Positions 1 through 64,000 of a stretch of 64,000 nucleotides of DNA are shown here, one piece after another; position 1 is the first letter of the stretch, and every line of letters starts with the position of its first letter. The stretch spans positions 62,001 to 126,000 of the forward strand of contig JAADHF010000131.1 of NCBI GenBank assembly GCA_013151965.1, read 5' to 3'. A model generated the notes under the pieces. It worked only from the letters and a program-made list of their open reading frames with translations, was not told the DNA's origin and made no database searches. This DNA is from Spirochaetota bacterium (GTDB lineage Bacteria > Spirochaetota > Spirochaetia > SZUA-6). A program made the position numbers and the translations under genes.

Positions 1-24
1 GGCTGAGTGTAATTAGAAGAGGTT

Positions 25-387
25 TTGAAAACACGTTTTTACTGTGAAAATTGCGGCGGAGAGGTGCCCTTTAATGCTGAAGTCTGCCCTTACTGCGGCA
101 GGCTGTTCAGCGGTGTTAAATGTCCTATCTGCGGATTCGAAGAGAAACCCGCACTCTTTACCGAAGGGTGTCCCCAATGCGGTTATATGAGTGTTAATCT
201 TAAAGACCTGGAACAGGGTAAGGGTGTAAAGGAAAAACTTTCCGGAAAACATTCCGGAAAAAACGGAAAGCCTGCGTCGAAATTTAATAAAAAGCACCCG
301 TTTATTTCTCCGGTTCTTTTTAAGGCAGCTCTGTTGATTCTGGGCTTTCTCCTGATTTTTTTTATTTTTTTGCTCTTTAAGGTTTGA
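25..387 (+). CDS. Zinc-ribbon protein with a C-terminal membrane anchor
   Basis: Small protein of about 120 residues with four CxxC knuckles (C7/C10, C21/C24, C33/C36, C49/C52), enough for two zinc ribbons. A basic linker follows, then one hydrophobic helix at about residues 97-117. It is probably held in the cytoplasmic membrane with the ribbons in the cytoplasm. The start is a TTG preceded by an AGAAGAGG ribosome-binding site. No enzymatic motif is visible and the function is unknown. It ends about 50 bp before the citrate synthase gene, whose likely -35 box overlaps its stop codon. Confidence 0.75.
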   Translation: MKTRFYCENCGGEVPFNAEVCPYCGRLFSGVKCPICGFEEKPALFTEGCPQCGYMSVNLKDLEQGKGVKEKLSGKHSGKNGKPASKFNKKHPFISPVLFKAALLILGFLLIFFIFLLFKV

Positions 388-412
388 AAGAGGTACATAA
401 AATCTGTTATAG
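384..412 (+). promoter_or_regulatory. Putative sigma70-type promoter of gltA
   Basis: TTGAAA (384-389), a 17-bp spacer and TTATAG (407-412). Transcription would begin near 419, upstream of a strong AAGGAGG ribosome-binding site at 424-430 and the ATG at 436. This is a conventional leader, unlike several other unit heads in this window. Confidence 0.5.
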
Positions 413-435
413 TCAGGGTAAGGAAAGGAGGCGCT

Positions 436-1575
436 ATGACCGAAAAAGAAAGAATTATACCCGGTCTTGATGGAGTACCTATTGCGAAGTCGACAATATC
501 TTTTATTGACGGAGAGAAGGGAATCCTGGAGTATCGGGGGTTCCCGATTCAGGAGCTTGTGGAAAAAAGTTCTTTTGAGGAGAATTCATTCCTGCTTCTG
601 AAGGGGAGACTTCCTACAAAATCGGAACTGAAAGAATTTGATGAACAGCTCAAGGAGAACAGGGAGCTTAAGTTCCGCTTTATCGATATCTTAAAAGCTT
701 TTCCCGAGGCCGGCCATCCTATGAATGTTCTGCAGGCAAGCGTTGCAATCCTGGGTATGTATTATCCCATTAACGATGTGGAAGATGAAAAAGAGGTAGA
801 ACGGGCAATTATCATACTGCTTGCAAAAATACCGACAATTATTGCAGCATGGAACAGGATACGTCATGGTTTTGAGCCATTGGCTCCGAGAAATGATCTG
901 TCTCATTCCGCCAATTTCCTCTATATGATTCTTGGCAAAGAGCCTGATGTTAAAATGACAAATGTTATGGATGCTTCGCTTATATGCCATGCAGATCATA
1001 CAATGAATGCCTCCACCTTTACGGCACGGGTTGTTACCTCGACACAGGCAAAGCCGCATGCTGTTATATCTTCTGCAATCGGTGCTCTATCCGGCCCGCT
1101 GCACGGCGGTGCAAATGAACATGTGGTAAAAATGCTGCGGTCCATAGGTTCGGTGGAAAATGTACGTCCCTATATTCAAAATATGATACGTTCGGGAAGC
1201 AAGATAATGGGGCTGGGGCACAGGGTTTACAAGGTAAAGGACCCGAGGGCCAAAATTCTGCAGAAACTTGCCGAACTGTACTTTGCCACACACAACTCCA
1301 CGCCTCTCTTTGATGTTGCGAAGGAGGTGGAAAAATATGCGGTAAGTATTCTTAAAGATAAAAAGATATACCCTAATGTGGATTTTTACTCCGGAATAGT
1401 CTATGAAAGAATGGGAATACCTACGGACTTCTATACACCCATCTTTGTCATGGCCCGAACCGTCGGCTGGCTTGCTCACTGGAGAGAACAGCTTGCAGGC
1501 AACAGGATATTCAGACCGACGCAAATTTATATAGGCGAGCACGGGAAAAAGTACATTCCTGTGGATCAGCGATAA
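436..1575 (+). CDS. gltA: Citrate synthase
   Basis: Condenses acetyl-CoA and oxaloacetate to citrate, the entry step of the TCA cycle, in the cytoplasm. The 379-residue length suits the short bacterial type (about 370-380 residues), not the longer NADH-regulated enterobacterial enzyme. The catalytic triad is visible: H223 in the GPLHGGANE motif, H262 in GLGHRVY and D316 in VDFYSG, with normal spacing. The ATG follows an AAGGAGG site. A methylcitrate synthase role cannot be excluded from sequence alone, but an aconitase gene about 11 kb away supports a TCA role. Confidence 0.95.
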   Translation: MTEKERIIPGLDGVPIAKSTISFIDGEKGILEYRGFPIQELVEKSSFEENSFLLLKGRLPTKSELKEFDEQLKENRELKFRFIDILKAFPEAGHPMNVLQASVAILGMYYPINDVEDEKEVERAIIILLAKIPTIIAAWNRIRHGFEPLAPRNDLSHSANFLYMILGKEPDVKMTNVMDASLICHADHTMNASTFTARVVTSTQAKPHAVISSAIGALSGPLHGGANEHVVKMLRSIGSVENVRPYIQNMIRSGSKIMGLGHRVYKVKDPRAKILQKLAELYFATHNSTPLFDVAKEVEKYAVSILKDKKIYPNVDFYSGIVYERMGIPTDFYTPIFVMARTVGWLAHWREQLAGNRIFRPTQIYIGEHGKKYIPVDQR

Positions 1576-1596
1576 TTCTAATAAGAGAGCAGAGTT

Positions 1597-1614
1597 CCAC
1601 GGGCTTGCCCGTGG
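1597..1614. repeat. Perfect 8-bp-stem hairpin between convergent genes
   Basis: CCACGGGC-TT-GCCCGTGG is a perfect palindrome with a 2-nt loop, lying between the end of gltA and the end of the convergent PEGA lipoprotein gene. Neither strand has a T-run after it, so it is not a classical intrinsic terminator. It could block transcription from both sides, protect 3' ends, or be one copy of a dispersed palindromic repeat. Confidence 0.55.
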
Positions 1615-1626
1615 GGTATCCGGATC

Positions 1627-3294
1627 TTAATAGACAAAAGAAATACCGCCTCCGGAGAAGAGGTAGAAATTCTGTATCGATTCGAATTCCCCTGCAGCAA
1701 TAAACGAAAGGAAGAGCCGTGTGCCGGGAAGCATCCAGTTTATCTCTGCTCCTGCCTGGAGGGGCAAGTCTGCAAATTTAAATGCAGTAAACGGAGCCGA
1801 CCGCAGAGAAGCTGATATTCCGGCTGTCAGTGAGCCGAAGTCGAGCAGGATGCCTGCCTGTTGATAGAGCCATGAGAATAGCCCTGCAGTACCTGTGATA
1901 TTTTTATCATCGGGATAAATAACAGGAAAAGGGGCAAGTATTATTCCGGGGGAATAGACCAGGTTAAAAAATCCTGCGGATAACTGAAGCGGTATTCCTG
2001 CTGAAATACCTGTACTGTTGGCAAATCTGTCCGTTGTAGTGCCCTCTTGATAGGAAGCCTTTATAAATAAGCCGGCATTAAAACTTAACGGTGACCGCAG
2101 ACGGACTATCCGCCTTTTTAAAGATATACTTGCACCCATAGGTATATTATCCGTATTTCCCAGGATAAGGCTGCCCAGAATATTCAGTTCATATTCTCTT
2201 CCGATTCCAAAGCGCATCGAAAGATCTGCGGGAGCTGTAAAAACCGGTACTTCATCGACAGGTTCCAGGTGGCCGGTTAATATGAAGGATATCTGTAAAT
2301 CACCGAAGGGAAGAATCGCCGCAGTTGGAGAATAGAGAAGCCCGGAAGTACCGTTCCACAAAGTACGGTATCCTATCATAACTGAACTGTCGATAGTTAT
2401 ACTGATTGTTTCGGTTTCGGTAACGGATGAATCCTTCGATTTGCCTGTAAGCACGACCCTGTATGTGCCGTCGGGCAGCGGTTTGCCCTTTATGTCTCTC
2501 CCTTTCCACATTAGATGCTGGTTCCATGAGGAGAAAGATTTGAATTCTTTGTTAAATACAACAGTATCACTGCTATTGTAAATTTTAATATTCCCTGTTC
2601 CCCATGATGTAACCTTAAATGACAGTTTTACATTCCCCGTTAGCCCCGGGTTTGCGGGGTTAAAAACATCACGGGATGATGCAAGGCCCGATATGTGGAA
2701 TTTTGCTTTTTCCAGGGCAGCATTAATATTAAATACTTCATTTTCATTAACCTGAAGTTCCTTTGTATAATCGTTGTAGCCGAAGAGACGAATATCCAAT
2801 GAGTACCTGCCTACCGGAAGTTCGTGCATTCCTTCGGACAGAAGCTGACCGTCCAGCTCTATCGATGCTTCGGAGGGTGTCACTTTTATAAAAAGGTAAC
2901 CGGTTATCCGCTTTAAATCGGTAGTATAGATTAGAAGACCGCCTTTGTAGTCTATGCTTACAGCCTTACTGTAGTATCCCTCCTTACGGATGATCAGCCT
3001 GTAATTTCCCGTTTCCATATCTTCTATTAAAATGGGTGTTGTTCCCATGTACTTGTTATCGATAAACAGTTCGGCGTTATCCGGATTGGTAACTATTTTT
3101 AATCCCCTTTTCCCGGATTTTTCTGCTTCGGAACTGCTGTTTTCCTTGCCCTTCGTTTCCTTGGTACCGGACTGGCCTTTAGCGGATTTTTCCTGTTTTA
3201 CTATGTCTGTATATAGAGATCCTCTGGAAGTAGTGCAGGAAAAAAGAAATAAAAGTAAAATAATGTATATGATATACATAATGTATTTTTTCAT
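1627..3294 (-). CDS. PEGA-domain lipoprotein with a FlgD-like module and barrel-like C-terminus
   Basis: Exported lipoprotein of 555 residues. Its hydrophobic signal ends in the lipobox LFSC with the acylated Cys at position 20. After a charged low-complexity linker come two PEGA domains (about residues 65-120 and 130-195). A FlgD-like Ig module follows at about 205-300, with the typical WxGxDxxGxxLPDGTY pattern. The remainder, to residue 555, is rich in alternating hydrophobic and polar strands and ends in GGGISFVY, which resembles an outer-membrane barrel signal. PEGA domains are thought to bind surface or cell-wall partners. Exact role unknown; it is monocistronic with its own divergent promoter. 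Confidence 0.75.
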   Translation of the reverse strand: MKKYIMYIIYIILLLFLFSCTTSRGSLYTDIVKQEKSAKGQSGTKETKGKENSSSEAEKSGKRGLKIVTNPDNAELFIDNKYMGTTPILIEDMETGNYRLIIRKEGYYSKAVSIDYKGGLLIYTTDLKRITGYLFIKVTPSEASIELDGQLLSEGMHELPVGRYSLDIRLFGYNDYTKELQVNENEVFNINAALEKAKFHISGLASSRDVFNPANPGLTGNVKLSFKVTSWGTGNIKIYNSSDTVVFNKEFKSFSSWNQHLMWKGRDIKGKPLPDGTYRVVLTGKSKDSSVTETETISITIDSSVMIGYRTLWNGTSGLLYSPTAAILPFGDLQISFILTGHLEPVDEVPVFTAPADLSMRFGIGREYELNILGSLILGNTDNIPMGASISLKRRIVRLRSPLSFNAGLFIKASYQEGTTTDRFANSTGISAGIPLQLSAGFFNLVYSPGIILAPFPVIYPDDKNITGTAGLFSWLYQQAGILLDFGSLTAGISASLRSAPFTAFKFADLPLQAGAEINWMLPGTRLFLSFIAAGEFESIQNFYLFSGGGISFVY

Positions 3295-3304
3295 GACACT
3301 ACCG

Positions 3305-3334
3305 ATTATAATCCGAAGGCACGGGAGTAATCAA
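3305..3334 (-). promoter_or_regulatory. Putative promoter of the PEGA lipoprotein, 10 nt from its ATG
   Basis: Read on the minus strand: TTGATT (3334-3329), an 18-bp spacer, TATAAT (3310-3305), then only 10 nt to the ATG at 3294. No AGGA-like site lies in those 10 nt, so the transcript would have almost no leader. Confidence 0.5.
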
Positions 3335-3358
3335 TTAAAAATGATAATTAATTTACTA

Positions 3359-3388
3359 TTGCATAATAATGTTTTTAACCGATACAAT
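3359..3388 (+). promoter_or_regulatory. Putative promoter of the potassium channel gene
   Basis: TTGCAT (3359-3364), an 18-bp spacer and TACAAT (3383-3388). Transcription would start near 3395. That is downstream of an in-frame ATG at 3369 and upstream of the ATG at 3417, and so favours the later start. Confidence 0.45.
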
Positions 3389-3416
3389 AAGTGATAAGCA
3401 AGTTATAAGGGCCGGT

Positions 3417-4619
3417 ATGCAGTCGAAAAGAAAAATAAAAAAAGAAAGACGAATCAATTTCTTTTACAAGGTTAAAGAATTATATCTCGATCTTAAAAAG
3501 GAAAAACTTCCGAATCTTCTGATTGTTGTATTTATTATGGTACTGATAGGAGGTGCGCTGGTTTTTCTTGCCGAGGTCAAAAAAAATCATTCGATGTTTT
3601 CTGATTTTTTTGATGCCTTCTGGTGGGCAGTTGTAACGATTACAACGGTGGGATATGGTGATAAATATCCAATAACAGCAACCGGCAGAATACTGGCTCT
3701 TTTTCTTATGCTTATGGGTGTTGTAACTACTTCGATACTTTCAGGAACAATAGCGAGTATTTTCGTGGACAGAAAAATCAGGGAGGGTAAAGGTTTGCAA
3801 GATGTATCCATGCGAAATCATCTGGTATTATGCGGCTGGAATAAGAATGCGGAGCAGATACTCGATGGAATCGGAAAAATATCCGGCAGAAGCAAGCAGG
3901 AAATTGTACTGATAAATGAAATGGATCCTGAAGAATTTCAGTCTCTGACTTCGAAATTTCAGGATATCGATTTAAGGTTTGTTCGCGGTGATTATACACA
4001 CGAAGTTATTCTGAAAAAGAGTTCGATTGTAAATGCAAAAGCTGCTATTCTCCTCTCCGATGAATCCGGCGAAAACAGCCTGGATAATGCAGACGAAAGG
4101 ACGATTCTGGCATCGCTTGCCATCAAGTCTATGAATCCCGATATTATTTTAAGTGCGGAAATAGTAAATCCGGAAAATGAACAGCACCTTAAAAGGGCAA
4201 ATGTCGATGACATTATTATCTACGGTGAATTTAACGGTTTTCTTCTTGCAAGTTCGACAATGTCGAATGGTATTCCTCTGCTTGTAAAAGAACTCCTCTC
4301 CTTTGAAAGCAGGAATGTACTTAAGAATATTCCGATCCCCGCTCAGTTTATCGGCAGAAGTTTTATCGAGCTTGCGGACCATTTCCTGAAAAACGGCGAG
4401 GGTATTCTGATCGGTGTATTGTCGGAGGAAAAGAAGATGACTCTGGATGATATCCTGTCCGATGATTCTTCCGCCATAGATGCTTTTATTAAACGAAAGT
4501 TTGCCGAAGCGGAAATAGATCTGTATGAAAGTGCAGAAAAGGAAGAACTGCAGATAAAACTGAATCCGGGTAAGGATTATACTATCAGAGACAACGACTC
4601 GGCTTTTATATTGGGTTGA
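3417..4619 (+). CDS. Two-TM potassium channel with a cytoplasmic RCK (TrkA-N) domain
   Basis: Inner-membrane K+ channel subunit. It has a basic cytoplasmic start, TM1, a pore loop with the selectivity filter TVGYGD (about residues 77-82) and TM2. An RCK domain follows, starting at about residue 130 (NHLVLCGWN, a degenerate GxGxxG-like nucleotide fold). A further C-terminal domain is present. The architecture matches MthK or Kch-like tetrameric channels gated by ligand binding to RCK. I chose the ATG at 3417 over 3369 because an AAGGG site precedes it and the likely promoter lies between the two. A cNMP-binding gene follows 13 bp downstream, probably co-transcribed. Confidence 0.9.
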   Translation: MQSKRKIKKERRINFFYKVKELYLDLKKEKLPNLLIVVFIMVLIGGALVFLAEVKKNHSMFSDFFDAFWWAVVTITTVGYGDKYPITATGRILALFLMLMGVVTTSILSGTIASIFVDRKIREGKGLQDVSMRNHLVLCGWNKNAEQILDGIGKISGRSKQEIVLINEMDPEEFQSLTSKFQDIDLRFVRGDYTHEVILKKSSIVNAKAAILLSDESGENSLDNADERTILASLAIKSMNPDIILSAEIVNPENEQHLKRANVDDIIIYGEFNGFLLASSTMSNGIPLLVKELLSFESRNVLKNIPIPAQFIGRSFIELADHFLKNGEGILIGVLSEEKKMTLDDILSDDSSAIDAFIKRKFAEAEIDLYESAEKEELQIKLNPGKDYTIRDNDSAFILG

Positions 4620-4632
4620 TCAGGAGCAGATT

Positions 4633-5145
4633 ATGGGAAAGAAGAAGCAAAGCGATCTGTTAAAAAAGGTTGGTATTCTCTCCGATTTAACAGAAGCGGA
4701 AAGAAATCTTATTTTCAAAATCGCAAGAAAGGTCGAGGTATCATCCGGTGATATAATAATGAGAGAAGGAGAGATAGGAGATTCCATGTTTCTGTTTCTC
4801 GAGGGAGAGGTCGAAGTAAGCAAGAATTTAACATTAAAGGTAGGTAAAAGAGGTTTCAGTAAAGCTGAAAAATCTATGGTTAAACTTAACGCTGATTACG
4901 TATCATTTTTCGGGGATATGGCAATGTTCGAAAACGATACGAGAAGTGCCACGATAACGGCATCCGCAGACTGTCTTCTCTACGAGATAAAGAGGGATGA
5001 TTTCGAAAAATTATGCAGTGAACATCCGGAAATAGGGTATAAGGTAATTCGGAAGATTGCCACCGTACTATGCAAGAGGGTACGTAAAGGCAATCAGGAT
5101 GTCCTTAAATTAACAACGGCATTAAGTATTGCTCTGTCGAAATAA
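4633..5145 (+). CDS. Cyclic-nucleotide-binding domain protein
   Basis: Stand-alone CAP_ED (cNMP-binding) protein of 170 residues without a DNA-binding tail. The beta-roll is recognisable from REGEIGDSMF (about 40-50) and the phosphate-binding cassette FGDMAMF...TRSATI. The cassette carries Asp where most family members have Glu (FGE), while the phosphate-binding Arg is present. An extra segment rich in Lys sits between beta-strands before the cassette. It follows the RCK channel gene by 13 bp with its own GGAG site. It may be a soluble regulator of that channel, which is inference from position only. The ligand (cAMP, cGMP or none) is unknown. Confidence 0.8.
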   Translation: MGKKKQSDLLKKVGILSDLTEAERNLIFKIARKVEVSSGDIIMREGEIGDSMFLFLEGEVEVSKNLTLKVGKRGFSKAEKSMVKLNADYVSFFGDMAMFENDTRSATITASADCLLYEIKRDDFEKLCSEHPEIGYKVIRKIATVLCKRVRKGNQDVLKLTTALSIALSK

Positions 5146-5152
5146 CCGTATT

Positions 5153-5698
5153 ATGAAACGAAGTATCATTAAAATCCTTTTATTTATATCACTTCTGGTT
5201 TCTCTGGATGCACAATCGGCATTAGCGGATGCTAAGAAACTGCCCATGGGTTTCCGGTCGATACTTCTCGGCATGACGGTTAATGAGGTTAAGGAAAAGC
5301 TTTCCGCTGATCTGTACTTTAACTACAGGGGTGATCCGGATGTAAGCCTTTTACCTGAACCGGAACAGATACTTATTAACAGTACAGGAAATTCATATAT
5401 AAACATGGGATATTTTCAGTTTTACAGGGGAAAACTGTTCAGTATTATTCTGGAAATAAACAGGGATAAAATGGATTATTATTCCATCTATACCACACTT
5501 ACCGGAAAATACGGAGAACCCGGTTCTCTCTCTCCCGGTGAGGCTGTCTGGCAGTCCTTAAGTGTTCGTTTATCTCTGGAAAAACCTTTGACTGTTAAAT
5601 ACATGGATGAAAAGGTTTTTAAAAAATTAAAGGAAAGGGGAAGAACGCGGGAAAATCTGAATAATATCTCACGCAAAGATTTTCTCGATCAGTTCTGA
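5153..5698 (+). CDS. Exported protein with a BamE/SmpA-like motif
   Basis: Protein of 181 residues with a signal peptide (about 1-25, ending near SALA). Residues about 35-50 read ILLGMTVNEVKEKL, the pattern of small periplasmic alpha/beta proteins of the BamE/SmpA-like fold. The rest is unassigned. The ATG at 5153 lies 8 bp after the stop of the cNMP gene and gives a clean signal peptide, so it was preferred over an upstream in-frame ATG at 5129 that would overlap the previous gene. Function unknown. Confidence 0.65.
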   Translation: MKRSIIKILLFISLLVSLDAQSALADAKKLPMGFRSILLGMTVNEVKEKLSADLYFNYRGDPDVSLLPEPEQILINSTGNSYINMGYFQFYRGKLFSIILEINRDKMDYYSIYTTLTGKYGEPGSLSPGEAVWQSLSVRLSLEKPLTVKYMDEKVFKKLKERGRTRENLNNISRKDFLDQF

Positions 5699-5704
5699 TT
5701 TATT

Positions 5705-6868
5705 ATGATTATTTTAAGAAAAGAGAAAATACGTTCGGTAATGCAGTATAAACATCCCTGGATTTTTAAAAACACTATTAAAAGAATTACAGGCGGACAT
5801 GCAAACGGAGATCTCGTAGAAATCAGATCGGAAGACAATATTGAAATAGGATATGGTTTCTATTCTCCGAACAGTCTTATAGCGGTAAGAATGGTGTGTT
5901 TCGGCAGCTGCAGACCGGAAGGCATGTGGGTGGATGAAAAAATAAAGTCTGCAGTTAAGCTGCGGCGGCAGATGCATATAAACTCCAATGCATTCCGCCT
6001 TATTAATTCCGAAGGTGATTTTTTCCCCGGCCTTATAGTCGATGTCTATAACAGTACGGCTGTTATAAAGATACAGATAAGGGGAATCGAGAAAATTATC
6101 GGGAACATTGTGTCGGCGGTTAAAGAGTATCTTCCTGTAAAGTGCATATATCTGAAAAGGGATGAAAAGGCTGCAAGAGTGGAAAAACTGGAATTGGAAG
6201 GGGGGTATCTCTCCGGAACCGGAGACGGGAGAGAGATTATAGAAGAAAACGGCTTAAGTTTTATCGTCGATATTTCCCGGGGACAGAAAACAGGTTTTTA
6301 TCTCGATCAGCGGGAGAACAGAGTTATAGCCGAGGCTATCTCAGAAGAAAAGAATGTTCTTAACCTTTTTTCTTACACAGGCGGATTTGCACTTTTCGCT
6401 TCGAAAGGAGGTGCATCCGGAGTCTGTTCGGTGGAAAATTCCTCTTATGCAGTTGAACTCTCCGAAGAAAATGAAAAATTGAACAAAGGAAAGCTAAAGG
6501 GAACTCTCGAATGGAAACGCGGTGATGTTTTTGAATTTCTTAAAAGCTGCGGAACCTTTGATGTTATTGTTCTGGACCCTCCTCCGTTTGCCAGGAAAAA
6601 ACAGGAAGTTCCCGGTGCATTACGGGGCTACGGCACACTTCATGAGCTGGCATTTACCGGATTAAAAAAAGAGGGTTTTCTTTTAACATTCTCCTGTTCG
6701 GGAAGTATTACCGGGAAGATGTTTAAAGATATGCTTTTAAGGTCTGCCCTTGTGTCGGGGAGGGATGTCCGGCTTGTATCGGAGCTCCATGCGGCAAAGG
6801 ATCATCCGGTTTCTCTCTTTCATCCGGAGGGCGAATATCTTAAGGGATGGCTTGTCTATGTTAAGTAG
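5705..6868 (+). CDS. Class I SAM-dependent rRNA (cytosine-C5) methyltransferase, RlmI-like
   Basis: 387-residue RNA methyltransferase with an N-terminal PUA domain (HPWIFKNTI, about 16-24). An EEHUD-like middle region contains GQKTGFYLDQREN, and a Rossmann methyltransferase domain follows. SAM-binding motif I is NLFSYTGGFALFA (about 218-230) and the catalytic motif IV region is VLDPPPFARKK (about 288-298). This order and length match RlmI/YccW, which makes m5C in 23S rRNA; the exact target here is inferred. It starts 6 bp after the previous stop and overlaps the next gene by 11 bp. Confidence 0.85.
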   Translation: MIILRKEKIRSVMQYKHPWIFKNTIKRITGGHANGDLVEIRSEDNIEIGYGFYSPNSLIAVRMVCFGSCRPEGMWVDEKIKSAVKLRRQMHINSNAFRLINSEGDFFPGLIVDVYNSTAVIKIQIRGIEKIIGNIVSAVKEYLPVKCIYLKRDEKAARVEKLELEGGYLSGTGDGREIIEENGLSFIVDISRGQKTGFYLDQRENRVIAEAISEEKNVLNLFSYTGGFALFASKGGASGVCSVENSSYAVELSEENEKLNKGKLKGTLEWKRGDVFEFLKSCGTFDVIVLDPPPFARKKQEVPGALRGYGTLHELAFTGLKKEGFLLTFSCSGSITGKMFKDMLLRSALVSGRDVRLVSELHAAKDHPVSLFHPEGEYLKGWLVYVK

Positions 6869-7301
6869 ATATTTTCTGCCTGCTGCACTCGTATATTTTA
6901 TTTTAATGGCTTCATGCGGCAGCGGTCTTAAAAAGGTTATAGTAAAAATAAAGGGGACGCCCTTGACAGTGGAGATAGCCGGAACCGATTCGGAGCGTGA
7001 ACACGGTTTGATGGACAGAAAAAAGTTAGGGAAATATACCGGAATGCTCTTTGTCTTTAAAGAGGATCAGCATCTTTCTTTCTGGATGAAAGATACGTTT
7101 ATTCCCCTGTCGATTGCCTTTCTCTCCAGGGAAGGAAAAATTCTGGAGATAGAAGACATGAAGCCGATGTCGGAAAGGATAATACGTTCGAAATATTCCA
7201 GCCGTTTTGCCCTTGAGGTTAATAAAGGGCTCTTTAATGAAATCGGTGCCTCTGTTGGTGATTATGTGGAATTCCCTGCGGATTTTAAAAAAGCTTACTG
7301 A
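6858..7301 (+). CDS. DUF192 lipoprotein
   Basis: Short exported protein of 147 residues. The signal peptide ends in the lipobox LMASC with Cys20. The DUF192 domain fills the rest, with its typical REHGLMDRKKL, GMLFVF and FWMKDTFIPLSIAF motifs. DUF192 proteins are small, usually secreted beta-barrel proteins of unsettled function. The ATG at 6858 lies inside the end of the methyltransferase gene (11-bp overlap), and earlier in-frame ATGs would remove the clean signal peptide. Its stop overlaps the convergent xseB end by 7 bp. Confidence 0.8.
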   Translation: MLSRYFLPAALVYFILMASCGSGLKKVIVKIKGTPLTVEIAGTDSEREHGLMDRKKLGKYTGMLFVFKEDQHLSFWMKDTFIPLSIAFLSREGKILEIEDMKPMSERIIRSKYSSRFALEVNKGLFNEIGASVGDYVEFPADFKKAY

Positions 7302-7540
7302 TCACGTTCGTTATCCAATTCCGGGAAAAGTTCGAGTCTGGGTTCCTCCCCGGTTTTTTCCGGTTCATTGGTAAGAATTTGTATTTTTCTTTCTACCTTC
7401 GCGAGCTCTTTTTCCAGTTGTCCGGCTATTTTTGTTCCCTCTTCGAAGAGCGCAATTGCCTGTTCCAGGGGTAACTGACCGTCTCTTAATTTATCCGCAA
7501 GCTCTTCCAGCCTTGCTAATTTTTCTTCAAAAGTTTTCAT
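7295..7540 (-). CDS. xseB: Exodeoxyribonuclease VII small subunit
   Basis: 81-residue helical protein with the family pattern FEEKLARLEEL...LRDGQLPLEQAIALFEEGTKI. It is the small subunit that binds the long helical C-terminal region of XseA and is required for ExoVII activity on single-stranded DNA. The start overlaps the end of xseA by 14 bp, typical of translational coupling. It ends convergently against the DUF192 lipoprotein gene with a 7-bp overlap and no visible terminator. Confidence 0.92.
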   Translation of the reverse strand: MKTFEEKLARLEELADKLRDGQLPLEQAIALFEEGTKIAGQLEKELAKVERKIQILTNEPEKTGEEPRLELFPELDNERDQ

Positions 7541-8744
7541 TTTCAGAAATCTCCTTCACTGTTGCACCGAGATATCCTTTGTAAAGTCTTACGCCGATTT
7601 CATCATTAACCGACACCTCGTCTGTATCTCTTATAATTTTTCCTGTTTTTTTCAAGGTAACTGCCGCATAGCCTTTTTTAAGAATTTCCAGGGGAGAATA
7701 AGAGGTGATTTTACTCACAACCAGTTCTATTCGATGCCGGATAGCGGAAGTCAGATCGGTAATCGATCTGTCCAGCCGGTCCTTTGCGTCATCCAGCCGT
7801 AAAATATAATTTTTTAATATAAGTTCAAAATTTCTTTTTATATTCTCCCTGCTGACACGCTCTAAGAGCATGGTTATGTGTTTTAAACGCTGATTAACGG
7901 AATCTGTTATTCGTTTTTTAGATTGAGTTATCCGCCGCATAATCTCCTCTCTGGATGCCGATACCATTTCTGCAGCGGCGGACGGAGTGGGAGCGCGCAG
8001 ATCGGCTGCGAGGTCTGTTAATGTGAGATCGATTTCATGGCCTACTGCTGATATGACAGGTATATTCGATTCCGCAATTGCCGTAACAACTTCCTCGCTG
8101 TAAAATGGCAGAAGGTCTTCTAAAGAACCGCCGCCTCTTGTAACAATTATCACATCACCGAGATTATACCTGTTGGTTGTGCGTATCTGCCTGCTGATAA
8201 TTTCGGCAGCTCCGTCGCCCTGTACCGGCGCAGGCAGGATTATAAGGTTAAGCGAAGTATTCCGTCTTTTAAGAACTCTTAGTATATCCTTAATAGCAGC
8301 TCCGGTAGGTGATGTAACTACAGCCACTTTCGACGGCATAAGCGGTATCTTTTTTTTCTTTTCCGCATCGAAAAATCCTTCTGCAGCGAGTTTTCTCTTT
8401 CGCTGCTCTATGAGTGCAAGTAATGCACCTTCCCCGGATTTTGTTAATGATTCGCATATAAGCTGGTAACTGCCTCTCTTCGGATAGACGGAAATACTCC
8501 CCCTTGCAAGCGCGAGCATACCGTCTTCAGGTTTAAATTTAAGGGAAGAGAGTCTGTTTTTAAACATAACTACGGATATAAGTGCATCTTTATCTTTTAA
8601 CGTAAAGTAGTAGTGGCCGGTGCTCGAAGGACGGAAGTTGGAAATTTCACCTTCTATACTTACATTCGGAAAATTATCTTCCAGCATATTGCGGATAAGG
8701 AATGTGATTTCCGAAACAGAATAATGTTTTTCCGTATTAAGCAT
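7527..8744 (-). CDS. xseA: Exodeoxyribonuclease VII large subunit
   Basis: 405 residues, within the normal family range. An N-terminal OB-fold (GEISNFRPSSTGHYYFTLKD, about 35-54) binds single-stranded DNA. The catalytic core contains VTSPTGAAIKD, RGGGSLEDLLPF and the diagnostic AVGHEIDLTLTD...APTPSAAAE. Long amphipathic helices follow, which accept XseB, and then a short C-terminal beta segment. It degrades single-stranded DNA in both directions for repair. No Shine-Dalgarno lies before the ATG; a weak promoter (TTGCAA, 17 bp, TAACTT) sits right upstream. Confidence 0.95.
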   Translation of the reverse strand: MLNTEKHYSVSEITFLIRNMLEDNFPNVSIEGEISNFRPSSTGHYYFTLKDKDALISVVMFKNRLSSLKFKPEDGMLALARGSISVYPKRGSYQLICESLTKSGEGALLALIEQRKRKLAAEGFFDAEKKKKIPLMPSKVAVVTSPTGAAIKDILRVLKRRNTSLNLIILPAPVQGDGAAEIISRQIRTTNRYNLGDVIIVTRGGGSLEDLLPFYSEEVVTAIAESNIPVISAVGHEIDLTLTDLAADLRAPTPSAAAEMVSASREEIMRRITQSKKRITDSVNQRLKHITMLLERVSRENIKRNFELILKNYILRLDDAKDRLDRSITDLTSAIRHRIELVVSKITSYSPLEILKKGYAAVTLKKTGKIIRDTDEVSVNDEIGVRLYKGYLGATVKEISENENF

Positions 8745-8813
8745 AATGTGAAGTTACAGTTTTTAATGAACCTTTGCAAGAATAATCGGGAATAATCGTA
8801 CCGCCGTAAAGAG

Positions 8814-10079
8814 CTATTTGTCAAATATTTCGAGCGGCGGAGGCGGAGCACCGCCTTCCCATACATTATCGTATTCCGACATAAATGGTTTTCCGTAGAG
8901 AAATTCGAATATGAATCTGAAATCTTCCGGAGTTACCCTTAAAAATTGGACTCCGAAGAAGTATATATCATTGTCTTTGAATTTTCTCATAATCCTGGAC
9001 CCTATGAGGAGTTTTCTGTTGTTGATTATTACTGAAAGTTCTAAATCCGTATGGAGAAGCAGGTCTTTGGCAAGTTCCGGTGAGCTGTGAGAAAAGAGGA
9101 TACCGGAAGCACTCATATCGATAACCGGAGCTTCGAATCTCTTTTCTCCCATAGTTTCCGCTTTAAAATAACCGTTTATTTTTAAAGAATAGGCGAGCAC
9201 TTTGGCGAATTGATAAACATAATCGACCAGGTTTTCGGTGATTCGTTTCTTGTTTTCCCTTGAATTGTAAAGATGAATATAACCGACAATGTATTCATTA
9301 TAGATGATCGGGACAAAGAGTTCGGAGAATATATCTCTTTTCGTTTTTTCGTAGAGAATGTTTCCGAGTTTGCTTGTTATGATATAGGGCGGTGTGCCTC
9401 TGTTTTCCTCATATTTTATTAAATCCCTCTTTGTAACAATACGCTCGTCGGGAAAGGGATCGGTTATCGGAAATTCATCCTCCGTGGAAGGGATCCAAAG
9501 AATTTTACCGGTTTCGGTTATTACCTTTTCATCAAAATTTTTCGGCAGTTTATCCCTGAACATCATAATTTTATTTTCCGAAACTATCACGGCCATTTTT
9601 TTTCTGAATGACATAATAAGGGTGCTGATTTTAGAAGTGTCGAAGTGTTCGGAAACCTCAGGTCTTTCCGCATTCTGAAAAACCGGTGTTTTCGGAAAGT
9701 TAAGTTCTATTTTCTTGCCCTTTAATGTGAAATAAACTTCTATCCCCTCCGGCATTTTAATGCGTTCATATTTTCTCTGCAGGTTTTTATATACACCCTC
9801 CGGATGTTTCAGGATGAGAGTATTGCTCTCTGCTTTTATAACGGCGGAATTAAATGTGTGATAGTTGTTTTTAAAGTAAAAGAATACCCGGACCTGTTCT
9901 TTTTCTCTTAAGATGTCCATGGATTCGGATTCACCCTGGATGGTTATTTTCTCGTCGTCGGCTTCGACTATGGTGCCCTTAAACTCTTTCTGGTGGCCAT
10001 GAAGCTCCAGAGGTATCCTGTTGTCGATCAGGGATTTAAAAACAAATTCTTTTTCTATTCTTCCGACCTGTGTTCCCAT
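8814..10079 (-). CDS. PilZ-like domain regulator of spirochaetal type
   Basis: 421-residue soluble protein. The N-terminal part (about 1-110) resembles the YcgR-N type beta domain (LELHGHQKEFKGTIVEADDEKITIQ). A middle region of about 150 residues may be GAF-like (a stretch with YIHLYNSRENKKRITENLVDYVYQ). A PilZ-like barrel ends the protein (about 315-405: RFEAPVIDMSASGILFSH...VQFLRVTPEDFRFI). The canonical RxxxR c-di-GMP motif is weak (only KRFEAP is seen), so binding is uncertain. It resembles the family annotated in Leptospira as DUF1577. It may link c-di-GMP to motility or envelope functions. It lies 3 bp after the stop of the upstream exported-protein gene. Confidence 0.6.
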   Translation of the reverse strand: MGTQVGRIEKEFVFKSLIDNRIPLELHGHQKEFKGTIVEADDEKITIQGESESMDILREKEQVRVFFYFKNNYHTFNSAVIKAESNTLILKHPEGVYKNLQRKYERIKMPEGIEVYFTLKGKKIELNFPKTPVFQNAERPEVSEHFDTSKISTLIMSFRKKMAVIVSENKIMMFRDKLPKNFDEKVITETGKILWIPSTEDEFPITDPFPDERIVTKRDLIKYEENRGTPPYIITSKLGNILYEKTKRDIFSELFVPIIYNEYIVGYIHLYNSRENKKRITENLVDYVYQFAKVLAYSLKINGYFKAETMGEKRFEAPVIDMSASGILFSHSSPELAKDLLLHTDLELSVIINNRKLLIGSRIMRKFKDNDIYFFGVQFLRVTPEDFRFIFEFLYGKPFMSEYDNVWEGGAPPPPLEIFDK

Positions 10080-10082
10080 TAT

Positions 10083-11531
10083 TTACTCGCCGTTTATAGA
10101 GAGATAGCTGCCGGCTGCGGAACTGCTCATTATTCTTACAAGGTAATCGCCGGAAGAAAGATTGTAAATTACCTGCAGCGGCTTTTCTTTTTTACGTATA
10201 CCCTCCTGTAATAAAAGCTGAGGAAGGGCGAATATCTCGAGGTGTAAACCCGCGTTCCTGTAGTTAATCCGGTAGGTGCCGGTATTGATAATTCTTAAGA
10301 GAAAGAAAGCCGGTGCATTCCCGCTGTCTGCATGATAAGTTTTACCGTCCGGATAGATTCTATCGACCTTAAGTCTGTTAAGAGTGACGGAATACTCTGC
10401 CGGCTGAATACCGGAATTGAGCATTTCCACTTTTATCTTAACCGGCATAATGCCTAAAAAAAGACCCGCTGTAACAGGTACCCCGGGCTTACTGCCTGTT
10501 TCTTTAAAGAGATATTTATTTCCCGCATCATTATAAACGGACAATGAAAGAACGGCTTCGGCACTGCGCAGAACAATAGAGTAAAAACCCGGTTTTGCCG
10601 GGGCAATTAGAATCCAGTCCGTATCATCAGGTGCGATTGTATGTTTTTGAGTTTCGCCTGACTTTAATGCTTCTGCCTGTTTTTCTTTATTGCCGGATTT
10701 CGACCCGTCATTACTGTTATGTGTAAAATCTACTATGAGTTTATACGGTCCTGTCGTATAGGGAGTAAGGCCTGTTATTTCGATAATGTAGATTCCCTTA
10801 TCCGGATTGACTGTGAGTTTTGATGAACTCTCCGGGGAAGAATTGTCATTGGATGCATAAGGAAATTCTTCTCCTTCTCTAAAGAGCAGTATCCGTATGT
10901 CGATGTCCGCTATTGCCGAGATTGTTACCGATTCTTTTTGCTTCAGTTGAAATATAAACCGGTCCGTATCATTGTCTGTAAGGCTTCTATCAAAAGTACT
11001 GATGCCTTCCGGTCTTATCTCCACTTCGAATCCCGGGTTATCGTCGGGTTCAAAAGGGTCGATGGGGGGAGGCTGTTCTTCGGCATCCTGATTGGAAGAG
11101 GAATGTATAAGTGCATTTATGCCGGGACTTCTATCAAGATCAACGTTCATCCCCCCGATTAACGATCCGTCTGCCTTTATGATTCTCACAACTATCCTTA
11201 CTTTCTCCCGGTATATCTGAATTTCTCCCGATATGGTAAACATTACCCCGGCATCTGGAACGTGAGTTATGGTAACATTTCTGTAGAGCTCTGCAAGGCG
11301 AATTTCGAGCAGACCGGATATTCTCCGGCCGAGCAGGTCCGATTCTCCGTCTTCAGGATTATCCGGCAGAAAGGTTTCTACGGAAATGCTGTAACTCTGC
11401 CTGTCCATTATATTCGTAGTGATATAAGCACTGATCCTGTCGACAACCTGATCTATTCCTTCTAACGTATCAGGTACCGCCTGGATGAGAGGAAACGAAA
11501 GTATAATAAAAAGGAATACACCTTTTTTCAT
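10083..11531 (-). CDS. Exported protein with pre-peptidase C-terminal (PPC)-like domains
   Basis: 482 residues with an N-terminal signal peptide (about 1-18). Residues about 25-140 look like a periplasmic CsgG/FlgO-type alpha/beta domain (ISGLLEIRLAELYRN...RIIKADGSLIGG). A PPC-like beta sandwich follows, with the typical DNDTDRFIFQLKQKESVTISA and YIIEITG...GPYKLIV patterns. A second, weaker copy is seen at about residues 275-370 (DDTDWILIAPAKPGFYSIVL). PPC domains accompany secreted enzymes, but no catalytic domain is present here. Probably a periplasmic or surface binding protein; role unknown. Confidence 0.55.
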   Translation of the reverse strand: MKKGVFLFIILSFPLIQAVPDTLEGIDQVVDRISAYITTNIMDRQSYSISVETFLPDNPEDGESDLLGRRISGLLEIRLAELYRNVTITHVPDAGVMFTISGEIQIYREKVRIVVRIIKADGSLIGGMNVDLDRSPGINALIHSSSNQDAEEQPPPIDPFEPDDNPGFEVEIRPEGISTFDRSLTDNDTDRFIFQLKQKESVTISAIADIDIRILLFREGEEFPYASNDNSSPESSSKLTVNPDKGIYIIEITGLTPYTTGPYKLIVDFTHNSNDGSKSGNKEKQAEALKSGETQKHTIAPDDTDWILIAPAKPGFYSIVLRSAEAVLSLSVYNDAGNKYLFKETGSKPGVPVTAGLFLGIMPVKIKVEMLNSGIQPAEYSVTLNRLKVDRIYPDGKTYHADSGNAPAFFLLRIINTGTYRINYRNAGLHLEIFALPQLLLQEGIRKKEKPLQVIYNLSSGDYLVRIMSSSAAGSYLSINGE

Positions 11532-11547
11532 TCTTGCAATCAGCTGA

Positions 11548-12114
11548 TTAAAGACCTAACCGATCCGCGACTTCTCTCATGGAAATAACCGCTATGTTAG
11601 AGAATTCATCGACATCAAGACCTATCTTTTCGCACAGCATTATGTTATCACGAGAGACTTTCCTCGCGAAATCCTTTTTTTTCATTCGTTTAACTACAGA
11701 TGATGGTTTTACCGAGCTTAACTTTTTATCGGGCATTACAAGTGCCGTTGCCACTATCAACCCGGTAATTGTTTCCCCGCATGTTAAAGCATAGTCCAAA
11801 ACGGTTTTTCGTTCAACCCCCAGCCCTTCCGCATTATGAGCCTTGATTGCATTTAAATGTTCCTCCGGAACATTAAGGGGTTTTAGAATTTCAACGGTTT
11901 TTAATCCGTGGATTTCGGGGTCCTGTGTAAGGTCGAAATCAAGATCATGGACCATTCCGATGGCCGCCCATTCTCCCTCATCCTGTCCGAGCCGTCTGGC
12001 GAGCCCCCGCATAACGGCACCTGCGGCAATACTGTGTTTTTTAAGCCAATCCGAAATTACATACCGGGAAAGAAGTTCCTCTGCTTTCGCCTCTGTCAGA
12101 ATGGTCTGCTTCAT
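11548..12114 (-). CDS. HD-domain hydrolase
   Basis: 188-residue cytoplasmic protein of the small HD superfamily. It shows the opening helix WLKKHSIAAGAVMRGLA, the metal-binding MVHDLDFD (HD near residue 55) and HGLKTVEILK downstream. An AHNAEGLG segment matches the third metal ligand region. These proteins are metal-dependent phosphohydrolases, often acting on nucleotides; the substrate is unknown. It sits 3 bp downstream of the lipoprotein gene on the same strand and upstream of the PPC-domain gene, so it is probably in one operon with both. Confidence 0.75.
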   Translation of the reverse strand: MKQTILTEAKAEELLSRYVISDWLKKHSIAAGAVMRGLARRLGQDEGEWAAIGMVHDLDFDLTQDPEIHGLKTVEILKPLNVPEEHLNAIKAHNAEGLGVERKTVLDYALTCGETITGLIVATALVMPDKKLSSVKPSSVVKRMKKKDFARKVSRDNIMLCEKIGLDVDEFSNIAVISMREVADRLGL

Positions 12115-12117
12115 TTT

Positions 12118-12789
12118 TTATTCCTCCATAATCCAGCTGTATGAATTGGGAACAAATTTTTCCTTTTTCTGCTTTACAGACAGCTGGTTAAGATTTAACT
12201 GTACATCCGTAATAAGCCATTTGCCGTCTTTTCTTTTAAGATACAGCTGACCCTCTGTCGAACCTTTTAAACCGAAGAGTCTGCTGTTTACGGTAGCGGT
12301 TTGTTTATCCGGCCTGTTGATAGATCCGATTCTGTAACTTTTAACCTGACCGGATTCTTTAAGGTAATATGAATACAGTTTTTTTATACTCTGATAATCA
12401 TCCGGATTTACAGCCTCTTTATTAATGATCCTATCGCGAAAATCATCCAGGAATTCCTTTACCGGGGTCAATATATCCCTGTCTTCCTTTGAAATATCTA
12501 TTTCCGGCTGTAATCCGCCGATTTTAAAATCCTTGGGAAAAACAGAGGGGCCGTTATTCAGAGGAAGGAGGATGTCCGTGATATTGCCTTTAGCCTCCTT
12601 TGCCCCGGGTTTGGAACCGGTAGTTCTCTTTAGTACAACCTTGTTGGGGTTGGTTTTATTAGTTTTAGGCTGTACCGCCGAGGTGCTGTTCCTGCCCGGT
12701 AAATTTTTCTGTGTCTGCACCGTCCTTTTCCCCTTGCTGCAGGAAAGTAAAACTGCAAGACAGGCAATTATAAAAAAAGCTCTACGCAT
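12118..12789 (-). CDS. Lipoprotein of unknown function
   Basis: 223 residues. The signal peptide ends in LLSC with Cys17. A Lys/Thr/Asn-rich linker (about 20-75) follows, then a folded domain of about 140 residues ending in a beta region (GQLYLKRKDGKWLITDVQL) like an NTF2-type fold. No catalytic motif is seen. It is divergent from the aconitase gene. A TTGACG box that could be its -35 lies inside an inverted repeat shared with the aconitase promoter region. Confidence 0.6.
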   Translation of the reverse strand: MRRAFFIIACLAVLLSCSKGKRTVQTQKNLPGRNSTSAVQPKTNKTNPNKVVLKRTTGSKPGAKEAKGNITDILLPLNNGPSVFPKDFKIGGLQPEIDISKEDRDILTPVKEFLDDFRDRIINKEAVNPDDYQSIKKLYSYYLKESGQVKSYRIGSINRPDKQTATVNSRLFGLKGSTEGQLYLKRKDGKWLITDVQLNLNQLSVKQKKEKFVPNSYSWIMEE

Positions 12790-12810
12790 ATCTAATTCTT
12801 ATCAGATGAA

Positions 12811-12846
12811 ATGATATTCGTCAAATACTGGAATATCATCCGGTAT
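12811..12846. promoter_or_regulatory. Nested inverted repeats between the lipoprotein gene and the aconitase gene
   Basis: ATGATATTC (12811-12819) and GAATATCAT (12831-12839) are perfect inverted copies with an 11-bp gap. A second pair, ATACTGG (12825-12831) and CCGGTAT (12840-12846), overlaps the first with one mismatch. The block covers a TTGACG on the minus strand (possible -35 of the lipoprotein gene) and TGGAAT, a weak -35 placed 17 bp before TATATT (12852-12857) in front of the aconitase gene. It looks like a divergent operator or switchable hairpin; the regulator is unknown. Confidence 0.4.
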
Positions 12847-12893
12847 TGCTGTATATTATTGAGATTGATTTTAGATGCATTTCGGAGGAATAC

Positions 12894-14837
12894 ATGGGGT
12901 TAACCTTAACGGAAAAGATAATAAAAGAACATCTTGTAAGCGGAATTTTAAAAGCCGGTGAGGAAATCGGAATCGGAATCGACCAGACTCTTACCCAGGA
13001 CGCTACCGGGACAATGGCCTGTCTTCAACTGGAAGCCATAGGTGTCGACAGAGTAAAAACGGAGATTTCCGTTTCGTATGTGGATCACAATATGCTCCAG
13101 ACGGATTTTAAAAACATGGATGATCACAGATATCTTCAGAGTGTGGCTGCGCGTTTCGGAATATATTTTTCCAGACCCGGCAATGGAATATGTCACCAGG
13201 TTCATCTGGAACGTTTCGGCATTCCCGGAAAAACACTGATAGGCTCGGATTCTCATACTCCGACTAACGGCGGGATGGGTATGCTCGCAATCGGTTCGGG
13301 AGGTGTGGATGTGGCTGTAGCGATGGCAGGCGGACCCTTTTATCTTAAAATGCCGGAGGTGGTCGGAGTGGAGCTTTCCGGGAAACTTAATGATTTCTGT
13401 TCCGCCAAGGATGTAATACTGACATTATTAAAGACGGAAACCGTTAAAGGCGGAATAGGGAAGGTGTATGAATATTTCGGCAGCGGAGTTATGACCTTAA
13501 CCGTACCTGAAAGGGCGACGATAACCAATATGGGCGCGGAACTGGGAGCTACTACCTCCATATTCCCCTCCGATGAAGCTACCAGGGAATTCTTAAGGGT
13601 ACAGAATAGGGAAAAAAGCTGGAAGCCTGTTTCCGCGGACAGCGGTGCAGTGTATTCACGGGTAATAAAAATCAATCTAAACGATATTGTGCCTATGGCT
13701 GCCAGGCCCCATATGCCGGATAATGTTGTTCCTGTTCATGAGATCGAGGGGATAAAGGCGGATCAGATTGCCATAGGATCATGCACCAATTCCTCGATTA
13801 ACGATCTTGCTGTAGCGGCTGATATTCTGGAAGGTAATATAATCGCGCCCGGTGTTTCCCTGGGAGTTTCTCCCGGTTCCAGGCAGGCTCTGATGACGGC
13901 TACGGATCTCGGAATAACATCCGTATTGATAGCCTCCGGAGCAAGAATTCTGGAGAGCGCATGCGGTCCGTGCATAGGCATGGGTTTTGCACCTTCATCC
14001 GGCGCTGTAAGTGTCAGGACGTTTAACCGCAATTTTACGGGCAGAAGCGGAACAAAGGATGCGGGGATATATCTTGTATCCCCGGAAACGGCTGCGGCCA
14101 CTGCCTTAAAAGGCGTTCTTACGGACCCCAGAAGCTTAGGGTCTTTTCCGCGGAGGGATTTGAGTTCGAAGATCATAGTGAACGATGCAATGATTATTAA
14201 GCCGCCGGAGGATGGAAGCGGCACGGAGATTGTCCGCGGACCCAATATTAAGCCTGTTCCGGAGGGAAAGATACTTGAGAATCACTTTAAGGCGCAGATT
14301 ATCCTGAAAGCCGGCGATAATATTACAACCGACGATATCATGCCTGCAGGTGCAGAGATACTGCCCTTCCGATCCAATATTCCCGAAATTTCAAAGTATG
14401 TTTTTTCTGCGATCGATCCTGAGTTTTATAAAAAGGCCATTGCCTTAAGAAAAAGTGTTATTATAGGCGGAGAAAATTACGGGCAGGGTTCTTCACGGGA
14501 ACATGCAGCTCTTGCTCCCATGTATCTTGGAGTGCGGGCGGTAATCGCTAAAAGCTTTGCAAGAATACACAGGGCTAATCTTGTGAACTTCGGAATACTG
14601 CCTCTGACCTTCAGGGACAGGGATGACTATAATGATATTAAGCCGGGTGATGTGATTGAATTCGGTACGCTTAAGGAGAGTTTAAAGGCCGGAAAGCCGG
14701 TCTCCGTTTCTATTGCCGGCGGAAGCGGAGAAAAGAAAAAAATTATTGTACTGGAATGCAATGTTGCTGACCGTTTTATCGATATCCTTCTTTCCGGCGG
14801 ATTACTTAATTATACAAGGAAGCATTCGATAAAATGA
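12894..14837 (+). CDS. Aconitate hydratase, short Aquifex-type
   Basis: Isomerises citrate to isocitrate through a [4Fe-4S] cluster. The 647-residue length matches the short aconitase class first noted in Aquifex; AcnA is about 890 residues. Cluster ligands are C297 (GSCTNSS), C357 and C360 (SACGPCIGMG). Substrate-binding features include QDATGT, GSDSHTPTNGGMG and the swivel-domain motif GGENYGQGSSREHAA. The ATG at 12894 has a GGAGGA site 5 bp ahead; an upstream in-frame ATG at 12846 lacks one. It overlaps the next gene by 4 bp. Related dehydratases (homoaconitase, isopropylmalate isomerase) are less likely given the full domain order. Confidence 0.88.
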   Translation: MGLTLTEKIIKEHLVSGILKAGEEIGIGIDQTLTQDATGTMACLQLEAIGVDRVKTEISVSYVDHNMLQTDFKNMDDHRYLQSVAARFGIYFSRPGNGICHQVHLERFGIPGKTLIGSDSHTPTNGGMGMLAIGSGGVDVAVAMAGGPFYLKMPEVVGVELSGKLNDFCSAKDVILTLLKTETVKGGIGKVYEYFGSGVMTLTVPERATITNMGAELGATTSIFPSDEATREFLRVQNREKSWKPVSADSGAVYSRVIKINLNDIVPMAARPHMPDNVVPVHEIEGIKADQIAIGSCTNSSINDLAVAADILEGNIIAPGVSLGVSPGSRQALMTATDLGITSVLIASGARILESACGPCIGMGFAPSSGAVSVRTFNRNFTGRSGTKDAGIYLVSPETAAATALKGVLTDPRSLGSFPRRDLSSKIIVNDAMIIKPPEDGSGTEIVRGPNIKPVPEGKILENHFKAQIILKAGDNITTDDIMPAGAEILPFRSNIPEISKYVFSAIDPEFYKKAIALRKSVIIGGENYGQGSSREHAALAPMYLGVRAVIAKSFARIHRANLVNFGILPLTFRDRDDYNDIKPGDVIEFGTLKESLKAGKPVSVSIAGGSGEKKKIIVLECNVADRFIDILLSGGLLNYTRKHSIK

Positions 14838-16114
14838 AGCAGACAATCTTAAACCACCTGCATAACGATTACACGGAACCGATAAGAGACCCTGTATGGA
14901 AAAATATCTACCTTTCCGGGAGCTTGCTTGAGGTTACAAAGGACAGGTGTTTTCAGAAATTAAACCGGATAAAGCAGTTGGGACCGGCATACCTCGTATA
15001 TCCCGGAGCTACCCACACAAGGCTGAATCACAGCTTAGGTGTATTTGCCCTGGCTCACAGGCTTATTAAACACCTGGTCGCTTTTGAAGAGGTAAGAGAG
15101 CTTTCTGTCGAGGGTGTAAAATCTTTTCTCTGTGCGGCTTTACTGCACGATCTCGGACACTATCCCTTTGCGCATTCTCTTAAGGATATTAATATTAAAA
15201 GCCACGAGGAGCTTACTTCGGAGCTGATAATGGGAAGCGGTATTACGGGTATATTAAAAAAAACCGTCGGGGTGGATCCCCTGGCTGTGGCGGCAATTAT
15301 CGATGAGAAAACGGCATACAGCGGCGGCGTCAGGGTGGAGTTTTACAGGCGTCTTCTTTCCGGGGTTCTGGATCCGGATAAACTGGACTATCTTAACAGG
15401 GATGCTTATTTCTGCGGTGTTCCCTATGGAATTCAGGATGTTGATTTTATTCTCGGAGAAGTACAGCCGGTAGAATGCAGGGGTATCGGTATATCGGAAA
15501 AAGGCCTGTCGGCTGTCGAGGGTATTCTCTTTGCAAAATATCTCATGTATAAATCCGTTTACTGGCATAAGACCGTACGCATTGCAACTGCTATGATAAA
15601 GAAGGCGGTTATTATGGGGTTAAAAGAGGGAATAATTAAAAGGGAAGAGCTCTACGGTCCGGATGATAATGAATTTTTTTCTATTGTCTTAAAGTACGGC
15701 TACCCTCCTTTTGAGCTGTTAAAAAAGGTAGTGGAACGTAATCTTTACAAATTGATATATAGAACTCCCTTCGATGACAACAACCCCATACATAGAGATT
15801 TAACGGATGTTAAAATAAAGGATGAGTATGAAAGAAAAATTACCGGTGAGCTGGGAAAGACAGCCGGCAGAAAGATCCTCGAGCAGGAAGTTATTATCGA
15901 TGTTCCGGAACCGATATCCTTCGAAATCGATCTTTCCGTTTATCCCGAAAAGGGTGCACCGTATGGTTTTGCCGAATCCTCATCAATTTTCAGGGGTGAT
16001 ACGGTTAAAGACTTTACCGGATCTTTAAGGAGTATTTCTCTTCTTATAAGCAGAGAGCATTCTCTTCCTGATTCATTAAGAAAAGCAGATATGGATAAAT
16101 GGTTTGGCGCCTAA
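14834..16114 (+). CDS. HD-domain phosphohydrolase, dGTPase/SAMHD1-like
   Basis: 426-residue HD superfamily protein. The metal ligands are visible as H66 (HTRLNHSLG) and H105/D106 (LLHDLGHYPFAH). An Asp in the LDPDKLDYLNRDAYFCG segment follows at about residue 180. This arrangement is that of dNTP triphosphohydrolases and SAMHD1-like enzymes (YwfO type), so it may control dNTP levels; the substrate is inferred from family. It overlaps the aconitase stop by ATGA, implying translational coupling. Confidence 0.8.
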   Translation: MKQTILNHLHNDYTEPIRDPVWKNIYLSGSLLEVTKDRCFQKLNRIKQLGPAYLVYPGATHTRLNHSLGVFALAHRLIKHLVAFEEVRELSVEGVKSFLCAALLHDLGHYPFAHSLKDINIKSHEELTSELIMGSGITGILKKTVGVDPLAVAAIIDEKTAYSGGVRVEFYRRLLSGVLDPDKLDYLNRDAYFCGVPYGIQDVDFILGEVQPVECRGIGISEKGLSAVEGILFAKYLMYKSVYWHKTVRIATAMIKKAVIMGLKEGIIKREELYGPDDNEFFSIVLKYGYPPFELLKKVVERNLYKLIYRTPFDDNNPIHRDLTDVKIKDEYERKITGELGKTAGRKILEQEVIIDVPEPISFEIDLSVYPEKGAPYGFAESSSIFRGDTVKDFTGSLRSISLLISREHSLPDSLRKADMDKWFGA

Positions 16115-16130
16115 TATTTACCATCGATAC

Positions 16131-16159
16131 TTGAAGGGGCGGATAAATTGGAATAGATT
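16131..16159 (+). promoter_or_regulatory. Putative promoter 9 nt from the phosphoesterase ATG
   Basis: TTGAAG (16131-16136), a 17-bp spacer, TAGATT (16154-16159), then 9 nt to the ATG at 16169. No Shine-Dalgarno is present in those 9 nt. Confidence 0.4.
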
Positions 16160-16168
16160 ATAGTATAG

Positions 16169-16903
16169 ATGAAGTATGCTGTTTTAAGTGATATTCACAG
16201 TAACTGGGAAGCCTTGAGTTCCGCGGAAAAAGAGATAGAGAAGTATGATGTCGATTATATAGTCTGTCTTGGCGATGCAGTGGGCTACAATGCGGATCCG
16301 AACCGGTGTCTTAAGGAAATTGCAGGTATTTCGGATTTTATGGTACGTGGTAATCACGATAAAGCTGTTGCCGGATTAATGAGTATTGATTACTTTAACA
16401 GCATGGCCAGGGAAGCCGTACAATGGACCCGGACACATATCAGTCTAATAAACCTGGCCGTATTAAAAAGATTACCGGCAGGGCCCTTAATGGTTAATGG
16501 CAGATATCTTATATGTCACGGTTCACCTATGGATGAGGATAGGTACATCGTAACATACAGGGATATTAATGAAAATATTTTTTATATAAACCGGTATTTC
16601 AAGGATACGGGAATATGTTTCTTCGGCCATACGCATGTGCCCATGGTTTTTGAGGAAAACAGCGGTCTCTTAGATCTGAAACCGGAAATACAGCTTGATC
16701 CTTCGAAACGTTACCTTATAAATCCGGGGTCGGTAGGGCAGCCGAGAGACGGCAGTTCAAAAGCAGCTTTAGGTGTTTTTGATGATGAAAAATATGTTTA
16801 CAGATATGTAAGATTCGATTATCCTGTGGACATTACACAGAGGAAAATAATCGAAGCAGGGCTTCCGGAAGCACTAGCCCTTCGTTTGTATTCCGGAAAT
16901 TAA
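16169..16903 (+). CDS. Metallophosphoesterase, YfcE/diadenosine-tetraphosphatase-like
   Basis: 244-residue calcineurin-type phosphoesterase with the full set of metal-binding motifs: SDIHSN (D8, H10), LGDAVGY, RGNHDKA, a CHGSP segment and GHTHVP. An INPGSVGQPRDG segment near residue 190 is typical of the YfcE-like branch. The enzyme should hydrolyse phosphodiesters or phosphomonoesters with two metals in the cytoplasm; the substrate is unknown. There is no ribosome-binding site before the ATG, and the gene may be read from a leaderless transcript. Confidence 0.85.
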   Translation: MKYAVLSDIHSNWEALSSAEKEIEKYDVDYIVCLGDAVGYNADPNRCLKEIAGISDFMVRGNHDKAVAGLMSIDYFNSMAREAVQWTRTHISLINLAVLKRLPAGPLMVNGRYLICHGSPMDEDRYIVTYRDINENIFYINRYFKDTGICFFGHTHVPMVFEENSGLLDLKPEIQLDPSKRYLINPGSVGQPRDGSSKAALGVFDDEKYVYRYVRFDYPVDITQRKIIEAGLPEALALRLYSGN

Positions 16904-16959
16904 AGAAACCGGTAATACGGAACAGAAAATATACATAGCAATAAATGGAGAGGGGAATG

Positions 16960-17406
16960 ATGAAACATTCGAAATTAATGGAAGAAAGAATACGGCGGAC
17001 AAGGGTTCTCTTTAAGGAGCTCGGATATAAAATATTCAATGCAGAAGCAGGTGAAGATGTATATACGGCGGGTTTCGAAAAGGAAGACGGACTGCAGGGC
17101 GGATTCTTTATAGACAGAGAGAGTAAATTCCTTGAAGTGACATATACATTTTCATTTCCGCCGTCGCTGTCCGATTTTTTAAAGGAAAGACTGGAGGATA
17201 TGCTTAAGGTATGTTATGAATTCGGCTGTTATACGAATATTCAGAAGGGGGAAAAAGAGTTTAATTTCTCCGTATTTTCGAAGATATATTTTGCAGGTCT
17301 TAACTATTACTCATTACGGGATTCACTGCGTGATTTCAGCGAGTGTATTGCAATGCTGACCGATCTTCTTGCAATCAGCAAGAATGATGATAAAGAGGAG
17401 GGATAG
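16960..17406 (+). CDS. Hypothetical small alpha/beta protein
   Basis: About 149-residue soluble protein I do not recognise with confidence. The layout (helix, beta hairpin pairs GGFFIDRESKFLEVTYTF, long helix, closing helix) resembles YbjN or type III secretion-chaperone-like folds, but no motif proves it. Two consecutive ATGs (16957, 16960) follow a GGAGAGGGG site; the second has better spacing. It ends 3 bp before the ComFB gene, so the two are probably co-translated and may act together. Confidence 0.55.
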   Translation: MKHSKLMEERIRRTRVLFKELGYKIFNAEAGEDVYTAGFEKEDGLQGGFFIDRESKFLEVTYTFSFPPSLSDFLKERLEDMLKVCYEFGCYTNIQKGEKEFNFSVFSKIYFAGLNYYSLRDSLRDFSECIAMLTDLLAISKNDDKEEG

Positions 17407-17409
17407 ATT

Positions 17410-18105
17410 ATGAACATACATAATCAATTGGAAGACGAAGTCCTTCGGAAGGTTAACGAAATATTCGACGATGAGGAAGCAAAGCAGAGTATGCAGTTCT
17501 GCACCTGCCATCAATGCAGGCTCGATGTGGCATGTTATGTGTTAAATAGAATATCTCCCATATATACCGTTTCCGGACGCGGCCTTGCCCACCTTGAGTC
17601 CGATTACCAGGACAAGCTGCAGCGTGAGGCTGACATAGTATCGCTGATCAAAGATGGAATAGAACACGTATCGGGAGCCAAGCGGCCGCACTTTCCCCAT
17701 AATGACGAAGGGGAGAAAGAGCTGCCGGAGGGGCCTTTCTTTAACTTTCCGCAGATTGTGGGAAGGATCTTTAACAGCATCAACTTTGAGCCTGTTTTCG
17801 GTATTTCCGTATCGTTGTTTTTAAATGGAAACATAGTAAAAATGGTTAACCCGAACTGGCAGAATCCGTATCAGATAGTGGCAAATGCAACCGGTGTCTA
17901 TTCGTTCTGGCCATACCCCGAACCCGCCGATGCAAAGGGATTGGAGAAAGAGTTCGAATTGGAACTTGCCGTGGATGACCCGGCTTATACACCTTTAAGG
18001 CATTATATTAAGGTAACCGCCGAGTCCGCCGGGGGATTTTTACAGTACAGCAAGGGCACGAGAATATATAACGTAGAAGATCTATACCTTATTCACGAAA
18101 AATAA
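17410..18105 (+). CDS. ComFB-domain protein with a C-terminal extension
   Basis: 231 residues. Residues about 1-100 are a ComFB domain: EDEVLRKVNEIF followed by the Cys cluster C31, C33, C36 and C42 in FCTCHQCRLDVACYVLN, then LPPxY-like PIYTVSGRG and a helical end. ComFB proteins of other bacteria have recently been described as c-di-GMP receptors. Residues about 105-231 form an extra beta-rich domain (FEPVFGISVSLFLNG, IVANATGVYSFWPYP) that I do not recognise. It could be an output or ligand module. It follows the small unknown gene by 3 bp and ends in a short hairpin. Confidence 0.75.
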   Translation: MNIHNQLEDEVLRKVNEIFDDEEAKQSMQFCTCHQCRLDVACYVLNRISPIYTVSGRGLAHLESDYQDKLQREADIVSLIKDGIEHVSGAKRPHFPHNDEGEKELPEGPFFNFPQIVGRIFNSINFEPVFGISVSLFLNGNIVKMVNPNWQNPYQIVANATGVYSFWPYPEPADAKGLEKEFELELAVDDPAYTPLRHYIKVTAESAGGFLQYSKGTRIYNVEDLYLIHEK

Positions 18106-18120
18106 CCGGTTTTTCCGGTT
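18104..18120. terminator. Weak hairpin between convergent ComFB and DUF503 genes
   Basis: AACCGG-TTTTT-CCGGTT forms a 6-bp stem with a T5 loop overlapping the ComFB stop codon. No T-run follows on either strand, so termination here is only possible, not clear. Confidence 0.3.
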
Positions 18121-18153
18121 CTCCGCACTATTGAAATTATTATTTATTTAAGT

Positions 18154-18441
18154 TTAATAAAATTCCGAAAATATTTTTGTCCTGTATAAATAACCGGGAA
18201 AGGAATCTTCTACAAGATTCAGAGCTTTGTGAAGTACCGATTCTCCGTGCTGTTTGGAGTTAGAGACCAATGCCCCGGCCAGTACTGCGGTTCGTATGGA
18301 GTCCTGTTTGTCCACTTCGGCAACGGAAAGTTTAAATTTCCGGATAAGGCGGTCCTTTATTGATTTTATTACTTTGCGTTTGTCTTTCAGTGAGCGGGCT
18401 TCCGGAATGTCGATGATAAGCTCAATAATGGAAACAACCAT
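18154..18441 (-). CDS. DUF503 family protein (YlxP-like)
   Basis: 95-residue small alpha/beta protein with the family signature EARSLKDKRKVIKSIKDRLIRKFKLSVAEVD. YlxP-type proteins often sit in the nusA-infB-rbfA region and are thought to help ribosome biogenesis, but here the neighbours are a membrane sensor gene and unknowns, so context gives no support. Complete length for the family. Start at the ATG about 13 bp after the end of the upstream gene. Confidence 0.8.
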   Translation of the reverse strand: MVVSIIELIIDIPEARSLKDKRKVIKSIKDRLIRKFKLSVAEVDKQDSIRTAVLAGALVSNSKQHGESVLHKALNLVEDSFPGYLYRTKIFSEFY

Positions 18442-18454
18442 AATAAGAAATAAC

Positions 18455-19579
18455 TTAACCGGGCATGATGTTTTCTATGTCCTGCATATCAATATTTAAA
18501 ACACTATCCTCTTCCTGCACGGCTGTTCTGTCCTTTAAGGGGAGGAAATGTTCATTGTACTGTTTTGCAACTCTGAAAACATCGTCCTGAGCGTATTTTT
18601 CGGGTATCTTAACTTCAAGGTTATAGTTCCTGTCTCTGAAACCATGCTCCATCACGTGAAGCGGGTCTGTTACCGTGATTGCAAAATGGGGGCTGTAGAA
18701 TACAAGGAATGCAGTTACCGTTAAAAGAACTATAAGGAAGAATATAAGGTTCTGAATGGAATTCTGAATGGAAATTACCCTTGTATCAAAGAACAGCTCC
18801 AGATTTTTTTCTTTAAAGTAGCTGTAATCGCCGGGGCCGAAATGTTCCCCGTAGTATCCGTTCTTATACCTGCTGTAAAGCGCTTTTCCGCCTTTTTTTA
18901 CAATAAGAAGATTGTTGTCCAGCTTATCGAGGTACCGGATGGTACTGTTAAACTTGCTGCTGTTTGTTTCCGTCCCCGCAAGTGTTTCCGCTATGGCAAG
19001 CTGCTGCCTGTAAACAGAGGTATCGAGCCCGGGCAGGTCGGTACTTCCCGTGACAAATGACACACCGAATAGAGAAAAAACTATAACTGTAATACTGATC
19101 GTCGTTATGGTAGCAATATGGCGCTGTGCCATAATGGATTCCACGTACCGTATTTTCCCGAATATTTTTATTATTCTTAAGAACCTTAAAACCCTTGCTA
19201 TGCGGATTGCTTTGATAACCTTTAATACATTAAAAATACCGCCTATGCCCATAACTGTCGAACCGGTAAGGAAGAGTGTCAGCATCATGGGGCCGGAGTT
19301 AAATATTAAAAGCGGTACGGATGCGAAAAAATCTATCCAGCCTCTGCCTCTGGTAAGGTAATAATATGTTTTTTTATTGGCAATGGCATAGAAGAGTCTT
19401 GTAAGAAACTCGATTGTAAAAAACAGGTCGAAACAGAAACTGGAAATTGCAAGCTTTTTCCTGATATCCATAGTCCAGCCGGCAACTACGGCAAAGTCTT
19501 CCAGGAACATCTGCACAAGTACAAGCAGGATAGCCGCGATAACCAGTGACTCGAAAAAAACAGTTATTTTTCTGCTCAT
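18455..19579 (-). CDS. Voltage-sensor domain protein with HAMP-like C-terminus and no visible pore filter
   Basis: 374-residue inner-membrane protein. S1 is at about 8-30. S2 is at 47-69 with the conserved E57 and R61, and S3 at 82-107 with D83. A textbook S4 follows: K120, K123, R126, R129, R132, R135 and K138, each exactly three residues apart. A further helix (157-177) leads to an extracytoplasmic segment of about 95 residues, where a channel would carry a selectivity filter; no GYG or sodium-channel-like filter is seen. A last helix (278-297) opens into a HAMP-like region (303-350) and a short acidic tail without a kinase, cyclase or methyl-accepting domain. It may be a voltage-responsive signal transducer; function unknown. 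Confidence 0.7.
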   Translation of the reverse strand: MSRKITVFFESLVIAAILLVLVQMFLEDFAVVAGWTMDIRKKLAISSFCFDLFFTIEFLTRLFYAIANKKTYYYLTRGRGWIDFFASVPLLIFNSGPMMLTLFLTGSTVMGIGGIFNVLKVIKAIRIARVLRFLRIIKIFGKIRYVESIMAQRHIATITTISITVIVFSLFGVSFVTGSTDLPGLDTSVYRQQLAIAETLAGTETNSSKFNSTIRYLDKLDNNLLIVKKGGKALYSRYKNGYYGEHFGPGDYSYFKEKNLELFFDTRVISIQNSIQNLIFFLIVLLTVTAFLVFYSPHFAITVTDPLHVMEHGFRDRNYNLEVKIPEKYAQDDVFRVAKQYNEHFLPLKDRTAVQEEDSVLNIDMQDIENIMPG

Positions 19580-19587
19580 AATACCCC

Positions 19588-20517
19588 CTACCAGCTGTTT
19601 TCTGCCGCAATCTTATAGAATTCATCGAGCATATTAATATCGAACCCGTAGAATTTGTAATTCCTCCGGGCAATATTAAACCAGCTCTTATCAGGCGAGT
19701 CGGCACCTCTGTCCACTTTTGTTAAACGCCTGTAATTTATGCCTCTTGCCGCAAAGATAGATGTAATCCTGGACGTTGCCGCTACCTGCTTATTTTCGGG
19801 AAATGAAAGGCTGCTGTCAAGTGCAGTCCTTATTAATCGCCCCGGTATTGTCTTTAGCTGATTGGTCAGTATGGTAAAGGCTTTATCGGCAAACTGCCGG
19901 TTAACAACACCCGATTGAAGGGTGGATTCTTCTTCGGATAAGACTGCTGTAAGCAGATGTATCGAGGGCTTTAAGAGGAGCAGTGCAAGGATAAAATTCT
20001 TTACTTCCTCTCTTCCCATCTTTAATTTCTGCACTTTGGTAAGTTCAAAATGTATATATTTCTTTCTTTCAAAGGATTCATCCAGATATGGGTCCGGTAG
20101 ATTCTTAAGTATCGCTGTATAGGGTCCTATAAAACTCTGTCTTGTCTGAGGTTTTAATAAAATTCTCTTTAAAAATTCCAGTATGGTTTTTTTAAGAATG
20201 GTAATGTCCTGTTTTTTTTCTTCAAGAAAATGGATGAATGCAAAATCTATTTTACCGTCGATTACGTTTTCAAGTTCGGGAAATAATACAAGATTGCTCT
20301 CTGAGATAAGGGCCTGATGCAGCATATGGTAGATGGAATTCCAGTTCTCTCCGGGAAAGAAGTTAGCGGAGGTCAATGTCGGGTACAGCTGTTTTGCATT
20401 AACCTTTAAAAAATGAATTATCTGTTCTTCCTTTTGGAGTACCGGATAATTCTCTAATGCAGGGTTGGACATTAACCTTTTAATAAACAACTGCGCTTTA
20501 CTGTTTTCCATTGTCAT
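19588..20517 (-). CDS. Hypothetical protein upstream of the voltage-sensor gene
   Basis: 309-residue soluble, mostly helical protein with no signal peptide and no motif I recognise. A hydrophobic stretch (FILALLLLKPSIHLLTAVL, about residue 185) is buried rather than membrane-like. It ends 8 bp before the voltage-sensor gene on the same strand, so the two are likely co-transcribed and possibly functionally linked. The ATG at 20517 and another two codons later are both possible; neither has a clear ribosome-binding site. Confidence 0.6.
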   Translation of the reverse strand: MTMENSKAQLFIKRLMSNPALENYPVLQKEEQIIHFLKVNAKQLYPTLTSANFFPGENWNSIYHMLHQALISESNLVLFPELENVIDGKIDFAFIHFLEEKKQDITILKKTILEFLKRILLKPQTRQSFIGPYTAILKNLPDPYLDESFERKKYIHFELTKVQKLKMGREEVKNFILALLLLKPSIHLLTAVLSEEESTLQSGVVNRQFADKAFTILTNQLKTIPGRLIRTALDSSLSFPENKQVAATSRITSIFAARGINYRRLTKVDRGADSPDKSWFNIARRNYKFYGFDINMLDEFYKIAAENSW

Positions 20518-20647
20518 TAATTTATTCTCGGTTTACTTAAGCATTTAATTGATGATTTAACATTAATGGCATATGTTTTTTTATGTTCTCATTTTATCTT
20601 AATTGTATTACATTGAGGCAGCCTTTGTGCGGATATAGAGAAAGAAT

Positions 20648-23600
20648 TTGAAAAAGATTATTTTAATTCTGATCGTATTATTTACTCCGAACCTCCCTGT
20701 TTTTACGGATGCTGTTGTCCAGCCGGAGAAGGAAGCTCCTAAAGTACTTTTTAAAACCGATATAACCGGAGCCGATGTTGATTTTTACATGAGTGGTTCA
20801 TGGACCTCCAGCCTTTTTATGGGTTCGGGCGTTCTGTTTCAATCCGGTTATCTTCCCAGAATGCTTGATTATTTTCCGGGAAGCGATACCGGTTTTATAT
20901 TCGAAAATATACCCGATTTAACTTTTTCCGTATATCTGATGAAAAAGTATTTTCTCGAACTCAGTGTTTTAAGTGATTTTGAAAAAAACTCTTTTCTTAT
21001 GGGGTATAAAGACGAAGATAATAACTTTTTAAATTATCTCTATATCGGAAACAGGGATATACGGAGCGACCCGTATCCTTTTATAGAAATACCGGATGCC
21101 GGTAATTCTTCACTGGGAATAGAGGCCGGACTGCATTCCGGTAATACTGCAGAACATCATCTTATGCTGAGATACGATTCCAATGGAACGGGGATAAAGT
21201 ATTTTTTAGGGATGAACGAAGTGCAGGAGGAAACTATCGATGTAAAGGATTATATCCGCGGTAAATATTTTTTTATACCCGATACCGATGTCGAGGATTT
21301 TACATTGTACCTATCCGATCCCGGAGGCTCATATACCGGTTCGGACGGTTTCCGTTATCGTAAAGCCGGGCCCGATGATTATATTTTAAATAATCATGCA
21401 GGAACATTATCTTTAAAAAAGGATTTTAAAGGAAAGGCTGCAGTGTACTATACTAAGAACGGATATCCGGTGGGGGACGCCGCTATCGGCAGGGGCGGAC
21501 TTCCCGGAGTAAACGGAAATGAACCGGATGCCGGTTATCCGCCTGTCGATTTTAACTGGAACCTTTCCGGTTACCCTGGCGGGAATATGGCATCCCGTAA
21601 AGTAACCATAAACTCTGAAAATAGTCTTTTGCTCTGGGATAACGGGAATTTTACACCATTTCTGGACTGCAGTAACTATAAAGTGACAGAGGGACTGCCG
21701 GAAAATTCGGAAAATGCAAGGGTGCGGCTTGTTAAGAGGGACAACAGGTATGAGAAGGCGGAGGTCTCCGCATCGATCAGGTTCAGCCTCAATGCGCCGG
21801 ATAGTACGATTACAGCACACAGAACGGATAAAAATACTGCTGCAGGCAGGGATTTTTACGCCTTCTTCCCTTTCCCTGATCCCGGTTATAATATTTATAC
21901 CCCGAAATCGATTCCTGACTCGGATAAACCCGAGTATCAAATTCTTGTTATGGTTCTGCAGCCTGTTACTGAGTATATACTCGAGGATAACATTATTCCG
22001 GGTTCAGTGCATGTCCTTAAAAACGGTATGGAGGAAACACGGTTTAAGGTCGATTATGACAGCGGAAAGATAAATTTTACAACAGAGATATTCCCGGACG
22101 ATTTTATGGAGATCAGGTACAGTAAGGCGGGTATTTCCGAGAAGGGAGGCGACCTGATATTTGACTGGGGGAATACCATTAAACTCTCAGAAAGTATATT
22201 GCTCCGGTTCGCTACGGGGTTCCGCTGGAATATTTTGTCCGGCACATACACAGAAAGTGAGTTCGCAAAAACCGGCAGCATGCTTGTATCGGCGGGGCTT
22301 TCGGAAAAGAAAAAAAATTATGATTTTAATCTGTCTTTGGGAGCAGGGTATTCTGTTCCCGATACTACCGGGATATTTCGCATAGAGGGGATGGAGGGTA
22401 CCGGCACGGATGTGGAAATCGACGAAAATAATATATACCCTTCTTCCGTTCCTTCGGATATTTCCGGTTTAAGCCGGACAAACCGGGGCAAAATTCTATA
22501 TAAAGATTACAGGAGTTACGGTTCCTTCGGTTCCGTAACTCTGCATTACTATGAAGATCCCATCCCGGCTGATCAGGAATATGCATATACGTCCGGTTCC
22601 AAACCGGGGCCGTATATCGTGGGAGGAAGTTCTGCGGGCAAAAGCGGGAAAAGTATGGCCATCGATTTTGATATGGATACTTTAAAGGAGTGGGTCGGTG
22701 CGCAAATACCCATGGGAGGAGGTAATCCGCCGGACCTCTCTTCCGCCCGGTCGGTATCTCTCTCCTTCAAGGTGTTTAAGTTAAGCGGGAATGTCCGAAT
22801 GTACCTCGAAATAGGGGAGACCGGTGAAGACCTGGACGGCGACGGAATTCTCGACCGTGAACAGATGGAAAGCTCAAAGGGTTTTGAGTTTAACGATATC
22901 AGTAATAACGCTGTTCTCTATGTAGGCGGAGGGCCCAGGATGGAGGGTAACGGGAAGATTGATTCGGAAGATTTAAACAACAATGGTTTTCTCGATCCGG
23001 ATAATCCCGCCCATATCGTGTCCGTTACATCCGGCGGATCCGCGGATATTCTTCTGCTCGATTCTCCTGCGGATCAGTGGATAAAATTCACCCACAATTT
23101 TTCGGAAGCGGAAAGGGAAAAGCTGAAGAACGCAGGATCGGTACGTATTGTTGTCGTAAAACAGTCGGGAGATACGGCGGATGGTGTTATTCTGATAGAT
23201 AAAATAACATTTAACGGCTCTCCCTTCTGGCAGAAGGCAGACAGCCCGGGAGAAGTAACCGCCCAGGAGATAGATGAGAATTATTCGGCATACCTTCCTT
23301 CGGCTGATCTGGAAGATTCTTTTACCGAAGTTAAGAGTATCTTTCATCCTCATGGCGAACGGCAGAAGATTCTGCAGATTACATGGAACTCCGTACCTGC
23401 CGGCGGAAGCTGGACTGTGGGAAAATATTTAAACAACGTTATTAATAAAGTTATGTACAGCAGGCTGGTCTTTTATCTAAGGGCTGCTTCCATGGATAAT
23501 TCTCAGGATGCTGTTTTAAGCATCGGGGTTGTCGATACGGGGGGAAGGGGCATAACCATAGGTTTTAAAGGGAATATTCTGGCTCCGGGAATAGATTCTC

Positions 23601-25504
23601 CATGGAAAAAAGTGGAAGTCGATCTCGGGGATGGTACCGTACTTATAAACGGACAAAAGACGGAATCGACTGTAACGGTAGATCGGACTTACAATTCTCT
23701 GACGGAGCTTAAGATAAGCTGCACAAATTCTTCTTCCGGAGCCCTGTACCTGGATGAATTTTCATTCAGGGAATCAAAAGGATCATTCGGGGCTGCCTTG
23801 AAAGCAGACATGAATTATAGAATTCCCGGAAAAATATTATCCGCAGGCGGTGTGGATATTCTGTCGAATATAATCTTAAAGGAGCGTCTGTACTCGGCAA
23901 CTCCGGGATTTTCGCCTGTTTACGGCATTCCGGAAGATGCTTTTAAGTTATATTCATTTTCGGAAGTTTCTTTTTCCGTTAACGCCCTTTCGGTTTATTT
24001 TAGTATTCTTTTCGATGGAAGCGGCAGTTCCGACTGGCGTGAGCTGAGCTATTCCATTGCCGGAAGTCACAAATTAACACTTCCGGTACAATTTCTATAT
24101 ACAACGGTAACGGACAGTTTTTCTAAGAAAACGGGAGAGCAGGGAATATCGATCTACAAGGAAGACTCTGTTATAACCTCTCTGCCCGGATTGGCAGCTT
24201 TAAAAGCGGGAATCAACGATAATGTTTATGCAGGTCTGCTCGATCAGAAATGGTACGGCGGCATGAATTTTAATCTTCTAAATCCATTTACACTGTCCGC
24301 AGATATTGAAATAGAAAAATCCTTTGCCGGCTATTCGGCTGAGGATAATGACTATTTCTCCGCATGGACAAAGAGTTTTACCTATATTGTCCCGTATATT
24401 TCAGATCAGGAAACGAACAGAAATGTTTCTCTGAATAATCGAATGGGTCTTGCAACCGAACCTGCCGGAATAAACATAACGGCGGACATAAGCTCAGAAT
24501 GCAGCAACCTGCTGACAATGGACCGGACTCAGGAGAATACGGTACATTTGATGCTGGAAATTCCGCTTAAGATATTCCCGGACAGCAGTACACCCGTATC
24601 GATTATTCCGGGGTACAGCCGTGAACTTAAGCTTACAAGCGGTAAACAGGCGGCAGGTAATTTAAGCGCTGATCTGGAAAAAATAAAGAGTGATATTATG
24701 TTAAACAGTTATGTCATAACGGGAATACCGTTTTTAGAGATTACAGGCCCGGATCTTAAGAATCTGTTTTCTTCGTTAACCGCTTCCTATGAAAAGGCAA
24801 GTTATATGCCCGGTTTTTCAGTAAATTTTTCACGTAATTACAGTTCAAGGATTATCGATCTGATTCTGCCTTCCATGCTGAATGTCTATGGGGGAAGAAA
24901 GCTTGTAAGGAACTTCGACACCATGCAGGATATGTACCTGTTAAGCTTAAATCTTAAGTCCACAGCTATTAATCTTTTCGGGAAATTAGGTGCATATCCC
25001 TTTTTTAGCTTTTACAATTCGGACGAATTCGGCAGTTCGCTTTTCCTGGACATGGATTTAAATGATAATTATAGTATAAAAACCTACAGCTTAGCGATCG
25101 GGCATTACATGAGTCTCTATGGAAAGGATAAGAATCTTCTGACACTCAAAAACAGGTTTAAAGTAGAAGATCAGGCGGAAAAACGTTATGCGGATTCCGC
25201 TGATATTTCATTTACCTGGAACGTAAAACCGGAAGAAGGAATAGAGCTGCCCTATGTGCCGAATAAATTCTTAAAGGAGAGTTTTATCAGAAACATCGAG
25301 GAACTGACATTCAATACGGATGGATCCCACCCGGTTACCCTCATAGCCTCGCATGAATCTTCATTTGTTATGCCGGATTACGGTCATGTCAAATTTAATA
25401 CGGGAATAGGATTCGATTATGAGTATTCGGATAGTAGTGCTATTGCACGCAGGGCTTTCAGGATTTTTATAAAGGGAGGAATAGAAGTAAAGATAAGCTT
25501 TTAA
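20648..25504 (+). CDS. Giant 1618-residue outer-membrane/surface protein with EF-hand-like loops
   Basis: Very large exported protein: signal peptide (about 1-20, ending near FTDA), then beta-rich sequence throughout. Two calcium-loop-like motifs occur near residues 727-738 (DLDGDGILD) and 771-785 (EDLNNNGFLD). A jelly-roll-like segment lies at about 930-1040 (SRLVFYLRAAS...LYLDEFSF). The last third alternates aromatic and polar residues and ends FIKGGIEVKISF, matching the terminal-Phe signal of BAM-assembled barrels. The mix of a giant barrel and ExLNxNGxLD loops recalls SprA-type proteins of Bacteroidota, but this is only an impression. The start is a TTG, with TATAGA 8 nt before it. Confidence 0.6.
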   Translation: MKKIILILIVLFTPNLPVFTDAVVQPEKEAPKVLFKTDITGADVDFYMSGSWTSSLFMGSGVLFQSGYLPRMLDYFPGSDTGFIFENIPDLTFSVYLMKKYFLELSVLSDFEKNSFLMGYKDEDNNFLNYLYIGNRDIRSDPYPFIEIPDAGNSSLGIEAGLHSGNTAEHHLMLRYDSNGTGIKYFLGMNEVQEETIDVKDYIRGKYFFIPDTDVEDFTLYLSDPGGSYTGSDGFRYRKAGPDDYILNNHAGTLSLKKDFKGKAAVYYTKNGYPVGDAAIGRGGLPGVNGNEPDAGYPPVDFNWNLSGYPGGNMASRKVTINSENSLLLWDNGNFTPFLDCSNYKVTEGLPENSENARVRLVKRDNRYEKAEVSASIRFSLNAPDSTITAHRTDKNTAAGRDFYAFFPFPDPGYNIYTPKSIPDSDKPEYQILVMVLQPVTEYILEDNIIPGSVHVLKNGMEETRFKVDYDSGKINFTTEIFPDDFMEIRYSKAGISEKGGDLIFDWGNTIKLSESILLRFATGFRWNILSGTYTESEFAKTGSMLVSAGLSEKKKNYDFNLSLGAGYSVPDTTGIFRIEGMEGTGTDVEIDENNIYPSSVPSDISGLSRTNRGKILYKDYRSYGSFGSVTLHYYEDPIPADQEYAYTSGSKPGPYIVGGSSAGKSGKSMAIDFDMDTLKEWVGAQIPMGGGNPPDLSSARSVSLSFKVFKLSGNVRMYLEIGETGEDLDGDGILDREQMESSKGFEFNDISNNAVLYVGGGPRMEGNGKIDSEDLNNNGFLDPDNPAHIVSVTSGGSADILLLDSPADQWIKFTHNFSEAEREKLKNAGSVRIVVVKQSGDTADGVILIDKITFNGSPFWQKADSPGEVTAQEIDENYSAYLPSADLEDSFTEVKSIFHPHGERQKILQITWNSVPAGGSWTVGKYLNNVINKVMYSRLVFYLRAASMDNSQDAVLSIGVVDTGGRGITIGFKGNILAPGIDSPWKKVEVDLGDGTVLINGQKTESTVTVDRTYNSLTELKISCTNSSSGALYLDEFSFRESKGSFGAALKADMNYRIPGKILSAGGVDILSNIILKERLYSATPGFSPVYGIPEDAFKLYSFSEVSFSVNALSVYFSILFDGSGSSDWRELSYSIAGSHKLTLPVQFLYTTVTDSFSKKTGEQGISIYKEDSVITSLPGLAALKAGINDNVYAGLLDQKWYGGMNFNLLNPFTLSADIEIEKSFAGYSAEDNDYFSAWTKSFTYIVPYISDQETNRNVSLNNRMGLATEPAGINITADISSECSNLLTMDRTQENTVHLMLEIPLKIFPDSSTPVSIIPGYSRELKLTSGKQAAGNLSADLEKIKSDIMLNSYVITGIPFLEITGPDLKNLFSSLTASYEKASYMPGFSVNFSRNYSSRIIDLILPSMLNVYGGRKLVRNFDTMQDMYLLSLNLKSTAINLFGKLGAYPFFSFYNSDEFGSSLFLDMDLNDNYSIKTYSLAIGHYMSLYGKDKNLLTLKNRFKVEDQAEKRYADSADISFTWNVKPEEGIELPYVPNKFLKESFIRNIEELTFNTDGSHPVTLIASHESSFVMPDYGHVKFNTGIGFDYEYSDSSAIARRAFRIFIKGGIEVKISF

Positions 25505-25564
25505 GGAATTTGCAGGGATTTTCGATTATACTGATGCCGGCAGGACTAATTTATTCTAAAAATA

Positions 25565-25594
25565 TTGGAAGATTAGCGGGAAAGGTGTTATAAT
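25565..25594 (+). promoter_or_regulatory. Putative promoter of the outer-membrane protein pair
   Basis: TTGGAA (25565-25570), an 18-bp spacer and a perfect TATAAT (25589-25594). Transcription would start near 25601, followed by an AAGGAGG site at 25611-25617 and the ATG at 25623. Confidence 0.6.
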
Positions 25595-25622
25595 ATACTT
25601 AAAGATTTACAAGGAGGTTCTT

Positions 25623-26984
25623 ATGACAGGCAAAGTAAAGTTATGGAGCTTATTTGCACTTTTAGCGATTGTTCTGATTTCTCCGGTCTTTTCTGTGGAA
25701 ACTGAAAAACCTTTTAATATGGGTATGTCTATGGTTATCGGTACCCAGTCCTTTGTGGAAAACGGGAATACCGTTACATATCAGAAGTTAAGCTTTAATC
25801 CCGATATTTCATTCGGTAAAATCGGAATAGGCCTGGATGTGACACTGCACTACAATTTTACAGGCGGAGCAGGTAATGAATTCTCCGTTAGAAAGGCGGA
25901 CTGGGTTCCCGAGCCTTTAACCTTTTCCAATCTTCTGGGACTATACCTGCCGCTTATACGTTATGTGCGGTACGGAGTAAAGGGAGATCCTCTTTATGCT
26001 AAGTTCGGGTCCATTAACGATGCAACTCTCGGCAATGGATTTATTATGGGAAATTATTCCAACACACTGCTGCTTCCGGAAAAGAGAATATTCGGGCTTA
26101 CTTTTGACTTAGACGGATCATTGTTTAATTTTCCGCTTATAGGATTCGAGAGTGTAATCGGCAATCTTGCCGTACTCGATGTTGTCGGTGCAAGGCTCTT
26201 TGTAAGACCCTTTGTTTATACGGAGATACCGATTGCAAAGAATCTGCAGATCGGTGTGACCTTTGCCGCGGATACGAATGTATATGCGCAGTCTCCCGGC
26301 CTGGATACCGATACGGGTATTCAGGAAGGTATTGCCGCATTCGGAACTGATTTCAGGCTGCCCCTGCTGTCCAATCCTGCTGTTTCGCTTGCCACTTACG
26401 GCGATCTTGCCTCTATAGCAGGGAAATCAGTGGGAGGAATGCTCGGCTTCGGCGGTAAACTGATAAGTTTTTTGACCTACGGGGCACAGCTCCGCATACT
26501 CGGAGCTGATTTTATTCCGGATTACTTTGATTCTTCGTATGATCTGTTCCGGACTGTTAAATACCAGTTAATTACAGAGAACGGCGGAATACCCGCATTT
26601 GTCGGGTGGTTTGCAAGCATCGGAACATCCTTTCTCAAGGATAGTATTGTTTTTAATATAGGTGTGGAAGGTCCCTTCGGTGAAGCTGCCGGAAATGATC
26701 CGGACAATATCATGAATTATCCGCATCTAAGTGGTATATTCGAAATTAAGAACAATATTTTGCCCGGTTTTTCCTTTGATGCGAGTTACGACAAGAAGTT
26801 GATAAAAACATGGAGTGATCTTGTGAGTCCTGAAGATGCAGTGATAAAGGCACAGCTCAACTATCAGACAGGGCCTGCAATGATTTCTTTTGTGTACAGG
26901 ATAAAGTATATTCCGGATGCTGCACCAGGTGAAAATCAATGGGCAATCACCTCGGGACTGGAAAGTTCGATCCAGTTATTCTAA
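25623..26984 (+). CDS. Outer-membrane beta-barrel-like protein, paralogue of the next gene's C-terminal half
   Basis: 453 residues with a signal peptide (about 1-25, ending near VFS). The rest is strand-rich with many Gly and aromatic residues and ends GLESSIQLF, a terminal-Phe barrel signal. A region near residues 120-220 (FGSINDATLGNGFIM...ARLFVRPF) matches in order a region of the next gene (GNLNDITIGHGLIM...SRLYFRPI). The two are therefore likely tandem paralogues. Probable outer-membrane channel or surface protein; substrate unknown. It has a strong promoter and an AAGGAGG site and ends 16 bp before the next gene. Confidence 0.7.
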   Translation: MTGKVKLWSLFALLAIVLISPVFSVETEKPFNMGMSMVIGTQSFVENGNTVTYQKLSFNPDISFGKIGIGLDVTLHYNFTGGAGNEFSVRKADWVPEPLTFSNLLGLYLPLIRYVRYGVKGDPLYAKFGSINDATLGNGFIMGNYSNTLLLPEKRIFGLTFDLDGSLFNFPLIGFESVIGNLAVLDVVGARLFVRPFVYTEIPIAKNLQIGVTFAADTNVYAQSPGLDTDTGIQEGIAAFGTDFRLPLLSNPAVSLATYGDLASIAGKSVGGMLGFGGKLISFLTYGAQLRILGADFIPDYFDSSYDLFRTVKYQLITENGGIPAFVGWFASIGTSFLKDSIVFNIGVEGPFGEAAGNDPDNIMNYPHLSGIFEIKNNILPGFSFDASYDKKLIKTWSDLVSPEDAVIKAQLNYQTGPAMISFVYRIKYIPDAAPGENQWAITSGLESSIQLF

Positions 26985-27000
26985 CGATTTGGAGGTTTCT

Positions 27001-29232
27001 ATGAAGAAGATAGTTACAGGTATTGTTTTTATTTTACTTTTAATGCCGGCGGTCCTGATTTTCGCTCAGGAGAAAAAGACTCAGAGTACACAGGCTTCGG
27101 CTGTTCTGGAATACTTCGAGGATTCGAGCGGAGCACTTCGTCTTGTGGAACCGGACGGAACGGAACTTTACTCGTCGGATCTTTACTTCGGGTTCGAGAT
27201 CCCGGTAGGTTCTACCGTTGTCACGGAGGCTGCGGATTATGCCGAACTCCAGCTCGATCCAAATGGTTCCATTATTAAGATTTCCGAAAATACTAACTTT
27301 AAGTTAGAGGGTCTTCAGGCAATGGACGGCTCGGGAGAAAATGTTTTTGCCATAGCCGTCGGCAAATTCCGGGCTGTTGCGGCGAGGGCTACCGGCAGCG
27401 AGAAGTACACCTTTAAGGGGCCCTCTACGGTTGCAGGTGTACGCGGAACCGACCTCGGCATGGAAGTACTTCCCGGTTCAGAGGAGATTGCATTTGTAAC
27501 ACAGGGGTTAATAGACTTTACCGATAAAGCGGGAAAAACCATCGCAATCGGTGCGGGCCAGATGGCCAATGCCCTTGCTCCGACCTTCGAACCTGTTAAG
27601 ATACCGGCTGATATGCTTGCAAAGCTTATGAAAGGGCTCGATTTTAAGAAGCTTAATCCTAAGAAGGTACCGGGACACCAGGGTGCAGCAACTCCGCCTA
27701 AGGAAGAGGCTAAAAACGCAGAAACGCCTCCTCCCGCACCTCCTGCGGAAAAGAAAGCGGAGGAGAAGAAAGCTCCTAAAGCGCCTGCAAAAAATGCTTT
27801 TATGCAGGGTTTGTTCGATAAACTAAAAGATATGCTCGGCATGGAGATAGGCTCTGTTACTATCGGTGATACGACCTACGCAAAAGCCGTTATTCAGCCG
27901 CAGTTTACTATCGGCAAATTAAAGATGGCTCTGTACCTGCCTATTATTTACGAATCTAATATGCTGGATCCGAATGACTGGTATCACCCGGAAGGAAACG
28001 ATGAGTGGTCTTTCGGAACGGATCAGAACGGATTTAAGGCTGTGGCGGGAGATTTCATAAATGACCTGTTTTTAAAGATCAAGTATGTGGAATGGGGTAA
28101 ACAGAGGGATAAATTCTTTTTTAAGATAGGAAACTTAAACGATATCACCATCGGACACGGTCTTATAATGAAGGATTATGCAAATGATTCGGACTTCCCG
28201 GTGATACGCAGAGTAGGTTTAAACCTGGGCATGGATTTTGAGAAAATCGGTTTCGAAGCCATGGTAAACGATATCGGCGATCCTCATATATTCGGCTCCA
28301 GGCTGTACTTCCGGCCCATAGCACCGGCTTTTCCCATGGCGGTCGGGATGACTGTCGTAACGGATATAAGTCCTGCTTCCGATCTTCCGGATCCGTCTAC
28401 TGTGGGTAATCCTATTATTTTAAACGGAGGTCTGGATCTGGACTTTCCTGTTATCGAAACGGACCCCTTCAGCATAATTTCCTATGCCGATGTCGCGGGA
28501 ATGATGCCTGTGTTCAGGAACGCAGTTCCCGGTACTTCCATCACTTCAGGTCCCGCCCGGGACGCAATGTTTGCGGAAGATATAAACGGAAACTTCGCAT
28601 TAAAGAACTGGGGTTTTGCAGCCGGATTGTTCGGAAGAGCCTTTATTCTCGACTGGAGGCTGGAATACAGGAACTTTAACGGTGCATTTAAACCTGCATT
28701 CTACAACCAGCTCTACGACAGAACGCGCGGTCAGTATGTAAATGATATTATTACGTACCTGGAGAACCAGAACGATCCTGCATATGATGTACAGACTATG
28801 GGGATATACGGAGAAGCCGGTTTTACAATAAAGAAGGTATTCAGCTTCGACGGCAGCTACTTCTGGCCCTGGTACACAGACGAAAACGGGGACATAAAGA
28901 TGGGCGAGGATGATTTTCTTCACCTCAAGGCTACACTGGAAGCGGGTGTAATACCTGTTGTAAATGTTTCGGGATCGGTATCCTATGACAGGACGAAATT
29001 TATGCCGACCCTTTTGGGCAGCGGCAATCCTGCGGAAAACTTAAGCCTCTTCGATGCAAATACGGTTGTAACAGCAGAGATCGTTTATCCGGTAGCACCA
29101 ACACTCGATGTTGCCCTGCTCTATACGACTGCTCTTGCCCGTGATGCGGACGGTAATGTACTGTATAATGAGATAACCAATAATCCCGAAATTGCAACTA
29201 CCGTGAGCATAGAGACCAGGATTCACTTTTAA
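27001..29232 (+). CDS. FecR domain fused to an outer-membrane barrel-like domain
   Basis: 743 residues: signal peptide (about 1-22), then a FecR-like domain (about 60-190; GSTVVTEAADYAELQL, KFRAVAARAT and STVAGVRGTDLGMEV are typical). A Pro/Ala/Lys-rich linker follows (about 225-268), and then a barrel-like region ending VSIETRIHF with terminal Phe. FecR domains usually sit in inner-membrane sigma regulators; here it would lie in the periplasm or on the surface beside a barrel. The ATG at 27001 follows a GGAGG site; an earlier in-frame ATG at 26917 lies inside the previous gene and is unlikely. The barrel half is paralogous to the upstream gene. Confidence 0.72.
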   Translation: MKKIVTGIVFILLLMPAVLIFAQEKKTQSTQASAVLEYFEDSSGALRLVEPDGTELYSSDLYFGFEIPVGSTVVTEAADYAELQLDPNGSIIKISENTNFKLEGLQAMDGSGENVFAIAVGKFRAVAARATGSEKYTFKGPSTVAGVRGTDLGMEVLPGSEEIAFVTQGLIDFTDKAGKTIAIGAGQMANALAPTFEPVKIPADMLAKLMKGLDFKKLNPKKVPGHQGAATPPKEEAKNAETPPPAPPAEKKAEEKKAPKAPAKNAFMQGLFDKLKDMLGMEIGSVTIGDTTYAKAVIQPQFTIGKLKMALYLPIIYESNMLDPNDWYHPEGNDEWSFGTDQNGFKAVAGDFINDLFLKIKYVEWGKQRDKFFFKIGNLNDITIGHGLIMKDYANDSDFPVIRRVGLNLGMDFEKIGFEAMVNDIGDPHIFGSRLYFRPIAPAFPMAVGMTVVTDISPASDLPDPSTVGNPIILNGGLDLDFPVIETDPFSIISYADVAGMMPVFRNAVPGTSITSGPARDAMFAEDINGNFALKNWGFAAGLFGRAFILDWRLEYRNFNGAFKPAFYNQLYDRTRGQYVNDIITYLENQNDPAYDVQTMGIYGEAGFTIKKVFSFDGSYFWPWYTDENGDIKMGEDDFLHLKATLEAGVIPVVNVSGSVSYDRTKFMPTLLGSGNPAENLSLFDANTVVTAEIVYPVAPTLDVALLYTTALARDADGNVLYNEITNNPEIATTVSIETRIHF

Positions 29233-29252
29233 AACCTGTGTTCGGAATATAG

Positions 29253-30962
29253 ATGAGCGATAGGAAGGATTCTTCCCGGAGAATAATTGTTCTCCGGGAA
29301 GATGTTTCACGAAAAATTGCGGCCGGCGAGGTAATCGACCGGCCGTTTTCTGTTGTCAGGGAGCTTCTGGATAATTCTCTGGATGCCGGGAGTAAGACCA
29401 TAGATCTGTATCTGTACGGCGGGGGAATCAGGGAAATACGTATCGTAGATGACGGTTCGGGGATGAATAATGAAGATCTTAAAATCTGCTGCCGCCGCCA
29501 TACCACGTCGAAGATTGTCGAAGAGGATGATCTTTATAAAACTGATACGCTCGGATTCAGGGGAGAGGCGCTTGCAAGCATTGCCACATGTTCCAGGCTG
29601 GAGATTATCAGTTTTGCAGAAGATTCAAACCATGCAAACCGCCTTGTTGTACATGGCGGAAAGCTGGTTTCCCTGGAAGAACATGCGGGGAAAAGAGGGA
29701 CTTCGGTACTGGTCTCCGACCTCTTTTTTAATATGCCTGCGCGGAGGCGGTTTTTAAAGAGCACATCGTCGGAAACCTATATGTGCAGGTCGATTTTTGC
29801 GGACAGGGCTCTTCCCTTTACCGGTGTTGCCTTCCGTATGTTCATAGAAGATAAAATGAGGTACTTTTTTCCTGTGCAGGAATTAAAAGAGAGGGTATGT
29901 GCCGCGTATAAGGATGCCGTTAAACCCTCACTTCTTGCCCTGTTAGATACGGAGACGGAAGATTTTAAATTAAAGATTGTAATGGGGGACCCTGCACTTG
30001 CAAGGAAAGACAGGAAGTTTATTCAGATCTTTGTAAACGGCAGAAGAGTAAGCGATTATTCGCTTATGCAGGCTGTCGAATATGCTTATACGGGCTTTGT
30101 GCCCGGAGGCTATCATCCTGTATGTTTTGTTTTTTTAAATGTAAATCCGGAACTCGTAGATTTTAACATTCATCCGGCAAAAAAAGAAGTAAAACTGAAA
30201 AATATTTCTTCTTTAAGGCAGGGTATTATCGGGCTTATAACAAAACATCTAAATATTCCGCTTTATCAAGGTGTCAGCCCTGCACCCGGTCGTATAACGG
30301 ATCAGGATAATCTGTTTAAGGTGTTTAAGAAAAGCAGCGGAACATGGGAAAGGACAGGTTCGGACAGTCTTTTTACCGGCAGAATGCAGCCGGAGGAATA
30401 TCCGCCCCCCTCTGTTGATGAAGATATTAAATACTTCGGGCAGGTATTCGGCCTTTTCTTAATCGTCCGGAAGGGAAATACCGTACTGTTGATAGATCAG
30501 CATGCAGCACATGAACGTATTATTTTTGATGAATTAATGGAAAAGCAGTACAGCTCCCAGAAGCTTCTGATACCCATCGATTTTTCCGCTGACAGGGTAG
30601 AAGCGGCTGTTATAGAACGGAACCTTCCGGTTTTAATAGAGCTGGGGGTAGAACTGAAGAGAAAAGAAAATGGGAGATATATAATAGAATCGATGCCGGA
30701 GGATTTTCTTATTCTGGAAGCGGAAGAGGTGGTGCGGTTTATAAAGGAGGATCAGGGCGATCAAAACAGGGTAAAACGTGAAATAATGGATGCCCTGGCC
30801 TGCAGGCTTGCTGTTAAAGACGGAGACCGCCTCGACGATATAACGGCAGTCGAATTACTGCGGAAGGCTCTGCAGCTTAAAGACCCGAAATGCCCGCACG
30901 GAAGGCCCATATGGTTTTCCGTAAGTAAAGATGACCTGCTTAAGTTTGTTAAGAGAAAATGA
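29253..30962 (+). CDS. mutL: DNA mismatch repair protein MutL
   Basis: 569 residues. The N-terminal GHKL ATPase shows KIAAGEVIDRPFSVVRELLDNSLDAG, DDGSGM, RHTTSKI and TLGFRGEALASIA. The C-terminal half has the endonuclease motif DQHAAHERIIFD (415-426), where the last acidic position is Asp instead of the usual Glu. It also has ACRLAVKDGD and CPHGRP (C547, H549), the zinc-binding motif. QKLLIP (436-441) fits a sliding-clamp-binding QxLLxP peptide. It should therefore be a nicking MutL that works without MutH. It follows the FecR-barrel gene by 20 bp without a clear ribosome-binding site; mutS is not in this window. Confidence 0.95.
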   Translation: MSDRKDSSRRIIVLREDVSRKIAAGEVIDRPFSVVRELLDNSLDAGSKTIDLYLYGGGIREIRIVDDGSGMNNEDLKICCRRHTTSKIVEEDDLYKTDTLGFRGEALASIATCSRLEIISFAEDSNHANRLVVHGGKLVSLEEHAGKRGTSVLVSDLFFNMPARRRFLKSTSSETYMCRSIFADRALPFTGVAFRMFIEDKMRYFFPVQELKERVCAAYKDAVKPSLLALLDTETEDFKLKIVMGDPALARKDRKFIQIFVNGRRVSDYSLMQAVEYAYTGFVPGGYHPVCFVFLNVNPELVDFNIHPAKKEVKLKNISSLRQGIIGLITKHLNIPLYQGVSPAPGRITDQDNLFKVFKKSSGTWERTGSDSLFTGRMQPEEYPPPSVDEDIKYFGQVFGLFLIVRKGNTVLLIDQHAAHERIIFDELMEKQYSSQKLLIPIDFSADRVEAAVIERNLPVLIELGVELKRKENGRYIIESMPEDFLILEAEEVVRFIKEDQGDQNRVKREIMDALACRLAVKDGDRLDDITAVELLRKALQLKDPKCPHGRPIWFSVSKDDLLKFVKRK

Positions 30963-30968
30963 GTTTAA

Positions 30969-32798
30969 CTATAATCCCTGAAGCAGCTTGTTGACATCGT
31001 CCTTTTTGGCGTATCCGGGATTCTTTTTTAGAAGGGTTGTCAGAAGAGATTTTGCAGTTTTTTTATCACCCTTCTTAATAAGCAGGAGTGCAAGCTGATA
31101 GTATGCATCCCAGTAAGCGGAGTCTATCTTTATGAGTTCGGAGAAAACCTGCAGAGCCTGGTCTGTCCGGTTTAATTCCAGATAGGATAATCCTAAATTG
31201 TATCTCGGCAGTGTGGCATCGGGTTTTAATGCTATTGCACCGGACAGATGTTTTATGCTCTGCTGATACAGACCTTTATGGAGATAGACATTGCCGAGGT
31301 TGTTGTTTACTTCGTAGGAACCCGGGGCTATTGCATATGCCTTTGTCAGGAGCGGCAGGGCTTTATCGTATAATCCGTTATCATCGTATATCCTTGCCAG
31401 ATTGATTCTCGGTTTAATATAGGTGTCATCCATCCGGATAGCATCGGTATAGTACTTGATTGCCTGGTTCTGCTTCTTAAGTTTTTCATACACAAGGCCG
31501 AGGGTATAGTTGAATTGAGCCGAATTCGGGTTATTCTGTACGGCTTTTTCAGCGTACTGCAATGCTGCCTGCGGTTTATCGACTTCAAGTTCTACATTGG
31601 CCAGATTATAGTTTGTAACGGCGTTGTCCGGATCGATGCTGAGAGCTTTTTTAAAGTACCGTTCCGATTCTTTAAAATCCTTCCTGTTAAAGAGAGCGGT
31701 TGCATAGCTCCTTAAAAAAAACGGATTCTGCGGTGCATAGGCAACGGCTCCGGCAAAACTTTTAGCTGCAGCGTTTATATCACCCTTAGAGGAATAGATA
31801 ACTCCGCGTTCGTAGTAAGCCTCGGAGAAATCCTTCTTATAGCGCAGGGCAAGATCAAAGGCTTTCAGGGCCTTATCCTTATCGCCCAGTTTTACTAGTG
31901 TCTTCCCGATTCTGAAATGAGCCTGGGGATAATCCGGTTTTAAATGGATACAGCTCTTAAAGGACTGCAGAGCATCGGAGTACTGCCCTGCATAGTACTG
32001 CATTTTACCGAGTGAGTAGAGAATGGAATAATCTTCCGGATTTAACCTCGATGCCTCTTTATACTCCTGAATTGCATTATCATAATTCTTGGTCTGCTCA
32101 TATATCTTTCCCAGGGTTTGATGAGGCAGCCACAGCGAGGGATCTTTCCGTATTGCCTTTGAGGAAGCTTCTATCGCTTTCTGAATATTGGCAGGATCTC
32201 CGGATCTGTCTTTAAGGTATGATACTCCGAGATATGCATAGGCTTTCCCCGACTCCGGATCAAGTTCCAGCACGGAATTAAAAGTATTACGTGCATCGGA
32301 ATATTTTTTGCTGTTGACTTCCTTGATTCCCCTGGACATCAGCTGATTTATGCGGTTTATTTTCTCTTTTTCACGTTTGGAAGCGTTTTCGGGTACTTCG
32401 CGTGGTTTTTCCTTTATTGCGGTTTTTACGGGAGTTTTCTCCTGGATGGATTCGCTAAGCCGGGAAAGACTCTCCTTCAGCTGTTTCTGCTGCTGCGTCA
32501 GAGCTTTTTCCTGCTGTTTCAGGGCTTCTTTCCCGGCCGCTTTCTTTTTATCTATGATCTGATCCAGTAGAGTTTTTGCTCCGGGGTTATCCGGGTTTTT
32601 AATTAAAAGACCGTCCAGGAGCTGCATGGCTCTGTCGAATTCTCCCTTATTCATATATTCCTGCGCCAGTTTCAGCGTATTAAGCTCTGCGGTTATCCCG
32701 GCCTGTTTTACCTGTTTGTTATGCAGAAAGAAAAAAAACACTGTCAGTGCCAGTATAATAATAACTGCCGCTATAGTAATTATAATTTTTTTACCCAA
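30969..32798 (-). CDS. Membrane-anchored TPR-repeat protein
   Basis: 609 residues with one N-terminal TM helix (about 4-24) and an Ala/Lys/Gln-rich coiled-coil segment (about 75-130). At least twelve consecutive tetratricopeptide repeats follow, from about residue 155 to the end (for example SGKAYAYLGVSYLKD, YSILYSLGKMQYYAG). TPR arrays are scaffolds for protein complexes; the array probably faces the periplasm. It follows the smaller exported TPR gene by 11 bp and ends 6 bp from the convergent mutL stop. Confidence 0.85.
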   Translation of the reverse strand: MGKKIIITIAAVIIILALTVFFFFLHNKQVKQAGITAELNTLKLAQEYMNKGEFDRAMQLLDGLLIKNPDNPGAKTLLDQIIDKKKAAGKEALKQQEKALTQQQKQLKESLSRLSESIQEKTPVKTAIKEKPREVPENASKREKEKINRINQLMSRGIKEVNSKKYSDARNTFNSVLELDPESGKAYAYLGVSYLKDRSGDPANIQKAIEASSKAIRKDPSLWLPHQTLGKIYEQTKNYDNAIQEYKEASRLNPEDYSILYSLGKMQYYAGQYSDALQSFKSCIHLKPDYPQAHFRIGKTLVKLGDKDKALKAFDLALRYKKDFSEAYYERGVIYSSKGDINAAAKSFAGAVAYAPQNPFFLRSYATALFNRKDFKESERYFKKALSIDPDNAVTNYNLANVELEVDKPQAALQYAEKAVQNNPNSAQFNYTLGLVYEKLKKQNQAIKYYTDAIRMDDTYIKPRINLARIYDDNGLYDKALPLLTKAYAIAPGSYEVNNNLGNVYLHKGLYQQSIKHLSGAIALKPDATLPRYNLGLSYLELNRTDQALQVFSELIKIDSAYWDAYYQLALLLIKKGDKKTAKSLLTTLLKKNPGYAKKDDVNKLLQGL

Positions 32799-32809
32799 AA
32801 CGGTACTCC

Positions 32810-33508
32810 TTAATCCTGAATATCGATGTCTTCATAATTTTCCTTTATCGACTCGGAACCTGCAGAGAGATTCTTGGTATCTTCCGATGCATTTTTTAAA
32901 GAGCTTAGTACATCGTTCATAAGAGCTTTCTGTTTTGCAAGTTCCTCTTTCTGTTTTTTTTCTGCCGCTGCAATTGTGCCGCTAAGGAGCTGTATTATTT
33001 TTTCTATCTGTTCTCTCTGTTTATTGGCCGGTTTTAATTGAATATACAAGGTATAGTCCGCCAGAGCTTCCCTGTACTTTTTAAGCTGAAGCCGTGTATT
33101 TGCTCTGTTTAAGTATGCTGCGGGCATATTATCCTTTGTTTCTATAGCCTGAGTGTACATATCTTCGGCCAAAGCGTATTGGTTCTGTTTAAAAAGGTTG
33201 TTTCCAATGTTAAAGTAAAGAATATTCTTTATACTTTTTGCGACATTCAAACCCCGCCTTAGGATTTTACTGGATTTATCAAGATTATTAAGCTGTTCGT
33301 AAATTATACCAAGGTAGAGGTATATTTTTTCATTATTCGGTTCTTCATTAAGTGCAGCCTCCATAAGGGGAAGTGCTTCCTCAGGTTTATTGTCCAGAAA
33401 AAGCTTTTCGCCCTGAGTAAGGTAGGATGAGGCGAAAAGAGGGGCAGCAAAAAGGATACCAAAAAAAACAGTTAATAAAAAGACAGCTCTGCTTTTAAAC
33501 ATTATCAT
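32810..33508 (-). CDS. Exported TPR-repeat protein
   Basis: 232 residues with a signal peptide (about 1-27, ending near LFAS). Three or four TPR units follow (LTQGEKLFLDNKPEEALPLMEAAL..., IYLYLGIIYEQLNNLDKSSKIL..., AAYLNRANTRLQLKKYREAL). The C-terminus is a charged coiled coil (AAEKKQKEELAKQKA). Probably periplasmic and a partner of the larger TPR protein downstream (11-bp gap). Either the first ATG or one two codons later could be used; no strong ribosome-binding site is seen. Confidence 0.75.
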   Translation of the reverse strand: MIMFKSRAVFLLTVFFGILFAAPLFASSYLTQGEKLFLDNKPEEALPLMEAALNEEPNNEKIYLYLGIIYEQLNNLDKSSKILRRGLNVAKSIKNILYFNIGNNLFKQNQYALAEDMYTQAIETKDNMPAAYLNRANTRLQLKKYREALADYTLYIQLKPANKQREQIEKIIQLLSGTIAAAEKKQKEELAKQKALMNDVLSSLKNASEDTKNLSAGSESIKENYEDIDIQD

Positions 33509-33588
33509 ACCTATAAAAATAACATCTAAATTGACACTTTACAAAATAATTAATAGTCTAACAACATAAATATTCAAATGGTAGGAAA

Positions 33589-34947
33589 ATGTCAAGTTTT
33601 GTTATTCTGATTATTATACTCGGCACGGTTTTCGGCATCTTAACCTTTTTTATAGTGAAGAGTTTTATCTCACCGAGGCGCATAGAAACGCTTAATGAAC
33701 TTTTAAAGAAAAAGAGATATACTCAGGTTGTAAGAACGGCCAAACGTCTTCTCGTAAATGATCCGCACAGTATCGATCTGCACTATCTATTAGGTATGGC
33801 TTATCTCGGCGACGGAAAGGCGGAGCTGGCTTTGATGGAATTAAAAAAAATTAATCAGATAGGCCAGTTTACAAATTTCTGCAGAGAGATACCTTTCAGA
33901 AAGCAGATAGCAGAGCTGTATACCAGATTTAATCAGATAGATGAAGCATTAAAAGAATATTTACTTCTGATAAAAGCCCAGCCGGATGAGGCTGTGTACT
34001 ATTACACAGCCGGAGAACTTTTAGAGGCACGGGGAAGCGGAACAAAGGCTGTTTCCTTTTTTATGAAAACAGTGGAACTGGATAAAAATTTTGCAGATGC
34101 CCATTATAAGCTGGGTCTGTTGTTATACCTGAATAAGAAGCCTATGGAGGCGAGAAATGAGCTGGAAAAGGCTGTAAAGCTTAAACCGGATAATTATCCG
34201 GCTTACTTTTACTTAGGGAAACTGCTTAAAGAAAGCCATGATTACGCAGGCGCTCTTAAAGCGCTGGAGAAAGCTCAGAGAAGTCCGGAATTCAAAGGCA
34301 GGGCCCTTATAGAAAGAGGGATCTGTTATATGAGTATGAACAATTACGATAGAGCTATCCCTGAGTTGGAGAGGGCTTTAAAAAATGTGGCGGATAAAAC
34401 AGGGAATGAGTACATGTACGGAGGTTATTTTCTTGCATACTGCTATGAGAAGCTCCGGAAGCTGGACAGGGCTATTGAAATCTGGGAAAGAATATATGCG
34501 AAGAAACCCGGATTTAAAGATGTTGCGGAGAAACTGTCGCAGTATCAGGAGTTAAGTTCCGACGACAGAATGAAGGATTACCTGACAGCGAAGAAGGAAG
34601 ATTTTATAGATATCTGCCGGGCGGCTGTAAAGGTTATGAATTTAACCGTGCAGGATCTATGTGAGATACCAAATGGTTGTGAACTGACGGCTATGGAGAT
34701 AAATACGAAATGGAGAAATGCCAGAAAAATGCCGAAGCTCATTCAATTTTTAAGAGTTTCCGATGTAATCGATCAAAGTACCGTGCGGAATTTGCACGAA
34801 AAAATGAAAAAGAAAAATCTTACACGCGGAATCATTGTAACAAGTTCAACTTTTTCACGAACCGCTTATGCATATGCAGATATACGGCCCATAGATCTTC
34901 TCGACAAAAACAGGCTTACCGAACTGCTTAAAAAAGCCGACCTGTAG
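33589..34947 (+). CDS. TPR protein with a C-terminal Mrr-like (restriction-endonuclease-fold) domain
   Basis: 452 residues: an N-terminal TM helix (about 4-24), about seven TPR repeats (about 35-320), then a C-terminal domain (about 330-452). The C-terminal domain carries the Mrr-type end pattern RGIIVTSSTFSRTAYAYAD...IDLLDKNRL. The catalytic QxK of active Mrr enzymes is not visible (QFLR is found instead), so it is probably an inactive or binding version. It is divergent from the other two TPR genes and has a TTGACA box at 33531-33536 and an AGGAA site before the ATG. Role unknown. Confidence 0.75.
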   Translation: MSSFVILIIILGTVFGILTFFIVKSFISPRRIETLNELLKKKRYTQVVRTAKRLLVNDPHSIDLHYLLGMAYLGDGKAELALMELKKINQIGQFTNFCREIPFRKQIAELYTRFNQIDEALKEYLLLIKAQPDEAVYYYTAGELLEARGSGTKAVSFFMKTVELDKNFADAHYKLGLLLYLNKKPMEARNELEKAVKLKPDNYPAYFYLGKLLKESHDYAGALKALEKAQRSPEFKGRALIERGICYMSMNNYDRAIPELERALKNVADKTGNEYMYGGYFLAYCYEKLRKLDRAIEIWERIYAKKPGFKDVAEKLSQYQELSSDDRMKDYLTAKKEDFIDICRAAVKVMNLTVQDLCEIPNGCELTAMEINTKWRNARKMPKLIQFLRVSDVIDQSTVRNLHEKMKKKNLTRGIIVTSSTFSRTAYAYADIRPIDLLDKNRLTELLKKADL

Positions 34948-34975
34948 AAATCGGGCTGTCCTGTATTACTTTAAC

Positions 34976-35010
34976 AAAAAGCTTCTCCTGCATGAAACAC
35001 GAGAAGCTTT
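34976..35010 (-). terminator. Intrinsic terminator of acpP, possibly bidirectional
   Basis: A 10-bp inverted repeat, AAAGCTTCTC (34978-34987) and GAGAAGCTTT (35001-35010), has a 13-nt loop. On the minus strand it is followed by TTTTT (complement of 34976-34980), right after the acpP stop. On the plus strand only a TTT is seen, so its effect on the TPR-Mrr gene is less sure. Confidence 0.75.
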
Positions 35011-35032
35011 CCCCCGGATATTTCTGCAGTTA

Positions 35033-35311
35033 TTAGTTTTCCTGAGATGCCATGCCCTCCTGGCCTGCAGACTGGAGCTGGTCATAAATAAAATCTACCG
35101 TATCCGAGATCTTCTGTATCTTCTCTGCGGATTCATCGGAGATCGATATACCGAATTCTTCTTCGATTTCATATACCATTTCCGCCACATCCAGTGAATC
35201 GAGCCCCAGATCATACTTTAAATGCTGATCGGGGTTTACATTTGCCGTGTCTATCTGAGTATGTCTGCCGAGAATGTCGACCAGTTTATCCTGAATTTCC
35301 TTTTTATCCAT
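35033..35311 (-). CDS. acpP: Acyl carrier protein
   Basis: 92 residues with the phosphopantetheine attachment site DLGLDSLD (Ser39) and the acidic helix II typical of ACPs. It carries growing acyl chains in fatty-acid synthesis. The Gln/Ala/Ser tail (about 78-92) is longer than in the usual 77-80-residue ACP. The ATG at 35311 follows a perfect GGAGGTT site; a further upstream in-frame ATG at 35374 would place the promoter inside the gene. No fab genes are nearby; it stands alone with its own promoter and terminator. Confidence 0.92.
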   Translation of the reverse strand: MDKKEIQDKLVDILGRHTQIDTANVNPDQHLKYDLGLDSLDVAEMVYEIEEEFGISISDESAEKIQKISDTVDFIYDQLQSAGQEGMASQEN

Positions 35312-35338
35312 AAATATAACCTCCAAAAAAAAAATAGT

Positions 35339-35374
35339 TTGACGTAATATACAGAAATTAAGTAATATTGTCAA
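35339..35374. promoter_or_regulatory. Overlapping divergent promoters of acpP and the phosphoesterase gene
   Basis: Minus strand (acpP): TTGACA (35374-35369), 17 bp, TATATT (35351-35346). Plus strand (phosphoesterase): TTGACG (35339-35344), 18 bp, TAATAT (35363-35368). Both promoters occupy the same 36 bp, so polymerase binding in one direction should exclude the other. Confidence 0.65.
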
Positions 35375-35383
35375 AGGGGTAAA

Positions 35384-36061
35384 ATGAAGGTTCTATGTGT
35401 TTCCGATCATATTGATCCGGTTGTGTACAGTAATAATATCAAAACACGATTTAGAGACGTGGATATTATAATAAGTGCAGGTGATCTGCCGCTTAATTAC
35501 TATGATTTCATAGTGAGTAATCTGAATAAACCGCTGTTCTTCGTTTTCGGCAATCATAACCTTAAACATCTTAAGTACTATAAGCCGCAATACCAGAGGG
35601 CTTACTACGATATGCTCGACCTGGAAAAGCACAGATCCTTTGGTGCCACATTTATAAGCGGCAAGGTAAGGAGGGTAAAGAAGGGTACTCTTATTCTTGC
35701 AGGCTTAGGCGGCAGTATGCTTTACAATGGAGGCGCAAACCAGTATTCCGAATTCGGAATGGCTCTTTATGCCATGAGGCTTATCCCCAGGCTGATATTT
35801 AACAGAATCTTTTACGGAAGATATCTGGATATACTGGTAACACATGCTCCTCCTGCGGGTATACACGATCTGCCGGACAGATGTCATAGGGGTTTTAAGG
35901 TATTCCTGTGGCTTATTAAATATTTTAAACCCAGGTATCTTATACATGGTCATGTTCATTTATACGACCGTAATGCGAATAAAATTACAAAATATCTTGA
36001 CACTTATGTTGTAAATGCATATAACCATTGCCTGATTGATTCGGAGGGCGGTATTGAGTAA
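35384..36061 (+). CDS. Metallophosphoesterase
   Basis: 225-residue calcineurin-like phosphoesterase. The motifs are SDHID (first metal-binding pair), SAGDLPLNYYDF, FGNHN, THAPPAGIHD and HGHVHLYD. It lacks the DxH of the classical first block (D-H-I-D order), as in the YpsC/Icc-related branch that keeps other ligands. A basic amphipathic stretch (ALYAMRLIPRLIFNRIFYGRYLD) could touch membrane or RNA. The next gene starts inside its last codons, so the two should be co-translated. Substrate unknown. Confidence 0.78.
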   Translation: MKVLCVSDHIDPVVYSNNIKTRFRDVDIIISAGDLPLNYYDFIVSNLNKPLFFVFGNHNLKHLKYYKPQYQRAYYDMLDLEKHRSFGATFISGKVRRVKKGTLILAGLGGSMLYNGGANQYSEFGMALYAMRLIPRLIFNRIFYGRYLDILVTHAPPAGIHDLPDRCHRGFKVFLWLIKYFKPRYLIHGHVHLYDRNANKITKYLDTYVVNAYNHCLIDSEGGIE

Positions 36062-36974
36062 TATGCAGTTTTTTTCCCAGGCAAGGGAAGATTTTAACAA
36101 AGCAAGAACACGCGAAATGTTATCCGGTGTTCTTAGGCGTCTTGTAAACAGGAAAAGTGATATGCTGTCATTGCAGGATGCCAGAAATATTTTAAAACCA
36201 AAATCAGAAAATTATAAAGGTATGATGACAGTTCCGATTTCTCTTATAGTCGGGAGTGAAGGCCGTTATAAGGATTTTAATAAGGAATTTCTGCCCAAAC
36301 ACCAGCATTTACGGTCCCGCTGGGAGAGAGTAGATATGGCATACTATAAACAGGTAAACCTGCCCCCGATAAAACTGTACAAATTGGGAGGGGTTTACTT
36401 TGTAAGAGACGGGAATCACAGGGTATCGGTCGGGAAATTGCAGGGTGTCGAGTTCGTGGATGCCGAAGTTGTGGGACTTACCGCGGAAGTGGAGATTAAA
36501 CCATGGATGAACAAGGATGATCTTAAGCGGGAGGTTATAAAATTTGAAAAGAAGAAGTTTTTTAATGCGACCAAACTGGATCAGCTGCGGGAGGATTGTA
36601 TTCTGGATTTCACGGCTCCCGGACGTTATGATGATATTATCGAACACATAAAAGGACACAGGTATTTTCTTCAGGAAAGGCAGGAGAATGAGGTGTCTTT
36701 CGAAGAGGCGATGCTGTCATGGTATGATACTGTTTTTCAGCCGATTATCAGGATTATCAGGGATGAGAAGATCCTTAACCGGTTTCCGGGCAGAACGGAA
36801 GCAGACCTTTATGTGTGGATTGTCCGTCACTGGGATGAGCTTAAAAAGAAATGGGGCAATGATTATCCTCTTGATAAGGCTGCAAAGGACTACACCAGAA
36901 AATACGGCAGAAGTTTTTCTGCGCGGGTCAAGGACTTTCTGCAGGCCTTATTCAGGCTGTTTACCGGGAAGTAG
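36054..36974 (+). CDS. ParB-like protein of the DUF4032 type
   Basis: About 306 residues. A central ParB/sulfiredoxin-like core is suggested by VPISLIVGSEGRY and VRDGNHRVSVGKLQGVEFVDAEV, where DGNHR is the usual ligand loop. The C-terminal third (TEADLYVWIVRHWDELKKKWG) resembles DUF4032 proteins. The likely start is a TTG at 36054, five bases after GGAGGG and overlapping the upstream stop by 8 bp; an ATG three codons later has poor spacing. It may bind nucleotide or nucleic acid with the upstream phosphoesterase; function unknown. It overlaps the convergent MBL gene by 14 bp. Confidence 0.65.
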   Translation: MSNMQFFSQAREDFNKARTREMLSGVLRRLVNRKSDMLSLQDARNILKPKSENYKGMMTVPISLIVGSEGRYKDFNKEFLPKHQHLRSRWERVDMAYYKQVNLPPIKLYKLGGVYFVRDGNHRVSVGKLQGVEFVDAEVVGLTAEVEIKPWMNKDDLKREVIKFEKKKFFNATKLDQLREDCILDFTAPGRYDDIIEHIKGHRYFLQERQENEVSFEEAMLSWYDTVFQPIIRIIRDEKILNRFPGRTEADLYVWIVRHWDELKKKWGNDYPLDKAAKDYTRKYGRSFSARVKDFLQALFRLFTGK

Positions 36975-37596
36975 TTTTCTGTTCGGGTTCCAGTATATCC
37001 ACAGGGAAAGTGCAGAGTTTTTTAAAAGTTTCAGCGTCTTCCGTTCCCCCGATGATTTTACCGTAGTGCATCGGTATTGCTTTGCCGGGCAGAACCGCAT
37101 CCGCTGCCATAGCAGCTTCTCTGGGATTCATCGTGTATGTTCCTCCGACAGGCACTAAAAATATATCCGGTTTTAAACCCTTCATTTCGGGAATAAAATC
37201 CGTATCTCCCGTATGATAAATACTTTCTTTAAGGTAGATGATATATCCGACCCAGCCGCTGGACTTCGGATGAAACGGCTTTGATATATTGTAAGCGGGA
37301 ATTGTTTTAAATTTAATCCCCGTATCATAGGTCCCGGACGGTTCCACGATAATAATCTTTTTTGCAATACCCTTCAGTTTGTCCCTGCAGTCTTTCGTGC
37401 AGATGATCGTTGTCTTTTCATAATCCGAAAGTAAGGCGATGTCCCCGGGAGAACAATGATCATAGTGAGAATGTGTTATAAACAGGTAATCGACCTTCTC
37501 CTCTGCCGGGACATCGAAGGGATCTATTGCCACGGTAACTCCGCTCTCCAATATAAAAGATGCATGGCCTAAAAAACGTATCTTCGAATCATTCAC
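36961..37596 (-). CDS. MBL-fold metal-dependent hydrolase
   Basis: 211-residue metallo-beta-lactamase fold protein with the metal motif THSHYDHC (HxHxDH near residue 38) and the later ligands HTGDTDF and PMHYG. It resembles the UPF0173/UlaG-like branch (opening GHASFILESGVTVAIDPF). The substrate is unknown; cyclic phosphodiester or lactone hydrolysis are family possibilities. It is the last gene downstream of the glycine cleavage operon, 6 bp after gcvPB, so it may be co-transcribed with it. Confidence 0.82.
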   Translation of the reverse strand: MNDSKIRFLGHASFILESGVTVAIDPFDVPAEEKVDYLFITHSHYDHCSPGDIALLSDYEKTTIICTKDCRDKLKGIAKKIIIVEPSGTYDTGIKFKTIPAYNISKPFHPKSSGWVGYIIYLKESIYHTGDTDFIPEMKGLKPDIFLVPVGGTYTMNPREAAMAADAVLPGKAIPMHYGKIIGGTEDAETFKKLCTFPVDILEPEQKTTSR

Positions 37597-37602
37597 GGAT
37601 TT

Positions 37603-39063
37603 CTACCCCTGATCCTCTTCTTTTGGTAATGAAAATGCTTTAAGCACAAGTTTTCTGTTGGCCCTCACCTCATCCGGCCTTGAAACCGGTGTTGTAAACG
37701 GAGCATCGTGGAGTCCGGAAGGTTCTTCCTCCGCTTCCGATACAATCGTTTCAAGGACATCCGCGAAATAATCGAGGTTTTCTTTTGTTTCCGTTTCTGT
37801 CGGTTCGATCATTAATGCTTCCTTTACAACAAGAGGAAAATATATTGTAGGAGCGTGTATTCCGAAGTCAAGGATCCGTTTGGATATATCGAGTGTGTTT
37901 ACTCCGAATTCCTTTTTTATATTCTGTGCGGAGAGAACAAATTCATGGAGAGTATCGCTTTTGTAGGGTGTGATGAAATTATGTGAAATTTTTTTCTTAA
38001 GATAATTTGCATTAAGAACTGCAAGTTCGCTTACTTTTTTTAAACCTGCAAATCCGTTTGCCCTGATAAACAGATAGGCCTTAAGCAGCACAAGGAAATT
38101 TCCGTAAAAAGCACGCATCTTACCTATAGAAGTCTCTTTGCCGGAGTAATCGAAAAAATATCTGTTGTTTTCTAAGCCGATTACAGGGTAGGGGAGAAAC
38201 GGTACGATGTCTCTTTTAACGGCAACCGGTCCGGCACCGGGTCCGCCCGTTCCGTGGGGGGTGGAAAAAGTTTTATGGAGGTTAAAATGAACCATGTCGA
38301 ATCCCATGTCGCCGGGCCGTGCGTACCCCATTACTGCATTCATATTGGCACCGTCGTAGTATAGAAGACCTCCGCTTCCATGTACTATCTCTGCGATTTC
38401 TTCCATTTTATCCTCGAATATACCAAGTGTATTTGGATTGGTTATCATTAAAGCGGCCACATTATCGTCCATGTTCTTTTTAAGGATATCCGGATCGATT
38501 CTGCCCTCGCTGTTCGAGTGCAGTGTCACAACTTTATATCCGCACATGGCTGCAGTTGCAGGATTTGTGCCGTGAGAAGAATCAGGAACAAGGATCTTCT
38601 GTCTCGGATTACCTTTGTTCGTATGATATGCCCTGCACATAAGGAGCCCGGTAAGTTCTCCGTGCGCCCCTGCAGCGGGCTGCAGCGTTATTCCGTCCAT
38701 TCCGCTTAAGCTTTTTAAATCTTCACCGAGTTCATGGAGTATCCTGAGTGCGCCCTGAATTGTCGTTTCATCCTGGTATGGATGGATGTTTAGAAACTTA
38801 TCGATCCCGGCTATTTTTTCGTTGACCTTGGGATTAAATTTCATCGTACATGAGCCGAGCGGATACATGCCATTGTCCAGTCCATGGTTAAGTGATGACA
38901 GGCGTACATAGTGGCGTACAACTTCGTTTTCAGGAACCGAGGGCAGCCGTGGAGGAATTTTCCTTGAATAGTCTTCCGGAATATACGGCGAACCGGTACA
39001 TTCGGGTACAAAGGAACCGGAACGTCCCGCTTTGCTGATCTCAAAAATCAGTTTTTCACTCAT
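37603..39063 (-). CDS. gcvPB: Glycine dehydrogenase (decarboxylating) subunit 2
   Basis: 486 residues, the PLP-binding subunit of a two-chain P-protein. It decarboxylates glycine and passes aminomethyl to the lipoyl arm of GcvH. The PLP lysine is in HFNLHKTFSTPHGTGGPG (near residue 263), and PDSSHGTNPATAAMCG and NTLGIFE are also typical. It overlaps gcvPA by 4 bp. With gcvPA, gcvH and gcvT it completes the cleavage system except for the L-protein and lipoylation genes, which are not in this window. Confidence 0.95.
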   Translation of the reverse strand: MSEKLIFEISKAGRSGSFVPECTGSPYIPEDYSRKIPPRLPSVPENEVVRHYVRLSSLNHGLDNGMYPLGSCTMKFNPKVNEKIAGIDKFLNIHPYQDETTIQGALRILHELGEDLKSLSGMDGITLQPAAGAHGELTGLLMCRAYHTNKGNPRQKILVPDSSHGTNPATAAMCGYKVVTLHSNSEGRIDPDILKKNMDDNVAALMITNPNTLGIFEDKMEEIAEIVHGSGGLLYYDGANMNAVMGYARPGDMGFDMVHFNLHKTFSTPHGTGGPGAGPVAVKRDIVPFLPYPVIGLENNRYFFDYSGKETSIGKMRAFYGNFLVLLKAYLFIRANGFAGLKKVSELAVLNANYLKKKISHNFITPYKSDTLHEFVLSAQNIKKEFGVNTLDISKRILDFGIHAPTIYFPLVVKEALMIEPTETETKENLDYFADVLETIVSEAEEEPSGLHDAPFTTPVSRPDEVRANRKLVLKAFSLPKEEDQG

Positions 39064-40376
39064 TCTGCCGCCTCCTTTACGGCATCTATGAGTAGTTCGA
39101 TGCCGTGATCACTGTTCATTTCCGTTGCTGCGAAGAGATAATGTCCGGAGATATCGAGCGGGCCGAGGATATTCCGCTTTAAAAGTGAACCGGCAAAGGC
39201 TTTTTTATCGACTTTAAGTTTTGCGGGAAACTCGTTAAAAAAAGCCGCACCGGTATGTAATATTTCCACGTTTTTTAACGGCAGCAGTGCATCGTACAGT
39301 TTATGTGCATTTTTTACGGACAGATATGCGGCACTCTGCAGTCCTTTGGTGCCCATTAAACTTAAATATACAGCGGCTCTTACCGCACAGAGGGCATGAT
39401 TGGAGCATATATTGGATGTAGCTCTTTCCCTGCGGATATGCTGCTCCCTGGCTGCCAGTGTCATTACAAAGGCCTGTCTCCCCTGCCTGTCGACAGTTGC
39501 CCCTATTATTCTCCCGGGCAGAAGATGGAGGAATTCTTTACTGCATGTGATAAATCCAAGGTACGGCCCTCCGAGGGCGAGCGGCTGGCCGAAGGCCTGT
39601 GCATCTCCGCAGCATATTGCAGCTCCGTAATCCGCCGGAGTCTTAAGAACAGCAAGCGAGAGTGCCTCGTTTGTCACATAAATAAGAGCTGCATCTTTAG
39701 TCCGCTCTTTGATAGCTGAAATGTCCTCTATAAATCCTGAGAAGTTCGGATTCTGTATAATAACGGAAGATACGCCGGAAACATCTACTCCGGCAAGGGC
39801 ATCGATGTCTGTTATGCCGTTTTTCAGAGGAATAGTCTGCACCGTTATTCCGGTATTCTTAAGGTATGTATTTATGGTTATTAAATAATCGGGATGAATT
39901 CCCCCGGAAACGAGAACCCTATTCCTTTTGTTGTATCTGAAGGCCATAAGTGCCGCTTCCGCTGCTGCCGATGCTCCGTCGTACATGGATGCATTTGAGA
40001 CAGGCAGGCCTGTAAGTTCCGCCATCATCGTCTGGTATTCGAACATTGTCTGCAGGCTTCCCTGGCTTACCTCCGGCTGATACGGTGTATATGCGGTATA
40101 ATATTCCTGACGGGAAGTAATCTCGTCCACCGAAGCCGGAATAAAGTGGTTGTAAGCACCGGCGCCGCAAAAGATTTCTTTAAAAGTTATGATGCCGGAA
40201 GCGATATCCTCTACTGCGGATATAAGTTCTTTTTCGGAAAAGGGACCCCGGATTGCGAGTTTTTTTTTCAGTTTCAATTTATCGGGGATCGATGAAAACA
40301 GATCTTTAATCTCAGACTTGCCTAAATAGGATAACATCTCTTTTACATCATCACCGGAATGATTGGTATAGGGCAT
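39060..40376 (-). CDS. gcvPA: Glycine dehydrogenase (decarboxylating) subunit 1
   Basis: 438 residues, the other chain of the split P-protein. It has typical segments FCGAGAYNHFIPASVDEI, TAYTPYQPEVSQGSLQTMFE and YDGASAAAEA, and GPYLGFI further on. It has the aminotransferase fold but no PLP lysine of its own; it pairs with GcvPB. The gene abuts gcvH (shared base at 40376) and overlaps gcvPB by 4 bp, so all are co-translated. Confidence 0.95.
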   Translation of the reverse strand: MPYTNHSGDDVKEMLSYLGKSEIKDLFSSIPDKLKLKKKLAIRGPFSEKELISAVEDIASGIITFKEIFCGAGAYNHFIPASVDEITSRQEYYTAYTPYQPEVSQGSLQTMFEYQTMMAELTGLPVSNASMYDGASAAAEAALMAFRYNKRNRVLVSGGIHPDYLITINTYLKNTGITVQTIPLKNGITDIDALAGVDVSGVSSVIIQNPNFSGFIEDISAIKERTKDAALIYVTNEALSLAVLKTPADYGAAICCGDAQAFGQPLALGGPYLGFITCSKEFLHLLPGRIIGATVDRQGRQAFVMTLAAREQHIRRERATSNICSNHALCAVRAAVYLSLMGTKGLQSAAYLSVKNAHKLYDALLPLKNVEILHTGAAFFNEFPAKLKVDKKAFAGSLLKRNILGPLDISGHYLFAATEMNSDHGIELLIDAVKEAAE

Positions 40377-40756
40377 TACTCTTCCTCTGTCATTTTTTTA
40401 TATTCCTTCTCATTCATAAGACTTTCGAGTTCGGAAGGGTCTTCCATTTCGATAATAAATATCCATCCTTCCCCGAGAGGGTCCTTATTGATTATTTCAC
40501 AGTTTTCCTCATTTTTTAATTTTTCATTTGTTTCCGCGATAGTACCTGATACGGGAGCAAAAATCTCACTCGATGATTTTAAAGAATCTATGGAACAGAC
40601 AGCATCGTTCTGTTTTACCTTTGTCCCGGTTTCCGGCAGTTCCACATACGCTATATCACCCAGTTCGCTCTGTGCAAAATCGGAAATTCCTACCCGTACT
40701 CTGTTTCCTTCCTGTAAAACCCATTCATGGTCTTTTGTGTAAAGATATTCCGCCAT
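40376..40756 (-). CDS. gcvH: Glycine cleavage system H protein
   Basis: 126 residues. The lipoyl-accepting lysine is K60 in CSIDSLKSSSEIFAPVSG, and the flanking sequence is normal for the family. GcvH shuttles the aminomethyl group between P-, T- and L-proteins. It starts 33 bp after the gcvT end with an AGGAGA site. It is a normal short H protein with no extra domain. Confidence 0.95.
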   Translation of the reverse strand: MAEYLYTKDHEWVLQEGNRVRVGISDFAQSELGDIAYVELPETGTKVKQNDAVCSIDSLKSSSEIFAPVSGTIAETNEKLKNEENCEIINKDPLGEGWIFIIEMEDPSELESLMNEKEYKKMTEEE

Positions 40757-40789
40757 TTTTAAAATCTCCTTCTGATATTTAATGATTCA

Positions 40790-41881
40790 TCATCTTTTAT
40801 AAAAAGGGAGTCTTACAACTTCCGCTCTTATTTTCCTGCTGTTATTGTTAATAATAAAACTGCTGCCCGGCTCTGACAAATCCGGAATAACATACCCCAT
40901 GCCGATGGTTTTCTTAATATACGGCCCGTATGTTGCACTTGTTACTTTTCCGGCCTCTTTGCCGTCTTCGGAAACAATGGTGTTGCCGTGTCTTGGAATT
41001 CCGGGTTTAAGTGTTTTAAATCCCACAAGCTTTCTCTTTACACCATTATTTTTCTGCTCTGAAAGTATTTTTTTTCCTAAATAACCGGTATCGCCTTTTT
41101 TTTTTACCGCCCATCCTATGCCGGCTTCTACCGGTGTATGGTCTTCATCGATATCATTTCCATAGAGCATGTATGACGCCTCTATTCTTAAAGTGTCACG
41201 CGCCCCTAACCCGCAGGGCATTACATTGCTTTTTGCTGTTTCCAGTACGGCTTTCCATATCTCTACGGTTCTGTCCGCCGATGCAATGATCTCGAAACCA
41301 TCCTCCCCTGTGTATCCTGTTCCGGAAACAATTACGGGTTCACTGCAGAAATCGATTTCGGAAAAATAAAAATGCGAGGGCAATGTTTTTCCTCCGCCCA
41401 ATGTTTCGTTTAGAATCTCATAAGCCAATGGCCCCTGTAATGCAAGCATTCCAAGGCTGTCGGAGAGATTTTTTACTTTTACAGAAGAAAATTTTTCAGC
41501 ATGTTTCTTTATCCACGAATAATCTTTCTCTATATTGGATGCATTGACGACAAGAAAATATTTATCATCGTTATACTTCAGTATAATAAGATCGTCTATA
41601 ATGCCGCCGTTTTCTTTGCAGAGCAGGGTATAGAAGGCCTGGCCGTTTTTAAAATGCGATGCATCGTTTGTACTTAAAAATTGAATAAAATCAAATGCAT
41701 CTCTGCCTTCTATCAGTATCTGTCCCATATGTGATATATCAAAAATACCTGATTTCGTGCGGACATGGTTATGCTCCTCCTTTATCGATCCGTATAGAAC
41801 GGGGAGGACAAAGCCGTGAAAATCCACCATTTTTGCCTTTAAGCTTACATGTTCGTCATAAAGCGGTGTTTTAGTGCTCAT
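40790..41881 (-). CDS. gcvT: Aminomethyltransferase (glycine cleavage T protein)
   Basis: 363 residues. The folate-binding fold is marked by MVDFHGFVLPVLYGS, FDISHMGQI, ALQGP and YTGEDGFEI, with GLGARDTLRIEA toward the middle. It releases ammonia and forms 5,10-methylene-THF from the GcvH-bound intermediate. First gene of the gcvT-H-PA-PB run. Only 27 bp separate it from the PBP1A gene upstream, so a promoter would have to lie in the PBP gene or the two are co-transcribed. No glycine riboswitch fits in that gap. Confidence 0.95.
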   Translation of the reverse strand: MSTKTPLYDEHVSLKAKMVDFHGFVLPVLYGSIKEEHNHVRTKSGIFDISHMGQILIEGRDAFDFIQFLSTNDASHFKNGQAFYTLLCKENGGIIDDLIILKYNDDKYFLVVNASNIEKDYSWIKKHAEKFSSVKVKNLSDSLGMLALQGPLAYEILNETLGGGKTLPSHFYFSEIDFCSEPVIVSGTGYTGEDGFEIIASADRTVEIWKAVLETAKSNVMPCGLGARDTLRIEASYMLYGNDIDEDHTPVEAGIGWAVKKKGDTGYLGKKILSEQKNNGVKRKLVGFKTLKPGIPRHGNTIVSEDGKEAGKVTSATYGPYIKKTIGMGYVIPDLSEPGSSFIINNNSRKIRAEVVRLPFYKR

Positions 41882-41908
41882 ATTTTTTTATCCCCCTGTA
41901 ATTACCGG

Positions 41909-44404
41909 TTAATCGAGTAACGGATTGCCCGTTCTGCTGTTTTTGTCCGTTGTTCCTGTAGTATCCGATTTGAGATTGCCAAGACCTTCAATTGAGCCGG
42001 GAAGATTAAAAGTGTTGTTTCCGAGGTCTTCCGGTAAAATTGAGCTCCTGATATTTTCTTTAACTGTTCGTTTTCTCTTAGCTTCATATTCACAGAGTGT
42101 GTCGAATTTTTTCGGTTCCGTTCCGGCAAGAAAGATATGTTTCTCTGTTTTCTTGCAGTATTCAGTCGGCAGAAGTCCGGATTTGCTGCATACCGTTACC
42201 TCACGCAGGCCGGTGTCCGGTTTTATAAAATCTTCTATCGGCAGATTCTTATGAACTTCCTGCATAAATTTAACCCATACAGGGCCTGCGAATGTCGAGC
42301 CTGTCGTATATACACCGAGTGAGTGGCCTTTTTCATCAAAACCGAACCACAGGGCTGTTGTAATCTGGGGTGTAAATCCTGCCGTCCATACATCGGACCA
42401 GTTCTGTGTCGTTCCGGTTTTGCCTGCGATCGGCCTGTCGAATTTGCCGATTGTTGTAAGTGTAGGCCAGTGAAGTGTTCCGCTCTTTACAGTATTTTCC
42501 AGCATATCAACCATTATGTATGCTGTCTGCGGGCTCATGATCTGCATGGAATCGCCTTTTCGCTTTTGTTTAAGCCTGAGTTCCTTTTCCGGCTCCAGTA
42601 TTATTTTACCGCTTCTGTCTTCGATATACCGTATGGCAATCGGATCTACCTCCCGCCCCTGATTGGGAAAGGTGGCATATGCACGTGCCATACGAAGCGG
42701 CGAGACTGTTATAACACCTAGACCGAGCGGATATTTTCTGGGGAAGACTCTTTCGATCACAGCGGGGTCCGTAAAACCCAGCATTCGGCTTGCCCTTGAA
42801 ATAGCCGCGCTGAACCCAATTCCGTCGAGTACCTTTAAGGAAGGTACGTTCATGGAATGGGCAAGAGCGTACCATAGAAGTACCCGTCCCTTCCATTCGC
42901 CCTTGTAATTGAGCGGAACATACGGAGTGCCGTCATCATTCCAGAACACTACCGGAGCATCTACTATCATGGTGGATTCCGTGAATTTTCTTGATGAAAT
43001 CGCTGCGGAATAGTAGAGAGGTTTAAAAGCCGAACCGGGCTGGACTTTGGATTGGGTTGCCCTGTTAAATTGATCCGTTCTCTCGAATTTCTTGCCGCCC
43101 ACCATCGCATAGATGTAGCCCTTTGTCGAATCCATCGCAATAAGAGCACCCTGAACTTCGGTCTTCTGTTCTTTCTTTGCTTCCACTTTGTAGCCGATTT
43201 TTGATGCGTATCTTATATCGGAGAGATTAAACATGCCGGAAAAGATATCCATTACCGGATTCAAATCATTTAAAAAATAATTTCTGGCCTGAATTTTCTG
43301 TCTCCGGCCCGCTACACGCAGATCATCTATGTTAAATGTAAGAGAAAGCAGATCTATAACATTTAAGAAATTCTCATCGGCATACTTTAACCGTCTGTTT
43401 CTCTGAGCCTGATAGGTGGCATTAATTTTTCTTATTCCTTCCCGCATAACCTTATCTGCAATTTTCTGATAATCGAGGTTCAGTGTTGTGTGGACAACAA
43501 GGCCCGCCTTGTACATATCGATCGAGCCGTAGAGCATATCTTCAAGTTTCTGGCGCACATATTCGCTGAAATAAGGTGCCTTATCTTCTCTTTCGAACCA
43601 GGCGGATGTGATATTTGTCCGTGTATAATCATAGTTATCCCAGTAATCCTGGAATGACAGGCTTGCTTTCTCTTTTGTCAGGTATCCCAGATTTACCATC
43701 TGGCTTAATATTTCTTTTTGTCTCTGCTTCGCTCTGTTGGGATGGTTAATAGGTGAGTAGTATCCCGGTGCAGCTAACTGAATTACAAGCATCGCAGCTT
43801 CCGCAGGTGTTATATCACGAACAGAGTGTTTAAAGTAGAACTGAGAGGCGGTTTCCACTCCGTAGGTATTATGGCCGAAGTACATTTCATTTAAATACAT
43901 CTCTAGAATCTCGTTTTTTGTATAGCGCCTTTCCAACTGTATCGCCCACCATAATTCGATGAGTTTTCTTTTTAATGAAATGTCGGATCTGTCTGTATAA
44001 AGGGTTCCTGCAAGCTGTTGCGTTATTGTACTTCCGCCCTGAAAGAATTGACCTGTAATTATATGCCAGCCCGCTTTTATGATATCCTGAATTCTATAAC
44101 CGTGATGCTCATAAAAATGCCTGTCTTCCCGGGTCAGTAATGCTTCTATAAGAATCTTCGGCATCTCATCTATGGAAACGATTTCCCTTTTTTCGCTGGA
44201 AAAAAATTCGGTGATAAGCCTTCCCTTTATATCGAGTATCTGAGTCGGAAGTGCAGGCTTGTGCTCGCCGAAAGCCTCGCTTAAGTCTATGTTTCTGGTA
44301 GCGGCCAGGACAACCCCTATGGAAGCACCTATAATAACAGCCGTAATAATTAATAACCCGAGCAGAATTTCAGTGAGGAATTTCCTATTTTTTCTAGATT
44401 TCAT
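41909..44404 (-). CDS. Penicillin-binding protein 1A (bifunctional)
   Basis: 831-residue class A PBP anchored by a TM helix (about 12-33). The GT51 glycosyltransferase domain shows EDRHFYEHHG, GGSTITQQLAG and ERRYTKNEILEMYLNE. The transpeptidase domain has SAFK (near residue 455), SMN (in ALAHSMNVPSL) and KTGTTQNW (near 661). An ODD/OB-like insert lies between the two. It polymerises and cross-links peptidoglycan in the periplasm. There is no ribosome-binding site before the ATG; a TTGACA promoter lies so close that the mRNA may be leaderless. Confidence 0.93.
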   Translation of the reverse strand: MKSRKNRKFLTEILLGLLIITAVIIGASIGVVLAATRNIDLSEAFGEHKPALPTQILDIKGRLITEFFSSEKREIVSIDEMPKILIEALLTREDRHFYEHHGYRIQDIIKAGWHIITGQFFQGGSTITQQLAGTLYTDRSDISLKRKLIELWWAIQLERRYTKNEILEMYLNEMYFGHNTYGVETASQFYFKHSVRDITPAEAAMLVIQLAAPGYYSPINHPNRAKQRQKEILSQMVNLGYLTKEKASLSFQDYWDNYDYTRTNITSAWFEREDKAPYFSEYVRQKLEDMLYGSIDMYKAGLVVHTTLNLDYQKIADKVMREGIRKINATYQAQRNRRLKYADENFLNVIDLLSLTFNIDDLRVAGRRQKIQARNYFLNDLNPVMDIFSGMFNLSDIRYASKIGYKVEAKKEQKTEVQGALIAMDSTKGYIYAMVGGKKFERTDQFNRATQSKVQPGSAFKPLYYSAAISSRKFTESTMIVDAPVVFWNDDGTPYVPLNYKGEWKGRVLLWYALAHSMNVPSLKVLDGIGFSAAISRASRMLGFTDPAVIERVFPRKYPLGLGVITVSPLRMARAYATFPNQGREVDPIAIRYIEDRSGKIILEPEKELRLKQKRKGDSMQIMSPQTAYIMVDMLENTVKSGTLHWPTLTTIGKFDRPIAGKTGTTQNWSDVWTAGFTPQITTALWFGFDEKGHSLGVYTTGSTFAGPVWVKFMQEVHKNLPIEDFIKPDTGLREVTVCSKSGLLPTEYCKKTEKHIFLAGTEPKKFDTLCEYEAKRKRTVKENIRSSILPEDLGNNTFNLPGSIEGLGNLKSDTTGTTDKNSRTGNPLLD

Positions 44405-44412
44405 TAGGACAA

Positions 44413-44441
44413 ATTAAGAGACTTTTGTGTAAAATTGTCAA
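44413..44441 (-). promoter_or_regulatory. Putative promoter of the PBP1A gene, 8 nt from its ATG
   Basis: Minus strand: TTGACA (44441-44436), 17-bp spacer, CTTAAT (44418-44413), then exactly 8 nt to the ATG at 44404. No Shine-Dalgarno exists in those bases, so transcription would begin at or next to the start codon. Confidence 0.6.
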
Positions 44442-44455
44442 GATCAATGTTGGCT

Positions 44456-44491
44456 AAAAAAAAGAGGCCAGTCCTTTTAAGAGACTGGCCT
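44456..44491 (-). terminator. Intrinsic terminator of the ptb-buk-M23-PEGA run
   Basis: On the minus strand, a 9-bp stem AGGCCAGTC/GACTGGCCT (44491-44483 with 44473-44465) is followed directly by eight T (complement of 44456-44463). It ends transcription arriving from the genes at 44583 and above, right before the PBP1A promoter. Confidence 0.85.
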
Positions 44492-44501
44492 ACCCGTTAG
44501 G

Positions 44502-44560
44502 GTGCCGGTTAATATAGTAAACTGGGAGGGGAACTATATTAGGATACCGACACTTTTATT
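44502..44560. ncRNA. Long imperfect hairpin of unknown role
   Basis: GTGCCGGT (44502-44509) and TAATATAGT (44510-44518) find inverted partners at ACTATATTA (44533-44541) and ACCGACAC (44546-44553, one mismatch). Together they form a stem of about 17 bp with a 14-nt purine-rich loop (ACTGGGAGGGGA core). TTTTATT follows on the plus strand. It could be a second terminator, an RNA-processing site, or a small RNA. No promoter is obvious and no known family is recognised. Confidence 0.4.
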
Positions 44561-44582
44561 ATCGACAACACTTTAAAAATAC

Positions 44583-45563
44583 TTAATATTCTTTAATAAG
44601 CATATCAAAAACCAGAGAAACTTTGTACGTTTTATTCTTCTTTACCGTTACCTTTCTTGTAAGACTGTAATCATCTATTTTTATTCTTATCAAATGTTCA
44701 CCTCCCTTTATTCTTATCCTCTTAAGCTGATAAGGGGCGAGTTTTGTTCCGTCCAGATAGACAACAGCATTTTCCGGCGCTTCGAAAGAAATGGTCGATA
44801 TGTTTTGTTTAAGAATTATATTCATACTGTTTGTCTTTCCCGCTTCTATGGTAAATGCCGAGGTGACCTTCTCGAAGGACGCCGATTGTATAAGCAATTC
44901 ATGAATACCTGCATCCAGTTCGACAGGTTTGTTTTTATTGTTAACCTCTTTTCCGTCGATAAAAACGGAATACTGCTCGTTTTTAAAATCTTCAGGTTTT
45001 TTTATCGAAAGCTCGAGGAAGCCTCTGTTTATAACCTCCGGGGCAGCTGAAATATAGAATTCCTTTGTAAATGCCTTGTCGGGAATGCCTTTCATAACGG
45101 GCTGTATGGTTATTAAAAGAGGAAAATCGGATATGGAAACAGGTTTTTTAACAGAAAAGATATTTTCCCGGCTGCCCCTGCCGGCTTTTTTGTCCGTCTG
45201 TACGGGTATTCTTACGTAGATTCTGTTCTGATAAGGGATAATATGTGAAAATATCCGTATTCCCTTAAAATTTTTTAATCCCTTTGCAGGCAGAGGCTTT
45301 AATCTTTTAAAGAGAATTATCTCGAAACTATCTGCATATCTCTTTAATGTATTTGATTGATGCATCTCTAACGTTAAAGACTTAAGAAATTCTTTATTTC
45401 CCTGTATATCGAGTACTACGGATTCTTCCAGTTTAAGTTTAGTATTCTTTTCGCTTCCCGACTCTACCGGAAGTGAAATAACGGCGGCAACAGGTGATAC
45501 AATGGTTTCTGCGTACAGATAAACCGAAGATGAAAGCAGTATAAGGAAAATGAATCTTTTCAT
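44583..45563 (-). CDS. Exported protein with two PEGA-like repeats
   Basis: 326 residues with a signal peptide (about 1-18, ending near LYA). The first half is unassigned. The second half carries two short PEGA-like beta units (about residues 180-245, with VFIDGKEVNNKNKPVELDAG, and 250-320, with PENAVVYLDGTKLAPYQL). It likely sits in the periplasm or on the surface and may bind peptidoglycan or other envelope partners. It overlaps the M23 peptidase gene by 4 bp and ends before a strong terminator. Confidence 0.65.
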   Translation of the reverse strand: MKRFIFLILLSSSVYLYAETIVSPVAAVISLPVESGSEKNTKLKLEESVVLDIQGNKEFLKSLTLEMHQSNTLKRYADSFEIILFKRLKPLPAKGLKNFKGIRIFSHIIPYQNRIYVRIPVQTDKKAGRGSRENIFSVKKPVSISDFPLLITIQPVMKGIPDKAFTKEFYISAAPEVINRGFLELSIKKPEDFKNEQYSVFIDGKEVNNKNKPVELDAGIHELLIQSASFEKVTSAFTIEAGKTNSMNIILKQNISTISFEAPENAVVYLDGTKLAPYQLKRIRIKGGEHLIRIKIDDYSLTRKVTVKKNKTYKVSLVFDMLIKEY

Positions 45564-46483
45564 TTCTTTAATCCGTTAATAAGGGGAACAGGGTTCGTCG
45601 GAGCCCCCTTGCGTCTTATCTCGAAGTGAAGATGCGGACCTGTGGACATTCCTGTACTCCCCACTGCACCGATAATCATACCCGAAGTAACATGTTGATG
45701 CAACTCCGCTTTAATTTCTTTTAAGTGGCCGTACACTGTTTCGTAACCGCCTTTATGCCGGAGTATAATATAATTTCCATACACCTTATTATAGCCCCTT
45801 TCTATTACAATTCCGTCACGCGCCGCAAAAACATCCGTGCCTGAAGGTGCCGCGATATCTATGCCTGTGTGAAATTCAGGGTGGCCTGTAAAAGGGCTGG
45901 TTCTTTCTCCGTACCCCGAGGAAAGAACGCCTTTGCTTAAGGGAAAGCGGAATAAGAGTTTCAGGAAATAAGCCCGTTCTATCGGATGAAATCTATCGCT
46001 TAAATAAAAGTTGTAGTATGTTTTTACCCCGGCTTCCGTTATGATAAGTTTAATTACAGGTTCGGATTGTCTTACCCTCCATGAAAACATAATATCTTCG
46101 AGAGTGGATTCCGGTTTAAGCGGGACAAAGATGCCGGGCAAATTTGGTATGAGAATTCTTTTTCTTTTTTTAAGCTCTTCGGGATTACTGATGCGGTTTA
46201 GAGTTGATATCGTATCATAAGGCAGATTCAATTGAGCAGCCAGGGCAAACAGGTCGTCACTTTTATGAAGTGTATAGCTGAAAATTATAACCGGAGGAAA
46301 CTTATTATCCTTCTTGTTCTTATTTCTGCTTTTCCAGCGGTAGTATGTTTTTATGTCATCCTGCAGCTGTACAAATAGAGGATCATTCCGGTTAAGATAA
46401 TGTATCTCCGGATAATCTGCAAATGTTTTAAAACTGAATATAAACAGTAACAGGAATATACTGAATTTATTTATACTAATAAT
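45560..46483 (-). CDS. LysM/M23 peptidase with signal peptide and apparent ATT start
   Basis: Reading back from the stop, the open frame extends 84 codons beyond an internal TTG at 46231. It yields a signal peptide (SINKFSIFLLLFIFSFKTFA), then a LysM-like segment (about residues 65-115) and an M23 (LytM) metallopeptidase domain with HTGIDIAAPSG and GPHLHFEI. The full protein is about 307 residues. In this frame there is no ATG, GTG or TTG before the signal peptide. The best start is ATT at 46483-46481, nine bases after GAGG, inside the end of buk. The 46231 TTG would cut the LysM domain and lose export. Confidence 0.7.
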   Translation of the reverse strand: MISINKFSIFLLLFIFSFKTFADYPEIHYLNRNDPLFVQLQDDIKTYYRWKSRNKNKKDNKFPPVIIFSYTLHKSDDLFALAAQLNLPYDTISTLNRISNPEELKKRKRILIPNLPGIFVPLKPESTLEDIMFSWRVRQSEPVIKLIITEAGVKTYYNFYLSDRFHPIERAYFLKLLFRFPLSKGVLSSGYGERTSPFTGHPEFHTGIDIAAPSGTDVFAARDGIVIERGYNKVYGNYIILRHKGGYETVYGHLKEIKAELHQHVTSGMIIGAVGSTGMSTGPHLHFEIRRKGAPTNPVPLINGLKK

Positions 46484-47546
46484 CTTTTAATTCCTCTATG
46501 CCGGAGAGATATCTTAGGCCTGCTTCCGCCAGTGCGGACATTTCATTTTCTCCCGGATAAACTTTAACCGGTGCAATCCATTTTGTCGCCTCCTCTATCC
46601 ATTCGGTTAACGGCGGGTGGGCCATGCCTCCTGTAAGAATAATCATGTCCGCTTTTCCTTTAAGTACAGCCGCCATCGCCCCGATTTCTTTCGATATCTG
46701 GTATGCCATAGCCTCGAATACTTCTAAGGTACGGGCATCGCCCTTCTTAATTCTTTCGGTTATTTCTATGCCGTCATCGGTCCCGATATAACCCAGCAAA
46801 CCGGATTTTTTGGTAAGAATATGGTTAAGTTCCTCTGCACTTCCGTATTTGCCTGAAAAACATAAATTTACAAGTTGTGTTGTGGGCAGAGAACCTGTCC
46901 TCTGCGGAGAAAAAGGTCCGCCGTCATTGGCATTGTTTACATCCACAATTCTGCCCTTTTTAAGCGGTGCCACGGAAATACCGCCTCCCAGATGAACGAC
47001 TATAAGATTTAAATCGAACATAGTTGTTCTTAGACTGTCAGCCGCTCTGCGTGCCGCTGCTCTTATATTAAGAGCATGTGACTGGCACTTTCGTTCCATG
47101 CCCGGAAAACCCGAATAACGTGCCAGGGGTTCGAATTCATCGACACCTACCGGGTCTGTTATAAAAGCGGGGCAGTTAAAGCGCCTGCCTAATAAATCTG
47201 CAATCAGTGCGCCGAGATTGGAGGCATGGCTGCCGTATTTCGACTCTTTCAGATCTCTGATCATCGATTCCGTGATTTTGTAACTTCCTGCGGGGACCGG
47301 TTTTACAAGTCCTCCCCGTCCCACTACGGCATCGAGAGTTTCGATTTTCTGCTCTTCTAGAAAGTCCTCTACGGCTTTAATCCTGAAGTTGAGCTGATCT
47401 ATGGGATTTTTCCGCTTTTCAAGTATATCAGGGTCATGTTTTATATTTCGTGCGGATCCTTCTGCGGGTTTGCTGTTTTCTGCTCCATAATAAACTGCAA
47501 CCTTTGTAGATGTAGATCCGGGGTTGATTATACAGATGGAAAACAT
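46476..47546 (-). CDS. buk: Butyrate kinase
   Basis: 356 residues of the acetate/butyrate kinase family. N-terminal NPGSTSTKVAVYYG and the central HLGGGISVAPLKKGRIVDVNNANDGGPFSPQRTG are characteristic. It converts butyryl phosphate and ADP to butyrate and ATP. With the adjacent ptb gene it completes butyryl-CoA to butyrate with ATP formation. The ATG has an AAGGAGG site, 53 bp after ptb. Its last codons overlap the start of the M23 peptidase gene. Branched-chain acyl substrates are possible. Confidence 0.92.
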   Translation of the reverse strand: MFSICIINPGSTSTKVAVYYGAENSKPAEGSARNIKHDPDILEKRKNPIDQLNFRIKAVEDFLEEQKIETLDAVVGRGGLVKPVPAGSYKITESMIRDLKESKYGSHASNLGALIADLLGRRFNCPAFITDPVGVDEFEPLARYSGFPGMERKCQSHALNIRAAARRAADSLRTTMFDLNLIVVHLGGGISVAPLKKGRIVDVNNANDGGPFSPQRTGSLPTTQLVNLCFSGKYGSAEELNHILTKKSGLLGYIGTDDGIEITERIKKGDARTLEVFEAMAYQISKEIGAMAAVLKGKADMIILTGGMAHPPLTEWIEEATKWIAPVKVYPGENEMSALAEAGLRYLSGIEELKDY

Positions 47547-47599
47547 CGGGAACCTCCTTAAATAAGACCCGGGTAATTTTTACCTGTAGTATCTGTTTT

Positions 47600-48487
47600 T
47601 TAAGTATTTACCGATGAAACACCTAAAAGGATAGAATTGAGTTTTTCCGACTTCGTATCCGAACGGGACAGAAGAATCACGGGTGCTTTTGCTCCTGCAA
47701 TAATACCGCCGGAGGGAAACCCGGCCTGGTGAATTAAAGATTTACCGAGAATGTTCCCGCTTGCAATATCGGGAACCACAAGTATATCGGCGTCGCCTTT
47801 GATTTTAGAGTTAACACCTTTTAATTCGCATGCTTCCCTGCTCACTGCAAGATCGAGTGCAAGGGGTCCTTCGATAACGGCATCTTTTATCTGCCCCCGC
47901 ATACCCATCATATCAAGTGCGGCAGCTTCCACGGTGGATTGTATCGCCGGATTAACAACCTCCACAGCGGAGAGCAGAGCAACCTTTGGTATTTTTACAC
48001 CGAGAGAACGGAAAAGGCTTACGGCATTTTTTATTATATCAATTTTTTCCGTAATGCCGGGTGCTATATTAAGACCGCCGTCCGTAACTCCCAGGAAGGA
48101 ACCGTCTTCCTTTTCAAATACAGCGATGTGTGATAAAAGCCCGCCCCGGCGAAGCCCGTAACCGGCATTAAGTACCTCTTTCATCAGCAGGGCTGTCGGA
48201 ACATGCCCCTTCATCAGGCACTGTGCCCTGCCGCTGCTGACCTCCTGAACGGCTTTTCTCGAAGCCTCCGGTTCATTATGCGCATCGATACTGCTGTACT
48301 TCCGCAGGCCCGCTTTTTTGGCATTCTTCGTAATTATATCCGCGCTGCCTATAAGCAGGGGAGAACAAATCCCAAGATCGGATGCCTCTTTTAATGCATG
48401 GAATATCCCGTCTTTAACAGGATATGCGACGGCAATAACAACAGGCTTTTTTTTCTTCATATTCCGGGCTAATTCTTTAAAGCCCAT
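47600..48487 (-). CDS. ptb: Phosphate butyryltransferase
   Basis: 295 residues of the phosphotransacetylase/phosphotransbutyrylase fold, at the shorter length of the Ptb branch. Typical segments include LMKGHVPTALLMKEVLNA, GVTDGGLNIAPGITEK and GDADILVVPDIASGNILGKSL. It makes butyryl phosphate from butyryl-CoA for Buk downstream. The product may also act on other short acyl-CoAs. It lies 13 bp after a small membrane-protein gene and 53 bp before buk. Confidence 0.9.
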   Translation of the reverse strand: MGFKELARNMKKKKPVVIAVAYPVKDGIFHALKEASDLGICSPLLIGSADIITKNAKKAGLRKYSSIDAHNEPEASRKAVQEVSSGRAQCLMKGHVPTALLMKEVLNAGYGLRRGGLLSHIAVFEKEDGSFLGVTDGGLNIAPGITEKIDIIKNAVSLFRSLGVKIPKVALLSAVEVVNPAIQSTVEAAALDMMGMRGQIKDAVIEGPLALDLAVSREACELKGVNSKIKGDADILVVPDIASGNILGKSLIHQAGFPSGGIIAGAKAPVILLSRSDTKSEKLNSILLGVSSVNT

Positions 48488-48500
48488 CAGCTAAACCTCC

Positions 48501-48923
48501 CTACTTGTTTTTTTTAAGTCTGCCGAATCCGAAATACCCGATAATAAAGAGATAAAAAATCAGCAGGACTACTCCGGCAGCGATAAGATGCATGGAAAAT
48601 ACCCAGATTATACCGTACAGGATAAGAATAAAAAACAGCACTGCAGTTATCTTTTTTAACCTGGCCAGCCATATAAGTACTATATTGATGCCTGATGTGC
48701 GGAAACCGGAGATAAGGTATATTATAAATATCAATCCCAGAAAAGCGGAAAACAGTATGTTGTAGAGTGATCTGGATTTCCCGGCTATAAACCAGAGAGG
48801 AAAAACAATGATAGCACTTAAAAAAGCAATAAAGATTAATAGTGCAAGTGTTAACGCTGCTTTTTTTAGAAGCATAACGTAGCCGCCAAGAATTCTGTGC
48901 ATTAATAAATTGTACCGTTTCAT
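48501..48923 (-). CDS. Small multi-TM membrane protein
   Basis: 140 residues with four predicted TM helices (about 20-50, 55-75, 85-110 and 112-132) and a basic end. No motif identifies it. It is the first gene of the ptb-buk unit. The first ATG is 8 nt from a -10 box; an internal ATG (residue 17, position 48875) would give a shorter protein with a normal leader, so the start is open. Its link to butyrate formation is only positional. Confidence 0.6.
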   Translation of the reverse strand: MKRYNLLMHRILGGYVMLLKKAALTLALLIFIAFLSAIIVFPLWFIAGKSRSLYNILFSAFLGLIFIIYLISGFRTSGINIVLIWLARLKKITAVLFFILILYGIIWVFSMHLIAAGVVLLIFYLFIIGYFGFGRLKKNK

Positions 48924-48931
48924 TGGTGATG

Positions 48932-48961
48932 ATTTTAAACTATAGAAATATCGGTTGTCAA
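48932..48961 (-). promoter_or_regulatory. Putative promoter of the small membrane protein / ptb-buk unit
   Basis: Minus strand: TTGACA (48961-48956), 18-bp spacer, TAAAAT (48937-48932), then exactly 8 nt to the first ATG at 48923, with no Shine-Dalgarno. Confidence 0.55.
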
Positions 48962-49045
48962 TCGACGATCGGAAACAGCGGCTTTTTAAAAAAACACTTT
49001 ATTAAACCGCTCCCTTTATTACGGAAAAAGATTTTTCATCTTCAT

Positions 49046-49073
49046 TTGACAAAAATCTCATTTTAAGCATAAG
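49046..49073 (+). promoter_or_regulatory. Putative promoter of aroA, 8 nt from its ATG
   Basis: TTGACA (49046-49051), 16-bp spacer, CATAAG (49068-49073), then exactly 8 nt to the ATG at 49082. No ribosome-binding site is seen and no other in-frame start is plausible, since conserved sequence begins within 20 residues. Confidence 0.55.
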
Positions 49074-49081
49074 CTTTTAGT

Positions 49082-50422
49082 ATGAATATTGGTTTTAATG
49101 CGGAAAAAGGACTCGGAGGAGTGCTGATTCCTCCCCCTGATAAATCACTTACACACAGAGCGCTGATGCTGTCCTCTATCTCCTCCGGTATTTCAACTGT
49201 GATCGATCCTTTAAGAACAGGAGACTGCCTGTCTACTATCGGGTGTCTTAAGTCACTGGGAGTCGAGTTTTCTGTCAGGAATTCCGGAGAGGATAACCGG
49301 GGTGGTGCTTCTGAAAAAAAACATGAAGAAATTACCGTACACGGAAGGGGCCTTCATGGATTCCGGGAACCATGTAATGTCCTGGATGCGGGAAATTCAG
49401 GCACGACCATGAGGCTGCTGGCCGGGCTTTTAGCAGGACTTCCCCTGTATGCTGTAATGACCGGCGATAATTCCCTGCTTAAGAGGCCGATGAAGCGGGT
49501 AGTCGAGCCTTTACGGGCAATGGGCGGAAATATTACCGGAAGGGATAACGGCAGTTATGCTCCCCTGACTTTTCTGCCCGGTGACGGGCTTTTAATGCCG
49601 GTTGATTACGAACTTCCTGTTTCGAGCGCCCAGGTAAAGAGCTCCGTTCTTTTTGCAGGCTTAAGGAGCAAAGGCACTATCGTATTAACGGGAAAGATAC
49701 ATTCCCGGGATCATACGGAAAGAATGTTTAAAGCCATCGGCCTGCCCGTTACGGCGGACGGCGAAATGATCAAATTAGAACCGGTCGTAGAACTTCCGGC
49801 ATTCGATTTTCGAATTCCCGGAGATATCTCATCGGCATCCTTTTTTATTGCGGGGGCGCTTCTGTCCGGGAAAGAGCTTAAGGTTATCGGCTGCGGAATA
49901 AATCCCACAAGAACCGGTTTCATAAGGGTGCTTAAAAGAATGGGCGCCGATATCGTAATAGAAGAAACGGAGGTCCGTATGGGCGAACCTGTAGGTGTAA
50001 TTACCGTAAAACCTTCCTCCCTTACCGGTACTGCGGTAACAGAGGAAGAGATTCCCGATCTTATAGACGAAATACCCTTGATAGCGGCTCTGGCCGTATC
50101 CGCAGAGGGCAAAACCGTTGTATCCGGGGCGGAGGAATTAAAACATAAAGAAACCGATCGCCTGGCAACGACTGCAAATATGATAAAATCCCTTAAAGGA
50201 ACGATTAATGTTTTCAGTGATGGTTTTATGATTAACGGGCCTCAAAAACTTAAGCCCGGTGTTGTAGAATCCGGAGGCGACCACAGGATTGCAATGGCAG
50301 GTGCCGTATTAAGTGCCTATACGGGAGGAACCGTAGATGTTAATGGTTTTGATGCGGCGGCTGTATCCTACCCGAATTTCATCGAACATTTTATTTTCTT
50401 AGGCGGCAAAGCCGATGAATAA
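49082..50422 (+). CDS. aroA: 5-enolpyruvylshikimate-3-phosphate synthase
   Basis: 446 residues, normal for the family. The two-domain EPSP synthase shows PPPDKSLTHRALMLSS (PEP-binding Lys and Arg), LDAGNSGTTMRLLAG and SSAQVKSSVLFAG, and near the end HKETDRL and GGDHRIAMAGAVLS. It condenses shikimate-3-phosphate with PEP. A charged insertion (EDNRGGASEKKHEE, near 75-90) is not typical but lies in a variable loop. It overlaps aroB by 8 bp. Confidence 0.95.
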   Translation: MNIGFNAEKGLGGVLIPPPDKSLTHRALMLSSISSGISTVIDPLRTGDCLSTIGCLKSLGVEFSVRNSGEDNRGGASEKKHEEITVHGRGLHGFREPCNVLDAGNSGTTMRLLAGLLAGLPLYAVMTGDNSLLKRPMKRVVEPLRAMGGNITGRDNGSYAPLTFLPGDGLLMPVDYELPVSSAQVKSSVLFAGLRSKGTIVLTGKIHSRDHTERMFKAIGLPVTADGEMIKLEPVVELPAFDFRIPGDISSASFFIAGALLSGKELKVIGCGINPTRTGFIRVLKRMGADIVIEETEVRMGEPVGVITVKPSSLTGTAVTEEEIPDLIDEIPLIAALAVSAEGKTVVSGAEELKHKETDRLATTANMIKSLKGTINVFSDGFMINGPQKLKPGVVESGGDHRIAMAGAVLSAYTGGTVDVNGFDAAAVSYPNFIEHFIFLGGKADE

Positions 50423-51464
50423 TAACAAGAGTTTAAACCTTGATTTCGGCTTTAAAAAATCGTGCGTTATTATTGAAAAGAGGCTAAAAACTCCGGAAGT
50501 TAATAAGGATAACAGCCTCTTCGTTTTTGATTCCAATACGGTTTCTCTTTTTAAGAATAAATTGTTCGGAGAAAAAACCAAAAAGTATGCAGTATTACAA
50601 CCCGGTGAAATCTATAAAAACTGGGAGAGCGCGGCAATAATACTGGATCACGCTGTAGAGCACAGGCTGGGAAGAGATGCAGGGTTCATAGGAGTGGGAG
50701 GCGGTGTTGTCTGCGATCTTACAGCATTTGCAGCCTCGGTATATATGCGGGGATGTCCCTTGATACTTATACCGACTACCTTTCTGTCGATGGTGGATGC
50801 TGCCATTGGAGGGAAAACAGGTTTTAATTATAAGGATTTAAAGAATACGGTAGGCACCTTTTATCCGGCTGACAGCATATATATTTTTATAGATGTGCTT
50901 AAATCTCTTTCCGAAAGGGAGTACCGTTCAGGTCTTGCGGAGGTTATTAAAACCGCAATGTTAGGTGATGCCGGGCTCTTTTCGCTTCTGGAAAACAGGA
51001 AGGAGGATATCCTTATACGTGATGAAGATCTGATGGAGGATGTTATAAAACGGTGCGTATCCGTAAAGGGAAGAATAGTGGAAGAGGATTTAAGAGAACA
51101 CGGCAAAAGGGCAACCTTGAATCTCGGGCATACATTCGGACATGCACTGGAATCCGTAACCGGCTTTAAAAGTATTACGCATGGGGAGGCTGTTGCATGG
51201 GGACTGGCTATGGCGGTTAAACTTGGTGTTTCGATAGGTGCGGCGGACAGGGAATATCAGGAGAAGGTGCTTCATCTGTTAAGCCTGTACGATTATAAAC
51301 TTAAGTTTGATGCGATTAATGCTGATGCTATAGTAGATGCCATGTTGGGGGATAAAAAGAAGAGAAATGGTAAACTGCGGTTTGTCGTGCAGAAAAATCT
51401 TTGTGATACTTATATTGTTGAAATTACCGGGAAAGAGATTACAAGGTTTTTAGAATTAGTTTAA
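50415..51464 (+). CDS. aroB: 3-dehydroquinate synthase
   Basis: 349 residues. It has the NAD-binding GVGGGVVCDLTAFAAS, IPTTFLSMVDAAIGGKTGFN, GLAEVIKTA and the metal-binding HTFGHALES and HGEAVAWG motifs. It converts DAHP to 3-dehydroquinate, the second shikimate step. The start overlaps the aroA stop by 8 bp, so translation is coupled although the two act at different steps of the pathway. The other aro genes are not here. Confidence 0.95.
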   Translation: MNNNKSLNLDFGFKKSCVIIEKRLKTPEVNKDNSLFVFDSNTVSLFKNKLFGEKTKKYAVLQPGEIYKNWESAAIILDHAVEHRLGRDAGFIGVGGGVVCDLTAFAASVYMRGCPLILIPTTFLSMVDAAIGGKTGFNYKDLKNTVGTFYPADSIYIFIDVLKSLSEREYRSGLAEVIKTAMLGDAGLFSLLENRKEDILIRDEDLMEDVIKRCVSVKGRIVEEDLREHGKRATLNLGHTFGHALESVTGFKSITHGEAVAWGLAMAVKLGVSIGAADREYQEKVLHLLSLYDYKLKFDAINADAIVDAMLGDKKKRNGKLRFVVQKNLCDTYIVEITGKEITRFLELV

Positions 51465-51476
51465 AGAGGCTGTCAT

Positions 51477-52094
51477 ATGAAAGTTAACAAAGAGATTTTT
51501 GCAAAACATGTAAGGTTGTTCAGTCCCGGAAAAACAATTTTCGAGGAAGGAGATCCCGGTAATGAGATGTACGTCATTATTCAGGGAGAGGTGGAAATCC
51601 GGAAAAACACATCCTCCAAAACTTCAAAAACGCTCATTGTACTTCATGCGGGTGATGTTTTCGGGGAAATGGCTCTTATAGAAAAGAAATCCCGTTCTGC
51701 ATCCGCAGTAGCTACCAAACCGACAAGACTGCTTGTATTAAATGAGAATCTCTTCGATAATATGATCGAGCAGAATCCGGATTTTGCTAAAAAGATGATT
51801 AAAATACTGTCCGAGAGAATAAGAAAGGCAAACCTTATAATTCAAAATATTATGGTTACGAACAAGCACAATCAGCTTCTGGACGGTTTGTACCAATATG
51901 CGGAAGAACACGGAACTTCGACTTTTAAAGGATTCAGGGTTAATGCCGGAAGTTTCGCGGAATGGGCTTCCGTCCATCTGGGGATTTCTCAGAAAGATGT
52001 TCTTTCGACAATTGAAATTCTCTTAAAGAGAGGCATCGTTAAATATTCCGCAGTGGGGAAGGAAGAAATCCTTATCGAACCGCGGCGGTCATAG
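51477..52094 (+). CDS. CRP/FNR-like cyclic-nucleotide-binding transcriptional regulator
   Basis: 205 residues. The cNMP domain contains EEGDPGNEMYVIIQGEVEI and the full cassette FGEMALI...RSASA. A dimerisation helix (residues about 105-135) and a C-terminal domain follow. The C-terminal part (FAEWASVHLGISQKDVLSTIEILLKRGIVKY) looks like a winged helix, but it is short and lacks the canonical CRP HTH box. It could bind DNA or proteins. It lies 12 bp after aroB and may be co-transcribed; its cassette is more standard than in the cNMP protein at 4633. Confidence 0.75.
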   Translation: MKVNKEIFAKHVRLFSPGKTIFEEGDPGNEMYVIIQGEVEIRKNTSSKTSKTLIVLHAGDVFGEMALIEKKSRSASAVATKPTRLLVLNENLFDNMIEQNPDFAKKMIKILSERIRKANLIIQNIMVTNKHNQLLDGLYQYAEEHGTSTFKGFRVNAGSFAEWASVHLGISQKDVLSTIEILLKRGIVKYSAVGKEEILIEPRRS

Positions 52095-52095
52095 C

Positions 52096-54567
52096 CTATG
52101 TATCCAGGATTTCAGAGAGCATCCTGTAATATTTATTTATTTTATCTTTGTATCCGCTTTTTATTATTAAATTTTCATCCTCGTCGATCAACGACTCCAG
52201 CCCTGCTAATGAGCTGGATACTGCGGAGTAGTACTTCTGAATGCACCGAAACCAATAGACACTTCCTCCTTCCGTGACAAGTGTAAGGAAACCGAGTTTT
52301 TTAGACTTTTTTCTCGCCCTGCAGAGGCAGAGCAGAGAATTAAGATTTGTAAATATCCTATCCGCATCTTCAGGATACCTTAAATTTCTGCTGTCCCATT
52401 TCGGTATAATTCTTAATTTATTCCTGTCGAGCACGGGAATAATCTTTAAAATTGTGTTTAAACGCTGCCCGGAAAAGATTTCATACTCTTTAAAAACTAC
52501 TTTACCTTTTAATTTTTTATAATCGGCAAGCATATCCGGATTTAATTTTGCCGCCAGAGGACTAATCCTGAACCAATCCAGTATAACTACTTTATTTCTG
52601 CCTTTTTCCATAGCTATGGGGAATACCTCGGGCCCGATTTTTATTTTGTTTGTAAAATCTTTTTTCTTTCGGGTTCCCGCGGAAACATACTTTCTGGCCT
52701 TTAGACTTTCGGGGAGAGAAGGGTATATCCGTTCGAGCCAGTTTTCCTTAAGCGGGGATACGGAACGGGCATACCTTCTCGATGTTCTGACTATTTCTCC
52801 TGCAACTATATAATCGGGAGTTTTTTTAAACATGACAGACCCGGGATGTATCTGTATTTTTTCCGCTGTTAAACTTCTGTAAAGATTCTTGCCGGTTCTG
52901 ATGCATACCGATTGTATAAGACCGCGGGAAACGGCACACAGATAATCTGCAATACTTCCTCCGCGCAGTACCGGAATACCCATACCGGATACAATCTCTT
53001 CTAACTGATATTTTATATTCAGAATCTCTTTCATGGTTTTTGCTTCGAGGTAGTATTGAATGCAGAATTCATCACGGTCTCTGCTTTTAACGTAGCCTTT
53101 TAACAGTCTTATATAGGAATAAAAATCTCCGTAGGGGTCCCGAAAATTATGATGAGCTTTTCGGGCTTCTAACTCTTCACCCTGGGGAAGGAGAAACGGC
53201 GAACTGGATGTCAGGAAGGATACCGCAGTAATAACCTCTTCCATAACGGAAGGATACCGTTTAACGGCTTCTGCAATAATTCTTGAATGTTTGGGAAGAA
53301 TCGGGAACTGAGTCATCATCCTGCCGATTTCGGTAAGTTCCCTGTTTTCATTAATTGCCTCGAGTAATTTTAAGGTATCCAGAGCACTTGAAATTTTCTG
53401 TTTGCCGGGAGGCGATATAAAGTCGAAATCTTCAAATTCGCTGATTCCGATTTCTGCCATTCTGAGTATTACCTCCGACAGGTCGGTTCTGTAGATTTCT
53501 TCCGTTGTAAATAAAGGCCGTGATGAATAATCTTTCTCCGAGTAGAGTCTGTAGCATATGCCGGGTCTTGTCCGCCCGGCTCTTCCCTTTCTCTGATTGC
53601 AGGATGCACGTGAAATAGGAATTTCCACAAGTGAAGAAGTATAACTGTCGGGATGAAAGTAATTCATCTTGGCATAGCCCGAATCTATAACAATTGTAAT
53701 TCCGTCGATTGTAATACTTGTTTCGGCAATATTGGTGGCTACGATTATCTTCCGTTTTCCCCTGCAGCTTTTAAATACATTTTCCTGTTCCTCCGTAGAG
53801 AGTCTGGAGTAAAGCGGCAGTACTTTAAGTTTTCTACTGAAAGGTGTATGGCTTAAAACCGTAATACATTCTTTTATTGTACGTTCGCCGGAGAGAAAGA
53901 TAAGAATGTCTCCCTTGATTCTTTTTTCCTCTGCATATTCGACTATCTCCAGTATTTTCTTAAACATGGCATCGGTGTCATTTTCGGGAACAGGGGGTGT
54001 AAATCTCGTTTCCACGGGGAAAGCTTCCGATTCGATTTTTACAATCGGACAGCCGTCAAAATATTCGGAAAAAACCTCCGCATTTATCGTTGCGGAAGAG
54101 ATGATGACCTTAAACCGGGGGCGAATATTAAGGATATTCTTAAGAAGTCCTAAAATAAAATCGATGTTCAGACTTCTTTCGTGCGCTTCATCGACCATAA
54201 TCACACTGTACCGGGAGAGACTGTAATCCGCTTTAAGCTCCTGCAGAAGTATCCCGTCCGTCATTATTTTTATTTTAGTGGATTGATCCGTCATATCTTC
54301 GAACCGCATCTTGTATCCCACGATACGCGGGATGCGTGTTTTTAGTTGTTCGGCAATAAAGCGGGATACCGAAACCGCAGCTATTCTGCGCGGCTGTGTA
54401 ACCCCGATAATGCCGTGTTCGGCAAATCCTTCGTTGTATAAAATTTGAGGAATCTGTGTTGTTTTCCCTGAACCTGTAGGACTCTCTACAACGATAACCT
54501 GGCTCTTCTGTAATGCTTTGAGAATTTTTGTGCGGTGTCTGTATACCGGTAGTTTAAGTGGATTCAT
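52096..54567 (-). CDS. DEAH-box ATP-dependent RNA helicase, HrpA-like
   Basis: 823 residues. Superfamily 2 motifs are complete: Walker A GSGKTT (residues 32-37), PRRIAA, DEAHERS (motif II), SSATI (motif III), TNIAETSITIDGI and QRKGRAGRTRPG (motif VI). The HA2/OB domain follows after about residue 400. It resembles HrpA and Prp-type helicases; the length is shorter than E. coli HrpA (about 1300) but similar to HrpB. Likely a ribosome or mRNA remodelling enzyme. It ends 1 bp from the CRP-like stop on the other strand. Confidence 0.88.
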   Translation of the reverse strand: MNPLKLPVYRHRTKILKALQKSQVIVVESPTGSGKTTQIPQILYNEGFAEHGIIGVTQPRRIAAVSVSRFIAEQLKTRIPRIVGYKMRFEDMTDQSTKIKIMTDGILLQELKADYSLSRYSVIMVDEAHERSLNIDFILGLLKNILNIRPRFKVIISSATINAEVFSEYFDGCPIVKIESEAFPVETRFTPPVPENDTDAMFKKILEIVEYAEEKRIKGDILIFLSGERTIKECITVLSHTPFSRKLKVLPLYSRLSTEEQENVFKSCRGKRKIIVATNIAETSITIDGITIVIDSGYAKMNYFHPDSYTSSLVEIPISRASCNQRKGRAGRTRPGICYRLYSEKDYSSRPLFTTEEIYRTDLSEVILRMAEIGISEFEDFDFISPPGKQKISSALDTLKLLEAINENRELTEIGRMMTQFPILPKHSRIIAEAVKRYPSVMEEVITAVSFLTSSSPFLLPQGEELEARKAHHNFRDPYGDFYSYIRLLKGYVKSRDRDEFCIQYYLEAKTMKEILNIKYQLEEIVSGMGIPVLRGGSIADYLCAVSRGLIQSVCIRTGKNLYRSLTAEKIQIHPGSVMFKKTPDYIVAGEIVRTSRRYARSVSPLKENWLERIYPSLPESLKARKYVSAGTRKKKDFTNKIKIGPEVFPIAMEKGRNKVVILDWFRISPLAAKLNPDMLADYKKLKGKVVFKEYEIFSGQRLNTILKIIPVLDRNKLRIIPKWDSRNLRYPEDADRIFTNLNSLLCLCRARKKSKKLGFLTLVTEGGSVYWFRCIQKYYSAVSSSLAGLESLIDEDENLIIKSGYKDKINKYYRMLSEILDT

Positions 54568-54570
54568 AAC

Positions 54571-55875
54571 TTATAATAACATTTTTATTGTATCTTTTAA
54601 AGTATCAAGTGTAAGGCCGGAATAGCTTTTCCTTGTACGCAGATCCTTAAGAGTAATTAAGCCCTGCGACTTTTCATCTTCTCCGCATATCACGGCAAGG
54701 GGGATTCCCTTTTTCCCGGCAAAGTTAAACTGAACCGCCAGTTTTTTCTTATCAGGATATGTTTCCGTGGAAATTCCGTTATTCCTCAGTTCTAAAGCGA
54801 TAAGCTGGTAGTATGTAAGAAGTGATTCGTCTAAATTAAGTATAATTACCTGAGGTACCGGAGAGATCTGTTTTCCCGTGGCAAGCAGTTCAACTGCAGC
54901 CATGAGCCTGTCCAGTCCGATAGATGAGCCGACGCCGGGTATCGCTTCCCTGGAATAAAGGGCGGTGAGGTTATTGTATCTTCCCCCTGAACAGACGGAA
55001 CCTATTGCCGGCATCTCATTAAGGTATGTTTCGAAAACAATCCCCGTGTAGTAGTCTAAGCCCCTTGTTATGGAGGGATCAAATGTAAAGCTCTCTGTAA
55101 GGTTTAAATCCTCTATGAATTTCCAGATTTCTTCTATTCGTGTTGTCTCGCCGGCTTCCGCTCCGATACTGTTTCTGATCGCCTCTACGGTACCGGTAAA
55201 ATCCGCACCTTTACTGATAAACCGTATTATGGCATCCGCCTTTGTTTTGCCGGTGATCTCCGAAAGGAGAGAATGTACTTTATCCGTTCCGATTTTTTTT
55301 ACCTTATCTACGGTACGCAGGATTTCCGCGGATTTTTCTTTAATCTCCAGTTTTTCAAGAAGCCTGTTAAACAGATTTCTGTCGGAGACGTGAATCGTAA
55401 ATTTCTTAATGCCGATACTGATCAGACTTGTATACATGAGAAAAAGAATCTCGAAATCGGCAGAAACGGAATCGCTTCCCACTATATCAAAATCGCACTG
55501 CGTAAATTCCCTGTATCTTCCCTTCTGTGTGTTTTCGCCGCGCCACACCTTCGCTATGTGGTATCTCCGAAAGGGGAGGTAAAGCTCGTTTCTGTGCTGG
55601 GACATAAATCGGGCAAAAGGAACGGTCAGATCATAACGCATGGCGATATCCCTGTTGCCGTTATCGAAGAATCTGTAAATCTGTTTATCCGTTTCTCCGC
55701 CGCCTTTGCCCAGAAGTATATCCGTATATTCCAGTACAGGAGTATCGATCGGTACAAATCCGAACAGCTTAAAGACCTTTTCGAGCTGTGCGATTAAATA
55801 TCTCTTTCCTGTTTCCCTCTCGGGAAGAAAATCTCTGAATCCCTTCAGCACTCTGGGGGTTATACTGCCTGCCAT
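54571..55875 (-). CDS. hisS: Histidyl-tRNA synthetase
   Basis: 434 residues of class II synthetase. It has motif 2 (RYHIAKVWRGE...GRYREFTQCDFDIVG), the histidine-binding segment RGLDYYTGIVFE and motif 3 (GVGSSIGLDRLMA). A C-terminal anticodon-binding domain spans about 335-434. It charges tRNA-His. The ATG follows a GGCGG-type site and the gene ends 3 bp upstream of the helicase gene, so they are probably co-transcribed. No T-box leader is visible in the 19-bp gap. Confidence 0.95.
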   Translation of the reverse strand: MAGSITPRVLKGFRDFLPERETGKRYLIAQLEKVFKLFGFVPIDTPVLEYTDILLGKGGGETDKQIYRFFDNGNRDIAMRYDLTVPFARFMSQHRNELYLPFRRYHIAKVWRGENTQKGRYREFTQCDFDIVGSDSVSADFEILFLMYTSLISIGIKKFTIHVSDRNLFNRLLEKLEIKEKSAEILRTVDKVKKIGTDKVHSLLSEITGKTKADAIIRFISKGADFTGTVEAIRNSIGAEAGETTRIEEIWKFIEDLNLTESFTFDPSITRGLDYYTGIVFETYLNEMPAIGSVCSGGRYNNLTALYSREAIPGVGSSIGLDRLMAAVELLATGKQISPVPQVIILNLDESLLTYYQLIALELRNNGISTETYPDKKKLAVQFNFAGKKGIPLAVICGEDEKSQGLITLKDLRTRKSYSGLTLDTLKDTIKMLL

Positions 55876-55893
55876 TTTCCCTGCCGCCTCTTT

Positions 55894-57015
55894 TTAAAGT
55901 TCTTTTATATAAATTCTATAGGTTTTATAAATCTCAACGGGCAGATGTTTTAAGGAATTACGCATGGAGTCGTTGTTTTCTACAATCAGAGACATCTCGA
56001 TTTCTGAAAATCCCAGTTTGTACGCCTGCTCCGCTATATTTACATAGAAGGCTATTTCTATTCCCCTGTACCTGTATTCCTCCAGAATACCCATAAGTAT
56101 GTGCCTGAATCTATCCGTTTTTTTAAGGTTAAGCAGCAGTTTGATGAAACCAAAGGGGAAGAGCCTTCCGTTTATTTTTTTTACGGCCACATTGGCGTCG
56201 TAAATGGATAGTGCAAACCCGATTGCTCTGCCGTCGATCTCTGCAATAAAGGATAGATCCGGGACAACCAGCGTTGTTAATTCCTTTGCAATTCTGTTAA
56301 ATTCGGAATCTGTAAGCGGAACGTGCCCCCAGTTTTTATCCCAGGCTTTGCCGAATATATGTTTTATTATAGCGGCGTCTCTATCGAAATTCTCCTTCGG
56401 ATTAATCTTCCTTATGGTTAAACCGGGCTGTTTCATTACCCTGCCCTTTAACCGGTACATGCGGTCGTCCACTTTCTGATTTGTGGCCCCCCTGTATGCA
56501 TACCAGTCCACAGATTTTCTGTATCCTGCATTTTCCACAAGTGTCCGGTAGTAGGCGGGATTATGCACGTTAAGGACATAGGGATCGGTATCGAAGCCGT
56601 CTATAAGCAGTCCGATTTCATCGTATATGCCGAAACTCATAGGGCCTTCTACGGATTTTCTTTTTTCTGCGGTTAAGTATTCTTCTGCTGATTTAAATAG
56701 AATGTCCGCTGTTTCCTGATCATTTTCGCATTCGAAAAAACCGAAAAAGCCTTTTCCGTCATTATAGATTTCATCGTGCATATGGTTTATATGGGCCGAT
56801 ATCCTTCCCACCGGTTTGCCGTCACGTAAAGCTAAAAAGAGCCGTGCACTGCCGTGTTCGAAAAAAACACCTTTTTTCGGGTTGATAAAACTTTTCTGAT
56901 CGAAAATTATCGGAGGTACCCAGTGCGGGTCATTTTTATAGACAGCCCAGGGCATCTTGATAAACTGCATTCTGTCCCTGCCGGTTTTTACTGTTTTGAT
57001 CTCCAAATTCGACAT
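55894..57015 (-). CDS. GNAT-like N-acetyltransferase superfamily protein
   Basis: About 373 residues. The N-terminal region (MPWAVYKNDPHWVPPIIFDQK) and LALRDGKPVGRISAHINHMHDEIY are typical of a large GNAT-related family found in many bacteria. A second GNAT-like fold is suggested later (FIAEIDGRAIGFALSI). The acyl-CoA loop is weak, so activity is uncertain. I chose the ATG at 57015 because it lies six bases after AGGAG; the one at 57021 touches the site. It stands upstream of hisS by 19 bp; substrate unknown. Confidence 0.65.
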   Translation of the reverse strand: MSNLEIKTVKTGRDRMQFIKMPWAVYKNDPHWVPPIIFDQKSFINPKKGVFFEHGSARLFLALRDGKPVGRISAHINHMHDEIYNDGKGFFGFFECENDQETADILFKSAEEYLTAEKRKSVEGPMSFGIYDEIGLLIDGFDTDPYVLNVHNPAYYRTLVENAGYRKSVDWYAYRGATNQKVDDRMYRLKGRVMKQPGLTIRKINPKENFDRDAAIIKHIFGKAWDKNWGHVPLTDSEFNRIAKELTTLVVPDLSFIAEIDGRAIGFALSIYDANVAVKKINGRLFPFGFIKLLLNLKKTDRFRHILMGILEEYRYRGIEIAFYVNIAEQAYKLGFSEIEMSLIVENNDSMRNSLKHLPVEIYKTYRIYIKEL

Positions 57016-57083
57016 AATCATCTCCTGACCTTAAAAAGATATATTGTAATCGTTTCTCTTAAATTATAGAATATAAAGGCTTA

Positions 57084-58277
57084 TTACCTTAAAAGTTCTA
57101 TTCGTTTAAGCAAAGTGTCTACCTTTGCTCCGTATGTTTTTTTATCTGTTTCTTTAGCTTTTTTCAGATAAACCACAGCATCATCGAATTTATTTGCTGC
57201 GAAAGCATTAACACCAAGTGCATAATTTATTAAGCCCGATTCAGTGCCGAGTTTAAGTGCTTTTTTGTAAAATATTTCCGCGTCACCGTACTTTTTCCTG
57301 GCATAGGATATTAACCCCATGTAGTAATACGGTATATGGTTGTCGGGTTCGATTCGGACGGCATGTTTAAAGGACTCTTCCGCATGGTTAATATCACCCT
57401 TGCTGTAAAAATCGATCCCCTCTTTTATATAATCAGTGAAAGTTTTAAGTGATTTTATATAGCTGATAAAATCGTTGTGCAGAGTATTTTTATCCACCCA
57501 GGAAAATGCTTTTTTAAGGACATAATTAGAGTTTTCGTCGACTGTTGCTCCGGCATCGAGCGCGCTGATCGAATCCCAGAAAATACGGTTGTACTTCTTT
57601 TCACCGGTATTTGACAGGTATTGAACGATACCCCAGGCCTCCGGATAAAATAACGATATATTTTTAAGTGCTTCCTGTTTATTCATAATAAGTAATTTAT
57701 CCAAGGGAATAAATTTGTCTTTCGTATTTATAATGGATTTCAGAGAATCCAGCCAGACCAGATTCGGTCTCCATACGAACGAGGATGTACTACTGTTATA
57801 TTTTGAATTTTCGACATAAGCCGCAATTCCTTCTCTGAGCCAGATAGGAGAGTTTGGAATCATGGCCTTGATAAATTGAATAAAACCCTGGTGGAGCAGT
57901 GAAGAATCAAACTCGGCACTATTGGCCTTTTCGAATCCGACAAGTTCTGATTTTTCGAGGTCGGTATAATGTATATAAACGAAATCATCACGTGTCTGAT
58001 TTATAAGTGAAACAAGATAGCTGTCGAAGGAGCTTTTTTCTTTGAATATTCGTACTTTAAGTTTTACTTTAAGGGAAGACAGATCAAGATGCAGGATTCC
58101 ATTGTAAAGCCGCAGACATGCTTCCATTTTTTGAGATATCTCTCTTGCCGAGGATGAGCTGTCATCGGAATAAACCCTGTAGTGCGGGGACTCTTCCCTG
58201 AAAAAGGTACTGCTTTCGGAAAATAATGGGTAGCCGAGGACAAAGCTGATAATGACAAAAAGAGGGAATTTTCTCAT
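57084..58277 (-). CDS. Exported TPR protein with a degenerate MA-type peptidase domain
   Basis: 397 residues with a signal peptide (about 1-20). The middle part matches the MA (gluzincin) peptidase-like family, with SSLLHQGFIQFI at the place where active enzymes have HExxH, and WLREGIAAYVE downstream, where the third-ligand Glu is kept. The catalytic Glu and second His are missing, so it is probably inactive. Residues about 285-385 hold three TPR repeats. It is probably a periplasmic binding protein. It has a GGAGGAAA site and a TTGACA promoter. Confidence 0.7.
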   Translation of the reverse strand: MRKFPLFVIISFVLGYPLFSESSTFFREESPHYRVYSDDSSSSAREISQKMEACLRLYNGILHLDLSSLKVKLKVRIFKEKSSFDSYLVSLINQTRDDFVYIHYTDLEKSELVGFEKANSAEFDSSLLHQGFIQFIKAMIPNSPIWLREGIAAYVENSKYNSSTSSFVWRPNLVWLDSLKSIINTKDKFIPLDKLLIMNKQEALKNISLFYPEAWGIVQYLSNTGEKKYNRIFWDSISALDAGATVDENSNYVLKKAFSWVDKNTLHNDFISYIKSLKTFTDYIKEGIDFYSKGDINHAEESFKHAVRIEPDNHIPYYYMGLISYARKKYGDAEIFYKKALKLGTESGLINYALGVNAFAANKFDDAVVYLKKAKETDKKTYGAKVDTLLKRIELLR

Positions 58278-58294
58278 GTTTCCTCCTGAGTCAT

Positions 58295-58323
58295 ATCTTA
58301 TTCAGAGTTAATGGGGATGTCAA
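58295..58323 (-). promoter_or_regulatory. Putative promoter of the TPR/pseudo-peptidase gene
   Basis: Minus strand: TTGACA (58323-58318), 17-bp spacer, TAAGAT (58300-58295). The gene start at 58277 follows with a GGAGGAAA site in between, so this unit has a short but ordinary leader. Confidence 0.6.
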
Positions 58324-58333
58324 ATACTTTATT

Positions 58334-59248
58334 TTATTCGTCGGTTGTGTTCTGCACTCTTTTTTTCAGTAAATTCTTTATGTATGATATTTTACTCACC
58401 GTTATATTTACCGCTTCTATGATAATACCGGTGAAGCGCTCGATATTGTTTAAAATGTAACGCTGTAAATCGTATACATCGCCCGAGATTTGAGTTCCAT
58501 ACGGCACATCTAAAAACAGATTAAAAATGTATTTGCCGCTTTCATTTTTTATCGAAATCTTTGCAACCTTTATTGTGGGATCGAATTCATTAACACAATG
58601 AAGCACCATTTGACTTAAGGCTTCTTCGGAAATCGTTACTTTCCCTTTTCTGCTGTAATCCGGGCGGACAACTGTTTTTTCAAATTCCTTATGTACCTTC
58701 GAAAAACTGAATTTCTTTTTTAAGAGCACCTTTATGGACTGGAAGAATATATGCGGATAGTTCTTTTTTATTTCAATAGCGGGAACGGGAATAATATGTT
58801 TGCCTTCTTCATCGCGCGACCTTCTTGCTTTTTCTATCTCATCCAGAGTTGCGATATCCTGAATCTTAATAATGCGGGTGGGCTGGGGAAGATTAAGTGT
58901 GGCAGCGATTTTTTTGACCATGGGCAGTGAGGTGCCGATTATAAGTACCCTTTTGAATTTCTCTTTTTCCAGGGTTTTCCGCACTTCATCGGCATGTTGT
59001 GAGTTCGCAAAGAGGGCTGTTTTAATAGCTGTCAGTACGCCTTTTTCTTTTTTTGCCGATGTTCCGGCTACGATTTTCTGGCCTCTGATAAGCAGGCCGT
59101 CATCGATAATAAAATCTATGCCGTATTTTTCCGCTAAAAGTTGAGCGCGAAAACTCTTGCCGCTGCCGCTCTTCCCGACAAGGGCAAAAACCTGAACTCC
59201 CTGAAAGACCCAGACAAAGTGATGATATATTTTCTTTATAGAAATCAT
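58334..59248 (-). CDS. P-loop NTPase fused to an Asp23-like domain
   Basis: 304 residues. Walker A GKSGSGKS is at residues 25-32. The next 150 residues look like a nucleoside-kinase-type fold (IDFIIDDGLLI, VLIIGTSLPMVKK). Residues about 195-295 resemble Asp23/Gls24 family domains (ISEEALSQMVLHCVNEF...DVPYGTQISGDVYDLQRYILNNIERFTG). Asp23 proteins of Firmicutes are linked to envelope stress and often anchor at the membrane. The fusion suggests ATP-driven regulation of an envelope process; this is inference. Confidence 0.68.
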   Translation of the reverse strand: MISIKKIYHHFVWVFQGVQVFALVGKSGSGKSFRAQLLAEKYGIDFIIDDGLLIRGQKIVAGTSAKKEKGVLTAIKTALFANSQHADEVRKTLEKEKFKRVLIIGTSLPMVKKIAATLNLPQPTRIIKIQDIATLDEIEKARRSRDEEGKHIIPVPAIEIKKNYPHIFFQSIKVLLKKKFSFSKVHKEFEKTVVRPDYSRKGKVTISEEALSQMVLHCVNEFDPTIKVAKISIKNESGKYIFNLFLDVPYGTQISGDVYDLQRYILNNIERFTGIIIEAVNITVSKISYIKNLLKKRVQNTTDE

Positions 59249-59287
59249 TTTCTTAATACCCGGTGTATATAAAGATAACCATAATTA

Positions 59288-60310
59288 CTAAAACTTGTTA
59301 AAAAAATTATCTTTTTTTAATGTATTTAACATTGTTATGCAGCGGCGGACAATGTGTTTCCCGAAAAAATCTCCTAACATTAGAGATGATGATTCGGCAA
59401 GCGGTGCATACAGTTCTTTTAAATTATTTTCGACCGGGCAATCCGGGAATCCGATATATGCAGCATGAAGCAGATAGCCCTTCCTGTTTTTTTTACCCCC
59501 GTATTTTGTATCACCGGGAAGGGGACAGTGATGAGCTTTTGCCTGCACTCTTATCTGATGAGTTCTCCCTGTTACGGGAAAGCAGAGCGCTAATGTGAGG
59601 TTGTTCCTGTTTGCAATAGGCATAACCTTTGTAACAGCTCTCTTGCCGCTGTCATCTCCTGCGATATATGATATGCGTTTCAGTTTGTTCCTTTTTACAG
59701 TGTCTTTCCAGATTACCGGCCCGGAAACGGTTCCGCTTAAAAGAGCTATATATATTTTTATTATCCTGCGCGAGTGCATACACAGTGAGAGTTCCTGTGC
59801 TGTTTTAAGTGTCAGAGGGTAAAGTACGATCCCGGTCGTGTTTCTGTCGAGCCTGTGTGACGGCCCGGGTTTAAATGACAGGGAGGAAATACTATCCAGT
59901 CCGGGGTTTCGTAAAAGGTACTGCTGTACCCGTTCATCGAGGGAGTCTCTGCCGTGTGTAAGTAATCCTGCCGGTTTGTTTAATGCGATAAGTTTTGTAC
60001 TCCTGTAAATTATCCAGTCTTCAGGCAGCGGCGGAATATTTAAGCTTCCTGCCGGTTTCCGGACTTTCCCGCTGTTATAACCGGAAACATCCTTTTTTAT
60101 TTCTTCGGGAATATCTATGGTCTGGCCTTTAATAACGCGGTACGAATGCGATTTTTTTGTTCCGTCAACCCTGATTATTCCAAGTCTTATCAGTTTGTAG
60201 ATACCGGTTAACGGCTGTTCCGGAAGCATCCTGCGTACAATTCTATCAAGCCGTCTGCCTTCATCGTTATCGGTTACAGGGTATTTGTTAATATGGTTTG
60301 CTATATTCAT
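59288..60310 (-). CDS. RluA-family pseudouridine synthase (RluC/RluD-like)
   Basis: 340 residues. An N-terminal S4 RNA-binding domain (EGRRLDRIVRRM, about 17-28) precedes the catalytic domain. The catalytic Asp is in SHRLDRNTTG (near residue 155), and VTGRTHQIRVQAKAHHCPLPGDTKYGG completes the RluA pattern. It modifies uridines in rRNA; the position is not predictable. It starts 4 bp after the MlaD gene end, on the same strand, so it may be in the Mla operon. The N-terminal S4 favours RluC/D over RluA. Confidence 0.85.
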   Translation of the reverse strand: MNIANHINKYPVTDNDEGRRLDRIVRRMLPEQPLTGIYKLIRLGIIRVDGTKKSHSYRVIKGQTIDIPEEIKKDVSGYNSGKVRKPAGSLNIPPLPEDWIIYRSTKLIALNKPAGLLTHGRDSLDERVQQYLLRNPGLDSISSLSFKPGPSHRLDRNTTGIVLYPLTLKTAQELSLCMHSRRIIKIYIALLSGTVSGPVIWKDTVKRNKLKRISYIAGDDSGKRAVTKVMPIANRNNLTLALCFPVTGRTHQIRVQAKAHHCPLPGDTKYGGKKNRKGYLLHAAYIGFPDCPVENNLKELYAPLAESSSLMLGDFFGKHIVRRCITMLNTLKKDNFFNKF

Positions 60311-60313
60311 TTG

Positions 60314-61237
60314 TTACTGCGTGTTAACGGATCCTAAGATATCGTTTAAGGTCTTCTGCAGGGAACCGGTAATATTAACAATATTTTCGGAAACCTGCTG
60401 CAGGTTATTCATGGTATCCTCGATCTGTTTGCTTAATTTCGGATTGCTGATTGTATCGATAAATGATGACCGGCGTGTAAGCGAATCAACGGTTTTTTTA
60501 ACGCTCTTTGTGATGGCGTTAAGATTATCGAGGGTTTCTGAAAGATTTTTATTTTCACTTTCCACGGTATCCCCTATATTTTTCTGCAGAGAAGCGGTCA
60601 GGCTGTTAATTCGTGCCAGTGTAGTCTTGATGACCGATGTTATCTGCGGAATTGTATCCGTTAACTCACCGGACTGTTCCGTTATTTTGTTGAGGTTTTT
60701 ACTTGTCTTTTCGATATTGATAATTGTATTCTCGATGGATGTCTTGTTGTCGGCAAGAATCCCGGCGACTATCTTGATACTTTTACCTATATCGTTCAGC
60801 ATGCCGATGCCGGTTGTCAGAAGTGACGATGTGTCGAGCATGGGTTCGCCTTTAAAAATATAACCATCCGGAGCAGACGGCGAGTCTAACGGACCGGGGA
60901 AAATCTCTATATACTGGTCTCCCATGAGCCCGCGGACAACGATAGCAAACTGGTCTTTTTCTCTTACTATTTCTCCGGGCCTCATTGTAACGGTAACATA
61001 CACGGACCGCTGGTCTGCTTTGTTTATTTCGATCTTTGTTACGGATCCTACTTTTACTCCGGATTTTCTTACCCATGTTCCTATGTTAAGAGCTCCGATG
61101 CGTTCGTATAATACCTTAACGGAGGTGCCTCTGCTGAACTGAAAGTTATTTATCATCAGATACAGGAATACCGATGTTCCGATTGCAATAATCGAAATTA
61201 TAATTACCCTGATTATCCTGCTTGCTTTAGTAGCCAT
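60314..61237 (-). CDS. mlaD: MlaD-type MCE-domain lipid-binding protein
   Basis: About 307 residues. One N-terminal TM helix (about 10-32), then a single MCE domain (RGTSVKVLYERIGALNIGTWVRKSG and VGSVTKIEI are typical), then a long helical tail with repeated Asn/Ser/Thr heptads that may form a coiled-coil needle. With MlaE and MlaF it should move phospholipids between membranes. The ATG at 61237 lies inside the MlaF gene end (11-bp overlap). An upstream in-frame ATG at 61306 would lengthen the protein with no support. Confidence 0.82.
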   Translation of the reverse strand: MATKASRIIRVIIISIIAIGTSVFLYLMINNFQFSRGTSVKVLYERIGALNIGTWVRKSGVKVGSVTKIEINKADQRSVYVTVTMRPGEIVREKDQFAIVVRGLMGDQYIEIFPGPLDSPSAPDGYIFKGEPMLDTSSLLTTGIGMLNDIGKSIKIVAGILADNKTSIENTIINIEKTSKNLNKITEQSGELTDTIPQITSVIKTTLARINSLTASLQKNIGDTVESENKNLSETLDNLNAITKSVKKTVDSLTRRSSFIDTISNPKLSKQIEDTMNNLQQVSENIVNITGSLQKTLNDILGSVNTQ

Positions 61238-61976
61238 TTGCCTGTTGAATCCTTTCTCTCTTTTTAATGAAATGTTCGTATATAAGAGAATCTTCCCGAA
61301 AAGCATCCTTTCTGGAATCCAGAGAAACGATTATTCCCCTTTCCAGTAATGCTATTCTGTCCGCAATAAAATGTGTTAATTCTATATCATGGGTGACGAT
61401 CAAAGAGGTTATATTTAATTCCTGCTGAAGCTTCTTAATCATTATTTCCACTATCGCCGAGCTGTAAGGGTCGAGTCCGTTTGTCGGTTCATCGTAGAGC
61501 AGGTATTTCGGCTCCATTATCATAGCCCTGGCGATCGCAACTTTACGTTTCATCCCGCCGGAAAGTTCGGAAGGCATGGCATCGAGGAATTCCTGCATTT
61601 CAACGAAATCAAGGTATGTCCGTACCTTTCTATCAATCTCTTCCCTGCTGAAGAGATGGTGATAGGTAAGAGGAAATGCAACGTTTTCATATACGGAAAG
61701 GGAATCAAAGAGTGCCCCTTCCTGAAAGAGCATTCCTATCTTGTTTCTTATCTTCAGAAGTTTTTTCCTGGAACACATTGTTATATCTTCGCCGTCTATA
61801 AGTATCGAACCCTGTTCGGGTTTAATAAGACCGCATAGTGATCTTAAAAGTACCGATTTGCCTATTCCGCTTCTTCCTATTACCACTGTGGCCATCTGCT
61901 CGTCTATCCGTATATCGAGCCCGCGGAGTACATGATTGTTGGAGAACGATACATGGAGATTTTTAACTTCTATCAT
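61227..61976 (-). CDS. mlaF: MlaF-type ABC transporter ATPase
   Basis: 249 residues. Walker A GRSGIGKS (about 33-40), signature LSGGMKRKVAIARAM and Walker B YLLYDEPTNGLDP are complete, with the family-specific SLIVTHDIELTHFIADRIALL. It energises the Mla phospholipid transporter, with the permease MlaE directly upstream (4-bp overlap) and MlaD downstream (11-bp overlap). It is inside one operon and probably co-translated with MlaE. Confidence 0.9.
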   Translation of the reverse strand: MIEVKNLHVSFSNNHVLRGLDIRIDEQMATVVIGRSGIGKSVLLRSLCGLIKPEQGSILIDGEDITMCSRKKLLKIRNKIGMLFQEGALFDSLSVYENVAFPLTYHHLFSREEIDRKVRTYLDFVEMQEFLDAMPSELSGGMKRKVAIARAMIMEPKYLLYDEPTNGLDPYSSAIVEIMIKKLQQELNITSLIVTHDIELTHFIADRIALLERGIIVSLDSRKDAFREDSLIYEHFIKKRERIQQANGY

Positions 61977-62749
61977 ACGGTTCCCCAGCCGGTTGTTTCC
62001 AGTACAACCTGGAAAATAAGATCTACCATTAACACATAGATGAAATTTATTACCGTTGACTTGGTTGTCGTTTTTCCCAATTCTACCGCACCGCCCTGAA
62101 AGTAATATCCGAGGCCGCAGGCATTAAGGCCGATAAAAAATCCGATGATTCCTGCCCGTACAAAGGACTGTGTAAGTATCGGCGGTTTTAAGAATTCAAA
62201 AGCATGTTCCAGAAAAATGGGGTATGCGATTCCGAACCAGTGTTTTAAAAAAAACATGGTGGAAACAATCGCGACTCCGTCCGACAACGCTTTAAGCAGG
62301 AGAAGTGAAATTATCGATGCGAGCACTCTCGGGATAACGATATGCTGGGTCGGTTCTACAGCCATTAATCTGAGTGCATCAAGCTGGCCGGACATCTGCA
62401 TAGATCCGATTTCCACGGTAAATGCCGTACCTACCCGTGAAGCAAAGAGGGTGCCTGCCATAAGAACGGATGTTTCTCTGAAAATAGCGAATGTAGTTGC
62501 GGTTCCTGCCCAGATGTATGCCCCGAACCGCCCGCCGTAATGGCCTCCCAGCCAGGCGAGAAACAGTCCCTGTACTACGGCACCTATCATTAGCGTGCCG
62601 AAACCTTCGAGCATTGTCCTTATAAATTGTTCACCTGTCTGTCTGTAGGGGAAAGGTTCTTTAAACAGCCAGTAAAAAAAATTACCGTAAACAAAGAGTA
62701 TCGATTTCCCTGCATATAGCCATTCTCTGGCTGATTCATTCTTAGTCAT
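61973..62749 (-). CDS. mlaE: MlaE-type ABC transporter permease
   Basis: 258 residues with five or six TM helices and the family pattern GAVVQGLFLAWLGGHYG, SVLMAGTLFASRVGTAFTVEIGSMQMSGQLDALRLMAVEPTQHI. It forms the membrane channel for phospholipid transport with MlaF and MlaD. First gene of the operon; no Shine-Dalgarno before the ATG, and the promoter is 12 nt upstream. The extra N-terminal 40 residues (WLYAGKSILFVYGNFFYWLF) are a helix before the conserved part, seen in some branches. Confidence 0.9.
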   Translation of the reverse strand: MTKNESAREWLYAGKSILFVYGNFFYWLFKEPFPYRQTGEQFIRTMLEGFGTLMIGAVVQGLFLAWLGGHYGGRFGAYIWAGTATTFAIFRETSVLMAGTLFASRVGTAFTVEIGSMQMSGQLDALRLMAVEPTQHIVIPRVLASIISLLLLKALSDGVAIVSTMFFLKHWFGIAYPIFLEHAFEFLKPPILTQSFVRAGIIGFFIGLNACGLGYYFQGGAVELGKTTTKSTVINFIYVLMVDLIFQVVLETTGWGTV

Positions 62750-62761
62750 ATATTAAAAAGT

Positions 62762-62791
62762 ATTCTATTGTTTATATAATGGAGATGTCAA
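62762..62791 (-). promoter_or_regulatory. Putative promoter of the mla operon, 12 nt from its ATG
   Basis: Minus strand: TTGACA (62791-62786), 18-bp spacer, TAGAAT (62767-62762), then 12 nt without a Shine-Dalgarno to the ATG at 62749. It partly overlaps the divergent promoter at 62785-62813. Confidence 0.5.
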
Positions 62792-62813
62792 GAAAAAAAT
62801 ATTTTGCTATAAT
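62785..62813 (+). promoter_or_regulatory. Putative promoter of the right-edge membrane protein, 9 nt from its GTG
   Basis: ATGTCA (62785-62790, sharing bases with the divergent -35), 17-bp spacer, TATAAT (62808-62813), then 9 nt to the GTG at 62823. No clear Shine-Dalgarno is present. Confidence 0.45.
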
Positions 62814-62822
62814 GTACAGGCT

Positions 62823-64000
62823 GTGAAGAAAAAAGCCCTGCTTATCACAATGTTCGTCTCTCTTCTTCTCGTTCTTATTATCGGCCTTTTTGCCGGTATT
62901 TTAAGAAATCCGTTATTTTACGGGGACAGTCAGATTTTTAAAGGCTATTATACTGTATTGATTAAATTAAAAAGTTCGGATCGGACAGGGATTAAAGAAA
63001 TACTCAAGAATAACCTCTTTAAAAAAGCAATTTCCGGGTACAGTGCGATTGTCTCGTTTAATGATTACACGGGCAGGGAAAAAATAACTCTGAATAAGAT
63101 TAAAAAGAGACTCGATCCATTGGATCCCAGGTATGATTCGTATTTGAAAAGGTTAAACTCCTACTTTTACACGCAGTCGGGAGGCATTCATTGGCAGATA
63201 GTATATGTTCCTTCTGCAAAGAATCCGGTCTCTATGTACATGGCGCTTAATACTTTTTTTAAGCAGATTCACGTAAAATGGAGGCTGGCGGGGTTTCACC
63301 TTTCTTCCGGAATTATAAATCTGGTTTTATTAACACTTTTCATGTATCTGATTTTTATGTATGTTGATTTTAAAAATAAAATAGTTAAGATATTCTTAGC
63401 TGCAGGTCTTATCCCCTGGATTCTGAATGTCCTTTTAGGGGGGCTTGGGGATATTATACTGTTTTTTCCGGTATTTTATTCCTGGTCGATTATTCTGAAA
63501 CATATAGAAAGTTTAATGCTGAATTCATTACGGTTTAACTGGAACAATAAAGATAAGAACGGTTTACTATCGGATGTCATACGCCTTCTTGCTGCAGGTA
63601 TTGTTCCCCCTTTATTTCTTCTGATTGCCGGCAGTGATTCTGAGCTTATGATTCGTTCATTAACAGCTGTTGTTTATGAAATGGTACTTACCGCGGTATT
63701 AATCTGGGCGCTTTTTCTGCGGATTAAGCATGTGGAATATAATATTTTTGAACCCGTTCCTATTTTAAAATCTTTTCACAGGTGGAGAGATTTATGGAAT
63801 TTGCATCTGTCGGCAAGAAAAATTAAAATAATTTTACTTGCCGCACTTGTAATATTTACACCAATAGTATTCACTGTAGTCAATTCCATAAACAGTACAG
63901 CTTTGCCGCAGCCGGTAAAAGCTAAAAACATAGGAAAGAAATTTAGCTGGCAGAATCTGGAAATGTTGTCCCGGAATACCTCCGGCGGCGGGTTCCCGAA
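62823..64000 (+). CDS. Multi-TM membrane protein, truncated by the window edge
   Basis: An open frame of about 392 codons runs from GTG at 62823 to the last base without a stop. It begins with a TM helix (about 5-27), then a soluble segment of about 130 residues (to about 155) and then five or six further TM helices. A new segment with VKAKNIGKKFSWQNLEM starts near the edge. The first ATG in frame is 27 bases later and has no ribosome-binding site either. The family is not recognised; the rest lies outside the window. A sensor or adenylate-cyclase-like CHASE2 protein is possible but not shown. Confidence 0.7.
   Translation, partial: MKKKALLITMFVSLLLVLIIGLFAGILRNPLFYGDSQIFKGYYTVLIKLKSSDRTGIKEILKNNLFKKAISGYSAIVSFNDYTGREKITLNKIKKRLDPLDPRYDSYLKRLNSYFYTQSGGIHWQIVYVPSAKNPVSMYMALNTFFKQIHVKWRLAGFHLSSGIINLVLLTLFMYLIFMYVDFKNKIVKIFLAAGLIPWILNVLLGGLGDIILFFPVFYSWSIILKHIESLMLNSLRFNWNNKDKNGLLSDVIRLLAAGIVPPLFLLIAGSDSELMIRSLTAVVYEMVLTAVLIWALFLRIKHVEYNIFEPVPILKSFHRWRDLWNLHLSARKIKIILLAALVIFTPIVFTVVNSINSTALPQPVKAKNIGKKFSWQNLEMLSRNTSGGGFP

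Follow-up and report, generated by a model that had tools for sequence, protein, structure and literature searches.

A spirochaete protein family combining a voltage-sensor domain with a HAMP-like receptor end

Known voltage sensors and the spirochaete locus

To our knowledge, pore-less voltage sensors coupled to signaling are known from eukaryotes only. The closest described systems are the voltage-sensing phosphatases (Ci-VSP/TPTE), in which an S1-S4 domain without a pore is coupled to signaling and not to ion flow. TMEM266 and Hv1 also have a voltage-sensor domain with no pore domain; neither carries a receptor module, and Hv1 conducts protons. In bacterial Kv and BacNav channels (Ion_trans), S1-S5 are accompanied by a pore loop, a filter, and S6. 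HAMP receptors, such as WalK-type kinases and chemoreceptors, follow the order TM helix, periplasmic sensor domain, TM helix, HAMP.

The protein described here, P0001, resembles each of these in part. It shares a pore-less S1-S4 domain with the phosphatases, but it is bacterial, its coupling would run through a further pair of TM helices with a periplasmic domain and through HAMP, and no PTEN-like phosphatase domain was matched in it by Pfam. Unlike TMEM266 and Hv1, it has a receptor module. It is homologous to Kv and BacNav channels over S1-S5, whereas their pore loop, filter, and S6 are replaced by an ectodomain, TM6, and HAMP. It has the module order of HAMP receptors, with a voltage sensor at the N-terminus and without a kinase or MCP output domain, the output apparently being provided in trans. 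The parts are known; neither the joining of a voltage sensor to HAMP nor the full combination of voltage sensor, receptor module, HAMP, and trans partner was found in the literature searched, which left out most subscription journals.

The window, meaning the whole stretch of DNA that was analyzed, is 64,000 nucleotides long. The open reading frame at 18455-19579 is genuine and encodes P0001 (374 aa). The features of the locus are as follows.

18455-19579, minus strand: P0001, voltage-sensor/HAMP protein; Pfam Ion_trans at residues 8-179 only; family match at E ≤ 0.001 in 159 of 395 Spirochaetia genomes, 150 counted strong
19481-19573, minus strand: S1, residues 3-33, with conserved E10, E27, and D28 (AlphaFold model, conservation)
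19379-19471, minus strand: S2, residues 37-67, with F54, E57, and R61 (79/79 conserved)
19271-19342, minus strand: S3, residues 80-103, with D83 (79/79 conserved)
19154-19228, minus strand: S4, residues 118-142, seven basic residues (all seven in 78/79)
19043-19135, minus strand: TM5, residues 149-179 (AlphaFold model)
18782-19042, minus strand: periplasmic domain, residues 180-266, in the place of the pore loop, PAS/PDC-like (model; without filter motif; absent in L175-L178)
18692-18781, minus strand: TM6, residues 267-296, continuous with HAMP helix AS1 (AlphaFold model)
18503-18691, minus strand: HAMP-like module, residues 297-359, with P306, D(D)V(F), and N342 (hhalign; kinase HAMP match; model)
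18458-18502, minus strand: acidic C-terminal tail, residues 360-374, motif LxLxx(D)hxDhh (regex, PSSM)
18154-18441, minus strand: DUF503 (YlxP-like) gene, same direction, directly after P0001
19588-20517, minus strand: P0002, 309 aa, candidate partner, soluble and all-alpha (model, linkage)

The P0002 gene, which had been pointed out as the neighbor 8 bp upstream of P0001, is also genuine. The DUF503 gene is a conserved neighbor of the sensor gene, even where HAMP and P0002 have been lost. Convergent to this operon are a gene for a ComFB-domain protein (17410-18105, plus strand) and the frame at 16945-17406, which has no Pfam family; both are kept beside it in most Spirochaetia loci, including those without HAMP and P0002. 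Divergent from P0002, the gene at 20648-25504 (plus strand) encodes 1618 aa; its product belongs to no Pfam family and probably lies in the outer membrane. The position of this gene beside P0002 is kept across most of the class. Elsewhere in the window, a K+ channel with two TM helices, the sequence TITTVGYGD, and an RCK-like region in the cytosol (3369-4619, plus strand) is followed by a small cyclic-nucleotide-binding-like protein (4633-5145, plus strand). PADLOC gave no defense link.

Voltage sensor, pore position, and HAMP-like end

The original prediction described a complete S1-S4 voltage sensor and named E57 and R61 in S2, D83 in S3, and K120 to K138 in S4. These residues were named correctly, and the claim is borne out by the residues themselves, their conservation, and the structural model. 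S2 reads F54-TI-E57-FLT-R61, which is the FxxExxxR pattern of a charge-transfer centre, and S4 carries K120, K123, R126, R129, R132, R135, and K138, one basic residue at every third position. The domain thus satisfies the sequence and structure criteria of the superfamily (four TM helices, basic spacing in S4, an aromatic residue and an acid in S2, and an Asp in S3), whereas the functional one, movement of S4 with voltage, is inferred.

Conservation was assessed in 79 complete Spirochaetia homologues that keep both HAMP and P0002, leaving out the Borrelia-like ones. None of the 79 sequences departs from F54, E57, R61, D83, R126, R129, R132, or R135, and 78 of them have the complete set of seven S4 charges. 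The mean column entropy of the 11 sensor positions was 0.009 bits, against 1.61 for the other TM1-TM5 columns, and none of 20,000 random draws reached so low a value. Judged from these alignment columns, the conservation of the sensor residues is not due to chance.

Several lines of evidence agree with the earlier claim that no K+- or Na+-type filter is present. Ion_trans matches P0001 at E 1.5e-12 over profile positions 3-154 of 241 (Pfam), which is S1-S5 only; as a positive control, a Kv channel of the same genome matches 2-239 and has TLTTIGYGD. A regex search for K+ and Na+ filter motifs at the pore position found none in 110 of 111 homologues, and the lone match, SIGF in L160, was judged spurious. 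The AlphaFold model of P0001, built from 35 sequences (pLDDT 81, pTM 0.71, with the S3-S4 loop at residues 107-117 below 50), has no re-entrant filter loop in residues 178-277, a feature that would have refuted the prediction. P0001 therefore does not satisfy the criterion for a channel, namely a re-entrant pore loop, a selectivity filter, and S6.

What the model places there instead is an alpha-alpha-beta-beta-alpha-beta-beta domain (residues 185-265), followed by a single long helix that combines TM6 and AS1 (267-315) and by AS2 (333-359). The extracytoplasmic segment had been put at about 95 residues; it exists, and its length is nearer 87. The ectodomain is poorly conserved in the family, and in four loci elsewhere in the phylum (L175-L178) TM5 is joined to TM6 without any ectodomain, two of the four keeping the full S4. 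The periplasmic domain is therefore dispensable. Foldseek of the P0001 model against the PDB gave no significant match, the top one by E-value being the sensor kinase WalK, weakly (E 0.044, probability 0.99) and ahead of channels; phmmer against PDB sequences gave no match.

The HAMP-like nature of the C-terminal end, also proposed originally, has gained support from three sources. It is important to note that Pfam HAMP (PF00672) matched none of 35 family members above its curated cut-off. We rely on hhalign, on the match of the family profile to a kinase, and on the model. In hhalign, family residues 270-359 were compared with HAMP segments from the same genome's own receptors and scored 24-30 (E about 1e-5 to 1e-4), against at most 15.4 for 60 column shuffles, 12.1 for a reversed profile, and less than 10 for other P0001 segments. 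The family HMM also matches residues 484-608 of L170, a hybrid histidine kinase/guanylate cyclase of another spirochaete (i-E 4.6e-6). That match covers an ectodomain/TM/HAMP stretch and spans the TM-HAMP junction, with Pfam HAMP lying at 565-616. The helix pattern TM-AS1-connector-AS2 with a conserved Pro satisfies the HAMP criterion, with P306 in 79/79 and N342 in 78/79 of the homologue set used above. At the DExG start of AS2, P0001 reads DDVF, with F replacing the glycine, and the relative L179 reads DEIG. Relatedness of the P0001 C-terminal region to HAMP is thus supported.

Partner gene, family distribution, and alternative readings

P0001 is a member of an unannotated, phylum-wide family across Spirochaetota. 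The sensor gene also occurs in other classes of the phylum, and the same gene pair, sought as a check on the original prediction, was found across classes. When 84,980 species of bacteria and archaea were scanned with a pattern, all matches came from spirochaetes, a result limited by the pattern. An apparent 900-aa fusion in one genome (G021) turned out to result from runs of N and is not real.

The guess that P0002 is the partner of P0001 survives testing by linkage across loci. P0002 was found in 125 of 395 Spirochaetia genomes, and all 125 have the sensor gene; in nearly all loci read, other classes included, P0002 lies directly upstream of it. P0002 is modeled as a soluble, all-helical protein (pLDDT 91) with no Pfam family and no PDB fold match below E 1. 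An NCBIfam match to transaldolase (E 7e-4) is far below the cut-off and is contradicted by the all-helical model.

Loss patterns suggest which end of the sensor P0002 goes with. Twelve complete homologues at four places in the tree lack HAMP, and all 12 lack P0002; P0002 was never found with a copy that lacks HAMP. Several of the 12 also have lost sensor charges, E57 being replaced by D, Q, or W. Conversely, Borrelia-like copies with E57 replaced by I and a shortened S4, as well as Brachyspira-like copies without S4 charges, keep both the HAMP region and P0002. P0002 therefore follows the HAMP end and not the voltage end. The formal test of co-loss of HAMP and P0002 on the tree was not significant because there are only 3-4 independent HAMP losses. 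P0002 has also been lost where sensor and HAMP are intact (L096, L104, L167, and the g199 loci L198, L199, and L205), so it cannot be the only route.

The acidic tail offers a lead as to where P0002 might dock. Within Spirochaetia, the tail motif was found by regex in 62 of 78 homologues with P0002 and in 0 of 10 without it, and the tail PSSM had a median of 18.4 with P0002 against a maximum of 3.6 without. In three Spirochaetia genomes, P0002 and the tail are both gone while sensor and HAMP are intact, with the upstream side cut by the contig end in L096. The tail as an exclusive docking site was rejected: outside Spirochaetia, a Brachyspira-like copy (L173) keeps P0002 without the motif, and L188 and L199 keep the motif without an adjacent P0002. 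Docking on the tail is for this reason only a lead.

We also made observations on the divergent copies themselves, whose assignment to Borrelia and Brachyspira is inferred from size and gene order. At one Borrelia-like locus (L035:5013-7434), the two genes have a cheA-cheW-cheX-cheY cluster nearby, which may be coincidence. The Borrelia genes are presumably BB_0673-0675, and a literature search on these names gave no match. At a Brachyspira-like locus (L173:1738-3521), a divergent P0002 overlaps a 347-aa membrane protein without S4 charges.

The charge-eroded copies provide an argument for a different reading, which we consider unlikely: the four-helix domain could be a channel-derived structural or ligand-sensing bundle that senses no voltage, the stimulus being periplasmic. 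HAMP and P0002 do persist in Borrelia-like copies that lack E57 and part of S4 and in Brachyspira-like copies that lack S4 charges, and the f62 copies are degenerate. This reading does not account for all 11 sensor residues being intact in 78 of the other 79 HAMP- and P0002-bearing Spirochaetia homologues. A periplasmic stimulus is also difficult to reconcile with an ectodomain that is poorly conserved, and missing altogether from L175-L178, two of which have the full S4.

We give still less weight to an Hv1-like voltage-gated proton leak, in which the sensor domain would conduct H+ and the remainder would dimerize or regulate. The selectivity Asp of Hv1 sits mid-S1, whereas the conserved S1 acids here are only E10 and E27/D28, with no conserved acid at residues 11-26 (family columns, without direct alignment to Hv1). 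A precedent exists in that the pore-less voltage-sensor domain of Hv1 conducts protons (PMC13095418), but the seven invariant S4 charges also count against a leak, which moreover leaves the linkage to HAMP and P0002 unexplained.

In family f73, P0002 (when present) comes first, then the sensor gene, and then, at 8 of 11 loci (L196-L201, L205, and L206), a K+ channel with TxGYGD; a cyclic-nucleotide-binding region follows in the two read fully. This arrangement would suit an auxiliary subunit of a real ion channel, comparable to silent Kv subunits, with ion flow elsewhere as the read-out, but we find that highly improbable, as no such channel lies directly beside the sensor gene in the window or in the Spirochaetia loci read, and channel subunits have nothing that corresponds to HAMP or P0002.

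Other outputs, putative mechanism, and biological meaning

A distant relative (E about 1e-14) carries its own enzyme. L179 (L179:2086-3816, minus strand, in genome G461) is a 576-aa protein that fuses a voltage sensor, an ectodomain, a HAMP-like stretch, and HD-GYP. Ion_trans covers S1-S5 at E 1.4e-17, S4 has ten basic residues at three-residue spacing, the HAMP-like stretch contains NNDEIG (Pfam 0.072), and the HD-GYP part matches HD_5 at E 7e-25 with HDLGK and HHE..DGSGYP. By these domain matches, L179 shows the module order of P0001, ending in a predicted c-di-GMP phosphodiesterase-type enzyme. It resembles Ci-VSP/TPTE in having an enzyme, but HD-GYP is another family. L179 comes from a single metagenome-assembled genome, and no more enzyme fusions were found in the class to which that genome belongs.

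An Ion_trans scan of 369 genomes of the phylum gave mostly complete channels among the matches listed. A second pore-less voltage-sensor group (L180:3119-4408 and L181:3235-4701) has a long cytoplasmic tail and, at the C-terminus, a conserved stretch reading "ISxRSIVDY(I/L)K", with no P0002 alongside.

With a voltage sensor that leads into HAMP and not into a pore, and with the same uncharacterized gene kept beside it across the spirochaetes, P0001 is probably a receptor by which the cell senses its own membrane voltage. Our preferred reading, which we hold with more confidence than doubt, is that this membrane-potential receptor signals via HAMP to P0002, the voltage response and P0002 binding both being inferred. 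The original statement that the protein signals by HAMP and not by ion flow fits the evidence and has a natural counterpart, fused to an output enzyme, in L179; there are no data on a voltage response, on the absence of a proton leak, or on the output.

The putative mechanism would begin in S1-S4, where the S4 charges are inferred to move through the F54/E57/R61/D83 centre as voltage changes. TM5, the small PAS/PDC-like periplasmic domain, and TM6, which come after S4, form an ordinary bacterial receptor module and not a pore, as the model, the motif search, and the profile show. S4 movement would be passed through TM5 and TM6 to the HAMP module, with both transmission and dimerization inferred. 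With no output domain of its own, P0001 would hand the signal to the soluble, co-encoded P0002, which perhaps docks on HAMP or the acidic tail; linkage and loss patterns support this hand-over, whereas binding is inferred.

What lies downstream may involve motility. Older work reportedly addressed membrane potential in the chemotaxis of Spirochaeta aurantia. Within Spirochaetia, fliG is present in 147 of 150 strong carriers of the sensor gene and in 145 of 245 non-carriers, a comparison not corrected for phylogeny; the three strong carriers without fliG are incomplete assemblies, and the 145 show that the sensor gene is missing from many flagellated genomes. The association is compatible with a motility role and is no proof of one. 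The motors at the two ends of a spirochaete cell lie >10 μm apart, and their coordination is an open problem, the diffusion of CheY-P between the ends being estimated at about 5 s (Nakamura 2020, PMC7225975). Motility coordination is an attractive output because motor-to-motor signaling over >10 μm is unexplained and CheY-P diffusion is thought too slow. Speculatively, the receptor could inform the motility machinery at the two ends of the cell of rapid changes in potential. The wider proposal, that bacteria possess a class of voltage sensors built into HAMP-type receptors that act on P0002 or HD-GYP, and that spirochaetes possibly coordinate their flagellar motors electrically, is put forward only tentatively, as a possibility that may well prove wrong. 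A voltage sensor in a standard bacterial receptor relay would let bacteria read membrane potential directly, and the sensor could make the problem of motor coordination in spirochaetes testable.

Follow-up and report, generated by a model that had tools for sequence, protein, structure and literature searches.

Some bacterial genes are translated from AUU, and pcnB is one of them. E. coli infC combines an AUU start with autoregulation by IF3, and Streptomyces sigR starts with GTC (PMC5472188). In the spirochete Borrelia burgdorferi, pncA (bbe22) is reported to start with AUU, on the basis of earlier genetic and biochemical work cited in the same paper, and databases still carry the truncated protein (PMC13398362). 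AUU and AUA starts have been mapped in Staphylococcus aureus in cvfC1 (AUU), ccpN (AUA), and infC (AUA), and reporters carrying the noncanonical codons of the three genes tested reached, in poor medium, ∼10% of the level seen with AUG (PMC13009471). When closely related genomes were surveyed in 2017, a switch to AUU was seen at 1 of 61,358 ancestral AUG starts and 1 of 5,080 GUG starts, and by these counts an AUU case shared by a genus would be uncommon (PMC5622118). CUG initiation complexes are treated in PMC11497404 and the rescue of a frame-shifted lambda cI by an odd start codon in PMC6397469; neither is counted as evidence here.

A peptidase frame without a canonical start codon

The window, a stretch of 64,000 nucleotides from a Spirochaetota bacterium, carries on its minus strand, in this order, a ptb-like gene, buk, a gene for an M23 peptidase, and a gene for a PEGA-domain protein. 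The features of the locus are as follows.

47600..48487, minus strand: ptb-like phosphate butyryltransferase gene, upstream of buk (TIGR02706, E=2.8e-90, 302 bits, under the 410-bit cutoff)
46476..47546, minus strand: buk, butyrate kinase gene, ending GAT TAT TAG (TIGR02707, 433 bits versus a cutoff of 289)
46493..46496, minus strand: GAGG, a Shine-Dalgarno-like tetramer within the Glu-Glu codons of buk (duplex, -6.0 kcal/mol)
46481..46483, minus strand: ATT, candidate start 1, with GAGG nine bases ahead; the overlap with buk would be 8 nt
46478..46480, minus strand: ATT, candidate start 2, with one base in common with the buk stop (ATTAG, 5-nt overlap)
46478-46476, minus strand: TAG, stop codon of buk
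46472..46474, minus strand: ATA, candidate start one base past the buk stop, present in all three genomes of the genus
45560..46483, minus strand: LysM-like/M23 peptidase gene from the first ATT, stop codon included (Pfam Peptidase_M23)
46418..46483, minus strand: candidate signal peptide with core FSIFLLLFIFSF, cleavage probably after TFA (translation, by eye)
46229..46231, minus strand: internal TTG, the first canonical start codon of the peptidase frame, inside the LysM match
46145..46276, minus strand: LysM-like domain, residues 71-114 (Pfam LysM, E=0.0053, 17.1 bits)
45590..45874, minus strand: M23 peptidase domain, residues 205-299 (Pfam, E=4.8e-35)
44583..45563, minus strand: PEGA-domain gene, whose ATG overlaps the peptidase stop (ATGA; sequence and profile match)

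The peptidase frame opens at 46486, directly after TAA (46489-46487), and closes with the stop codon that ends at 45560. The original prediction had described a frame that stays open far upstream of the internal TTG, and both its coordinates and its reading were correct: 85 codons without ATG, GTG, or TTG come before TTG 46231-46229, which is codon 86. That the upstream stretch encodes a signal peptide and the beginning of a LysM-like domain was also borne out, by a hydrophobic N terminus (KIISINKFSIFLLLFIFSFKTFA-DYPEI) that was recognized by eye in the translation and in the orthologs, and by a weak LysM match at residues 71-114. This match did not reach the Pfam cutoff (17.1 bits versus 20.9, E=0.0053), and the domain is hence called LysM-like only. 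The Peptidase_M23 match, at 120.1 bits (cutoff, 28.7; E=4.8e-35), was far above its threshold, and the HxxxD and HxH motifs of M23 peptidases are visible in the translation. The protein scored under the cutoff of all 15 NCBIfam families listed, and the solved structures nearest by sequence were 3slu and 6muk. As one part of an overall explanation that we consider reasonably probable, the product would be an exported LysM-like/M23 peptidoglycan peptidase.

A relative of the PEGA-domain gene adjoins the peptidase gene in 15 of 21 loci of the order. Considering this adjacency and the ATGA overlap in the window, the PEGA-domain protein and the peptidase may work together.

Orthologs were collected by searching the order (E ≤ 1e-50; match in 21 of 26 genomes) and the class (E ≤ 1e-55; match in 77 of 148 sampled genomes). 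The 44 orthologs whose DNA was compared are the 21 from the order plus 23 that the class search added within its best 30 matches; record L048 (Spirochaetales MAG, SZUA-6), which is probably the same genome as G001, was left out of the counts. G000 is the genome of the window, G001 and G002 are the only other genomes of the genus examined (peptidase identity to G000, 94% and 71%, respectively), and G003 represents a sister genus. A conserved YP motif, placed by alignment column, marks the beginning of the mature part. ATG, GTG, or TTG was found 14 to 45 codons ahead of this motif in 41 of the 44 orthologs (in L150 only at 44), a count that refers to the availability of such a codon and does not imply its use as a start. 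The three orthologs without one were exactly G000, G001, and G002. A canonical start ahead of the signal peptide is thus absent in all three genomes of the genus; G001 reaches its first canonical codon, GTG, at codon 39, past the signal peptide, and G002 has its own, TTG, at codon 96 of a longer frame. Because the exceptions are confined to this genus, an indel error and a start at the internal TTG can be rejected.

An automatic caller would place the start at the internal TTG, the first canonical start codon of the frame, and would predict a short cytoplasmic enzyme. We consider this extremely unlikely. The original prediction would have been refuted by orthologs that begin at this TTG, but the orthologs do not begin there: the aligned codon is CTG in G001 and CTT in G002, and TTG is found there in only 4 of 44 orthologs. 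Furthermore, the TTG sits inside the LysM match (residues 71-114), and the stretch before it is under purifying selection, as described below. A normal start hidden by a sequencing or assembly indel had also been raised, and the source assembly is indeed a draft of 143 contigs. However, the separate genomes G001 (94% identity) and G002 (71%) have the same frame and the same junction, with no canonical start and no start-creating indel; G003 does have a TTG, in another phase. An assembly error therefore has next to no probability. The real N-terminal extension without a canonical start, conserved in the genus, was confirmed.

Comparison of G000 with G001 over the 81 codons from the buk stop to the internal TTG gave a dN of 0.042 and a dS of 0.484 (ratio, 0.087), with 5, 3, and 17 changes at codon positions 1, 2, and 3; the dN/dS ratio for the remaining peptidase gene was 0.124. 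Between G000 and G002, for which dS was saturated, the changes in 79 codons were 28, 19, and 48 by codon position. The upstream stretch is under purifying selection. When the open reading frames of the contig that contains the window (C1; 262 kb, 7% of the genome) were ranked by codon-model score ahead of the first canonical start, the peptidase gene was at the top among 226. It also ranked first, with 34 identities, when conserved residues ahead of the first canonical start were counted in 211 ortholog pairs between C1 and 305 kb of a G003 contig (404 reciprocal pairs, from which 193 overlapping ones were dropped). In 18 of these pairs, at least 10 residues aligned upstream of the first canonical start of one genome or the other, the next after the peptidase being a fliO-like gene (20 identities) and prfB (18). 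Inspection by eye of the other 15 pairs indicated mostly chance alignment or conserved sequence before an ordinary start; the gene at C1:48002 is a further candidate.

The buk-peptidase junction and the candidate start codons

Within the DNA covered, a buk match lies in front of the peptidase gene in 6 of the 21 order loci (G000 to G003, G008, and G009). The junction codons of the peptidase frame in the genus are ATT ATT (AGT or AAA) ATA, and buk ends GAT TAT TAG in G000 and G001 and GAT TAT TAA in G002. The last buk codons of G003 are GAT TAT TGA, and a TTG within them is available as the peptidase start (TTGA). Those of G008 and G009 are GAT TAC TAG; here the first TTG follows two bases later, behind a weak Shine-Dalgarno match (-2.4). 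The peptidase frame has one phase relative to buk in G003, G008, and G009 and another in the genus of the window.

The candidate starts lie at -8, -5, and +1 relative to the buk stop. This position, within a few bases of the stop, suits the translational coupling to buk that was originally proposed. ATT 46483-46481 is, as predicted, nine bases past GAGG (46496-46493). The prediction that this ATT overlaps the buk stop held only in part: ATT 46483 lies off the TAG, although the gene starting there overlaps buk by 8 nt, and it is ATT 46480 that shares one base with the stop, in a 5-nt overlap that reads ATTAG or ATTAA. For usual start codons 5-nt overlaps are held to be excluded, and ATT is named as able to form ATTAG and ATTAA (PMC10666635). 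An ATG in place of either ATT would alter buk, because the third base of one ATT also opens the buk Tyr codon and that of the other opens the buk stop, whereas ATA 46474 is free to become ATG without altering buk. The buk codons GAT TAT T thus partly enforce the conservation of the ATTs.

Duplex energies were computed against the 16S tail. ATT 46483 had matches of -6.0 (G000) and -6.5 (G001) kcal/mol at a spacing of 7-8 and in G002 only -3.3 at a spacing of 0. For ATT 46480, the same matches in G000 and G001 fall at a spacing of 10-11, and G002 had -5.9 at a spacing of 1. ATA 46474 had -3.3 (G000) and -3.0 (G001) at a spacing of 16 and -5.9 at a spacing of 7 in G002, where the best match, TAAGGA, coincides in position with the first ATT and suits the ATA instead. 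Across these three genomes, then, the Shine-Dalgarno fit is to ATT 46483 in G000 and G001 and to ATA in G002. A match of -6.0 or better at a spacing of 4-11 stood before 251 of 2110 random in-frame codons, so a match of this kind is weak evidence when taken alone. The choice of starts by Shine-Dalgarno energy alone was also tried and was rejected as mostly noise, since 33 of the 94 genes with a best match of -7 kcal/mol or lower had it before a codon other than ATG, GTG, or TTG. Local RNA structure at the junction was not significant (z = -0.77).

The original choice of ATT 46483 as the start is favored by the fit in G000 and G001; against it stand the presence of ATT 46480 and ATA 46474 in all three species and the G002 match, which points to the ATA. 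Translation from ATA 46474-46472, one base past the buk stop, would give products beginning MNKFSIFLL... in the window and MKKITVAAI... in G002, both typical beginnings of signal peptides. The ATA occurs at the same place in all three species, has a good match in G002 (spacing 7, -5.9 kcal/mol), and has precedents in staphylococcal ccpN and infC, which start with AUA (PMC13009471). However, in G000 and G001 its best match is 16 bases off and weaker (-3.3 and -3.0), and no change from ATA to ATG is seen in the three species, even though buk leaves it free. In addition, G000 and G002 agree at just 3 of the first 20 codons past the buk stop, so that their common ATA may be due to chance. A start at ATA is accordingly somewhat unlikely, while being the strongest of the alternatives.

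It had been stated that only ATT or ATA can start the frame. ATG, GTG, and TTG are indeed missing, but in-frame CTG codons are present at 46453 and 46447, inside the core of the signal peptide. CTG starts seem to be present elsewhere in the genome, and G001 retains the first of the two CTGs, for which it shows a weak match (-3.1 kcal/mol at a spacing of 5). Nevertheless, there is almost no match for CTG in G000 (-0.3 kcal/mol), G002 is without CTG there, and a start at this point would remove the positively charged end of the signal peptide. Thus, it seems very improbable that either CTG is used.

The peptidase might instead be reached by a +1 ribosome shift at the buk stop, as in prfB, with a Buk-peptidase fusion as the product. 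In favor of this, the peptidase is read in the +1 frame relative to buk, a stop codon closes buk, and the genome carries a prfB shift site. At the buk stop, however, a CUUUGA-type slip site is absent and the tRNA on UAU would be unable to re-pair with AUU; moreover, a fusion would bury the signal peptide, and in G003 the frames are in another phase, with a TTG. Such a shift can hardly be credited.

These comparisons suggest that the start is most likely one of the two ATTs (46483 or 46480), coupled to termination of buk, a choice that we hold with fair confidence. Translation would begin with a noncanonical AUN codon where buk and the peptidase meet, AUU 46483 or 46480 being the most likely. 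Ribosomes ending buk at UAG 46478-46476 would re-initiate there with ordinary fMet-tRNA, possibly aided by GAGG in the last buk codons. The simplest reading is that fMet-tRNA initiates at AUN once buk has been terminated, and the placement suggests that translation of the peptidase is coupled to that of buk. The efficiency of ATT in E. coli is ∼0.3% of that of ATG (Hecht et al. 2017, cited in PMC10666635), and IF3 disfavors AUU read by the CAU anticodon in a purified system (PMC10158994). Both reports count against an efficient start, and the yield of the peptidase may be low. Raised IF3 inhibits noncanonical starts and lowers re-initiation in E. coli (PMC2268962).

The arrangement probably arose in the ancestor of the genus, in which a small indel would have shifted the peptidase into another phase relative to buk. 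This change would have destroyed a TTGA-type overlap like that of the sister genus and left AUU and AUA as the only codons at the stop. The ATTs would then have been kept, since ATG at either would alter buk. The constraint imposed by the overlap with buk would by itself account for an ATT and is as good a reason for it as the low or autoregulated initiation that had been suggested. Taken as a whole, the explanation in which an exported peptidase is translated from an AUN start at the junction by re-initiation, following an indel in the ancestor of the genus, is in our judgment probably right.

Apparent unusual starts elsewhere in the genome

Several genes outside the window also appear to have unusual starts. 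In the fliO-like gene (C1:182632-183291; the NCBIfam names are FliZ/FliO, under cutoff), no ATG, GTG, or TTG occurs before the signal peptide, and a CTG follows GGGAGGGGA. Matches were found in 24 of 26 genomes of the order, with DNA for 20 orthologs, and in 114 of 148 genomes of the class. Starts were assigned by distance from a GGAGG/GGGGG core, with ATG, GTG, or TTG taken first, CTG second, and ACG or ATN last, and with rows that gave none or an odd codon counted; choosing the start by energy was rejected because it mostly picked codons after the start. By the distance rule, the 20 orthologs of the order (L106 to L125) had CTG in 14, GTG in 3, TTG in 2, and ACG in 1, and 22 loci of other orders had GTG in 11, ATG in 5, TTG in 3, CTG in 2, and none in 1. 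These are counts of candidates, as G016 and G018 have a canonical codon a few codons after the CTG, and the ACG is uncertain, the genome concerned (G017) having an upstream in-frame ATG. For much of the order, a CTG that follows an extended GGGAGGGG Shine-Dalgarno sequence is the apparent start of the fliO-like gene. A literature search found no report on a CTG start of fliO and no title on it among papers on spirochete fliO and noncanonical starts.

The gene at C1:48002-51022 encodes a large protein with a signal-peptide-like beginning, and its best-placed start is a CTG after AAGGAG (AAGGAGATTAAAAA). In the G003 ortholog, the CTG in the corresponding position follows AAGGAGTGTTAACA, and a GTG lies upstream of it within the Shine-Dalgarno sequence. 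In all 24 order loci shown (L049 to L072), infC has an apparent TTG start about four bases after GGAGG (GGGGG in one); in a few of them the frame is open further upstream. The prfB gene (C1:132380-133548) contains the site AGG AGG TAT CTT TGA C, presumably a classic +1 frameshift site.

Two changes in the initiation machinery were considered and rejected. A pattern search for initiator-like anticodon stems in G000 to G003 yielded 15 loci. In 4 of them, one per genome, ARAGORN recognized a tRNA, always tRNA-Met (CAU); it recognized none in the remaining 11, among which L076 (G002) has the same CAU motif. A changed initiator tRNA was therefore dismissed, each genome having a tRNA-Met(CAU) with an initiator-like stem, as was loss of IF3, infC being found in all four genomes.

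The starts of the fliO-like gene, C1:48002, and infC suggest a tolerant initiation system in the lineage. It is possible, although doubtful, that starts rejected by IF3 are an ordinary, conserved way of setting expression in this order, with the fliO-like CUG (perhaps ACG once) behind GGGAGGGG and the AUU of the genus peptidase held by the buk overlap as examples.

Implications and comparison with known systems

If the preferred reading, an AUU start at the buk junction, is right, software restricted to ATG, GTG, and TTG starts misses the export signal of this cell-wall enzyme in the genus and would assign it to the cytoplasm; an automatic cut at TTG 46231 would drop the part that sends the protein out of the cell. 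The locus would also illustrate concretely how an AUU start can evolve: two overlapping genes change phase relative to each other, and the upstream gene then rules out ATG where the codons overlap. Starts of this kind may be underannotated in spirochetes, as is suggested by the CTG with which the fliO-like gene appears to begin across much of the order.

The protein resembles M23 (LytM) peptidases of the MepM/ShyA kind in its M23 domain and differs from them in having a single weak LysM-like domain before the peptidase domain. Like E. coli infC, its gene would have an AUU initiator, but infC encodes the factor that discriminates against AUU, and no such loop is apparent for the peptidase; infC of this order, with its apparent TTG start, also differs from the AUU of E. 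coli. The peptidase shares with S. aureus cvfC1 and ccpN a noncanonical start that is conserved among relatives, whereas the staphylococcal genes have a strong, extended Shine-Dalgarno sequence and the peptidase has a modest GAGG, and cvfC1 is the first gene of its operon whereas the peptidase gene follows buk. In stop-start overlaps with termination-reinitiation, as described in PMC10666635, the overlap is likewise short and codirectional, but NTG starts and lengths of 4 or 1 nt are usual; with ATT 46480 as the start, the overlap here would be ATTAG or ATTAA.

The peptidase is most likely a further case of natural AUU/AUA initiators, a kind already known from Borrelia pncA. Both would be spirochete genes with an AUU start that are truncated in databases, and the missing part of PncA is needed for function (PMC13398362). 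For the peptidase, by contrast, the evidence is comparative, and the candidate start lies at an overlap with the upstream gene.
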